Source: Saprospirales bacterium (lineage in GTDB: Bacteria; Bacteroidota; Bacteroidia; Chitinophagales; Saprospiraceae). Taken from it: a stretch of DNA of 41,955 nt. Both the position numbers and the translations under genes were made by a program. Positions 1 to 41,955 of the stretch are shown here, piece after piece. The notes under the pieces are model-generated. The model saw only the letters and a program-made list of their open reading frames with translations. It searched no databases and was not told where the DNA came from. Within the stretch, counting starts at the first letter, position 1. The number at the start of each line of letters is the position of its first letter. The DNA lies in contig PAAY01000053.1 of NCBI GenBank assembly GCA_002698985.1, positions 1-41,955 of the forward strand, read 5' to 3'.

Positions 1-92
1 TGAGAGAAGTTGAGAGAAGTTGAGAGAAGTTGAGAGAAGTTGAGAGAAGTTGAGAGAAGTTGAGAGAAGTTGAGAGAAGTTGAGAGAAGTTG
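1..92. repeat. Perfect 10-bp tandem repeat array (TGAGAGAAGT, 9 copies)
   Basis: Nine uninterrupted copies of TGAGAGAAGT fill positions 1-90. The window begins inside the array, so the true copy number is unknown. There are no spacers, so it is not a CRISPR. One strand is entirely purine apart from T, and the 10-bp unit is close to one turn of the helix. The array lies in the upstream region of ffh. The same unit on the other strand (CTCTCAACTT) occurs at about 36083-36092. Confidence 0.95.
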
Positions 93-104
93 CAATCCTA
101 ACCA

Positions 105-156
105 AACCCCTCTAAACCTCTCTAAACCCCTCTAAACCCCTCTAACCCCCTCCAAA
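105..156. repeat. Degenerate 10-bp tandem repeat (CTCTAAACCC type), about 5 copies
   Basis: Five units of the form TCTAAACCYC follow the first array in strict 10-bp register (111-120, 121-130, 131-140, 141-150, 151-160), decaying towards the ffh start codon at 175. The pyrimidine strand is opposite to that of the 1-90 array, so the two arrays form an imperfect inverted pair. I found no TAnnTTTG promoter between the array and the ATG, so the ffh promoter lies in or left of the repeats. Confidence 0.85.
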
Positions 157-174
157 CACACAAGACCATATACC

Positions 175-1524
175 ATGTTCGACAGCCTTTCAGACAGACT
201 TGAATTAGCGTTTAAATCCTTTACTGGCGAGCGCAAGCTCACCGAATTGAACGTTGCTGAAAGCATTAAAGAAATACGCCGTGCCCTGGTTAGTGCGGAC
301 GTTAACTACGCCATTGCGAAGCAATTCACCGAAAGGGTAAAAGAAAAGGCACTGGGCACCGAAAACGTACTCAAGGCTGTGAAGCCCGGCCAGTTGATGG
401 TCAAAATCGTTCAGGACGAGCTGACCGAACTGATGGGGGGACAGGCCGCCGGCATCAACCTGAAAGGCAGCCCTTCGGTCGTTCTGATTGCTGGTTTGCA
501 GGGTTCAGGTAAAACCACGTTTTCCGGTAAGCTTGCCAATTTCCTGAAGAACAAAAAGAAAAAGAAGCCCTTGCTGGTGGCCTGCGACGTTTACCGTCCA
601 GCGGCCATTGACCAGATTACGGTGCTTGGTGAGCAGATTGGCGTTCCGGTTTACAAAGAAGAAGGCAATAAAAACCCGGTTGAAATTGCTGCAAAGGCCA
701 TTGCCTACGCACAGCAAAACAAGCACGATGTGGTCATCGTGGATACCGCCGGTCGTCTGGCCATCGACGAAGAGATGATGAATGAAATCTCTTCGCTCAA
801 AGAAGCCCTGCAGCCGGATGAAACCCTTTTCGTGGTGGATTCTATGACCGGTCAGGATGCGGTGAACACCGCCAAGGCCTTCAACGACCGTCTCAATTTC
901 GACGGGGTTGTACTCACCAAACTCGATGGTGACACCCGCGGTGGTGCTGCCCTCTCCATCAAATACACCGTTGGCAAGCCCATCAAGTTTGTCAGCATGG
1001 GCGAAAAGCTGGACACGCTCGATGTTTTCCACCCCGAGCGGATGGCTCAGCGGATCCTCGGAATGGGTGACATTGTCTCACTGGTTGAAAAAGCCCAGGA
1101 GCAGTTTGACGAAGAGGAGGCCAAACGGCTGGAAAAGAAGATTCGCAAAAACAAGTTCGACTTCAACGACTTCCTCAGCCAGATGCGCCAGATCAAGAAG
1201 ATGGGCGATATGAAAAGCCTCATCTCCATGATTCCTGGCATGAGCAAGGCCCTGAAAGACGTGGAAATCGACGAGCGTCGCCTGGCCCACATCGAAGCTA
1301 TGATCTATTCGATGACGCCGAAGGAACGCGAAAATCCGGAGGTGCTCAACATGAGCCGCAAGAAGCGCATTGCCCGCGGTGCCGGTGTCAGTCTGGATCA
1401 GGTCAACATGTTCATCAAGCAATTTGATCAGATGCGCAAGATGATGCACAAGCTGACCAAAACACCCGGTTTCGGTGGCGGTGGAGCCGTGCCTAAAATG
1501 AAGCCCGGTTTCAGAAGGCGTTGA
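175..1524 (+). CDS. ffh: Signal recognition particle protein Ffh (SRP54)
   Basis: SRP GTPase of 449 aa. It binds signal sequences of nascent membrane proteins and 4.5S RNA and docks with FtsY at the inner membrane. The N domain (1-90) is followed by the G domain with P-loop GLQGSGKTT (107-115), DTAGR (190-194) and TKLDGD (248-253). The methionine-rich M domain (about 330-435) includes the QMRQIKKMGDM region, and the tail is glycine-rich and basic, ending in FRRR. Length is normal for bacterial Ffh. The ATG is preceded by an A/C-rich leader without Shine-Dalgarno, normal in Bacteroidota. The 3' end overlaps the convergent hom gene by 14 bp. Confidence 0.98.
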   Translation: MFDSLSDRLELAFKSFTGERKLTELNVAESIKEIRRALVSADVNYAIAKQFTERVKEKALGTENVLKAVKPGQLMVKIVQDELTELMGGQAAGINLKGSPSVVLIAGLQGSGKTTFSGKLANFLKNKKKKKPLLVACDVYRPAAIDQITVLGEQIGVPVYKEEGNKNPVEIAAKAIAYAQQNKHDVVIVDTAGRLAIDEEMMNEISSLKEALQPDETLFVVDSMTGQDAVNTAKAFNDRLNFDGVVLTKLDGDTRGGAALSIKYTVGKPIKFVSMGEKLDTLDVFHPERMAQRILGMGDIVSLVEKAQEQFDEEEAKRLEKKIRKNKFDFNDFLSQMRQIKKMGDMKSLISMIPGMSKALKDVEIDERRLAHIEAMIYSMTPKERENPEVLNMSRKKRIARGAGVSLDQVNMFIKQFDQMRKMMHKLTKTPGFGGGGAVPKMKPGFRRR

Positions 1525-2752
1525 TAAGTTCGGGTGTCAACTCCTGTACGGCCTCGCCCGTTAGGGTCTCGCTTTGTTCATCGTTCATAATGCAAAGGGG
1601 TTCCTTTGCGGCAAGAAACACACCGGGCTGTTTCCACCAATCAGCGTTTTTCAGGCTATTCAGATTGAAGCGGCCTTCGATGAAATGAAGGTATCTGCCC
1701 GAGTACCTGCTTTCGATCTGCAGGAAGAAGTCATCAGGCACCTTTTCCCAATCGTCGTAAACGAGAATCCCGTCCAACTCACAACTGCTGGATAGTTCCC
1801 AATTCAACTCCCCTCCGGAATGGCCATACCTGTATCCCGAGGCAGCGGCATTGAGGTCGTTCAGCAGGGCAGTTGCCGTGGCTTTCCCGCCGGCACCATT
1901 GCCCTTGAGAAAATGCCTTTCTCCAGCGGCACCCGCTATTTCAAAGGCGTTTTGCTCATTGGGCACATCCAGCCACTGGCTCTGATCCTGGACCAGAGTT
2001 GGCAGCACATACGCCACCACCTCGGCACTGTTTTTTGGAAGAATGGTTCCAAGCAATCGGACCTTATTCAACAACCACCGGGGCAGCCCCCAGTTGTCAA
2101 TACCGCAATACACCAACTGTTCAGGCTTTGCTTCCGTTCCGTAAAGGTGCTTCAACAAAATGCAAAGCTTACAAGCGGCATCCACTCCGGAGAGGTCACG
2201 AGCAGGATTGGCTTCGGCAAGGCCGCTTTGTTGCGCCAGCGAAAGAGCATCTTCAAAACTGAGGCCTACCCGCTGCTGCTTGTCCAGAATGAAATTGGTG
2301 GTACTGTTCAAAATGCCCTGAAAAACCGGTCTTGGCTCGTAGTTGAAAAAAGTGTCAATGGTGCGCACTATCGGTACCGCCGCTCCACAGGCTGCTTCGT
2401 AGAGCAAAGTGCCTCCATGTTCCTGCTCCAGGGCCCTGAGTCCCCGGCCATGCCTTGCAACCAGGTCTTTGTTGGCCGTGATGAATGTTTTGCCCGCTCG
2501 CAAACACCGCACTGCCAACTTAAGGGCGGTTGGAGTATCCGACAATGCCTCCACCACTACCTGTGGTTTTGCGCTGAAAAAGTCGTTCACATCATCTGTG
2601 AGCAGCGATGGCAACAGGCAACGGTGCTTCCGGGTGTCTTTAATCAGAACGCTAACAGGCCGGTAGCGTGGCTGTGACTGCAATAGTTCAAAGAATGCTT
2701 TGCCGACGGTGCCGAAGCCCGCCAGGCCTATATTGATGGTATTGGTATTCAT
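1511..2752 (-). CDS. hom: Homoserine dehydrogenase
   Basis: Monofunctional enzyme of 413 aa reducing aspartate semialdehyde to homoserine with NAD(P)H, the branch point to threonine and methionine. The N-terminal Rossmann motif GLAGFGTVGKAF is clear, followed by ITANKDLVA, the catalytic-domain block GAAVPIVRTID, GILNSTTNFIL and GLAEANPARDLSGVDAA with the catalytic lysine in AACKL. It has no aspartokinase domain and no obvious ACT domain. It lies 91 bp downstream of the cystathionine gamma-synthase gene on the same strand, with no terminator seen between them. Both are therefore probably under the SAM riboswitch upstream, which suits a homoserine supply dedicated to methionine. Confidence 0.95.
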   Translation of the reverse strand: MNTNTINIGLAGFGTVGKAFFELLQSQPRYRPVSVLIKDTRKHRCLLPSLLTDDVNDFFSAKPQVVVEALSDTPTALKLAVRCLRAGKTFITANKDLVARHGRGLRALEQEHGGTLLYEAACGAAVPIVRTIDTFFNYEPRPVFQGILNSTTNFILDKQQRVGLSFEDALSLAQQSGLAEANPARDLSGVDAACKLCILLKHLYGTEAKPEQLVYCGIDNWGLPRWLLNKVRLLGTILPKNSAEVVAYVLPTLVQDQSQWLDVPNEQNAFEIAGAAGERHFLKGNGAGGKATATALLNDLNAAASGYRYGHSGGELNWELSSSCELDGILVYDDWEKVPDDFFLQIESRYSGRYLHFIEGRFNLNSLKNADWWKQPGVFLAAKEPLCIMNDEQSETLTGEAVQELTPELINAF

Positions 2753-2843
2753 GACTAAATGAAATCTGGGTTAGCTGGACAAAAGAGAGCCGATGCCTGG
2801 CTCAACACCAGGCACCACACTCGTTTACCGATGGAAAAGAAAT

Positions 2844-4010
2844 TCAAACAGGGGTTGCTACTTTGGAACCTACAGCTGCAAATGCTGACTCCAGGTCCTG
2901 GATGAGATCCCGGACGTCCTCCAGCCCTACTGACAGCCGGATGAGTCCATCTTCAACACCGGATTGGCGGCGCTTCTCTGCAGGGATGGACTTGTGGGTC
3001 ATGCTGGCCGGATGGCACAGCAGGCTTTTCACGCCGCCCAGGCTTTCCGCCAGTTTGAAATAGGAAGTTGAACTTGCAAACCGGGTAGCGGCGGTGGCAG
3101 AGTTGTCTTTCAAGACGAAGGATACCACGCCGCCAAATCCGGAACATTGTCGCCTGGCAACCTGGTGGCCGGGATGAGATGGCAGGCCGGGATAATGTAC
3201 TTTCTCAACAGCCGGATGGGCCTCCAGCCATTCCGCAATGCGGCGGGCATTTTCGCAATGTTGTTTTACCCGAAGGTGAAGCGTTTCAATTCCGCGCAGC
3301 ACCAGCCAGGAATCAAAAGGTGACAATACAGCACCGGAAGCGTTTTGGATGAATTTGATGCGTTCCCCTAATTCTTGATTCCGGGCTACAACCAGACCTG
3401 CGATCAGGTCACTGTGACCCCCCAGGTACTTGGTTGCGCTGTGCACGACGATGTCGGCCCCTAGTGCCAACGGTCGCTGCAACACGGGGGAAGCAAAGGT
3501 GTTGTCAATGCAAAGCAGGCAATCGTAAGCCCTTGCAATGATGGCCACCTCTTCGATATCTGTAATTTTCAGGGTTGGATTGGTGGGCGTCTCAATCCAG
3601 ATGAGCGCAGTGTTGGGACTCAAGGCCTTTTCGATGTTGGCAGGGTCCGTGGTGTCAACATACTTCACCCTGATCCCGAACTTTTCATAAACGTGGGTGA
3701 AGAGCCTGAAAGCCCCGCCGTAAATGTCATCTACGGCGATGATCTCGTCACCTGCTTTCAGCAATTTCAGTACTGCATCGATGGCAGCCAGGCCACTGCT
3801 GAAGGCAATGCCTTGCTGGCCACCTTCCAGTTTGGCGATGACGTCCTCCAGCACTTTGCGGGTGGGATTGTTGGTGCGGGCATAATCGAATCCTTTGTGA
3901 ATGCCCGGGGCTTCCTGCACGAAGGTGGAAGTCTGGTAGATCGGAACGGCGATTGCGCCGGTTTGTGGATCCACAGGCAGGCTGTGGATGGTTTCAGTGA
4001 TTTGACTCAT
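2844..4010 (-). CDS. metB: Cystathionine gamma-synthase (trans-sulfuration PLP enzyme)
   Basis: Cys/Met metabolism PLP-dependent enzyme of 388 aa. The PLP lysine is K194 in [20 protein letters not shown] (43-51) and the [11 protein letters not shown] block bind PLP phosphate, and D169 in CIDNTFASP contacts the pyridine nitrogen. The fold alone cannot separate gamma-synthase from gamma-lyase or O-acetylhomoserine sulfhydrylase. The SAM-I riboswitch in the leader and the downstream hom gene argue for the biosynthetic direction, condensing activated homoserine with cysteine or sulfide. A long leader (about 325 nt) separates promoter and ATG. The symbol is a functional guess within this family. 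Confidence 0.88.
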
Positions 4011-4123
4011 GATGAGGCTTGTTTTGTGTTAACGAAAATGGTTAAAAACAAGCCACCGCTTACACCAGAGCCTGTGCCCGAAACTGCCGGCTGAGCGTCT
4101 GTTTTGAGGCACCCCCAAAACGA

Positions 4124-4160
4124 CAAAAGCTCACCCGACAAGTCATCGGATGAGCTTTTG
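4124..4160 (-). terminator. Attenuator terminator of the SAM-I riboswitch
   Basis: 15-bp stem (4124-4138 with 4146-4160) and a 7-nt loop. The only non-Watson-Crick pair is a G-U that forms only in the minus-strand RNA. It is followed on that strand by a U-rich stretch (UUUUGUCGUUUU). It sits 51 nt downstream of the aptamer and 113 nt upstream of the metB start. The aptamer's P1 3' strand with its flank (4207-4217) can pair with 4137-4147, across the terminator loop, over 11 bp with two G-U pairs, giving a candidate antiterminator. Confidence 0.85.
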
Positions 4161-4211
4161 CAACTGTACACCTGCGCGCATGGGTACAATGAAAAAAGCA
4201 CACACAGACGA

Positions 4212-4320
4212 CTTATCTTCCTCCGGAATTCCGGAGATGGATTTGGCACCTTATCCCGATAAATCGGGACAGGTTGTCAAGGCTTCACAGGGCCATTTCC
4301 CTCTGCCTTTCTTGATAAGC
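4212..4320 (-). promoter_or_regulatory. SAM-I (S-box) riboswitch aptamer
   Basis: Read on the minus strand, the consensus S-box elements appear in order. P1 is CUUAUC (4319-4314) with GAUAAG (4217-4212). Next come GAGGGA (4303-4298), the UGUGAAGCC segment closing P2 (AAGGC/GCCUU), ACAACC, P3 CCCGAU/AUCGGG, the conserved AAGGUGCCAAAUCC (4252-4239), and P4 CUCCGG-AAUU-CCGGAG. S-box aptamers bind S-adenosylmethionine and switch genes off when it is plentiful. It controls the metB-hom operon through the terminator at 4124-4160. Confidence 0.95.
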
Positions 4321-4343
4321 AATGTGGCTTCAAAGAACTGGCG

Positions 4344-4351
4344 CAAAAGTA
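4344..4351 (-). promoter_or_regulatory. Candidate promoter -7 element of the SAM-riboswitch operon
   Basis: TACTTTTG on the minus strand fits the Bacteroidota -7 consensus TAnnTTTG. It would start transcription near 4337, just before the riboswitch P1 strand. No good -33 TTTG is seen at the expected distance. Confidence 0.6.
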
Positions 4352-4429
4352 GGGTTGCGCCTTCCAGAATTCCTAATCTTCGGTAATTAAAATTTTGTTA
4401 GCAGCCTTAAGTGGCTGTTTCTCTGCGAC

Positions 4430-5425
4430 TTAAATTGCATGCTTAGCATCGGAACCGGTGAGTTCTGAAAGGAGTTGTTCTCTACAGACCGGTACCACCC
4501 CCACCTGTTCCACCACCTGGCTGCCTGCCAGATTGGCCAGCCTTACCAGCAATTCTTCAGGCAATCCGGCGGCCAAGCCGAGCGCTGCTGCTGCAATTAC
4601 CGTGTCACCGGCACCACTCACGTCTGCCACATTTCTCTTTGCCGTCGGAAAAAGGCCGTGGAGTTTATTGTTTCTGAAGAAAGCACCTTTGTCGGAAAGG
4701 GTAACGAGGCAGGATTGGCACTGCAGGCGGTTCATCAGTTCAAGGGTCACTGCCTCCAGGTCATCGGGTGTGGCAGCCACCTTTTTACCGACAGCCTCCG
4801 AAATTTCACGAAGATTGGGTTTGAATAAATCCACTTCCCTGTATGCCCAGAAATTTTTCAGCTTTGGATCCACGCAGACGGGTACGCCATTTTTCCGAAG
4901 GATCGGCAACAACTCCCCGATCACAGCTTCTGACAGCACACCTTTGTTGTAGTCCTGAAGAATGGCAACATCCGGCTTGTAATTGGCAATCAACTCCCGC
5001 ACCCGCTGAATGAGCGAGGTCAGCTCATCAGAATTTAGATCCTCAGTATTTTCCTTGTCGATCCTGGCCAGTTGCTGACCACCGGCGATGATGCGTTGTT
5101 TGAGGGTAGTCTGCCGGTGAGGGGAAATGCAAATTCCGGCTGTAGCAAGCTGTTGCTCATCCAGTAATTGTTGCAATTGCTCACCTTCACGGTCGGCACC
5201 GGCAAAGCCACACACAAGCGGTGTGGCACCCAGCGCTGCAATGTTCAAAGCCACGTTGGCAGCGCCACCCGGGCGTGCTTCCTCCCGTTCCCACTCCACC
5301 ACCGGAACCGGCGCCTCCGGCGAGATGCGCGTCACCTTGCCATACAGGTAAGCATCCAGCATCAGATCGCCGATGACCAGTACACGGAGTGATTCAAATC
5401 GCTGAAATACCTCAGTCCATTTCAT
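4430..5425 (-). CDS. rfaE1: D-glycero-beta-D-manno-heptose-7-phosphate kinase (PfkB family)
   Basis: PfkB-family sugar kinase of 331 aa, matching the kinase half of HldE/RfaE and lacking the nucleotidyltransferase half. It phosphorylates heptose 7-phosphate at C1 for ADP-heptose synthesis, used in LPS core or glycans. Visible are VIGDLMLDAYLYGKVTRISP near the N-terminus, PGGAANVALNIAALGA (substrate-binding GG), DPKLKNF, KPNLREI and the catalytic-base loop VSGAGDTVIAAAALGLA. The open frame extends to 5617 but runs over the next gene; the ATG at 5425 begins exactly at the family N-terminus (MKWTEVFQRF). The partner gmhA is at 28.9 kb, and no nucleotidyltransferase or epimerase gene is in the window. 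Confidence 0.9.
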   Translation of the reverse strand: MKWTEVFQRFESLRVLVIGDLMLDAYLYGKVTRISPEAPVPVVEWEREEARPGGAANVALNIAALGATPLVCGFAGADREGEQLQQLLDEQQLATAGICISPHRQTTLKQRIIAGGQQLARIDKENTEDLNSDELTSLIQRVRELIANYKPDVAILQDYNKGVLSEAVIGELLPILRKNGVPVCVDPKLKNFWAYREVDLFKPNLREISEAVGKKVAATPDDLEAVTLELMNRLQCQSCLVTLSDKGAFFRNNKLHGLFPTAKRNVADVSGAGDTVIAAAALGLAAGLPEELLVRLANLAGSQVVEQVGVVPVCREQLLSELTGSDAKHAI

Positions 5426-5490
5426 AAAATCTAATTCAGGAATGCCCTGCAAATAAAGCCGGATTCCTGCAAATAGCCGCCAGACTTGAT

Positions 5491-6132
5491 CTATCGGAGC
5501 TTGAAAGCCCAGACTTTCTTTTTCTTTTTCGAGGGGGTCAGGTGGAGGGTACGTTTCCGCCCCAGTAAAATCATGGGTGTTCCTATTCCAACACCCATGA
5601 GCCCGGCCTTGGCCCAACCAGCGAACCGGTCATTGTTGAAGCCAAATTCTCCACCATTGGATTCCAGGCCCATGACCGGCGATGCAACAAGCAATGCAAC
5701 ACCCGCCATTGTCACAAAGGCCCCAAAAGTTTGAAGGGATCGTGCTGTTTCGGATTGGTATTGAATGTAATCCACTTCATCGAGGGGCAACTTCATCTTT
5801 ACCTTGCCAGATGGATATTGAGATACAATATTTTCTCTGACCTCATTGGCCTTTGTGTAATTGATTTCTTCCATTACAACTTCTATTTCAGCCGAGTCAT
5901 TCGCAACTTCCACGACTTTTCCTTCCACCTTCTGCCTGGCACAATCGAGGCTGTCACCAGCAATGTCATAGATCAAGCCAATGGAAACCATGTGCTCCGG
6001 CTTGAGAATTTTGGTTCTGTTGCCTTTTTGGAGGATCAGCCAGTTGTTCTGAGCGTTGAGCGGAAGGGTGGATAATTGCGCAGCGAGGGCCAGCAAAAGC
6101 CCACAGAGGGATAGGTACTGTTTCATTTTCAT
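5491..6132 (-). CDS. Exported hypothetical protein with two membrane segments
   Basis: About 213 aa starting at the ATG at 6132 (a second ATG at 6126 is equally possible). A signal peptide (KQYLSLCGLLLALAAQLSTL, cut near LNAQ) is followed by a soluble stretch of about 100 aa with many charged residues (NRTKILKPEHMVSIGL at its start). Two hydrophobic segments (FGAFVTMAGVALLVASPVMG and AGLMGVGIGTPMILLG) and a very basic tail with KKKKK follow. I do not recognise the family. It lies 65 bp upstream of rfaE1 on the same strand and may be co-transcribed. Upstream it is separated from the giant gene by a strong terminator. Confidence 0.75.
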   Translation of the reverse strand: MKMKQYLSLCGLLLALAAQLSTLPLNAQNNWLILQKGNRTKILKPEHMVSIGLIYDIAGDSLDCARQKVEGKVVEVANDSAEIEVVMEEINYTKANEVRENIVSQYPSGKVKMKLPLDEVDYIQYQSETARSLQTFGAFVTMAGVALLVASPVMGLESNGGEFGFNNDRFAGWAKAGLMGVGIGTPMILLGRKRTLHLTPSKKKKKVWAFKLR

Positions 6133-6231
6133 TGTTGATTTTGGTGGTGGAGTTGAAGCGTTCCATGAAAACCCCAAAGGTCGAACGCTAAGGTAATTAT
6201 TTGATAAAACCACCCATTGTTCGGTACACAA

Positions 6232-6262
6232 AAAAATGGCCCGACCGAAGCCGGGCCATTTT
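6232..6262 (-). terminator. Rho-independent terminator of the giant repeat-protein gene
   Basis: Stem AUGGCCCGGC/GUCGGGCCAU with a UUCG tetraloop closed by C-G. The G-U pair exists only in the minus-strand RNA, and seven U residues follow. It lies 30 nt after the stop codon of the 6292-13497 gene. The plus strand also carries T5 after the stem. Confidence 0.9.
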
Positions 6263-6291
6263 TATTTCACGAGGTAAATGTTCAGCTGTAT

Positions 6292-9200
6292 TTAGTTCAT
6301 CAGAACGACAGATCCTTCAAAGATCTCCACCAGACCGTCCACAAATTCCACTTCTGCGAACCAGGTGAAGGTTCCGGGATCCATCAACTGACCACGGTGC
6401 TCGCCGTTCCAGCCGGTTGCAGGATCATTCGGGAGGAAGTTGTAGTACTCCCATACGGTTTCACCCCAGCGGTTGAAAACGAGGAAGGACTTCACTTTCG
6501 CAATTTGCGGCCCGCCATAGATCATGAACACATCGTTGTGTCCGTCATCGTTGGGAGAGAAGGCATTCGGCACATAAACCGGATGGTCTTTTTTGACGAA
6601 GATGGTCAACTGATCGGAGTCAGAACAGCCATTCTTTACAACCGTCACGGAGAAGGTAGTTTGCTCGAAGAGCACCACATCATTCTGCGGACAGGTCGGA
6701 CAATTGATGAGTGAATCCGGACTCCAGATCACCGTGTCCAAAGTTCCAAAAGGTGGTGTTGTCACCACTGTCAAGGTCACTTCTTCACCAATGTCAACCA
6801 GAGGCTCGTTGCCTTCGAAATCACCTTGAATTTCAACGGTAACTTCCTGTGGCTCGCCAATGTTGAAGCTCACTTCGGTTTCACAACCGGCAGCATCCAT
6901 GATGACCAGGGTGTGCTGTCCGGGTGAGAGGTTGGTAAACTGCTTGTTGTCAGTAAATGCCGACCCGTCAAAAGAGCACAGGTACGGAGACTTGCCATTC
7001 GTAATGCTGTCGATCACGATGAAGCCGTCATTCATTCCGAAGCAACTCACATCTGAAATCGAGATATGTGGCTCAGGAGAGGTTACATTTTCCGTAACGA
7101 CCGTTTCATCGGTATCCACACAGCCGTCGGGCGAGGTCACCGTCAGCACATAGTTGCCGGGCACATCCGTCGTCGGATTGGCTATGGTCGAATCGCTTAC
7201 CGGTCCTCCTGTCCACAGGTAAGTCATACCCGGCGTGGTATTCGGACCGCCGAGGGTAATCTCTTTGATGTCGCAATCCAGTTGGATGGTCGGAGGTCCG
7301 GCATCGGCTACTGGCTTGGGTGAGATGATCACCTGAACCGAAGCAGCGTCGTCAGGGCAAGGTGCCTGAGCCGTCAGCGTATAGGTATAGGTATGGGTTC
7401 CGGCAGGCAATGGGTTTGTATTCAAAATACCGTTCGGAACAGCAGCGCCTCCAGGTCCGGTCCAGGTTCCTCCGGGATCTGCTCCGGTGAGCAAATCGTT
7501 GAGATCGATGACTTCGCCAGAGGCTTCGCAAATGGTGACAGAACCCGTGGGTTCACCTGCATCCACGCTCGGACTCACATTGATAGTGACACTCTCACTG
7601 GAGAGGCTGAAACAACCAGTGGCCTGATCAGTCACGGACACAATTGAGACGGTTGTGGAGGCGGTAAATGCCTGCTCGATGGCAAAGCTTGCCGGAAGGT
7701 CGGGCAAGGTTGTCGGGGTGCCGTTGATGGTAAACGTAACCGTAAACGGCCCGGTGCCTGTCATGCTGAAGCCTACCTGTGCATTTTCTCCTTCGCAAAT
7801 GGTGGTATTGCCGGTCAGGCTTACCGTTGGCAATGGATTGAAGACCACCGGCGTACCCGGAGACATGTCAAAACAGATGTCATTGGGGTCAACATTTCCG
7901 GTTCCGTCATCATTGCCGGCTACGGCACTGATGTAATAAGTGACACCGGGGATGGTAACACCCGGCATGTAGGGGAAGCTTTGTGAAGTATTGGTTGCAA
8001 GCACATTGCCCAGTGTTGCTCCGCTGTTGTCATGGAGCACGTACACCAGAATGTCGTCGCCATCCAGTGAGACGCCGTTGGCAGGCTGGGCATTGGCAGT
8101 TTCCCCTTCGCAAAGCAGAATAACCGTTCCTCCCATGGTGCCGGCGTCGGTAACGCATGAACATTCCTCAACACCGGAAACCTCAACAGGGCCACAGCCA
8201 TTGGCATCGTCCACAAAGAAAGTGTACGGCGTGTTGCTGGCGATGGGATCGCTGGTGAAAGTTCCGTTCAAAAGCGTTCCATTGGCAGGTGTGACAGAAT
8301 AAGATGTGGCATCACCACCAACGATATCAAAGCTGACAGAATACATAAGGGTTGCCTGATCGCAAGCTTCACTTACGTTGACAACCTGTGGCGGATTGTT
8401 CACCGTCACCGTTGCGTTGCCACTAACTGTTCCATCACAGTGAGCGTCAGAAACACTCACCAGGCTGTAAACATTGGAGTTGGTAGGAGTTACATTTATC
8501 AAGTGCGGTGAGCTGTTGGCAGTTACGCTGATATTCGTTCCTGCGGCATTGGTATAAACAATGTCCCAGGGACCTACACCTGTAAGTTCAATACTGATGT
8601 CTGTCCCGCCACCGGCGCAAATTGTGGCATCCCCTGTCAGCAGGGCTGTTGGAATTGCATGGAAAACAACCGGTGCGCCAGCACCTATACTCAGGCAATC
8701 GTCCGTCATATCCACACATCCGGAACCGTCGTCATTTCCGACCATGGCACTGATGTAGTAAGTCTGCTCGTGCACCATTGTCACCGGATTGAAAACAAAC
8801 TGGCCGGTGCTGTTGGTTGCTATGGGCACATTATCGCCGGCATGCAGCATGAAACAAAGCACGTCGTTGCCATCCAGCACCTCACCTCCCAAATAGTTTG
8901 GTGCCGCCACATCGCTGCCGCAAATGTCCAGTTGGGTGGTTTCCATATCGCCGGCAAAAGAGGTACAGGCACAATCAACAAGCGTATCTGAGACTACAAT
9001 GGCAGGACAGCCGTGGCAATCGCTGACTGCAAAACTGTAACCCTGGAGGTCAGGGATTACATTGCTGACGAACTGACCATTGGTTATGGTTCCATTGGCT
9101 GGCATAACCTGGTAACAAGTGCTGTCACCTCCGGTAATGTCAAACGAGACCGTAAAACCATCGTTGGTACTGTTGCAAGCTACCATCAGGTTTGAGGGCA

Positions 9201-12200
9201 CAGGCGCATCATGCACCGAAACGGTGTCAAAATCACTTACCACAGCAGAACAGTGCTCGTCTGAAACAGAAGTCAACTCATACACCGTAGTAGCAAGCGG
9301 TGACACTGAATAATTAAACGGCGTGTTGTTGATACCAGAAACCGTTTGACCATTGATGACCACCTCCCAGGGCGAGTCGCCTGTGAGGGTGATGACAAGG
9401 TCGGTTGCCTCACCGGGACAAACTTCGGTGGTGCCGCTCATGGAAGCGGTAGGAATCTCATAGAACACCAATGGTGTTCCGGCAGTTACACTCAGGCAGG
9501 GATCGGTAAGATCTATCGCTCCATTTCCATCATCATCTCCGACGACGGAGGACACATAGTAAGTTGTACCGTAAGTCATGGTTGCCGGATCAAAGCTGAA
9601 TTCCGGCATGGTGGAAATTGCCACGATCGTTCCGATGGAAGAACCGCTGTTGGTGTGCAGGTAGTAAAGGTGCAGGTCATCCGGGTCGGTTGAAACACCA
9701 GTTGCATCTCCTACATTTACCGGTCCGTCGCCACACTCTTCTATCAATGTAGTGTTCATACTGCCCGCATCGGAAACGCAGGGGCAAATCACTTCAGCCT
9801 GCGATACGGTTCTGGGTGTGCATCCATTCGCATCGTCAATGGTGGCGCTAAAGCCAGTTCCTGTGGGAATGGGATCACTGGTGAACACATAAGGCGGTGT
9901 GGGAGAAATCGTACCGGTCAATCCGGTCACAAAGTAGGAAGCAGGATCTCCTCCACTGATCGTGAAGGTCACCGTGTAATGAGTTGCTGTCGGGTTACAT
10001 TGCCATTGCAGATTGGAGACTGTAACACCTGTGTGGACGGTTACATCCGCACAACCACTGAAAGTACCAGGACAGTTCACATCGTTCACCCCTGTAAGGC
10101 AATAGGTGGTAGTGGTATCCGGACTGACATTGAGTATGAAAGGATTACTTGTTATACCATTGAGGGTAATGGTGGTATCTCCGTTGTCATAGGTGATGCT
10201 CCAGGGGCCTACTCCTGTGAAATCAATCGTCAAAGCCGCCTGATCGCCAACACAGATGGCTGTCGTTCCGGAAAGTGTAGCCGTTGGAATTTCGAAGAAA
10301 GTAATAGGAGTACCCTGGGAAACATCCAGACAAGGATCGTTCAGGTCAACAAGGCCTCCGTTGTTGTCACCCACCACAGCCGACAAATAATAGGTCGTTC
10401 CGTAAGTCATGGTGGCGGGATCAAATGACACGGTGGGATCTGAGCCCTGATAGATGATAGGAGGCACGATGGTTACCCCCGTTCCGGAATGGAGAACGAA
10501 GTTGAGGGTATCGTTTCCGTCAAAATTCTCATTGGTATCGTCGTAAGCAACTGTTACAGGACCATCACCACACTCGTTAACAGCTGTTTGATCCGTTTCA
10601 CCGGCAGAGGATGTACAGTTACAAATAACAGCATTCTGAGAAACCAACACTGTGTCACAATGGTTTCCGTCGAAAACATTGAACGAATAGCCCGTTCCCG
10701 AAGGAATGAAATTGCTGGTAAATGTATTGCCGGTAAGTGTTCCATTCGCAGGTTCTACCATGTACGAACCCGGGTCGCCACCGTTGATGGTGAAAGTGAC
10801 CTGGTACATGGTGTTGGTCGGGTCACAACCGGTTTGAATGCCTGAAACTGTGGGCGTCGTATTGATGACCACAGTGGCAGAGCCACTGGCTGTTCCAACA
10901 CATCCATTGTCGTCGGAAACACTGGTCAGCGTGATATTTCCGGCCTGAGCCTGTCCTACTGTCAGGGTATAAGGTGTAGCATTGATGTTAAGCGGAGCCT
11001 GGGCATTGCCATCTACGGCCCATTCAACCACCCAGGGAGCTGCTCCCGTCAGGTCAATGTTCAGTGAAGCTGTCTGTCCCGAACCCTGGCAAATAGCCCC
11101 GGAACCACTCAAAGTGGCCGTTGGCAGTGGGTCTTCAGAAACAACAGCGCTGCCATTCACAGCCCCCGGGCAACTACTGGAGGAAGTAGCAAGGGAAACA
11201 AGTTCGTAAGTACCCGGCACTGAAGCCCAGAAAGTATATGGCGTGCTCGAAATGGAAAGGGCTACCGGCGCTCCACCATCCACAGAATATTCAACGTCCC
11301 AGGGTCCAACCCCGGTCAGATCAATGGTTATCTCAACACTGTCACCTGAACCAACACAGAATGAACCGCCTCCACTGATGGTTGCGGAAGGTGCCGGAAT
11401 TACGGTGACGCTCTGGCATGTTTGTGAACTGGTGCCGCATGGATTGCTGGCGGTCACACATACCTGTCCGTTGCTGGCACCAAAGAAGTCGATTGATACA
11501 GTTGAACCACTACCATTGATGGTGGCACCCGGAGGCGCTGTCCAGGTATAGGTAACTCCAGCTTGCGGATTGCTGACTGTATAGTCTTCCGTTGCACTGG
11601 AGCACACCGGGGAGGGCCCGGACATCATGGGCGTTACCGGCGTTTCTGTGATAACAATATCTATGCAGTCCTGCTGAGAACCACAGGCGTTGTCAGCAGT
11701 TACACATACTTGCCCAGTGCCCGGTGTAGCACCGTTGAAGTTCACGGAAATAGAGTCTCCGGAGCCTGAGAATGATGCCCCTGTGGGAACTGTCCAGGTA
11801 TAAGTAATTCCCGGTTGCGGATTTGTGACGATGTAGGGCACAGGAGTGTTGACGGTACAGACAGAGTCAGCCCCTGAAGCAACAGGTTGAAGGGGCAACG
11901 GATCTACCACAATTGTCAGACAGGTAGCTGTTGAGGTATCACATTCATTGTAAGCGAGGACACACAGGTCTCCGCCAGTAGTATCATTCCATATTACTTC
12001 ATAGGTAGTAGCCGTAAGTTGCGTTACCGGCTCCCCATTGGGAGTCGTCACAATGTAGCCCGTTGGCAATGGCGTCCCTACCGGTGCGACCGTGTAAACA
12101 ACAGTATCGCCTTCACAGGGCTGGTCATCACCGGTTACAGTTGGCGGCTGTGGAGGGTCGGCATTTTGGGTCACAGTCACACATTGTTGATCTGTACAAG

Positions 12201-13497
12201 TCACAATGCCACGGGAGTGGGTAAGTGTCAGACAATATTCGCCAGGCTGATTGACATCAACCAAAACGTCATTGTTGGGACCAACGATACCGGGCCCCGT
12301 CCATTCAAAAATGGTCTGGCCGTCCGGCACGAGGTTGAAAGTTGAACCAGCTGCATTGATAGTCACAGTGGCACCTGGATCGCAACCTAATTCAGCTGGT
12401 GGCAAAATCGTGATTTGCGGATCCATAATAGCCAGGTCAACAATCACCGTGGAATCACAGCCCTGATAAGAGGTACAAACAGCCGTATAAATGCCAGACT
12501 GGGTGTAAGTGTTTCCACAAACTTCATAAGTTGCCGGAGCACACATATTCACCTGTCCCAGCTGGGTTTGTATAGGCGGAATTCCATTGATGTGGCAAAC
12601 GATAACACTATCACAACCGAGCCAGGATTGCAGGGTTACAGGAATACCACCGGGTGCAGGTGCACAGAATTGCTGACCTGCACAAGTGACGCAATCACCC
12701 ACGCACAAATCATAGTACTCGTGTTGTTGTGGCAGGTTTTGTGAAGTGATGTTGATGCAATACGGTACCGGATTGGCAAAGCAGGCGTTTGATGCCGTCA
12801 CACAAAGTGTGGCATTACCCTGGGTATTCCAGGCTACCTGGACAGAAGGTCCTTCATTCAAGCCAACGATGGTACCCACGTTTGCCGGTGCGCCGGCTAG
12901 GGTCCAGGTATAAGTTGCACCGCTGGGGTTTGGAACGGTATAACTGGTTACAGCCCCAGGACACACCTGCGTCGGGCCAATGATATTTGAGGGAGTTGGA
13001 GGAGGTGAAGGAATGGTTGATCCTGAGATTACGTCCACCGTAAAGGCGCAAACATCACCGGCACAACCGTCAAAAACGACGTAATAAGTTTGCCCAATCT
13101 GGAAATTGTTTGCGGTCATTTGAAAAGGTGTTGTTGTACAGTTACACTGGGTGGCAATTGCAGTTCCGGTACAACTTCCTTCATAGATGGCACCCTGCAT
13201 TCCAAACTGACCGTTCAATCCCTGGCAGGCGGATGGGGTGATCTGGAGGGTGATACTCGTAGATCCGGCTACAAAAGCAAACCACTCGTCATTGTTCAAC
13301 ACACTGCTGGGGCAACCAGGAAAAGTCTGGGTTACGTTGTTCAAGCCCAAGGTGTCGCAATAACCATTCAGGGAAGTACACAATGCAGGAGCCTGTGGAC
13401 AAGTGTCTCCGGTTGGAGGGAAACCAGGTGGAGGGCATTGCCCAATTAGTAGGTTTCCAAAGAAAAGGGATAAACCAAAAAGTAAGAGTTTCTTCAT
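6292..13497 (-). CDS. Giant secreted repeat protein with gliding-motility-associated C-terminal domain (T9SS type B cargo)
   Basis: 2401 aa. A signal peptide (MKKLLLFGLSLFFGNLLIGQ) is followed by a Cys-rich N-terminal beta domain (to about 160), several Ig/PKD-like domains of about 80-90 aa with YTWT(V/L/A) cores and CVTASN(A/P)CG ends, and four supermodules of about 270 aa. These begin at Cys-x-Cys motifs near 10615, 9785, 8965 and 8160. Each has a C-GDGP-like strand, an M-YGTTYY(L/V)S-VVGD-DG segment resembling a calcium loop, and an IPTA-LSG-T-ICxG domain. The end (2305-2401) is a CHU_C-type sorting domain: VYVPNAFSPNDDGHNDVF, FNRWGETVWE, GTFTWFAEVEF. Such domains direct T9SS export of adhesins such as SprB. 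Probable cell-surface adhesin or matrix protein; the ligand is unknown. No PorP/SprF gene is next to it. Confidence 0.92.
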   Translation of the reverse strand: MKKLLLFGLSLFFGNLLIGQCPPPGFPPTGDTCPQAPALCTSLNGYCDTLGLNNVTQTFPGCPSSVLNNDEWFAFVAGSTSITLQITPSACQGLNGQFGMQGAIYEGSCTGTAIATQCNCTTTPFQMTANNFQIGQTYYVVFDGCAGDVCAFTVDVISGSTIPSPPPTPSNIIGPTQVCPGAVTSYTVPNPSGATYTWTLAGAPANVGTIVGLNEGPSVQVAWNTQGNATLCVTASNACFANPVPYCINITSQNLPQQHEYYDLCVGDCVTCAGQQFCAPAPGGIPVTLQSWLGCDSVIVCHINGIPPIQTQLGQVNMCAPATYEVCGNTYTQSGIYTAVCTSYQGCDSTVIVDLAIMDPQITILPPAELGCDPGATVTINAAGSTFNLVPDGQTIFEWTGPGIVGPNNDVLVDVNQPGEYCLTLTHSRGIVTCTDQQCVTVTQNADPPQPPTVTGDDQPCEGDTVVYTVAPVGTPLPTGYIVTTPNGEPVTQLTATTYEVIWNDTTGGDLCVLAYNECDTSTATCLTIVVDPLPLQPVASGADSVCTVNTPVPYIVTNPQPGITYTWTVPTGASFSGSGDSISVNFNGATPGTGQVCVTADNACGSQQDCIDIVITETPVTPMMSGPSPVCSSATEDYTVSNPQAGVTYTWTAPPGATINGSGSTVSIDFFGASNGQVCVTASNPCGTSSQTCQSVTVIPAPSATISGGGSFCVGSGDSVEITIDLTGVGPWDVEYSVDGGAPVALSISSTPYTFWASVPGTYELVSLATSSSSCPGAVNGSAVVSEDPLPTATLSGSGAICQGSGQTASLNIDLTGAAPWVVEWAVDGNAQAPLNINATPYTLTVGQAQAGNITLTSVSDDNGCVGTASGSATVVINTTPTVSGIQTGCDPTNTMYQVTFTINGGDPGSYMVEPANGTLTGNTFTSNFIPSGTGYSFNVFDGNHCDTVLVSQNAVICNCTSSAGETDQTAVNECGDGPVTVAYDDTNENFDGNDTLNFVLHSGTGVTIVPPIIYQGSDPTVSFDPATMTYGTTYYLSAVVGDNNGGLVDLNDPCLDVSQGTPITFFEIPTATLSGTTAICVGDQAALTIDFTGVGPWSITYDNGDTTITLNGITSNPFILNVSPDTTTTYCLTGVNDVNCPGTFSGCADVTVHTGVTVSNLQWQCNPTATHYTVTFTISGGDPASYFVTGLTGTISPTPPYVFTSDPIPTGTGFSATIDDANGCTPRTVSQAEVICPCVSDAGSMNTTLIEECGDGPVNVGDATGVSTDPDDLHLYYLHTNSGSSIGTIVAISTMPEFSFDPATMTYGTTYYVSSVVGDDDGNGAIDLTDPCLSVTAGTPLVFYEIPTASMSGTTEVCPGEATDLVITLTGDSPWEVVINGQTVSGINNTPFNYSVSPLATTVYELTSVSDEHCSAVVSDFDTVSVHDAPVPSNLMVACNSTNDGFTVSFDITGGDSTCYQVMPANGTITNGQFVSNVIPDLQGYSFAVSDCHGCPAIVVSDTLVDCACTSFAGDMETTQLDICGSDVAAPNYLGGEVLDGNDVLCFMLHAGDNVPIATNSTGQFVFNPVTMVHEQTYYISAMVGNDDGSGCVDMTDDCLSIGAGAPVVFHAIPTALLTGDATICAGGGTDISIELTGVGPWDIVYTNAAGTNISVTANSSPHLINVTPTNSNVYSLVSVSDAHCDGTVSGNATVTVNNPPQVVNVSEACDQATLMYSVSFDIVGGDATSYSVTPANGTLLNGTFTSDPIASNTPYTFFVDDANGCGPVEVSGVEECSCVTDAGTMGGTVILLCEGETANAQPANGVSLDGDDILVYVLHDNSGATLGNVLATNTSQSFPYMPGVTIPGVTYYISAVAGNDDGTGNVDPNDICFDMSPGTPVVFNPLPTVSLTGNTTICEGENAQVGFSMTGTGPFTVTFTINGTPTTLPDLPASFAIEQAFTASTTVSIVSVTDQATGCFSLSSESVTINVSPSVDAGEPTGSVTICEASGEVIDLNDLLTGADPGGTWTGPGGAAVPNGILNTNPLPAGTHTYTYTLTAQAPCPDDAASVQVIISPKPVADAGPPTIQLDCDIKEITLGGPNTTPGMTYLWTGGPVSDSTIANPTTDVPGNYVLTVTSPDGCVDTDETVVTENVTSPEPHISISDVSCFGMNDGFIVIDSITNGKSPYLCSFDGSAFTDNKQFTNLSPGQHTLVIMDAAGCETEVSFNIGEPQEVTVEIQGDFEGNEPLVDIGEEVTLTVVTTPPFGTLDTVIWSPDSLINCPTCPQNDVVLFEQTTFSVTVVKNGCSDSDQLTIFVKKDHPVYVPNAFSPNDDGHNDVFMIYGGPQIAKVKSFLVFNRWGETVWEYYNFLPNDPATGWNGEHRGQLMDPGTFTWFAEVEFVDGLVEIFEGSVVLMN

Positions 13498-13744
13498 GTT
13501 GTTTCTGTTTCCGCAACTAATTGTTTCACGCTAAAGACGCTAACAAGGCCTTCAGCCAGGTGATTCGATCACAATGATGATAAAATTTCAAAAAGATGCA
13601 GAAGCATCCTTGAATTTCCTTGAAATTTTAACACAATTGTCAGCACCAAGTCCTCAAAATGAATGACTTATGTTGACAACAAGAGACGCATACAATGTAT
13701 GCTGATTTTTTTTGGCCTGGGAAATAGAAAGCGGGCAGGTTTTA
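13498..13744. other. Intergenic region between tpiA and the giant gene
   Basis: 247 bp, AT-rich. On the minus strand there is a small hairpin GATGC-TTCT-GCATC (13595-13608) followed by T5, a weak terminator candidate for tpiA. A short direct repeat (CCTTGAATTT/CCTTGAAATTTT) lies at about 13608-13629. I could not identify a convincing promoter for the giant gene here. Confidence 0.4.
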
Positions 13745-14503
13745 TCAGGGTAAACTTTTGATGATGGAAAGGAAGTCCTCTGCTTTCAATGAGGCTCCTC
13801 CGATCAATCCACCGTCGATGTCAGCCTGGCTGAACAATTCTTTGGCATTTGAGGGTTTGCAACTCCCGCCGTAGAGTATGGTCGTTCTTTCAGCTGTTTC
13901 GATGTCATACTTACCGGAAATCAACTTCCGGATTCTGGCGTGCATTTCCTGGGCTTGATCAGGGCTGGCTGTCTTGCCGGTACCAATGGCCCATATCGGC
14001 TCATAGGCAATCACTACCCTACCAAAAGCTTCCTTGTCAAGGTGGAACAGCGCAGCTTTAATCTGGTCTTCAACATAGTTGAAATGCTTGCCGGCTTCCC
14101 GGACTTCCAGTGGTTCACCACAGCAAAAGATCGGCCTGAGGCCTTCTTCGAGAATAGCATCCACTTTTTTCTTCACAACTTCATCAGTCTCCCCGAACAG
14201 CGTGCGGCGTTCTGAGTGACCTGTTATCACAAAGCCCACTCCGCAGGATTTGAGCATGGGAACTGAAACTTCACCGGTATAGGCACCAGACTTTTCAAAA
14301 TGGCAATTCTGGGCACCAATGTAAAAATTGGAGATACCTTTTGAGACGGTAGCCAGATGATTCAGATGAATGAAAGGCGGGCAAATGATGACCAGATTTT
14401 CCGATGAACCAAGTCCGTTGATGATTGCTGTTGCCAGCTCACGCCCCTCATCAAATGTCTTGTTCATCTTCCAGTTTCCCGCAACGATTTGTAAACGCTT
14501 CAT
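13745..14503 (-). CDS. tpiA: Triosephosphate isomerase
   Basis: 252-aa TIM barrel interconverting dihydroxyacetone phosphate and glyceraldehyde 3-phosphate in the cytoplasm. The catalytic residues are all present: K12 in GNWKMN, H96 in TGHSERR, and E168 in AYEPIWAIGTGKTA. The phosphate-binding loop YGGSCKPSNA and GLIGGASLKA follow. Length is standard. It is a single gene with its own promoter about 50 bp upstream. Confidence 0.98.
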   Translation of the reverse strand: MKRLQIVAGNWKMNKTFDEGRELATAIINGLGSSENLVIICPPFIHLNHLATVSKGISNFYIGAQNCHFEKSGAYTGEVSVPMLKSCGVGFVITGHSERRTLFGETDEVVKKKVDAILEEGLRPIFCCGEPLEVREAGKHFNYVEDQIKAALFHLDKEAFGRVVIAYEPIWAIGTGKTASPDQAQEMHARIRKLISGKYDIETAERTTILYGGSCKPSNAKELFSQADIDGGLIGGASLKAEDFLSIIKSLP

Positions 14504-14963
14504 ACAAATTTTGTGAAGAGAATGTCTCCCAAAGTTTTATTTTTCAGAGGTGCGCAAAAGTAATCAGAATAACTCTGTTTCACAAAAGCCCGCAAAGGTG
14601 AAGCTCTCTACCCTAAGCCCGGTGCTAAAATTTCTTTCAATTTACAAAATGCTATAATTCAGCACCTTATTTGTGCCATTCGGCACTTTTTGCGCTCTAA
14701 AGGTTGCGTTGAATTCAAATTTGACTTTACTTTGCCCCCGTTCTTTGTCATTTAGTTGGCAAAAATGGTGATTGACAAGATTTAATTTTAGAGACACACA
14801 GGTTGAGGTTGATTTGTTTCAAGGAATTTCTAACTTGGCGCTGTCTTTGCTCTTCATTCATCAATTCAACTTTCTTTCTTAACTCTTCAAAACTGTTCGG
14901 TCTATAGCGAGATACTTCTACTAAATCAGTCTGGAAAACATTTCTCAACTAAATGATTTAGTC
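14504..14963. other. AT-rich intergenic region between tpiA and the sigma factor gene
   Basis: 460 bp between divergent genes. It holds the tpiA promoter (14555-14586). A weak plus-strand promoter-like stretch, TTTGACTTTACTTTGCC (about 14719-14735), is 7/8 to TAnnTTTG but 220 nt before the sigma factor ATG. A 66-codon minus-strand open frame (14748-14948) encodes a lysine/glutamine-rich peptide with no recognised family and no supporting signals. Nothing else is evident. Confidence 0.5.
14555..14586 (-). promoter_or_regulatory. Promoter of tpiA
   Basis: On the minus strand TTTG (14586-14583), a 20-nt spacer and TACTTTTG (14562-14555) match the Bacteroidota -33/-7 consensus. Transcription would start near 14548, giving a leader of about 45 nt. 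Confidence 0.75.
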
Positions 14964-15545
14964 ATGCAAGTATCCATGCTCAATGACCAACAGCTCATCT
15001 CATCTTACCTCGAAGGCAACGAAAAGGCTTTTCAGGAACTGCTCAACCGCTACGAGCAAAAAATCTACACTTCCATTTATCTTTTCGTGAAAGACGATGC
15101 CCTGGCGCAGGACATCTTCCAGGAGGTATTCATCAAGATCATCAACACCTTGCGGAGTGGCAAATACAACCACGAAGGCAAATTCGGTCAGTGGGCCATG
15201 CGAATTGCATACAACCTCTGCGTTGACTACTTCAGAAGAGGAAAGCGCCGCCCGACCATCTATCCCAATGAGAACTTTGACATATTCGACGTCATCAGCT
15301 CAAAAGAACCGGACGCTGAACAGCTCATTATGAAAAGCCAAACCCACGAGCGCATAAGAAAGCTCGTAGATATGCTTCCGCCTGAGCAACGCGAAGTGGT
15401 CATTTTGAGACACTACGCCGATATGAGCTTCAAAGAAATCGCTGCGCTCACCCGGGTGAGCATCAATACTGCACTTGGCAGAATGCGTTACGCATTGATC
15501 AACATCCGTAAAATGATCGAGGCCAAGCAGGTACAATTGCAGTAA
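14964..15545 (+). CDS. ECF (group 4) RNA polymerase sigma factor
   Basis: 193 aa. The sigma-2 domain (about 25-95) has the typical LLNRYEQKIYTSIYLFVKD helix, core-binding ALAQDIFQEVFIKI and the -10 recognition block FGQWAMRIAYNLCVDYFRR. The sigma-4 helix-turn-helix (about 130-185) has LPPEQREVVILRHYADMSFK, then EIAALTRVSINTALGRMRYA. It has no extra C-terminal domain. An ATG four codons in (14976) is an equally plausible start. It is followed after 84 bp by a small PspC-like membrane protein gene and not by a recognisable anti-sigma factor. Confidence 0.93.
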   Translation: MQVSMLNDQQLISSYLEGNEKAFQELLNRYEQKIYTSIYLFVKDDALAQDIFQEVFIKIINTLRSGKYNHEGKFGQWAMRIAYNLCVDYFRRGKRRPTIYPNENFDIFDVISSKEPDAEQLIMKSQTHERIRKLVDMLPPEQREVVILRHYADMSFKEIAALTRVSINTALGRMRYALINIRKMIEAKQVQLQ

Positions 15546-15629
15546 ACCCTTAAAGTTTTGGCACACTTAGTGAAAGGCAAATATTGGCAGCAGCTTGTAT
15601 TTGCCTTTCTTCATTTTTACATTTGCCCA

Positions 15630-15845
15630 ATGATAAGAATCAAACCCATACTGGATCGAAGCCTTTTCGGTGTGTGCAATTACCTGGCTGACAAGCTTGG
15701 AATAGCATCCAACAGGGTGCGACTCTATTTTATCTATGTTTCATTTGTCACGCTTGGATCGCCGGTGTTGATTTACCTGTTCATGGCATTCTGGCTCAAT
15801 TTGAAGAACTACATCCGGAAAGGGCGAGACATTATCTGGAGTTAG
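15630..15845 (+). CDS. PspC-domain small membrane protein
   Basis: 71 aa from the ATG at 15630; a longer frame from a TTG at 15558 is less likely because the PspC core begins right after this ATG. The core [20 protein letters not shown] is followed by one hydrophobic hairpin ([25 protein letters not shown]), as in short PspC proteins. PspC family members sense envelope stress; any role here is inferred. It may be co-transcribed with the sigma factor gene. The stop overlaps the convergent metH stop by 4 bp. Confidence 0.75.
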
Positions 15846-18800
15846 GCATTGTAACCCAGTATCGGTGCCAGCCAGCGTTCAACCTCTTCAACACTCATCT
15901 TTTTCCTTTCAGCATACTCAACAACCTGATCTTTGGCAATTTTACCAACGGTAAAATACTTGCTCTCTGGGTGTGAAAAATAGTAGCCACTGACTGAGGC
16001 AGCAGGCCACATCACACAACTCTCCTCCAACCTGATTCCGGTCCTTTCTTCCACTTTCAACAAATTCCAGATGGTTCGTTTCTCGGTATGATCAGGGCAT
16101 GCAGGGTACCCAGGAGCCGGTCGAATGCCCTTATATGACTCTCGTATCAAATCCTCATTGCGAAGCGCCTCATCCGGACTATAAGCCCAGAGTTCCTTTC
16201 TCACTTTTTCGTGCAGCCTTTCAGCCAGCGCTTCAGCCAGGCGATCGGCAAGGACTTTCACCATAATAGCGTGGTAATCATCATGTTTCGCCCTGTATTC
16301 TGCAGCCAGTTCATCCGCTCCAAAACCTGCTGAAACAGCAAATAGGCCTATGTAATCCGATTTGCCAGAGGCCGCAGGTGCAATGAAATCCGAAAGTGAA
16401 AGATTGGGCAGCCCGGATGCTTTCTTACTTTGTTGACGAAGAAAATGAAGCTTGTCGAGCGCTGAGCCATCTGCCGGATTCAACAAAGTGGCAGAATCAG
16501 CCCCGTCAGCTTTACACTCGTAAAACCCAACCACGGCTTTTGCTGTCAATAAGTTGCCGGAAACGATCCGTTCCAACAGTGCATTTGCTTCACTGTACAA
16601 TTTGCCGGCCTCCGCTCCCACAATGGCATCCTTTAAAATATCCGGGTACTTCCCTTTTAGTTCCCAGGCCTGAAAGAAGGGCGTCCAATCAATGTAGCTG
16701 ACCAGCTCATTCAGGTCCCAATGGTCAAATACCCTTTCACCGAGTAAGGTTGGTTTGGGTGGTGTGTAATTCTCCCAATCAAGCTTCATGTGGTTGCTCC
16801 TCGCTTCTTCAATTGGAAGCAATTGCTTCTCCGACTGGCTCCGCTGCCGGGCAGTTCTTATCCTTGCGTAATCATCCTTTGTAGCTTGAATAAAGTTTTC
16901 ACGCACATCATCATCAGAACCGATCAAAGCGGAAACTACACCAACGCTCCGGGAGGCATCCAGGACATGCACAACCGGCATGCTGCATACCGGGCTGATC
17001 TTAACCGCCGTGTGCGTCTTTGAAGTGGTAGCACCACCGATCAGCAAGGGGATTTTCAACCCCTGCCGCTCCATCTCCTTCGCAACATGAACCATTTCAT
17101 CCAATGAAGGAGTGATGAGGCCGCTCAATCCAATCACATCCACATTTTCCTCCACGGCGGTCTTGATAATTTTATCAGCAGGGACCATCACCCCGAGGTC
17201 AATGATGTCGTAATTGTTGCAGGCCAATACTACTCCCACGATGTTTTTTCCGATGTCGTGCACATCGCCTTTGACAGTAGCCAGCAGCACCTTCCCTTTG
17301 GACTGATCGGCCCCGCTTTGCTCCTTTTCCTTTTCCAGGTATGGTTGCAGATAGGCCACTGCCCGCTTCATCACACGGGCACTTTTCACCACCTGGGGCA
17401 AAAACATCTTTCCGGAACCAAACAAATCGCCGACCACATTCATCCCGTCCATCAAAGGACCTTCTATGACCGCCAGCGGAGAGCCATATTCCAGCCTGGC
17501 CTCCTCCGCATCCTGCTCGATGAACTCCGTAATTCCCTTCACCAAAGAATAGGTCAGTCGCTCCTGGATGCTGCCATTTCGCCAGGCTTGTTGCTTTTTC
17601 TCCTGAATGGCAGAATCGCCTTTCACCCCTTCGGCAAATGTCGTCAGTCGCTCCGTGGCATCTTTCCTTCGGTCAAAAAGCACGTCTTCAACAAGCACGA
17701 GCAATTCCTTGTCAATGTCTTCATAAATGTCAATCATCCCGGCGTTGACGATTCCCATGTCCATGCCCGCCTGGATAGCATGATACAGGAAAGCCGAGTG
17801 CATGGCTTTGCGCACTACCTCATTGCCACGAAAACTAAAAGAAAGGTTGCTGACTCCCCCGCTCACTTTGGCTCCAGGGCAAAGCTGTTTGATCTGACGG
17901 GTGGCTTCAATGAAGTTGATGGCGTACCGGTTGTGCTCCTCGATGCCCGTTGCGACAGCGAAGATATTCGGGTCGAAAATGATGTCCTCAGCTGCAAACC
18001 CTACTTCCTTTGTCAACAGGTCATAGGCCCTTTTACAGATCGCCACTTTTCGCTCGGTGGTATCAGCCTGCCCTTCTTCGTCAAAAGCCATTACCACCAC
18101 GGCAGCTCCGTATTTCCGCACCGTCCGGGCATGCTCCAGGAATGCCGCCTCACCTTCTTTCAGCGAAATGGAATTGACGATGCATTTCCCCTGGACACAT
18201 TTCAATCCAGCCTCGATGACCTCGAACCGGGAGCTGTCAATCATTACAGGAACCCGGGCTACATCCGGCTCAGCCATGACAAGGTTGAGGAACCTCGTCA
18301 TGGCTGCCTCGCTATCCAGCAATCCTTCATCCATGTTCACGTCAATGATCTGGGCGCCGGCCTCCACTTGCTGTCTGGCCACTTCCACGGCCTCCTGGTA
18401 TTTGTCTTCACGGATGAGGCGGGCAAATTTTCGACTGCCCGTTACATTGGTTCGCTCCCCGATGTTCACGAAGTTGGAATCCGGCCGGATGATGAGCGGT
18501 TCAAGACCACTCAACATGGTGTAAGTGGCAGAAGCTGCCGGCACACGGGGTTTCTTGCCTTCCAGGTGGCCGGCCATGTGTCGGATGTGGTCTGGTGTGG
18601 TTCCACAACAACCGCCAATGATGTTGACGAAGCCACTGTCAATGAAATCATCCATGAAGTCGCACATCTCATGGGGGCCCTGGTCGTATTCTCCAAATTC
18701 ATTGGGGAGTCCGGCATTCGGATAGGCATGCACAAAGCAATCAGCTATTTCCGAAAGTGCTTCAAGGTGTGGACGCATCTCAGCAGCGCCAAGTGCACAG

Positions 18801-19531
18801 TTCAAACCGACACAAAGTGGCTTCGCATGTTTTACCGATATCCAGAAAGCCTCTACTGTCTGTCCGGAAAGGGTCCGGCCGCTGGCATCTGTGATCGTTC
18901 CTGAAATGATGACTGGAAGACGCTTTCCGGTTTCTTCAAAATATCGCTCGATGCTGAATATGGCCGCCTTTGCATTGAGCGTGTCAAAAATGGTTTCAAT
19001 CAAGAGTAGGTCCACCCCACCCTCAACCAATCCTTTCACCTGCTCGTAATAGGCTTCCGCAACCTCATCAAAAGTGACAGCCCTGAACCCCGGATCGTTA
19101 ACGTCTGGAGAGAGCGAAAGGGTCTTGTTCATCGGGCCCATTGCTCCTGCCACAAACCTCGGTTTCTGCGGATTGGCGGCTGTAAACTCCTCAGCGGCTT
19201 GCTTCGCAATTTTTGCGGCAGCGAGATTGATCTCATAGGCTAACTCTTCCATTTGATAATCAGCCAATGAGATGGCCTGGGCATTGAAGGTGTTGGTTTC
19301 GATGATATCAGCACCGGCATCCAGGTATTCCTTGTGGATGGCAAAAATGATATCCGGCCGGGTGAGGCATAAAAGATCGTTGTTACCTTTCAGATCGCTC
19401 TCCCAGTTCCTGAACCTTTCTCCCCTGTAATCATCTTCAGAAAGTTTGTACCGCTGAATCATGGTGCCCATTGCACCATCTAGTAAGAGGATTCTTTGCC
19501 TTAGCAGGTCCGTAATGTTGATTTTCTCCAT
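15842..19531 (-). CDS. metH: Cobalamin-dependent methionine synthase
   Basis: 1229 aa, full length, with all four modules. The homocysteine-binding barrel has zinc ligands C245 (GLNCALG) and C308/C309 (GGCCGTTP). The methyltetrahydrofolate domain carries [16 protein letters not shown] and [10 protein letters not shown]. The B12 cap and Rossmann domain have the axial-ligand motif DVHDIGKN (His758), ADKIIKTA and LIGGATTS. The C-terminal reactivation domain carries [12 protein letters not shown]. It transfers methyl from methyl-THF to homocysteine in the cytoplasm. It is monocistronic. I found no cobalamin or SAM riboswitch in the 249 bp upstream, unlike the metB operon. Confidence 0.98.
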
Positions 19532-19780
19532 TGTTTTTAAAATGTATCAGCTAACATCTTCAAATTGACCGGGTTTTATATGGCTTTGCAAAGAAGAGAA
19601 TTTCCTGACTTTTAGCATGCAATCCGCCTGGAATGCGATTTAGCTGACAGGAGACATTAAATAAAGGAGTGCTTACTTGGCAAAGAATATCTTGGAATGT
19701 AGATTTACCCCCCATCAAATTTCCAGATTTAACCCAATCTGCCAATTTTCCATTCAGGAATTTCACTCAATTCAAATTTT

Positions 19781-22700
19781 ATGAACAAAACACACTACTT
19801 CACCCTGCTGTTTTTATGTCTATTCTCGATGGCAACCCATGCCCAGGATCGCATTCCGGTGCTTTTCAAAACAGGAGTTGTCCATTTCGAATCCAATCTA
19901 GATGAACTCATCAAAGCCGGAGACCTGGGCATCGATGCCCGTTTGGGAACAACCGGTTATGCACTGGTTCATTTCGAGAAAATTCCTGACGACGGTCAAT
20001 TGCGAGCATTGAAAGATTTCGGCGTCAACCTGCTCGAGTACATCCCTCACAACACTTATGTGGCTTCCATCCCCGTCAATTTGGAACCAGAGAAGCTCCA
20101 GCCATTCAATGTCGTGGGAGTTTTCGACATTCCGGTTGAGAACAAAATGGATGAAGCCCTCAGAACCCGGGCCATTCCCGGATGGGCGCTTGCTGGCAAC
20201 AAAGTGGAGTCCATCCTGAAGTTCCACAAGAACATTCCGATGGAGCACGCACTCAAGTGGTGCAGAGACAACGGCATCACAGTGCTTAAGCACAACAAGT
20301 ACAACAATTTCATACGGGTGCAATACCCCATTCAGAGAATTGAAGAAATAGCCGCTTTGCCGTGGGTGGCATACCTGGATCTGGTGCCTGGCCCGGATGT
20401 TCCTGACGACACGGGAGGCCGTACCCTCCACCGGTCAAACATCATCGACGTGGATTATGCCGGAGGCCGGCATTACAATGGTGAAGGAGTAAATGTGCTG
20501 GTAAGGGACGATGGTTTCGTTGGGCCGCATATCGACTTCCACGGAAGAATTGACAACTCCTATGTGGAGCCACAAACGGGAACGCACGGCGACGGTGTTG
20601 CCGGAGTTATGGCCGGTGCAGGAAACATTGATCCCAGCATGAAAGGCATGGCCGCCGGCGCTTTTGTTTATGTGGTCAATTACGAAGCGGATTTTCTGGA
20701 TGAAACCATGGACCTGTTTTACGACCACGATGTCATCGTCACAAACTCTTCCTACTCCAACGGCTGCAACGCCGGTTACACAGCCATTACCGAGACCGTT
20801 GATCAACAGCTTTACAACAACCCGACATTGATGCACGTGTTCTCTGCGGGCAATTCAAACAACAACGACTGCGACTACGGTGCAGGCAACCAATGGGGAA
20901 ACATTACCGGAGGTCACAAGATGGCCAAAAACTGTCTCACCACCGCCAATGTCTATGCCGATGCTGAGCTGGTGCCATCCAGTAGCCGGGGCCCCGCATT
21001 TGATGGCAGAACCAAGCCCGACATTGCTGCGCACGGCCAGGGTCAGTGGTCAACTGACGAGAACAACCTTTACATGGAATTTGGTGGAACCTCTGCCGCA
21101 GCGCCCTGCATTGCCGGTGTAATGGCCCAACTCCACCAAGCCTACCGGGAGCTGAATGCTGGTGAAGTTGCAGAAGCTGCACTGCTGAAAACCATCCTGC
21201 TAAACAATGCCAACGACATGGGCAACCGCGGTCCTGATTTCAAATTTGGCTGGGGACTGGTCAATGCTTACCGGGCCGTTTTGGCACTGGAAGAGCACCG
21301 CTACCTGAAATCATCAGTATCCCCCGGCAGCAATGCCCAACATATCCTGAGCATTCCGCAGGGAGTAAAAGAAGCCCGTTTCATGGTGTACTGGATGGAC
21401 CCTGAAGCTACACCCATGACGGCGAAAGCACTCATCAACGACATCGACATCAAGGTGATCGGACCTAATGGAACTGAATACCTCCCCTGGAAACTCGATC
21501 CGACTCCGGATCCGCAAATCCTGGACACCCCCGCCGGAAAAGGCGTGGACTCCCTGAACAACATGGAACAGGTGGCCATCGACAATCCGGCCGCAGGTGA
21601 TTATACTTTGGTCATCAACGGTAAAGAACTGCCTTTTGGCAGCCGGGAATACTATGTGACCTGGGACTTCAGAACCCCCGAAATCAAACTTACCTATCCC
21701 GCAGGTGGTGAATCCTTTGAGCCGGGTGAAACCGTTCGACTGCACTGGGATGCACAGGGAGACGATGGCTTTTTCATCCTGTGGTTGTCAACGGACGATG
21801 GAGCAACCTACAATCCGATCAACTCCATTGAAGGTGACCAACGACTGGTGGAATGGACTGTTCCAGACACGGTAATCACCTCCAAAGCCAGAATGAAAAT
21901 CTCACGGGCCGGCCAGGAAGACGTCACCGAAGTGCCATTTCAAATCATTCCACGACCTCAAAATCTCGAAGTTACCCAGGCTTGTCCGGATTACATCCGC
22001 TACGAATGGGAAGCTGTGGATTTGGGAAGTGCCAGTGCTGATGTTTCGTATGAAATTCTGACCCTCGGAGACAGGTATATGGAGGCAATTGATACGGTAA
22101 CAGGCACCATGTACGACCTTCCAGCCACTGACCAAAACCCACTCAAAGACCACTGGCTTGCAGTGCGAACCCTGGGAGACAACGGTTTGCGCAGCGAAAG
22201 AAGCATTGCTGTTCTTCACAATGACGGTTTGCTCAATTGCACCCAGCAAATTGACCTGGCCCTGTCTGACGTAGAGAATCCCGATGGCACCACCCTATTT
22301 GGTTGTGGGCAGGTGCAAACCGCTGTTTCCATAGAGGTTGCCAACGAAGGATTGCAGGCTCAAAGTGGCTTGTCCGTAGCCTTTCAACTTGACGGGCAGG
22401 CACCTGTTGTAGAGCCTTTGCCCGGAACCCTGGAACCCGGGGAGTCGGTCAGCTATACCTTCAACACGCCTTTGACCATTTCCAATGATGGTACGCATGC
22501 CTTGTCGCTGGCGGTGGTGGCCCCCGACGACCAGGCTGCTTTTAACAACCTTGTAGAAATGGAAATCAATGCCATCATTTATCAAGGCTCAGGTGAACCC
22601 GTTGAGTACCATGAAGGCTTTGAAGGAACAGACTTTCCCCCGCCCTTTTACTTCATCACCAATCCGGACGAATTCATCGGCTGGGAGCGAACTGTCATCA

Positions 22701-23866
22701 CGGGGGTAACCGGTGACACCAGCCAGGTGATGTTTATGAACAACCGTTTTTACAATGCTCCAGGTGAAGAGGACATCTTCCAGGTTGTCCCCATTGACCT
22801 TTCTTCAGGCAACAAACCGCAACTGAGCTTCGACCTTGCCTACACCTACCGCAACAGCTTCACGGACGGTTTGCGGGTGGAGTTGTCAACCGACTGTGGG
22901 GAAACATTTGAAACCATTTACGACAAAAAAGGAGCTCAACTGGCAACTGTGCCTTCGCAAAACGGTTTCTTCGCTCCCTCACAACCGGACCATTGGCGGA
23001 AGGAAAAAATTGACTTGACGGATTACATCGGAAACACCCTGGTGGTCAGGTTCATCAACATCAACGGCCGGGGCAATTCACTGTACCTTGACAACATCAA
23101 TGTCAAAGAGATCACCCCGCCAACGGCAGCGTTCTCCGTTTCTATTGATACCATTTGCCAGGGACAGACCATCACCTTTTACAACAATTCTACCGGGCCT
23201 GACTATGACGTCACCTGGGTGTTCGGCTCAGGGGCAACCCCCAGCACTTCCAACAGCAAGGATTCGGTGGTTGTGACTTACAATGAGATTGGCGAACACA
23301 CAGTCATACTAACGGTGGACAACATTGCCGGTTCCAGCTCTGAAAGTGCCAAAGTCTTTGTGCAACCGCTGCCCGACATTTCTTTTGACTTCACCAACAA
23401 CGATGAAACAGTTTTCTTCGAAAACACCACCTTGTATGGCGACAGCTACATCTGGAATTTTGGTGACGGCGTTTTTGCCCTGACTCAAAACCCCAGCCAC
23501 ACTTTCCCCGCACTCGGTACCTACACGATTACCTTGACAGCCACCAATGATTGTGGAACCACTACTTACACAGAGGACATCACCATCATGCCCACTGCCA
23601 CCACAGACTTGACGCAACGGTTAACGGCGATCGTTACGCCCAACCCCAGCGGAGGTGAATTCAGCCTGACCATCATGGCCGAGCAATCCGAAAAGCTGAA
23701 GGCGACCCTGCTCGACGTAAGGGGAACTGCATTGGTAGAGAAAGACTTCAACACCACCGCAGGAACGACCGTGGTCAGCTTCGACGAAGAATTGCCGGCC
23801 GGAATGTACATCCTGCGGCTGAGCGCCGATGACGCAACCACTGCGCTCAAAGTCCTTGTGAATTAA
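19781..23866 (+). CDS. Secreted subtilisin-like S8 peptidase with PKD domains and T9SS type A sorting domain
   Basis: 1361 aa. A signal peptide (1-22, ending THAQ) is followed by a propeptide-like region to about 220 and the S8 domain (about 230-505). The catalytic triad is D243 (LVRDDGF), H269 (GTHGDGVAG) and S438 (FGGTSAAAP), with the oxyanion region VFSAGNSNNND. Beta-sandwich domains follow: a P/CUB-like region after the catalytic domain, a GESFEPGETVRLHW Ig-like module and a jelly-roll-like stretch around HEGFEGTDFPPPF. Two PKD domains (about 1125-1270) have YIWNFGDG and YTITLTATNDCG. The last 75 aa are a Por-type sorting tail (VTPNPSGGEFSL, PAGMYILRL, KVLVN). Probably a cell-surface or secreted protease. 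All catalytic residues are present. Confidence 0.93.
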   Translation: MNKTHYFTLLFLCLFSMATHAQDRIPVLFKTGVVHFESNLDELIKAGDLGIDARLGTTGYALVHFEKIPDDGQLRALKDFGVNLLEYIPHNTYVASIPVNLEPEKLQPFNVVGVFDIPVENKMDEALRTRAIPGWALAGNKVESILKFHKNIPMEHALKWCRDNGITVLKHNKYNNFIRVQYPIQRIEEIAALPWVAYLDLVPGPDVPDDTGGRTLHRSNIIDVDYAGGRHYNGEGVNVLVRDDGFVGPHIDFHGRIDNSYVEPQTGTHGDGVAGVMAGAGNIDPSMKGMAAGAFVYVVNYEADFLDETMDLFYDHDVIVTNSSYSNGCNAGYTAITETVDQQLYNNPTLMHVFSAGNSNNNDCDYGAGNQWGNITGGHKMAKNCLTTANVYADAELVPSSSRGPAFDGRTKPDIAAHGQGQWSTDENNLYMEFGGTSAAAPCIAGVMAQLHQAYRELNAGEVAEAALLKTILLNNANDMGNRGPDFKFGWGLVNAYRAVLALEEHRYLKSSVSPGSNAQHILSIPQGVKEARFMVYWMDPEATPMTAKALINDIDIKVIGPNGTEYLPWKLDPTPDPQILDTPAGKGVDSLNNMEQVAIDNPAAGDYTLVINGKELPFGSREYYVTWDFRTPEIKLTYPAGGESFEPGETVRLHWDAQGDDGFFILWLSTDDGATYNPINSIEGDQRLVEWTVPDTVITSKARMKISRAGQEDVTEVPFQIIPRPQNLEVTQACPDYIRYEWEAVDLGSASADVSYEILTLGDRYMEAIDTVTGTMYDLPATDQNPLKDHWLAVRTLGDNGLRSERSIAVLHNDGLLNCTQQIDLALSDVENPDGTTLFGCGQVQTAVSIEVANEGLQAQSGLSVAFQLDGQAPVVEPLPGTLEPGESVSYTFNTPLTISNDGTHALSLAVVAPDDQAAFNNLVEMEINAIIYQGSGEPVEYHEGFEGTDFPPPFYFITNPDEFIGWERTVITGVTGDTSQVMFMNNRFYNAPGEEDIFQVVPIDLSSGNKPQLSFDLAYTYRNSFTDGLRVELSTDCGETFETIYDKKGAQLATVPSQNGFFAPSQPDHWRKEKIDLTDYIGNTLVVRFININGRGNSLYLDNINVKEITPPTAAFSVSIDTICQGQTITFYNNSTGPDYDVTWVFGSGATPSTSNSKDSVVVTYNEIGEHTVILTVDNIAGSSSESAKVFVQPLPDISFDFTNNDETVFFENTTLYGDSYIWNFGDGVFALTQNPSHTFPALGTYTITLTATNDCGTTTYTEDITIMPTATTDLTQRLTAIVTPNPSGGEFSLTIMAEQSEKLKATLLDVRGTALVEKDFNTTAGTTVVSFDEELPAGMYILRLSADDATTALKVLVN

Positions 23867-23885
23867 TCAGGAACATGCGAAAATC

Positions 23886-23922
23886 GAAGAGGGGCATGAC
23901 TCAATTGAGACATGCCCCTCTT
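23886..23922. terminator. Bidirectional terminator between subtilase and yceI genes
   Basis: 12-bp perfect stem AAGAGGGGCATG/CATGCCCCTCTT (23886-23897 and 23910-23921) with a 12-nt loop that is itself partly palindromic (TCAATTGA). It lies between two convergent genes, 20 bp after the subtilase stop and 23 bp after the yceI-like gene's stop. T-runs are short on both strands. Confidence 0.8.
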
Positions 23923-23944
23923 TGTGTTCAGTCCAAAGACTTTA

Positions 23945-24547
23945 TTACTTGGTAGCTACCAATTTCACATGAACATCAAATTCATCGTAAATGGTGCGGT
24001 CACCAAGATCGTCGAAGAAACTGCCTGAACCGTAGCGAACATCGAAATCTGCACGGTCAACGGTGATGTCGGCTTCAGCCACCAGTTTTCCACCTTCTTC
24101 GTTGACTTTAGCGAGGAACTTGATCTCCTTCGTGTGGTTCTTGATGGTCAGGTTTCCTACGATCTTGTAATCGCCAGGGGTGCCGCGGGAAATCGCCTTG
24201 GTAATGACAAAAGATGCCGTTGGATGGTTCTCAACATCAAAGAAATCCGCTGACTTGAGGTGACCTTCCAGCTTGGCTTTCATTTTTCCTTCCATATCCG
24301 TGTTGTTGATAGAGGTCATGTCGATAATGAATGATCCCCCGGTCAACTTGCCATCTTGAAATTGAAGATTGCCGGATTTGAGGTTGATTGTTCCCTCGTG
24401 TTCGCCAGTCACTTTATAGGCCTTCCAGGTCAATTGGCTTTGAGCGGTGTCCACCCGGTAAGTTTCGACATTTGCGACAGTGAATGACATGCCCACAAAG
24501 GCTACCGTCAGCATCAAAGCTTGAAAAATAGTGCTTACTTTCATCAT
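23945..24547 (-). CDS. YceI-family periplasmic protein
   Basis: 200 aa with a signal peptide (about 1-25, hydrophobic core FQALMLTVAFVGMSFTV) and a complete YceI lipocalin-like beta-barrel: YRVDTAQSQLTWKAYKV at the start, GGSFIIDMTSI, HLKSADFFDVENHPTASFVI in the middle and KFLAKV...ADITVDRADFDVRYGSG near the end. Family members bind isoprenoid lipids; the ligand here is unknown. The upstream MarR gene on the same strand is a recurrent Bacteroidota partner. A palindrome 36 bp upstream of the start may be its operator. Confidence 0.92.
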   Translation of the reverse strand: MMKVSTIFQALMLTVAFVGMSFTVANVETYRVDTAQSQLTWKAYKVTGEHEGTINLKSGNLQFQDGKLTGGSFIIDMTSINNTDMEGKMKAKLEGHLKSADFFDVENHPTASFVITKAISRGTPGDYKIVGNLTIKNHTKEIKFLAKVNEEGGKLVAEADITVDRADFDVRYGSGSFFDDLGDRTIYDEFDVHVKLVATK

Positions 24548-24580
24548 AGGAGATTAAAATTTAGAGGTTATGGAATTTAA

Positions 24581-24602
24581 TAGTTGTAGCTACATACAAC
24601 AG
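24581..24602 (-). promoter_or_regulatory. Candidate MarR operator upstream of the YceI gene
   Basis: Inverted repeat GTTGTA-GCTACA-TACAAC (24583-24600), with an inner 8-bp palindrome GTAGCTAC, 36 bp upstream of the YceI start codon. Size and symmetry fit MarR-family operators, and a MarR gene lies immediately upstream. The assignment is inference. Confidence 0.45.
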
Positions 24603-24686
24603 GCACCTAAACGCCGCCAGAATGATAGGGTTGAGTTGGCAGAAAAAAATTACAGAGAAAGTACTGTTAAAAATTTGTGAAAGAGA

Positions 24687-25151
24687 TCAGCCCTCTTCGT
24701 TTTCGCGCAATCTATCGAGGAGCTTGTTGACTTCAGATGCCTCATCGGTTGATAGTGCTTGGAAACACTCGTCAATATTTTTCTCAACCACTTCAGAGGC
24801 CGCTTCAAGAACATTGAGTCCCAGTTCGGTAATGTAAACATCCAACTGCCGGGCATCATCAGAGGAAGTGCACTTTTTCACAAGCCCTTTGCTCAACAAT
24901 TTATCCACGAGCCGCGAAGCATTGGAGGTTTTATCAATCATCCTGGCAGTGATTTCCTTGATGCTCAGCGGAAGGGGCCTGCTGCCACGCAAGATCCTCA
25001 ACACGTTGAATTGCTGAGGAGTCAGCTTGAAAGGTTTTAGCCATTGCACCACCTGGAGGTTGAGCCAGGCAGCAGTGTAAAGGATGTTTATGTGGGTTTT
25101 GTGGTAGATGTTTGCGAATGTTTCTTGCTTGATGTCTTTCTCAATGCTCAT
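24687..25151 (-). CDS. MarR-family transcriptional regulator
   Basis: 154 aa. The winged helix-turn-helix spans about 45-115: LTPQQFNVLRILRG, the helix pair SIKEITARMIDKTSNASRLV, then DKLLSKGLVKKCTSSDDARQ with the wing Asp/Arg (DDAR) conserved across MarR. Flanking helices form the dimer domain. It is 139 bp upstream of the YceI gene in the same direction and is the likely regulator of that gene. A perfect 14-bp palindrome AAGCTGCACAGCTT lies at 25166-25179, 15 bp before its start codon, a possible self-control site. Confidence 0.9.
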   Translation of the reverse strand: MSIEKDIKQETFANIYHKTHINILYTAAWLNLQVVQWLKPFKLTPQQFNVLRILRGSRPLPLSIKEITARMIDKTSNASRLVDKLLSKGLVKKCTSSDDARQLDVYITELGLNVLEAASEVVEKNIDECFQALSTDEASEVNKLLDRLRENEEG

Positions 25152-25334
25152 GTAACTGGTTTTTCAAGCTGCACAGCTTCGGGGTAATCCTCCCGTAAAA
25201 GTGGCTTCAATTTGGCTATTATTGCCGCAACTTAACAAAAGGAAATTCAAGATTTGACAATGCAAAAAGTCTTCCTTTTGAAATCAGCGTCACAAATGTA
25301 TTGAAGCTTTAGCTTTTTTAATCAGTCATTTTCA

Positions 25335-26531
25335 ATGTTTTGGGTTGAAGTCATTTTCTGGGTAAGCCTGGGTCTCGTGTTCTACACCCACATCGGGTAT
25401 GGCCTGCTGATCTGGGTGCTCACCCGGATCAAAAAGCTCTTCGTCAAAAATGCTGTCCCTGCTATCCTGCCTGCAGACGAGCTACCTGCCGTGACCTACA
25501 TCGTGGCCGCTTACAACGAAGAGGCCTGGATCAGTGAAAAAATTGAGAATTCACTCCGTTTACAATACCCTTCGGAAAAACTGCTTTTGTGGTTCGTGAC
25601 AGATGGCAGCAATGACAATACTCCCGCCATTGTTGCGGAATATGCCAGTAAAATGCCTGACAGGATCCAACTGTTTCATCAGCCTGAAAGGAGAGGCAAA
25701 ATAGCGGCGGTCGAAAGGGTCATGGAGCAGGTAAGAACACCCGTCACAGTCTTTTCCGACGCAAACACCAAGGTCAATCCCGAAGCCATCCACAACATCG
25801 TCAGGCACTACCGTGATGAAAAGGTGGGCGCCGTGGCCGGTGAAAAACGGATTCACATGGATGCAGCGGAAGAAGCCTCAGCTGCCGGCGAGGGCATTTA
25901 CTGGAAGTATGAATCTTTTCTCAAGCAGCTCGACAACGAGTTCTATTCAACCATTGGCGCAGCCGGTGAGCTGTTCTCCATCCGAACTGAATTGTACAGG
26001 CCGGTTGAGCCGGACACCCTCATCGAAGATTTCGTGATGACCATGCGCATTGCAATGGGTGGTTACAAAATCGCTTATGAGCCCGCAGCCTATGCCGTCG
26101 AAAACGGCAGCGCCTCGGTAAAAGAAGAGCTGAAGCGAAAGGTCAGAATAGCAGCCGGAGCCCTTCAGGCCATTTACCGGCTTAGAGCGCTGCTCAACCC
26201 CTTCAAATACGGCAGGCTTTCATTTCAATACATCTCTCACAGGATGCTCCGCTGGACACTGGCGCCCCTGGCCTTGCCGGTTATATTGATAAGCAACATC
26301 GTTCTTGCCGGGTCTGGGCAGCCCCTTTACCAGGTACTCCTTGGCCTTCAGGTGGCATTCTACCTGCTGGCACTTGCGGGCTGGTTGCTGGAAAAGCGAA
26401 AGGTCAGAATCAAAATCCTGTTCATTCCCTACTATTTTCTGGTAATGAATTATGCCATGTTCGCTGGCGCAATTCGCTTGCTTAAAGGACAGCAAAGTGT
26501 CCTGTGGGAAAAAGCTGCCAGGGCAAAATGA
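25335..26531 (+). CDS. Membrane-bound glycosyltransferase family 2
   Basis: 398 aa. One N-terminal membrane segment (about 5-30) is followed by a GT-A domain (52-260): YIVAAYNEE (55-63), VTDGSNDNT (D90), the DxD-like SDANTKV (D142) and the acidic pair E231-D232 in LIEDFVMTMRIA. Two or three further membrane segments lie at about 307-325, 333-352 and 360-382. The layout resembles hyaluronan/cellulose-synthase-like processive GT2 enzymes, although a clean QxxRW motif is missing (KRKVRIAAG and SHRMLRW are the nearest). Donor and product are unknown; a surface polysaccharide is likely. It is alone on its strand. Confidence 0.88.
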   Translation: MFWVEVIFWVSLGLVFYTHIGYGLLIWVLTRIKKLFVKNAVPAILPADELPAVTYIVAAYNEEAWISEKIENSLRLQYPSEKLLLWFVTDGSNDNTPAIVAEYASKMPDRIQLFHQPERRGKIAAVERVMEQVRTPVTVFSDANTKVNPEAIHNIVRHYRDEKVGAVAGEKRIHMDAAEEASAAGEGIYWKYESFLKQLDNEFYSTIGAAGELFSIRTELYRPVEPDTLIEDFVMTMRIAMGGYKIAYEPAAYAVENGSASVKEELKRKVRIAAGALQAIYRLRALLNPFKYGRLSFQYISHRMLRWTLAPLALPVILISNIVLAGSGQPLYQVLLGLQVAFYLLALAGWLLEKRKVRIKILFIPYYFLVMNYAMFAGAIRLLKGQQSVLWEKAARAK

Positions 26532-26554
26532 AAACGGGTACGCCGTTGGTTGAG

Positions 26555-26581
26555 AGGAGTTAGGGCCTATACCTAACTCCT
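26555..26581. terminator. Hairpin between convergent GT2 and M28 genes
   Basis: 10-bp stem AGGAGTTAGG/CCTAACTCCT with a 7-nt loop, between two convergent stop codons. There is no U-run on either strand, so termination is only suggested by its position. Confidence 0.4.
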
Positions 26582-26616
26582 TCCAAACCAGTTGCATTTT
26601 CGGTGAACGTAATTAT

Positions 26617-28113
26617 TCACTCATCGTTCCCCGGCTCAAACTTGTCACCGGGTGTCCACCAGAGTTTCATTGGAGTATTTGCCAGCAGCTCGGCGGCGCG
26701 GGCATAGGCTTTCCAAAATTTGAACAGGTAATCGTAATCGAGGGTGTCCGGATTATCGGTTACCTGGTGGTAGTATTTCATGATTTCCTGGTCCATTTCC
26801 AGAAAGCCGGGAGAAAAGGTCACGGCGGGGATACCCTTTTGCGCAAAAGAAATGTTGTCGGAACGTTCAAACAGGTTCTGATTCTCAGCGGGATTTTTTG
26901 AAATCTCCAATCCGGTTGCTTTGGCAGCTTCCACAAACAAGGTGTCGGCATTGGTCCTTCCCCAGCCAATCATGGAATAATGGGCCGTCGAGTTGTACCC
27001 TGCCCCGTCGTTGTTCAAGTTGTAAACGGTCTGTTCCAGCGGAAATACAGGATTATCCGCATAGTACTTCGAGCCCAGCAATCCCATCTCCTCACCGGTG
27101 AAAGCAACGAATGCGACTGTCCTTGCCGGCGGTCTGGCCATCAGTTCTTTCGCTGCCGCAATGAGCGATACGACCCCAATCGCATTGTCACGTGCGCCAT
27201 TGAAAATACTGTCAGCTTCGGTATATGCTCCCCCACCCTGTTTGCCGACGCCAACGTGATCGTAATGGGCTGTCAACAACAGTATTTCGTTTTTCAAACT
27301 GTCGTCTGCGCCCGGGATGAACCCAACCACGTTCACCGCTTCTGTGCTGTCCACCTTGAGGCCATCAGTGGAAAGAGATATCGGCAATACATCTCCTCGT
27401 TTCAATTCCAACTGTGCATCTTCATTTTCTTTCAGCCAAATATGAATCAAGTCATCGGTGTACTCAGACGCTTTGCCGACTTCAAGCCGGTCGGAGTTCA
27501 GGAAGCGTTTGACAAAACGCCAGGGCATCCTGAGCCTGTAAAGCTCAACGATGGCGAGTGCGCCTTTTTCCCTGGCAATTTCACGCTTTTGCTTAGTGGC
27601 CCTGAAGGCCTGGAAGGGTTGCGTGTCATCAGGCGTGCCCGGCAAGGCGATGACAACTTTTCCCTCGACATCGAGACCTTCGTAATCATTATAGCCCTGC
27701 TCCTCGTCAACCCAACCCTGGCCGACGAAAACCGCCTCGGCTTGTATGCCTGCCTGTCCACCCCGGATTTGTACAAAGTTGTCACCTACGAGGTAACGGG
27801 TTTCTTCGAGTTCGATTTCACCAGACTGAGCGGGCTTGACCCTAACAAAAGGTATGTGCTGAAAATAACCATCCATGCCGGGGGCAGGGAGCAAGCCAAT
27901 TGCCTTGAATTGCGCAGCGATGTATTCGGCTGCTTTTTGGCCACCGGGCGAAGCGGTCCTGCGGCCCTGCAACTCATCGGATGCCAGGTACCGGAGGTGT
28001 TCTGACAGCTCCTCCTTGTTGAGAACATCTTGTACTTCAAAGGTGATACCTGTCTGAGCATTGGCCAGGTTGCCGAAGAAGAAAAGCAAAAGAATATAGC
28101 CGAATTTTCTCAT
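26617..28113 (-). CDS. Secreted M28-family metallopeptidase with PA domain
   Basis: 498 aa from the ATG at 28113; an in-frame GTG six codons upstream is less likely because the signal peptide (MRKFGYILLLFFFGNLANAQ) starts here. The di-zinc aminopeptidase ligands are visible in order: H/D in TAHYDHVG, D in NGARDNAIG, the catalytic EE in FTGEEMGLLG, D in NNDGAG and a late H in YYHQVTD. A PA-like insert (VGQGWVDEEQGYNDYEGLDV, VVIALPG) lies at about 120-230, before the catalytic half. Members remove N-terminal amino acids from peptides; the substrate is not known. It probably acts in the periplasm or outside the cell. Confidence 0.92.
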   Translation of the reverse strand: MRKFGYILLLFFFGNLANAQTGITFEVQDVLNKEELSEHLRYLASDELQGRRTASPGGQKAAEYIAAQFKAIGLLPAPGMDGYFQHIPFVRVKPAQSGEIELEETRYLVGDNFVQIRGGQAGIQAEAVFVGQGWVDEEQGYNDYEGLDVEGKVVIALPGTPDDTQPFQAFRATKQKREIAREKGALAIVELYRLRMPWRFVKRFLNSDRLEVGKASEYTDDLIHIWLKENEDAQLELKRGDVLPISLSTDGLKVDSTEAVNVVGFIPGADDSLKNEILLLTAHYDHVGVGKQGGGAYTEADSIFNGARDNAIGVVSLIAAAKELMARPPARTVAFVAFTGEEMGLLGSKYYADNPVFPLEQTVYNLNNDGAGYNSTAHYSMIGWGRTNADTLFVEAAKATGLEISKNPAENQNLFERSDNISFAQKGIPAVTFSPGFLEMDQEIMKYYHQVTDNPDTLDYDYLFKFWKAYARAAELLANTPMKLWWTPGDKFEPGNDE

Positions 28114-28250
28114 TTTAGATAAATTGCGCACACAATAGCGATGTGTACAAGTGAAAGGTAAAGTAGATTATCCTGCCCTTCATGCGAGCAAATCGCAAGT
28201 TTAACACCTTTCAATCACAAGCTTTGGCAAAGCCACAACTGTTTGACTAA

Positions 28251-28886
28251 ATGGGACAAGTTACCGACAAAATCAGGGCACACATCGGAGAGGGTGAGTT
28301 GGAAAAGGCCATCGACACCCTGGTACAGTTCCTGCGTCCCATAGGAGGTGAATTATACGACCAGGCAGTTCACCAACGAGGACTGTTCAAATCTTACATG
28401 AAAGACCGGATGCTGGGCCTGGCCAACAACGCCGAGGAGAAGAACAAAATCTCAATGGCCATTCTGTCGCTTGCAAGCCAGGTGGATCAACATGACCTGG
28501 AAAACCCGAACCGGGCCAGCCAGCCCTCTACGCCGGCTCAAAAAGATTTTTCGAACCAGGCCTCCTACAACCAACCGCAAACTCCTCCGGTACAACAACA
28601 GCAGCCTCAGGCCCAACAGCAGCCCAGGTACAAAGCCCAGTGCTTCTTCACGGGCGACATCATGCAGTATTACATCACGGAAAACGATCAGATTCTGGCC
28701 GTCAATCCCCTGACCAACCAGTCGCTCATCGTCGGAATGAAGATGCCGTCCAACAATTTCAATTTTGCCTGGACATATTACGTCTCTGCGACCAACATTT
28801 ATTACATGGTGGATCATGCCGGCCTCATCTGGGGGCAAAACTTCGGCATGCCTGCTCAGGTGGGATATGTAAAGTATTTCAACTGA
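28251..28886 (+). CDS. Small protein with effector-associated-like helical domain and unknown C-terminal domain
   Basis: 211 aa, no signal peptide. Residues 1-80 are all-helical: KIRAHIGEGELEKAIDTLVQ, then LYDQAVHQRGLFKSYMKD, then EEKNKISMAILSLASQVD. This pattern (short helix with a GE/GK turn, a long helix carrying LY..., and a closing NKI..ALL helix) resembles the effector-associated domains of Bacteroidota conflict and signalling proteins, which act as adaptors. A Pro/Gln-rich linker (83-126) leads to an 85-aa beta-rich, aromatic-rich domain (127-211; CFFTGDIMQYYITENDQILA, FAWTYYVSATNIYYM) that I do not recognise. No caspase, CHAT, NTPase or TIR gene is nearby. It overlaps the convergent gmhA stop by 8 bp. 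Confidence 0.75.
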   Translation: MGQVTDKIRAHIGEGELEKAIDTLVQFLRPIGGELYDQAVHQRGLFKSYMKDRMLGLANNAEEKNKISMAILSLASQVDQHDLENPNRASQPSTPAQKDFSNQASYNQPQTPPVQQQQPQAQQQPRYKAQCFFTGDIMQYYITENDQILAVNPLTNQSLIVGMKMPSNNFNFAWTYYVSATNIYYMVDHAGLIWGQNFGMPAQVGYVKYFN

Positions 28887-29454
28887 AAAGTTCCTCCTCT
28901 ATCAACTGACACATGATGTGTCCAAGCAGTATGTGGCATTCCTGGATTCGGGGTGTGTTTTCCGAAGGGCATTTAAGCAGGTAATCGCAGCAGTCCGGCA
29001 GTTCGCCGGCCGATTGACCGCTCATCCCTATCACCCGTAATCCAAGCTCTCTGGCTTTTGCTGCAGCCCTCAGGATATTGGGTGATTTACCAGAGGTGGA
29101 AAGAACGATGAGTACATCACCGGCGCGGCCTTGTGCTTCCACCCCTCTCGCAAACACCTCCTCGTAGCCGTAATCATTGGCAACGGCTGTCACAAATGAG
29201 CTGTTGCCATGCAGCACCTCGGCAAACAGCGGTTTCCGCTCTTTGTAAAACCTGCCGGACAACTCGGCGGCCAGGTGCTGGGCATCAGCCGCACTTCCTC
29301 CGTTGCCGCAAAACAGCACTTTGCCGCCATTCCGGAAAGTGGCCACCAATAGCTCAACGCAAGATTGGAGCACATCGAGTAAGTCAGCGGAGTTCAGCAA
29401 CTCCTGCTTGACAGACAGGCTTTCCGAGATGATATTTTTTGCTCTCTCTTTCAT
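28879..29454 (-). CDS. gmhA: Phosphoheptose isomerase (SIS domain)
   Basis: 191 aa from the ATG at 29454, chosen because it overlaps the hisS stop by one base (TGATG), the signature of coupled translation; the open frame continues further upstream only inside hisS. The SIS fold shows GKVLFCGNGGSAADAQHLAAE, the NSSFVTAVANDYGYEEVFAR block typical of GmhA, LSTSGKSPNI and C-terminal ENTPRIQECHILLGHIMC with the catalytic His. It converts sedoheptulose 7-phosphate to heptose 7-phosphate, the substrate of the RfaE1 kinase encoded at 4.4-5.4 kb. Confidence 0.92.
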   Translation of the reverse strand: MKERAKNIISESLSVKQELLNSADLLDVLQSCVELLVATFRNGGKVLFCGNGGSAADAQHLAAELSGRFYKERKPLFAEVLHGNSSFVTAVANDYGYEEVFARGVEAQGRAGDVLIVLSTSGKSPNILRAAAKARELGLRVIGMSGQSAGELPDCCDYLLKCPSENTPRIQECHILLGHIMCQLIEEELFS

Positions 29455-31019
29455 CAAAGAATTTCCTTCAAGTGGGCCACCAGGTCCGTTCGACTTACTT
29501 CCTTCTGTACCAACTTGTTCCACTCCTGCTTATCAATAATTTGCGAAGAAAGCTCCTTACCCAATCGCAGGTTCTTGACGGTCACCACACCTTTTGCCGC
29601 TTCATCTCCGCCCAACAAGATCACGGCCGGGCAGTTCTTTTTGTCGGCATACGACATCTGTTTCTTTATTTTCCGGAAGCCCTTGAAAAAGCCACTGTAA
29701 ACCTCGGCCTCGATACCCGCCTTCCGCAACTCACTCGCAATCTGATAATAGGTTGTCTGAAGCTCATCGTCAAAATAGGCAATCAATACAGGGCCGGTGG
29801 CTTGGGCAAGCTCGGGCATGGACATCCTCAGCACTTCCGCCAATCTGTCAACACCGATGGAGGCGCCGGTGGCGGGCACTTTCATTCCGAGCAGGCGATT
29901 CACGAGGTCATCGTAGCGGCCACCGCCGCAAATGGAACCAACCTTGCGCTTTTTGCCCTTCTCGTCTTTATAGGTAAGCAAAGACTCCGCTTCGAAAACG
30001 GGCCCGGTGTAGTAAGCCATGCCCCGCATCAAGGTAGGGTCAAAAACGATCCTGGTTTCATCATATCCCAGGCTTTCCCAGATCTCATTCATCTTACGGA
30101 GCTCAGCCAAGCCTTCAACGGCAACCGGATGATCGCCAACAGCACTTTCCAGCTTTGCCAGCGCATCTCGCCGGGAATTAACATCACCGGTTGACTTGAG
30201 GAACTCAACAATCCGGCTGACAGTCTCTTCGGCAAGGCCCATGCCTGGAACCTCTGCACCACTGGAATCCGTGCGGCCGGGGCCGAGCTCCAGCACCACA
30301 CTCTCCCAGCCTACCTTGTCCAGCTTGTCGATGATTCTCAGAATCCCCTGCTCTGTTTCTTCATCTTCGATACCGATACCTGCCAGAAAGCCTTTGAGCA
30401 CCTTGCGGTTGTTCACTTTCACCAGGTAAGTTTCCGGTTTCAGGCCAATGGCTTCTAGGGCATCAGAGAGGATCATGCAGGCTTCGGCGTCCGTGGCCAC
30501 ATCGTCAGATCCGACCGTATCGAAATCAAGTTGCCAGAATTCACGGTACCTGCCCGGCATCAGCTTCACTTCGTAACGGAACACCGGTCCGTACTGAAAA
30601 CGCCTGAACAAAGGGCTGCGCCCTTCCTGCACCTGCTTCCGTTTGAAATCAAGCCAAAGGCTTTCGGCGTAAACACGGGCCAGTGGCGCCGTCAGGTCAT
30701 AGCGCAGCGCCAGCATGTGGTTTTCCATGATGACCCTGCCTTCTGCATCACGCATCTCGTTGCCGTCTTCCAGTAGTACTGGTTCCTCTTCCGGGTTGCG
30801 GAAGGCATACACTCCCTGCTCCACCGTGTCGGCATCGGGCATGTATTTGCCCAATACTTCTGCATATTCCAGCACCGGCGTATCCCAATGCTCAAATCCA
30901 TAAGATTTGTAAACCTTGCTGGCCGTTTCCACGATGTGCTGCCGCAGGGCATTGAGGTTGGCATCGATGTCTCTGAATCCTTTGATCTTTCTCGGAATAA
31001 TTCCTCTTTCCTTGGTCAT
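29454..31019 (-). CDS. hisS: Histidyl-tRNA synthetase
   Basis: Class II synthetase of 521 aa, longer than typical bacterial HisRS. Motif 1 region (45-60), LRYDLTAPLAR (105-115), motif 2 RRFQYGPVFRYE (139-150) and its loop PGRYREFWQLDFDTVG (155-170), the HisA motif GMAYYTGPVFEAE (333-345), GGGRYDDL and motif 3 ATGASIGVDRL (383-393) are present, with an anticodon-binding domain after about 415. The motif 2 loop (DFDTVG in place of the usual QLGCEVFG) and the GPVFEAE/GSI-GGGRYD region look like the atypical alphaproteobacterial HisRS. It is translationally coupled to gmhA, and the tRNA-His gene lies 82 bp upstream. Confidence 0.96.
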   Translation of the reverse strand: MTKERGIIPRKIKGFRDIDANLNALRQHIVETASKVYKSYGFEHWDTPVLEYAEVLGKYMPDADTVEQGVYAFRNPEEEPVLLEDGNEMRDAEGRVIMENHMLALRYDLTAPLARVYAESLWLDFKRKQVQEGRSPLFRRFQYGPVFRYEVKLMPGRYREFWQLDFDTVGSDDVATDAEACMILSDALEAIGLKPETYLVKVNNRKVLKGFLAGIGIEDEETEQGILRIIDKLDKVGWESVVLELGPGRTDSSGAEVPGMGLAEETVSRIVEFLKSTGDVNSRRDALAKLESAVGDHPVAVEGLAELRKMNEIWESLGYDETRIVFDPTLMRGMAYYTGPVFEAESLLTYKDEKGKKRKVGSICGGGRYDDLVNRLLGMKVPATGASIGVDRLAEVLRMSMPELAQATGPVLIAYFDDELQTTYYQIASELRKAGIEAEVYSGFFKGFRKIKKQMSYADKKNCPAVILLGGDEAAKGVVTVKNLRLGKELSSQIIDKQEWNKLVQKEVSRTDLVAHLKEIL

Positions 31020-31066
31020 TTCAATAAAGTTTCAACAGGTGAAGATCATGCAGGGCGTAAAATAAA

Positions 31067-31100
31067 AAAAGCATTATTCAAGCGACTGAATAATGCTTTT
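31067..31100 (-). terminator. Terminator between tRNA-His and hisS
   Basis: Perfect 14-bp stem AAAAGCATTATTCA/TGAATAATGCTTTT with a 6-nt loop, followed on the minus strand by seven T. It starts right after the tRNA 3' end. It should end most tRNA transcripts; hisS lies 48 nt beyond it. Confidence 0.9.
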
Positions 31101-31101
31101 G

Positions 31102-31175
31102 TCCCGTTGACCAGATTCGAACCGGTGACCTCCTGATCCACAGTCAGGCGCTCTAACCAACTGAGCTACAACGGG
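31102..31175 (-). tRNA. tRNA-His (anticodon GTG)
   Basis: 74-nt cloverleaf. The acceptor is CCCGTTG/CAACGGG and the D-arm GCTC/GAGC with AGTTGGTTA loop. The anticodon arm is CCTGA-CTGTGGA-TCAGG (anticodon GTG), the variable region is 5 nt, and the T-arm is ACCGG-TTCGAAT-CTGGT. CCA is not encoded. The discriminator base is A73 and the genomic base at -1 is T; the usual bacterial tRNA-His has C73 and an encoded G-1. It has its own promoter and terminator and lies upstream of hisS on the same strand. Confidence 0.95.
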
Positions 31176-31225
31176 ATTTCAATGGTGATGGAAGTTTTTT
31201 TCCATAGCTGCTTTTTAAAGCGGGG

Positions 31226-31256
31226 CAAAAGTAGAAATACTTGGCATTTGTTCAAA
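31226..31256 (-). promoter_or_regulatory. Promoter of tRNA-His
   Basis: On the minus strand TTTG (31256-31253), a 19-nt spacer and TACTTTTG (31233-31226) match the Bacteroidota promoter. The start would be near 31219, leaving a 44-nt 5' leader for RNase P to remove. Confidence 0.75.
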
Positions 31257-31301
31257 ACTCAAATGCACTTCTCATGAAATCTTTTCCAAAGTCAAAAAAA
31301 T

Positions 31302-31327
31302 GGCGGCAGGCCACAAAAGCCTGCCTC
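31302..31327 (-). terminator. Terminator of the four-PDZ protein gene
   Basis: Stem GGCAGGC/GCCTGCC (31305-31311 and 31319-31325), extendable past one mismatch by two G-C pairs, followed on the minus strand by seven T. It is about 30 nt after the stop codon. Confidence 0.8.
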
Positions 31328-31358
31328 CGTTTTTACTAGCCCGCTTTGGTACGCTGCC

Positions 31359-33371
31359 TCAATCGAGGCTTACCCGTTTGATTGCAGCCTTGCCGTTTTG
31401 AACAACGATGATGGTATAGACAGCCGGTACTTTCTGTGCCAGATCCAGCGAATCATCGAACCTGCCGCTGTAGTCTATCAGCTCAGCTTCGTAAATGACC
31501 TTGTTGTTCTGATCGGCTACCTTGATCTCCAAATCGCCGGAAGAGGGCAGGTCAAAGCCGAATTCAAACTTACCGGAGCTGGCATCAGCCTTTAGCTGAA
31601 ATCCTGAAAGATTGAGTCCGGCAGTGACGTTGCCGGCTATGAGACCGGCGGCTTTCAGCCTGTCGATTGACTCAGCGGCATCTTCCACCTTCATGTTGAT
31701 GTTGTCGAGGGACGGCCTGCGTTCTGGTTGTTTTTCATCGACAATTACGTCTTTGAACTTCAGTTTAATGTTGGGTGCTTCACCAACCTTCACCACAATG
31801 TCAGCCTCGTCACCACAATCACAATTTTCACAATTCTTTGTCTCTGCGAGCGACTTCATGACGGCCGTGCCGGTTCTTTTCTCTCCGTTTCGCGAATATT
31901 CAACCTGGATTTTCTCACCGGGCCTTATAGAGTTGATGGCAATCTTCACATCATCCCAGTCCACCATCTTGTTGCCGTTGATGGCCAGCAGAACATCACC
32001 CTTTTTCAGACCAGACTCCTCAGCGGTGGAGCCTTTGACCACCGAAACGGGAATTCCCTCAGTAACTTCTCCTTTGTACTCCTGAATGATTCCGAAGAAC
32101 GGATCCTCACAGTCGTTGGAGGGTTTTGCCTCTTCCTTTTTCATTTCAGGTTTTCCGAAGGTAATTTTCACTTCCTTCTTTTTGCCCTGTCTGTAAATGT
32201 GCAAGACCGCTGAATCACCAGGCTTGTAACGTTTCAAAATGGCGGCGAGGCTTTGTTCTTCGCCAACCCGGAATTGATCCACACCATAGATGTAATCGAA
32301 TGGCTTCAAGCCCGCCTTCTCTGCCGCGGACCCGGGCACGATGCCGGTAACATAGATTCCGTAAGGATTGTCAATACCGAGCCTGGAAGCTTTTTCTTTG
32401 GAAATCTCCTCCACATAAACACCAATGAATGGTTTATCCGTCTCCTGCCAGTAAAGATCATCGTCGAGTTCTTCAACATCTTCTATTTCAATCTCTTCCG
32501 GTATTTCAATCCTGAAATCCTCTGGTTCAATGATCACTTCTGGCACCTCGATTCTCATATTGCCAAACCTGGAACCGAGCTTTCCCGAGGTGGTGTGAAG
32601 TTCGCCTCCTCTTTCGTAAACGATGGTTACTTCCCTATCCGCTTCAATTGTATTCAAGGCTATTCGCAAATCATCCCATTCCAGTATCGGCTTTCCATCG
32701 ATCTCCTTTATGACATCGCCATCCTGCAAGCCCATCCTGGCTGCTGGTGAGTGCCTGTTTACCCGGACAGAAACTCCGTCGTAATCTTCGGCCTGTTCCT
32801 GAATGGCAGGACTGACGCCAAGCCAAACAAACTGTTGGTTGCTGAAGACGTAACCAATCCGGCCGGCATCATCCAATTGAACTTCCACGCGCTGCTCTTT
32901 GCCTCCTCTGATAAAGTGTACCTGAATCCGGTCTCCGGGTTCATATTCTTCCATCAAGTCGGAGAAAGAACGCCGCTCGCTTACATATTCTCCATTGATC
33001 CCTATCAGGTAATCAAATGCTTCCAGGCCGGCTTCTTCCGCTGGAGTCTGCGGGTAAACCCTCACGATCATGCTCCCGTAAACATTCTCGAATCCTAGCC
33101 GGCGAGCTTTTTCCAAAGGGATGTCCTTCAGTTGCACACCCAGCCGGGCTTTTTGGATTGGCGAGCGTAGATTTACCTGCAACCTGGTATCCCCGTCTTC
33201 AAAGCGTTCTGCCAGATCCTCTGCACGTGAGGCAATTCTTTCTGCCAGTAGCTCAACCTTGTCGGCAAATCTTTCAACCTCCTCCTCGAAATTCTCGTTG
33301 ATTTCAATCTGGGCACCCACCCTACTGACGAGGGTGGAAAGAACCAATAACAACAAACACAATTTTTTCAT
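31359..33371 (-). CDS. Exported protein with four PDZ domains
   Basis: 670 aa. A signal peptide (1-20, ending VGAQ) is followed by a charged coiled-coil-like stretch (25-60) and PDZ1 76-166, PDZ2 182-262, PDZ3 314-406 and PDZ4 424-507. A short Cys cluster CENCDCG (514-520) and a beta-rich C-terminal tail (600-670) come last. The tail (GDLEIKVADQNNKVIYEAEL ... AVYTIIVVQNGKAAIKRVSL) looks like a T9SS-type sorting tail or related beta-sandwich. There is no protease domain, so it is probably a periplasmic or surface scaffold or peptide-binding protein. PDZ1/3 and PDZ2/4 resemble each other most. It is monocistronic with a strong terminator. Confidence 0.88.
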   Translation of the reverse strand: MKKLCLLLLVLSTLVSRVGAQIEINENFEEEVERFADKVELLAERIASRAEDLAERFEDGDTRLQVNLRSPIQKARLGVQLKDIPLEKARRLGFENVYGSMIVRVYPQTPAEEAGLEAFDYLIGINGEYVSERRSFSDLMEEYEPGDRIQVHFIRGGKEQRVEVQLDDAGRIGYVFSNQQFVWLGVSPAIQEQAEDYDGVSVRVNRHSPAARMGLQDGDVIKEIDGKPILEWDDLRIALNTIEADREVTIVYERGGELHTTSGKLGSRFGNMRIEVPEVIIEPEDFRIEIPEEIEIEDVEELDDDLYWQETDKPFIGVYVEEISKEKASRLGIDNPYGIYVTGIVPGSAAEKAGLKPFDYIYGVDQFRVGEEQSLAAILKRYKPGDSAVLHIYRQGKKKEVKITFGKPEMKKEEAKPSNDCEDPFFGIIQEYKGEVTEGIPVSVVKGSTAEESGLKKGDVLLAINGNKMVDWDDVKIAINSIRPGEKIQVEYSRNGEKRTGTAVMKSLAETKNCENCDCGDEADIVVKVGEAPNIKLKFKDVIVDEKQPERRPSLDNINMKVEDAAESIDRLKAAGLIAGNVTAGLNLSGFQLKADASSGKFEFGFDLPSSGDLEIKVADQNNKVIYEAELIDYSGRFDDSLDLAQKVPAVYTIIVVQNGKAAIKRVSLD

Positions 33372-33675
33372 GACTCATTTGAACTTTTGATCCAATTCAT
33401 TTTTGGAATGATTCAACTCCGGGTACTTATTCCTATAGCGACATGGTATGGGGTCTTCCAAATCCTTCGCAATAAAAGGAAATTGGATTTGAACCGGGCC
33501 TGTTCCGGAACGGAACGCTGACCAAACCACTTCGTTATAGGATCGTTTCCCGAAATCCAGTTGATAGACAACTCTTAATTAACGAAAGTTGCATTGATTT
33601 TTGGCAATCAAGGCTAAATGCTACAAGGTAGATTGCCCGGATTCAAACAGAAGCTTTCCTCCAAAATTTTAGACC
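33372..33675. other. Intergenic region between divergent PDZ and DUF4403 genes
   Basis: 304 bp. It has a 10-bp palindrome GTTCCGGAAC (33502-33511) and an inverted repeat GGCAATC/GATTGCC (33603-33609 and 33631-33637) with a 21-nt interval, 39 bp before the plus-strand start codon. No full TTTG/TAnnTTTG promoter was found for either gene. Confidence 0.4.
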
Positions 33676-35034
33676 ATGAATCGCTTATCCTGCGCTGATC
33701 TTGCTTCCATCCTTTTGGTGTTGAGTTTTGTGTTGGTGGGATGTTTTGGAGGGAGAAAAGCCCAGCAGTATTCAAGCATGGAGACAAGCACTCAGGACAC
33801 TTCGGTCATCGTAATTCCCGTAACCATTGTGAAAAGTGAACTGGAGAAAAACATCAACGACAATTTACCTCCTGTTCTTTATGAAGGTGATTCCGCTTCA
33901 GAAGGACTGGCATTCAGGGCCTCCAAAAGAGACTCTATCACCGTTGACTTTTCCAATGACACAGTCCTTTACAATGTACCCCTCAATATTTGGTTCAGAA
34001 AAAGCCTGGCCATCACCTCGGTGACGGGACAAGGTGCCCTTGAAGTGAGTTTCCGGACCCGTTTTGTCATTGACAGTTTGTGGAACCTGAATACCGAAAC
34101 CCAAATTTCCGCCTATCGCTGGATTGAAAAGCCTGCGATCAACATTGGATTCGCTTCCATCCCGGTGACTCCGATTGTGGATTACATTCTGGAAAAATCA
34201 AAAAACCAGATTGCAACCAGCATCGACACATTGATCAAAGAGCAGTTCAACCTTCGTCAAACAATGGAAGAAACCTGGCTTGAGATGCAACAACCCATCT
34301 TTCTTTCCGAAGAGTACAATACCTGGTTGCTGCTCAATCCAACAGGCCTCAAAATCAGCCCCATCCGTAATGCTGAAGACAGCCTGGTCATCAAAGCATT
34401 TGCTACCGCAAAACCCAGAATCTTCGTTGGCCCCCAACCACCCGCCGGCGAGCTGATGCCATTGCCTGCTTTCGAAAATTCCGAACCCGAAGCAAACGGT
34501 TTTGCGTTGAGCATAAAAACCTCCGTGGATTTTGAAGAAGCCACCCGGATTACGAGAATGAACCTGGCAGGCGAGCCCTTCGACTTCGGCCGGCGGAAAG
34601 TGAAGGTGGAAGACATCCATATCTCCGGCAAGGGCAATCAGCTGGCTGTCAGGACTACGCTTTCCGGTAGTTACAATGGCGACATCGTTTTTGTTGGAAA
34701 ACCTGAGTACAATCTCAGAAAGAACAAAATCCGCATTGAAAAACTCAAGGTGGATTTTTCATCGAAAAAGAAACTACTCAAGACCGCCGCGTGGCTTTTC
34801 AAAGGGAAGCTGAAAAAAGAAATTGAGAACTCGCTGAACGCTTACCTGGAAGAATACCTCACCGATCTTTATACAGAACTGGAAGAGACGCTAAAAGGGT
34901 ATGAACTTGCTCCGGGAATTGTGCTCACAGGGAGCCTGGGAGAAGTCGAGCTCTCGAAACTCTACGTATCGGTCGATGCAATCAATTTCCAGATTTCATT
35001 GGAAGGAGAGACGAAGGTCAGCATTGGCCAATAA
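33676..35034 (+). CDS. DUF4403-family lipoprotein
   Basis: 452 aa. The N-terminus has a lipoprotein signal with lipobox LVGC (Cys23), so it should be anchored in a membrane. The body shows the DUF4403 pattern: VIVIPVTIVKSELEKNINDN, LPPVLYEGD, repeated beta strands (KVKVEDIHISGKGNQLAVRT) and an amphipathic helical region (LKKEIENSLNAYLEEYLTDL) reminiscent of lipid-binding tubular domains. The function is unknown. It ends 10 bp from the convergent 35045-35413 gene. Confidence 0.82.
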   Translation: MNRLSCADLASILLVLSFVLVGCFGGRKAQQYSSMETSTQDTSVIVIPVTIVKSELEKNINDNLPPVLYEGDSASEGLAFRASKRDSITVDFSNDTVLYNVPLNIWFRKSLAITSVTGQGALEVSFRTRFVIDSLWNLNTETQISAYRWIEKPAINIGFASIPVTPIVDYILEKSKNQIATSIDTLIKEQFNLRQTMEETWLEMQQPIFLSEEYNTWLLLNPTGLKISPIRNAEDSLVIKAFATAKPRIFVGPQPPAGELMPLPAFENSEPEANGFALSIKTSVDFEEATRITRMNLAGEPFDFGRRKVKVEDIHISGKGNQLAVRTTLSGSYNGDIVFVGKPEYNLRKNKIRIEKLKVDFSSKKKLLKTAAWLFKGKLKKEIENSLNAYLEEYLTDLYTELEETLKGYELAPGIVLTGSLGEVELSKLYVSVDAINFQISLEGETKVSIGQ

Positions 35035-35044
35035 AACTCAACGC

Positions 35045-35413
35045 TCATTCCTCCAGTTTCCGGTGGAAGCGCAACAGGTGATCGGGTGCCTTCTCATTGT
35101 ACAGTTCCAGGATCAGCACTTTTTTACTCCGGTTATCCGAAGGGAACAGAATTTTCACCGGATTGTGGACATAGCCGTTGTCTTCAAAAAGCAGGATCTG
35201 CCGGTTCCGGGTTTTCAGCCTGAATCTTTTGAGCGTTTCTATATCTTCCGGCAAAGGAATGTCACCATAACCTTCTTCTTTCAAAAACTGCCTGACCATT
35301 TCATAGGCATGCTCGAGGCTGGAGCCTTTGAAGGCAGTTCTGTAAACTATTCCGTCGCAAACGACTCCCTGGTACTCCTCTCCGGCTTTCGGAAACTCGC
35401 TTCTGATTGGCAT
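35045..35413 (-). CDS. Hypothetical protein, 122 aa
   Basis: Soluble, charged, no signal peptide or membrane segment. It begins MPIRSEFPKAGEEYQGVVCD and contains a helix-rich middle (HAYEMVRQFLKEEGYGDIPL) and beta-like C-terminal part (QILLFEDNGYVHNPVKILF). Not recognised. A -7-like TATTTTTG on the minus strand at 35434-35441 supports it as a real gene, and its coding-like composition differs from the shadow frames. Confidence 0.72.
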   Translation of the reverse strand: MPIRSEFPKAGEEYQGVVCDGIVYRTAFKGSSLEHAYEMVRQFLKEEGYGDIPLPEDIETLKRFRLKTRNRQILLFEDNGYVHNPVKILFPSDNRSKKVLILELYNEKAPDHLLRFHRKLEE

Positions 35414-35433
35414 TAATTTTCTGGTTTGAGGCG

Positions 35434-35441
35434 CAAAAATA
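35434..35441 (-). promoter_or_regulatory. Candidate -7 element for the 122-aa gene
   Basis: TATTTTTG on the minus strand fits TAnnTTTG, 21 bp before the start codon. No -33 TTTG at the right distance. Confidence 0.4.
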
Positions 35442-35526
35442 GGAGGGCAAAAGATGCCTCAGAAAAAAAACTTCCACGACTTTAATGCTACACTTTTTTT
35501 GTGCAACTTAGTGCCAACCATCAAAC

Positions 35527-35988
35527 ATGCTCACGAAAAACTTTTCACCTATGATGAATGAAAGACTTTCCGCTATCATGACCAGGAATGTGGTTTCCGT
35601 TCGCAAGGACGAACCCATTGAATCCGTGAAGAAATTGCTCTTTGACAAAAGAATTCACCACATTCCGGTTGTTGATGATGAGAATAAACTTGTCGGAATC
35701 ATCACTTCCTGGGATCTGATCAAATCTCAGAAGCCCTTTAGTGAATACGGAAAAATCAAGGTGGAAGAATTGATGACCAAAAACGTTGCGGCCATGCGGC
35801 CCAATGAACTGATTGGCGCAGCAGCCATGGTTTTTCTGAAGAACCTTTTCCACGGACTGCCCATCGTAGATGATGAGGGCAAACTCGTTGGCATCGTAAC
35901 CACCCACGATATTCTGCTTTACGAATACAACAAGGAATATCCGAATGACCCCTTCATCAAGGACACCAACTGGTTGGTAAGCCCTTGA
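35527..35988 (+). CDS. Tandem CBS-domain protein
   Basis: 153 aa made of two CBS motifs (about 15-70 and 80-140): IMTRNVVSVRKDEPIESVKK, HHIPVVDDENKLVGIITSWD, then ELMTKNVAAMRPNELIGAAA and HGLPIVDDEGKLVGIVTTHD. A Bateman pair of this kind binds adenine nucleotides or SAM and signals energy state to a partner; no partner domain is fused. Internal ATGs 8-9 codons in (MMNERL) could also be the start. A hairpin terminator lies at 36131-36161. Confidence 0.9.
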   Translation: MLTKNFSPMMNERLSAIMTRNVVSVRKDEPIESVKKLLFDKRIHHIPVVDDENKLVGIITSWDLIKSQKPFSEYGKIKVEELMTKNVAAMRPNELIGAAAMVFLKNLFHGLPIVDDEGKLVGIVTTHDILLYEYNKEYPNDPFIKDTNWLVSP

Positions 35989-36072
35989 AAGCAGGTTCTG
36001 TCATCGATCTCTTTTGAGAAGCCTTTCTGCATTGCAGGCCTGTGCCTTTCGCGTGGCTGAGAAATTGAGCGT

Positions 36073-36083
36073 CCCCCCCCCCC
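36073..36083. repeat. Homopolymeric C11 tract
   Basis: Eleven consecutive C on the plus strand directly next to the decamer array. Such tracts slip during replication and may also be a sequencing-length uncertainty. Confidence 0.85.
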
Positions 36084-36130
36084 TCTCAACTTCTCTAAAC
36101 TTCTCTAAACCTCTCTAAACCTCTCTAAAC
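36083..36130. repeat. 10-bp tandem repeat (CTCTAAACYT), about 4.8 copies, same family as at 1-156
   Basis: Units CTCTCAACTT, CTCTAAACTT, CTCTAAACCT, CTCTAAACCT and a partial unit in strict 10-bp register. The first unit is the exact reverse complement (rotated) of the TGAGAGAAGT unit at 1-90, and the later ones match the 105-156 array. It sits between the CBS gene and its terminator. Confidence 0.9.
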
Positions 36131-36163
36131 AAATGAGTTCACTTTTCGAGTGAACTCATTTTT
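36131..36163 (+). terminator. Terminator of the CBS gene, overlapping the EI24-like stop
   Basis: Perfect 13-bp stem AAATGAGTTCACT/AGTGAACTCATTT with a 5-nt loop and T5 on the plus strand. The stop codon of the convergent 36156-36899 gene lies inside the right arm; on the minus strand a weaker TTTGTTT follows, so it may work both ways. Confidence 0.8.
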
Positions 36164-36899
36164 CAATTTCATCCAGTCGCTTCACCGTTTCAATCGTAGC
36201 TGCAACGGTTCCCAGGGGCATGGCCACCAGGAAGCCCACAAAGGTGAAAAGGAGCAACAAAAACACCATTCCATTGCCGATGGCCAGGCCCTTGTGGGCT
36301 TTCACAAACCGGATGCTATCACGGTAGCCGAAATGTCGCTCAAGGGCAAAATCCAGGTTGCCGAAGCCCGCATAGAAGGATTGAAGGATAAAGATCAGGG
36401 CACTGGTGAACGGTGTAAAAACGGGTATCAAACCTATAATGAGCAGGAGAATTGTCAGAGTCAGCTCCCTGATGAGGTTCCTGACGGCAATGGCCAGGCC
36501 ACGGGAAATATCTTTCAAAATCTTCGGCAAGGACCAGCCCACTGTGTCTTCATAACCGGTCAACTGTCTTTCTACCTTCTCTGACAGAATGCTCAGAAAA
36601 GGAGCGGTTACCACCATCACCAGTTGTTTGAAAACCAGCAGACCGAGCGCGGCAAGCAGTAAGCCGCCAAAGATATTGGCGATGCTGCTGACAATGCCTT
36701 TGGCAAAGTCCCTCTTCCAAAATCCAATGATGATTTGGCCAATGTCATCAGACAGGCCGTAAGCAGTTGCGAAAATGGCAATGCCAATCAATATGCTGAT
36801 AAAACCAGGCAGCAATACGTATCCCCACATCCGGAACCTGGAAACGTGCTCCACTGCCTTGACATAAGAAGTAAAGCCGGAAATGAAATCTTTTAGCAT
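36156..36899 (-). CDS. EI24/CysZ-like integral membrane protein
   Basis: 247 aa with about four to six membrane segments (GYVLLPGFISILIGIAIFAT, IANIFGGLLLAALGLLVFKQ, LTLTILLLIIGLIPVFTPFT, MVFLLLLFTFVGFLVAMPLG). The order of segments, the FISGFTSYVKAVEHV amphipathic start and the PFLSILSEKVE and F-LERHFGYRDSIRFVKAHK blocks fit the EI24 (CysZ-type) domain. CysZ transports sulfate in enterobacteria; whether this protein does so is not shown by the sequence. It stands alone between two terminators. Confidence 0.85.
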   Translation of the reverse strand: MLKDFISGFTSYVKAVEHVSRFRMWGYVLLPGFISILIGIAIFATAYGLSDDIGQIIIGFWKRDFAKGIVSSIANIFGGLLLAALGLLVFKQLVMVVTAPFLSILSEKVERQLTGYEDTVGWSLPKILKDISRGLAIAVRNLIRELTLTILLLIIGLIPVFTPFTSALIFILQSFYAGFGNLDFALERHFGYRDSIRFVKAHKGLAIGNGMVFLLLLFTFVGFLVAMPLGTVAATIETVKRLDEIEK

Positions 36900-36940
36900 A
36901 GCGGTTGGATTTGTGTGGGCTAAAATTCCAAATCAAAAAC

Positions 36941-36974
36941 AAAAGGGCCCCCAAAATCTACTGGGAGCCCTTTT
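36941..36974 (-). terminator. Terminator of the 464-aa unknown gene
   Basis: 12-bp stem AAAAGGGCTCCC/GGGGGCCCTTTT with a 10-nt loop in the minus-strand RNA; the single G-U pair exists only on this strand. It is followed by GTTTTTGATTT, 27 nt after the stop codon. Confidence 0.85.
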
Positions 36975-37000
36975 GATTCGACCTGAGGGTGTCATTTTCA

Positions 37001-38395
37001 TTAACTCGCAGGAGTTTTCCGCTTCCGGCGGGTCTTGAATAGCTCCACAACCTCTTTCTCTGTCAGGAAGTTGAGATCCACGAAGGTGGTGGAAACGAAC
37101 TTCTTGATATCCTGATAGTCCTTGCCCCGCTTGTCTGTAAAATGCTTCAACAGGCGCTTCACATAAGCCATGCAGGTGTGTTTGATGCCGAGGTTGAACT
37201 GCTCATGACCGAAGATATTGATATAAACCGTGAAGACCTTGGCAATCTCGAACAGCTCAGGGTAGTCGGTTTCTTCCAGGTTGCTGATGAAGGTTCTCAG
37301 GTAGTGCAGGATAGTCATCCGGACACATTCATTGACCGTTGAACGCCCCTGGTGCTGGTTGTAAAATGCCTTTACCGCTTCCATGGCTTCCTCGGTGTGG
37401 TAGCCTGAGGAATGGACAGTAGCCATCAGCTCATAATACTTGGTCAGATCGTCCTGCTTGCTGTGATCCAGGATGTTGTAGATCCGTGCATCAGCATAGG
37501 CATCCATGTTTACCCTGTCGCTGTGGTGCATTTCCAGCAGGAAATGGAGCCAGGAATCAATGAAGTTTTTGTGCTTTTCACGGGTAGCGTTGAAATGCTT
37601 GGCCAGATGGGCCGTGTATTCTTCGTCGAGGTCAAAGAAACAGGCATAAATGCCCATGATCTGAAGGTGCTCATCGTGCCCCTGAAATTCTTCATTGCCG
37701 ACAAAGTCCTTCAGGAAAGGCAGCAAGCTGCTGTTGTCGAGGTTCCTTTCCAGGCGGTAAATGAGGAATTCTTTCAGCGAAGCAAAGTACACCTTCAGCT
37801 CCCCAAGATTTTGCGGAAAATCAGCAGTCATGTAGTTGAATGACCGAAACTGCCGGGTATAAATTTCATAGCCCTTTTTCCGTCCTTCCGGGGTGCGGTA
37901 CTTGTCCAGCTTTTGTGATTGCAGGAAATACCGGATGCGCTTGTTGTCTATGGCATTGATGAGGTTGGTGATCCAGATATCACTGCTGAAAGCAAAACCC
38001 ATCTGGATACTCTGCCCAATCCGTTTTTTGAGAATCTCAAAATTGGGTGAGTTGCAAATGGCCAGCAGAATGTCGCGGAAGTGGGTTTGCGGACGAACGT
38101 ATTTGTAGTTCTGATCCAACTCCCCTCTCAAGACACTGTATCCCAGCAGGCGGGGCAGGAATAAACCTTCGAAGTCATTTTGCATGATGCGCTTCTCCAG
38201 GGCAATCAATTGCAATGGGTTTTCAGCAGCGACGCGCTCGTGTATTGTTTCGATGCGGGGCTCGTAGTTGGCTTTCAGTTGCTCGTAATACGCTTCATCT
38301 TCCTCTTCGAGGTAGGTAGCCAACTCTTCCGATTCCTGAATTTCTTTTGCCAGGGCATCGAGTTCCTCGAGATATTCTTTGTTTAATTCCATCAT
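37001..38395 (-). CDS. Unknown all-helical protein, 464 aa
   Basis: No signal peptide or membrane segment. Start taken at the ATG at 38395 (MMELNKEYLEELDALAKEIQ); the frame extends to a TTG at 38431 but that would run into a hairpin. The N-terminal 60 aa are highly acidic and helical. The rest is an alpha-helical solenoid-like sequence with many Tyr, Phe and His (HFRDILLAICNSPNFEILKK, HKNFIDSWLHFLLEMHHSDR) and a basic C-terminal tail (KTRRKRKTPAS). I do not recognise the family; the size and repetitive helix pattern suggest a HEAT-like scaffold. It has a good promoter, a structured leader and its own terminator. Confidence 0.8.
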   Translation of the reverse strand: MMELNKEYLEELDALAKEIQESEELATYLEEEDEAYYEQLKANYEPRIETIHERVAAENPLQLIALEKRIMQNDFEGLFLPRLLGYSVLRGELDQNYKYVRPQTHFRDILLAICNSPNFEILKKRIGQSIQMGFAFSSDIWITNLINAIDNKRIRYFLQSQKLDKYRTPEGRKKGYEIYTRQFRSFNYMTADFPQNLGELKVYFASLKEFLIYRLERNLDNSSLLPFLKDFVGNEEFQGHDEHLQIMGIYACFFDLDEEYTAHLAKHFNATREKHKNFIDSWLHFLLEMHHSDRVNMDAYADARIYNILDHSKQDDLTKYYELMATVHSSGYHTEEAMEAVKAFYNQHQGRSTVNECVRMTILHYLRTFISNLEETDYPELFEIAKVFTVYINIFGHEQFNLGIKHTCMAYVKRLLKHFTDKRGKDYQDIKKFVSTTFVDLNFLTEKEVVELFKTRRKRKTPAS

Positions 38396-38413
38396 GATTC
38401 TGTGTAATTTGAA

Positions 38414-38451
38414 AAGAACCTGGAAGAGCACTTAAGCTCTTCCAGGTTCTT
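38414..38451 (-). terminator. Perfect 16-bp hairpin in the leader of the 464-aa gene
   Basis: AAGAACCTGGAAGAGC (38414-38429) pairs with GCTCTTCCAGGTTCTT (38436-38451) without mismatch, 6-nt loop, followed on the minus strand by TTTTC. It lies 110 nt beyond the stop of the SpoU methyltransferase gene and could be its terminator. However, a good promoter (38483-38513) lies upstream of it and the start codon 19 nt downstream, so it is also a candidate attenuator. Confidence 0.75.
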
Positions 38452-38482
38452 GTATTAGAATTTTCCAAACTTGACTAGGCCG

Positions 38483-38513
38483 CAAAGATAGTGGCACCAT
38501 TGCACATATCAAA
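38483..38513 (-). promoter_or_regulatory. Promoter upstream of the 464-aa gene
   Basis: On the minus strand TTTG (38513-38510), a 19-nt spacer and TATCTTTG (38490-38483), a full match to the Bacteroidota consensus. The start would be near 38476, upstream of the 38414-38451 hairpin. Confidence 0.7.
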
Positions 38514-38561
38514 GTCTCCAAGGCAGTATGTCCCGCCTTATTGCCGGAGGCGAAGGCAAAT

Positions 38562-39329
38562 CTACGCATTCCAGCGTTTGGCCCATTCTGCCACCACAAT
38601 TCCCGCAGCAACAGAAGCGTTCAGCGATTCGGCTTTCCCGCCCTTGCCTTTGGGAATGGTAACGAGTTTATCGACCATGGCTGCCACCCCACTGGAAATG
38701 CCATTGCTTTCATTGCCCAGCACCATTACAGCGGCCTCCGGGAAGTCCAGCTGGAACAGGTTTTCACCTTCAAGTGCTGCTGCAAGCAGGGGCACCTCCT
38801 CCAGGCTCGACTTCAAGGCTTCCAATTCAAGTTGTGGGCTGTTGATCCTCAACACAGCCCCCATGCTCGACTGCACGACCTTTGGATTGAAGAGCTCCAC
38901 GGTGCCGGGGCTCCGAACCACATTCTTCACGCCAAACCAATCGGCAATCCTCAAAATGGTTCCAAGGTTGCCGGGGTCCTGGATGCGGTCAAGAAACAGG
39001 GTCAGGCCTGATTTTGCCGAAGGAATGTCAAGCTTTTGAGCCGGCTGATTGGCCACTATCAACACCTGGTTCGGGGTGCTCAGCAGGCTGATTTCCCGCA
39101 AACTTTTCTCATTTGCTTCGTACAACTTGTTAACAAATGGGCCAAGAAGTGTTGTATTCTTCTCAATCCACTCAGGCAATGCAACAATCAGCTCGATGGA
39201 CACATCACAGGATTGCAGCACTTCATCAGCGATCTTCGTGCCCTCGGCAATGAAATTCTGATACTTTTGGCGGTATCTTCCCCGGTGAAGTGATTTGATG
39301 TATTTTGATTTGCTTTGAGACAATTCCAT
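38562..39329 (-). CDS. SpoU/TrmH-family RNA methyltransferase
   Basis: 255 aa from the ATG at 39329; upstream in-frame codons to 39383 would overlap the divergent tamL start, and the typical N-terminus (MELSQSKSKYIKSLHRGRYR) begins here. The N-terminal L30e-like substrate domain includes KYQNFIAEGTKIADEVL. The SPOUT knot motifs are FLDRIQDPGNLGTILRIADW (motif 1), VLGNESNGIS (motif 2) and LNASVAAGIVVAEW (motif 3). It 2'-O-methylates a tRNA or rRNA ribose with SAM; the target is unknown. It is divergent from tamL, a pairing I recall from other Bacteroidota. Confidence 0.92.
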   Translation of the reverse strand: MELSQSKSKYIKSLHRGRYRQKYQNFIAEGTKIADEVLQSCDVSIELIVALPEWIEKNTTLLGPFVNKLYEANEKSLREISLLSTPNQVLIVANQPAQKLDIPSAKSGLTLFLDRIQDPGNLGTILRIADWFGVKNVVRSPGTVELFNPKVVQSSMGAVLRINSPQLELEALKSSLEEVPLLAAALEGENLFQLDFPEAAVMVLGNESNGISSGVAAMVDKLVTIPKGKGGKAESLNASVAAGIVVAEWAKRWNA

Positions 39330-39374
39330 CCTGGATAAACAGTTAATGCGCTGAACTACAGTCGCTTCGCAATA

Positions 39375-41858
39375 ATGAAACACTATTTTTCCAAATTCCT
39401 TCCAGTCAATTCCGGCACAACGTTGCTCACATTATGCCTGCTGCTGGCAATTGGAACCGGCTGCAACACCACCAGGTTTCTCGACAAAGAGCGTGGTGAA
39501 ATGTTTCTGGTCGCCAACGAAATAGTTTTCGAAAAGGCGGATGGCAAAGTAAAGAACAAATCAAACCTCGAATACGAACTGCTCCAAATTGCCCTGCAAA
39601 AGCCCAATAAAAAGTTCTTCGGTGTTCCGCGCCAATATTTTTATTACACGGCCACTGATACGCTCGACAAGACCCCATTTGGTCTCAGCGGTGAAAGGGT
39701 GAAAAAACGCCTCCTCGCTGAAGAACCGGCCATTCTGGACACCGCTCTGGTGCAGCAATCGGTTGACATCATGCGGGCCCACCTTCAAAACAAAGGCTAC
39801 TTCTTCGCAAAAGTCTGGAGTGAGATTTCGGTGAACAGGAAGAAGACCAAAGCCACCGTCAAATACCATGTGCAGCCCGATGGCAGATTTACCATTGACT
39901 CCGTGTGGTATGTCAGCAAAGACACCGCCATTAAAGAATTACTGGATTCCGTAAAACACTTGTCTTTTCTACAGCCCGGAAGCCCCATCGACAAAAACCT
40001 GTACCAACAGGAGGTTTCCCGCATCACCACCTTTCTGAGAGACAACGGCTATGCTTATTTCTATCCGCAATACATTTCCAACCTTCAGGGCCGCGACAGC
40101 AGCAATACCTTGCTGACTGCTGACATCGAACTGGAGATATTGCTGCCTCCCGGCAAAGAAAAACACCAGGTTTACCACATCGGGGAAATTTACATCGACC
40201 CCGATTTTGACCCTTACACGGGTAACGCCTACAAACAGGACACCGTCATCAACGGCATCCACTTCCTTTTGGGAAAAAATGAGCGGTTCAAGGTGAAACC
40301 CAAAACCATCCTCAATTCCCTGTTTTTCGAACCCGGCTCTTTGTACCGCCAGAGCGAAATTGACAACTCCGTGCGCCAGCTGAGTGGTCTGGGGGTTTTC
40401 AGGCCGCCATCCTTCAGGTTTGAAGAAGACAGCATCGAAACCGGCAAACTCAACTTCACCATACTCCTCACACCCAACAAAAAATGGGAAATCGGTGCTG
40501 ATTTCGACATCAGCACGACGGAACGGAAAAACCTGGGTAGCTCTGACCTGCTGGGGCTTTCTTTCAGCCCTTCGCTGCGCAACAGGAATTTTCTCCGGGG
40601 GGCCGAGCTCTTTGCCTTCAACACCGACCTCGGTATCGAACTGGCTTTCCCCAGCGGCTTCAGGTCCCTGATCAACACCGTTGATTTCAGGCTGCAAGCC
40701 GACCTTTACCTGCCCCGTTTCACCAACTATTTTGGCATCTGGAAAGGCCTCTGGAAAAGTGGAATCCTTTCGGAACATGCCTACCAGGAGATGCGCCAAA
40801 AAGCGACCAGCCGATTCTCCAGCAGTTACAACCTGCTCATTTTGCTGGACAATTACCGGCTCCAATTTGCCAACATCACTTACGGATTCGACTTTCAGAA
40901 ATCCCTCAACAACAGGTACCTCATCAACCACATTGGCTTCGACCTGCTGGTACCTGAAGTTACCCCCAACTCCAGGTTCGACACCCTGTTGCAGGGACAG
41001 CCCCTGCTCCGTAACAGTTTCAGCCGCCAGTTCATTTCCGGGATTTTGTTTCGTGACCTCACCTGGATCCACACCTCTTCCACCAGTTCCAATGCCAATT
41101 ACTGGTATTTCCGTGGCACCGTGGACCTGTCAGGTCTGGAAGCAATGGCCGGCAATTCGCTCGTCAAACTGGTAGCCAATACCAACAATGACCTTCAGTT
41201 TTTCGGAATAGACTTTTCCCATTACCTGAAACTGGAAACGGACCTCCGCCACAATTGGGTTTTCAGCCCGAACCGCCAACTGGTGGCCCGTGCGAATGTC
41301 GGCTTCGCCACCCCATACTATCAATCCTCCACCGTACCCTACGTAAAACAGTTTTACGTAGGTGGCCCATACAGTCTGCGGGGCTGGTATGCCAGGTCCT
41401 TGGGCCCGGGGCTGTACAAAGACCCGCTGACCGATGACCGGACCCAGAGGAACCTGTTTTACCAGTCAGGGGATATCAAGATCGAGTTCAACCTGGAGTA
41501 CCGCTTTCTGCTGATGCGCCCGGCCAACCTGTTCAACCTGTACGGTGCTTTGTTCATAGATGCAGGCAATGTGTGGACCAGGAAGGAAGACGAGGGCAGA
41601 CCGGGATCACAATTTGCATTTACCAGACGGTTTCAGGATGGCGCCATCGTTCAGGACAATTTCCTTCGGGAAATGGCCGTAGGAAGCGGCTTCGGCACAA
41701 GGTGGGACTTCACCTACTTCATTCTGAGACTTGACCTCGGGGTTCCCTTGCGCAACAACTACCCGGATTCCAGCCGTTCAAACACTTATTGGAATGAGTT
41801 CTCAAAACTCGGCTTCAAAGATGTCATCTTCAATCTCGGCCTCGGGTATCCGTTTTAA
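39375..41858 (+). CDS. tamL: TamL-like outer-membrane assembly lipoprotein (Omp85/BamA family)
   Basis: 827 aa. A lipoprotein signal with Cys30 (AIGTGC) is followed by the TamL-type start NTTRFLDKERGEMFLVANEI. POTRA-like domains run to about 400 (YFFAKVWSEISVNRKKTKAT, GYAYFYPQYI, LSGLGVFRPPSFRF). A C-terminal beta-barrel includes the lid-loop motif GGPYSLRGWYARSLGPG (from residue 663) and terminal strands ending in aromatic F. It belongs to the outer-membrane protein insertion or transport machinery. Unlike BamA it is lipidated, as reported for Bacteroidota TamL. The TamB partner would be expected next, but the window ends 97 bp later. Confidence 0.92.
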   Translation: MKHYFSKFLPVNSGTTLLTLCLLLAIGTGCNTTRFLDKERGEMFLVANEIVFEKADGKVKNKSNLEYELLQIALQKPNKKFFGVPRQYFYYTATDTLDKTPFGLSGERVKKRLLAEEPAILDTALVQQSVDIMRAHLQNKGYFFAKVWSEISVNRKKTKATVKYHVQPDGRFTIDSVWYVSKDTAIKELLDSVKHLSFLQPGSPIDKNLYQQEVSRITTFLRDNGYAYFYPQYISNLQGRDSSNTLLTADIELEILLPPGKEKHQVYHIGEIYIDPDFDPYTGNAYKQDTVINGIHFLLGKNERFKVKPKTILNSLFFEPGSLYRQSEIDNSVRQLSGLGVFRPPSFRFEEDSIETGKLNFTILLTPNKKWEIGADFDISTTERKNLGSSDLLGLSFSPSLRNRNFLRGAELFAFNTDLGIELAFPSGFRSLINTVDFRLQADLYLPRFTNYFGIWKGLWKSGILSEHAYQEMRQKATSRFSSSYNLLILLDNYRLQFANITYGFDFQKSLNNRYLINHIGFDLLVPEVTPNSRFDTLLQGQPLLRNSFSRQFISGILFRDLTWIHTSSTSSNANYWYFRGTVDLSGLEAMAGNSLVKLVANTNNDLQFFGIDFSHYLKLETDLRHNWVFSPNRQLVARANVGFATPYYQSSTVPYVKQFYVGGPYSLRGWYARSLGPGLYKDPLTDDRTQRNLFYQSGDIKIEFNLEYRFLLMRPANLFNLYGALFIDAGNVWTRKEDEGRPGSQFAFTRRFQDGAIVQDNFLREMAVGSGFGTRWDFTYFILRLDLGVPLRNNYPDSSRSNTYWNEFSKLGFKDVIFNLGLGYPF

Positions 41859-41862
41859 TTTA

Positions 41863-41955
41863 GAGCCTGTTTAGATTTTCATGCTTGAGCGAAAGTGAGC
41901 AAATTTTATTCTGAACGAGGCAAATTTTGCAGGCGGATACGGGTAATCCGGCGAA
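41863..41955. repeat. Probable left part of a palindromic dispersed element, cut by the window end
   Basis: Starts GAGCCTGTTTAGATTTTC directly after tamL. It contains two related segments (GAGCAAATTTT at 41897 and GAGGCAAATTTTGC at 41917) and a small hairpin CGGAT-ACGGGTA-ATCCG (41934-41950) that could be the apex of a larger inverted repeat. No coding frame is seen. The right half, needed to prove an inverted repeat, lies outside the window. Confidence 0.35.

Follow-up and report, generated by a model that had tools for sequence, protein, structure and literature searches.

Probable replacement of the native histidine pair by an A73 tRNA-His and a matching divergent HisRS in scattered genera of the Saprospiraceae

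The tRNA-His and HisRS genes of the window

The stretch of DNA analyzed here in its whole length of 41,955 nt (the window) carries on its minus strand a tRNA-His gene, with hisS 82 nt downstream on the same strand. The features of the locus are:

31179-31205, minus strand: short ORF, MEKNFHHH and a stop codon, whose last three sense codons all encode His; 3 nt separate it from the tRNA
31102-31175, minus strand: tRNA-His(GTG), by ARAGORN and Rfam (start called 31101/31102)
31067-31100, minus strand: terminator-like hairpin of 15 pairs and then a U run, between the tRNA and hisS, by folding
29454-31019, minus strand: hisS, A73-type histidyl-tRNA synthetase (HisRS) of 521 aa, by ORF and NCBIfam
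30537-30578, minus strand: motif-2 loop of the HisRS, RYEVKLMPGRYREF, codons 148-161, by alignment

The histidine tRNA identity tag, G-1 together with C73, is nearly universal in bacteria. A sequence-only reading of the window had noted a tRNA-His with A73 and with T at position -1, and both bases are confirmed by ARAGORN, Rfam and the sequence. The T at -1 is the complement of the a at 31176, and the discriminator A73 at 31102 is followed by C-A, the full CCA not being encoded. The acceptor stem CCCGTTG/CAACGGG gives the pair C1-G72, and the body of the tRNA carries A49-U65. Among the tRNAs read, C1-G72 combined with A73 occurs elsewhere in the genome in three tRNA-Pro predictions only. T is also the commonest base at -1 upstream of the other tRNA predictions in the genome (23/38, 14 of these 23 with A73), from which cleavage at +1 is to be expected; RNase P would probably cut the precursor at that position and leave no base at -1.

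The genome to which the window belongs comprises 4.83 Mb in 102 contigs and is estimated to be 95.5% complete with 0.7% contamination. A first look at its tRNAs gave 229 candidates, of which 150 were scored. The copy in the window is the sole tRNA-His among the 38 tRNA matches of the genome, a missing copy being conceivable at 95.5% completeness. A second, normal tRNA-His was searched for, and at this completeness the C73 tRNA-His pattern has no match in the genome. Thg1, the enzyme that adds G-1 in the eukaryote-type arrangement with A73, was searched for as well and none was found in this genome; among 14 control genomes, M. acetivorans alone gave a signal in that search.

The HisRS passes TIGR00442, the NCBIfam model of hisS, with 333 bits against a cut-off of 287, and is the one HisRS match in its genome. 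It had been likened, by its motifs, to the atypical alphaproteobacterial enzymes. DFDTVG, YYTGPVFEAE and PATGASIGVDRL are all present as read, but the motif-2 loop is RYEVKLMPGRYREF and not the alphaproteobacterial RNEKPGPGRFRQF. In E. coli HisRS this loop provides Gln118 for C73 and Arg123 for G-1 (PMC10100707). By alignment, the Gln118 site is occupied in the window HisRS by Met154 (KLMPG), and not by the Gly (KPGPG) that marks the alphaproteobacterial type. The site holds Gln in 19/19 of the native family and class enzymes aligned, Gly (KPG) in the aligned Alphaproteobacteria and Planctomycetota, and Asp (KPDPG) in the enzymes of f19 and f26. The loop of the window's clade reads KLxPG or KIEPG and has one extra residue, and the equivalent of Arg123 is retained in the 37 A73-type rows aligned. 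An AlphaFold model of the HisRS (12 sequences, mean pLDDT 69.6) falls below 50 at residues 145-160, the motif-2 loop, and was therefore left out of the reasoning on contacts.

Distribution and descent of the A73-type pair

The A73 tRNA-His pattern is found in 10/199 genomes of the family, belonging to 5/112 genera. The C73 pattern is found in 160/199 genomes and in none of the ten with A73, and no genome among the 199 matches both patterns; a further 29/199 match neither, and exceptions may hide there. In a sample of the phylum, A73 tRNA-His occurs in 9/395 genomes, a count at odds with the possibility, tested here, that A73 stands in an ordinary HisRS setting throughout the phylum. In an earlier phylum sample, a pattern admitting A or C at position 73 matched 250/296 genomes and left 46 without a match; among the matches listed, all have C73 except G000, G156 and G184.

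Of the 199 family genomes, 186 contain a match to the window HisRS. The enzymes of the ten A73 genomes are 57-100% identical to it at E 1.9e-174 or better, and the best of the other 176 genomes reaches E 2.8e-59, with at most 39% identity among the matches listed. A single HisRS match is present in 9/10 A73 genomes; the second match in the remaining one, G316, is probably an N-terminal piece on its other contig. Similarly, ten of the 395 phylum genomes (G000, G156, G184, G583, three of f19 and three of f26) have an A73-type HisRS that matches with an E-value of 1e-60 or lower, and all nine A73 genomes of that sample are among these ten. The tenth, G587, yielded no tRNA-His even with a loosened pattern. 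Fisher tests give 5e-16 for the family (at least 147 native pairs) and 1.7e-17 for the phylum, neither of them corrected for relatedness. Because A73 appears in 10/199 and 9/395 genomes, each time with an A73-type HisRS, the A73 pattern is not due to chance.

The tRNA-His was read for 30 genomes with an A73-type HisRS, a set that leaves out the Bacteroidales MAGs G491-493 and G587 and the alphaproteobacterial G501 and G504. A73 is present in 29/30, and the alphaproteobacterial G503 (Phenylobacterium) has G73. Base -1 is T in 23, C in 4, G in 2 and A in 1, and pair 1:72 is G.U in 20 and C-G in 10; ten other Bacteroidota relatives read carry U72, and the window carries G72. The native tRNA-His of the class has G-1, G1-C72, C73 and G49.U65 in 29/29 read, and G49.U65 occurs in 0/30 of the A73-type tRNAs. 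This mark of the tRNA body is not absolute, since at least one more C73 genome, G349, is without it. As the body differs and not the acceptor end alone, replacement of the entire tRNA gene is suggested.

The residue at the Gln118 site matches pair 1:72 in 30/30 genomes in which both tRNA and loop were read. In 20 genomes the residue is Asp or Gly and the pair is G1.U72; in the other 10 the residue is Met, Leu, Thr, Ser, Ala or Glu and the pair is C1-G72. On the HisRS tree, C1-G72 is confined to one nine-row clade and to L138, which stands apart from that clade, so that one or two changes are counted and not ten.

That tRNA-His and hisS lie side by side on one strand had been read correctly from the window, and the arrangement recurs. 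The tRNA is followed by hisS on the same strand, with a gap of ~80-200 nt, in 10/10 A73 family genomes; in G316, an N-terminal piece of hisS (47 residues matched) is on the contig of the tRNA and the remainder begins another contig. The same order is found in L137, L138 and L144. A hairpin equivalent to that of the window can be read 3' of the tRNA in G316 and in 12 cassettes, by eye in the case of L138. In other A73-type genomes the two genes are apart: by ~2.8 kb in G184 and G583, by ~3-8 kb on one contig in G251, G055 and G014 of f19/f26 (on opposite strands in G251), and on two contigs in G156 and in G039 and G259 of f19/f26. No tRNA-His was seen beside hisS within the fetched flanks of the planctomycetotal and alphaproteobacterial loci, and in seven native genomes the coordinates put tRNA-His and hisS on different contigs or at a distance. 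Judged from 22 window proteins and limited flanks, the flanking genes are common within the genus and with L137, and mostly different in other genera. The window, G445 and L137 have SIS and PDZ neighbors in common, and in G382 another gene of the window is found near hisS.

The patchiness within the family was followed on a LepA tree of 29 family genomes (9 A73, 20 C73), the 20 native ones picked for completeness and G445 absent for want of a LepA match over the cut-off. The A73/C73 state changes 5 times on this tree, at least 4 of them on well-supported branches. Shuffled labels give a mean of 7.8 changes, with 5 or fewer in 10/500 shuffles; the clustering of A73 above shuffled labels is expected from the pairs of genomes of the same genus. 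Such patchiness could also stem from an old presence followed by losses. Neither a donor nor a mobile element was seen. Viral contigs contain four loci with an A73-type hisS, 37-42% identical, whose loops KPGPG (L217) or KSGPG (L218-L220) are alphaproteobacterial in kind.

HisRS trees were built without the motif-2 loop, one of 71 rows and one of 75 rows with the f19/f26 enzymes added; 14 alphaproteobacterial loci of many and 11 native family HisRS were chosen. L260, a partial sequence, was dropped from the first tree, and L258, L259 and L262 were also dropped from the second for their long branches. Both trees unite all sampled A73-type HisRS. In the 75-row tree the 44 A73-type rows, from Bacteroidota, Alphaproteobacteria and Planctomycetota, form one clade (100/99) with one state change. 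The window HisRS lies inside this superclade, a group defined by the tree here, and f19/f26 split first within it (97/93). A 38-row group (100/98) unites the window's Bacteroidota clade (18 rows, 100/100) with the sampled Alphaproteobacteria (14 rows, 100/99), four Planctomycetota and two unclassified MAGs. The window HisRS is not nested among the Alphaproteobacteria, and these group more weakly with the Planctomycetota and the two MAGs (95/83 with 71 rows, 82/91 with 75). The family's native HisRS is placed elsewhere, outside the A73-type clade, and placement of the window HisRS with ordinary Bacteroidota enzymes, tested by the tree, was not obtained. The human row falls with the native class enzymes (98/93) on a long branch, and not in the A73 clade. 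Among the best 80 loci from 84,980 species genomes, the closest are a Bacteroidota MAG (73%), a Chitinophagales MAG (61%) and three Bacteroidales MAGs (57-58%), and the next ones, at 40-46%, belong to Alphaproteobacteria, to Planctomycetota and to two unclassified MAGs. The likeness to alphaproteobacterial HisRS thus stands as regards the large clade common with the atypical enzymes, and fails as regards the window's 18-row clade, which lies outside the 14 Alphaproteobacteria. From this separate clade, the enzyme is alphaproteobacterial-like in kind and not in descent.

Origin of the pair

The proposal that synthetase and tRNA changed together agrees with 10/10 A73 genomes of the family and 9/9 of the phylum sample having the A73-type HisRS, with no C73 tRNA in the ten, and also with the differing tRNA body, the adjacency of the genes in the family and the patchy distribution on the LepA tree. 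That the co-change is real is strongly supported, and co-replacement of tRNA-His and HisRS is well supported. We consider it very likely, on the sequence comparisons made here, that a cassette for histidine identity, made up of an A73 tRNA-His with no encoded G-1 and a matching divergent HisRS, replaced the native pair, likely by joint transfer. The pair belongs to an old A73-type HisRS lineage also present in Alphaproteobacteria, Planctomycetota and other Bacteroidota, and in scattered genera of the family it would have displaced the native HisRS and its G-1:C73 tRNA-His. Lateral transfer of the two neighboring genes together would be the most likely route.

Alternatively, the ancestor of the family may have held both HisRS/tRNA-His pairs, the A73 pair being lost in most genera. 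The family enzymes are near neighbors within the A73-type clade, and the neighboring genes common to the window, G445, L137 and G382 can be understood in this way. However, none of the 199 genomes matches both tRNA patterns, 9/10 A73 genomes hold a single HisRS match, the gene neighbors mostly differ between genera as far as the 22 window proteins and limited flanks go, and the HisRS kin at 57-61% belong to other families and orders. We hold such differential loss to be unlikely. Far less probable is a transfer from the Alphaproteobacteria, although their HisRS are ~37-46% identical to that of the window as compared with 31-39% for native class enzymes, and both sides are without G-1/C73. The Bacteroidota clade of the window (100/100) is separate from the Alphaproteobacteria (100/99), with which the Planctomycetota group instead (95/83; 82/91), the motif-2 loop differs, and the window's branch has C1-G72 and not G1.U72. 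An alphaproteobacterial origin is contradicted by the trees with their 14 alphaproteobacterial rows, the loop and pair 1:72; as far as the sequences tell, the source is an old A73-type HisRS lineage and not the Alphaproteobacteria.

The native tRNA and HisRS might also have mutated in place to A73. In eukaryotes too, tRNA-His bears A73, and the HisRS loop there is another one; A73 can thus arise more than once (PMC10100707). Yet the HisRS of the window is not of the native type and belongs to a separate clade, and the tRNA body is without the G49.U65 of the 29 native tRNAs read; the tree and the tRNA body contradict this local convergence, to which we give hardly any credence. A contaminating contig in a metagenome bin is equally hard to believe. 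The source may be a MAG, as many of the named relatives are, but the window holds the genome's only HisRS match and the only tRNA-His found, the same type is present in the two remaining genomes of the genus along with neighboring genes in common, and contamination is estimated at 0.7%.

Under replacement of the native pair by the cassette, HisRS would read the anticodon, A73 and pair 1:72 in place of G-1:C73. It would do so through the motif-2 loop, where another residue has taken the place of the Gln that reads C73; the covariation is observed and the contact is presumed from it. The window's branch would have undergone a second shift at pair 1:72, with G1.U72 giving way to C1-G72 and the Gln118-site residue changing in parallel. 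Yuan et al. in 2011 are said to have found U72 to be a histidine identity element in Caulobacter.

The leader ORF and known systems

Within the C1-G72 HisRS clade, 9/9 cassettes have a short ATG ORF with 1-3 His codons upstream of the tRNA (just one His codon in two cassettes), and these ORFs end 2-3 nt before the tRNA or at its U8-A9-G10. Two or more His are found in 0/29 native leaders, 0/21 other A73-type leaders and 0/37 leaders of other tRNAs of the genome, and L138, which has C1-G72, is without a His-codon leader ORF. Dinucleotide shuffles give p 0.0003 for the window and 0.0003-0.06 for the nine cassettes, in a test chosen after the pattern appeared; the combined p over five lineages, with one row each (the stronger row for G459/G371), is 2.9e-9 and is likewise post hoc. 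Upstream of the ORF, TACTTTTG at 31226-31233 (minus strand) is a candidate, found by eye, for the Bacteroidota -7 promoter element TAnnTTTG. TTTG elements like it are seen by eye in the leaders of most relatives.

The leader could be non-coding, with a small hairpin around the ATG making CAT codons without translation, and several leaders can form such a hairpin. Against this, the His codons are in frame in 9/9 leaders despite differing spacings, and the window and G354 leaders differ by a synonymous CAC/CAT change. The predicted ORF of the window has the consecutive His codons in a short reading frame that are typical of a classical His attenuator. A simple attenuator with an antiterminator was rejected, for in minimum-energy folding the terminator hairpin is kept in both states tried in all nine cassettes. 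No antiterminator was found by such folding with the 5' tRNA strand removed, pseudoknots and co-transcriptional folding being outside the model. From the sequence features, the leader ORF and the terminator-like hairpin may have a regulatory role.

A more extended scheme is offered tentatively, and we incline somewhat against it as a whole. A self-contained orthogonal cassette of leader ORF, A73 tRNA, terminator and HisRS would have repeatedly and completely replaced the native G-1:C73 system in one family, with a second step to C1-G72/A73 in the window's branch. Through the His-codon leader ending at the 5' end of the tRNA, the charging of this very tRNA would govern its maturation and/or transcription onward into hisS.

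Several known systems bear likeness to this one. The tRNA-His/HisRS of Rhizobiales, Rhodobacterales and Caulobacterales has no G-1 and has A73 (PMC3937112, PMC3875453), and the latter report also mentions position 72. The window resembles that system in A73, in having no templated G-1 as judged from the gene, in the loss of the Gln118-site residue and in the HisRS superclade. Unlike it, the window's branch is a separate clade with the loop KLxPG, one residue longer, in place of KPGPG; its pair is C1-G72 and not G1.U72, the tRNA adjoins hisS, and the replacement is patchy inside one family. CPR bacteria have archaeal-type TyrRS and TrpRS with archaeal tRNA identity (PMC5370408). There too, bacteria use a synthetase of foreign type together with a tRNA identity that is foreign and fits it; the amino acid, the source and the identity elements of the window are others. 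In Bacilli, histidine leader peptides precede hisS/hisZ (PMC2965389). The window is similar in its short His-codon ORF ahead of a terminator-like hairpin and a hisS-family gene, and different in the tRNA-His gene between leader ORF and hairpin, in its place among Bacteroidota and in having no antiterminator by folding. In the open-licence literature, as far as its text was available, we met no report of a tRNA gene inside a His leader, and we found none there of A73 or loss of G-1 in Bacteroidota or Planctomycetota.

Here the known identity shift is seen across a broader HisRS clade, one with Bacteroidota and Planctomycetota among its members, and in genera scattered among close relatives it stands in for the standard set. 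The covariation between the Gln118 site and pair 1:72 provides a directly testable relation of a residue to a base pair, and the HisRS/tRNA pairs may be mutually orthogonal and of use for code engineering. It seems that one piece of the machinery behind the genetic code was exchanged as a whole, and the scattered replacements are natural replicates for the change of an essential tRNA identity.

Other features of the window, and tRNA-Cys genes of its genome

The following features were recorded in the window and in its own genome:
4210–4321 of the window, minus strand: SAM riboswitch (RF00162; 81.6 bits), upstream of a minus-strand ORF at 2844–4010.
28251–28886 of the window, plus strand: gene whose product contains the effector-associated domain EAD11 (PF19964); it adjoins the hisS region and is retained in G354, a relative with the same cassette.
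40937–41183 of contig C26 in the own genome: three tRNA-Cys genes in tandem.
Five distinct tRNA-Cys predictions were found in the own genome altogether.

Further A73-type HisRS and plasmid-borne hisS

An additional A73-type HisRS branch, carrying the loop KPDPG, was identified in two other Bacteroidota families, f19 and f26 (loci L264–L269), and lies basal to the remaining ones. Four Planctomycetota MAGs combine a tRNA-His having A73 and G1.U72 (tRNA loci L228–L231) with an alphaproteobacterial-like HisRS loop (HisRS loci L142, L152, L153 and L186). The tRNA-His of a Phenylobacterium MAG (L233) has G73 and U72, and the HisRS of that genome is of the alphaproteobacterial A73 type. A hisS resembling the alphaproteobacterial ones is also borne, at nt 14008–15441, by plasmid NZ_CP015293.1 of Cereibacter sphaeroides (21.9 kb record), and its product is 42% identical to the window HisRS.

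Human HisRS and the native enzymes

A eukaryotic source for the alphaproteobacterial HisRS has been put forward in the literature (PMC3937112). In the HisRS tree, human HisRS (row HUMAN_4g84) joins the native class enzymes outside the A73 clade (98/93) on a long branch, a placement at odds with the eukaryotic-source idea.

Among the native family HisRS aligned, 8 of 11 (L067, L068, L069, L071, L076, L108, L111 and L119) carry Gln, Asn or His at the site equivalent to Arg123, the reader of G-1 in the E. coli enzyme. Despite these non-Arg residues at the G-1-reading site, the native tRNA-His genes that were read retain G-1.
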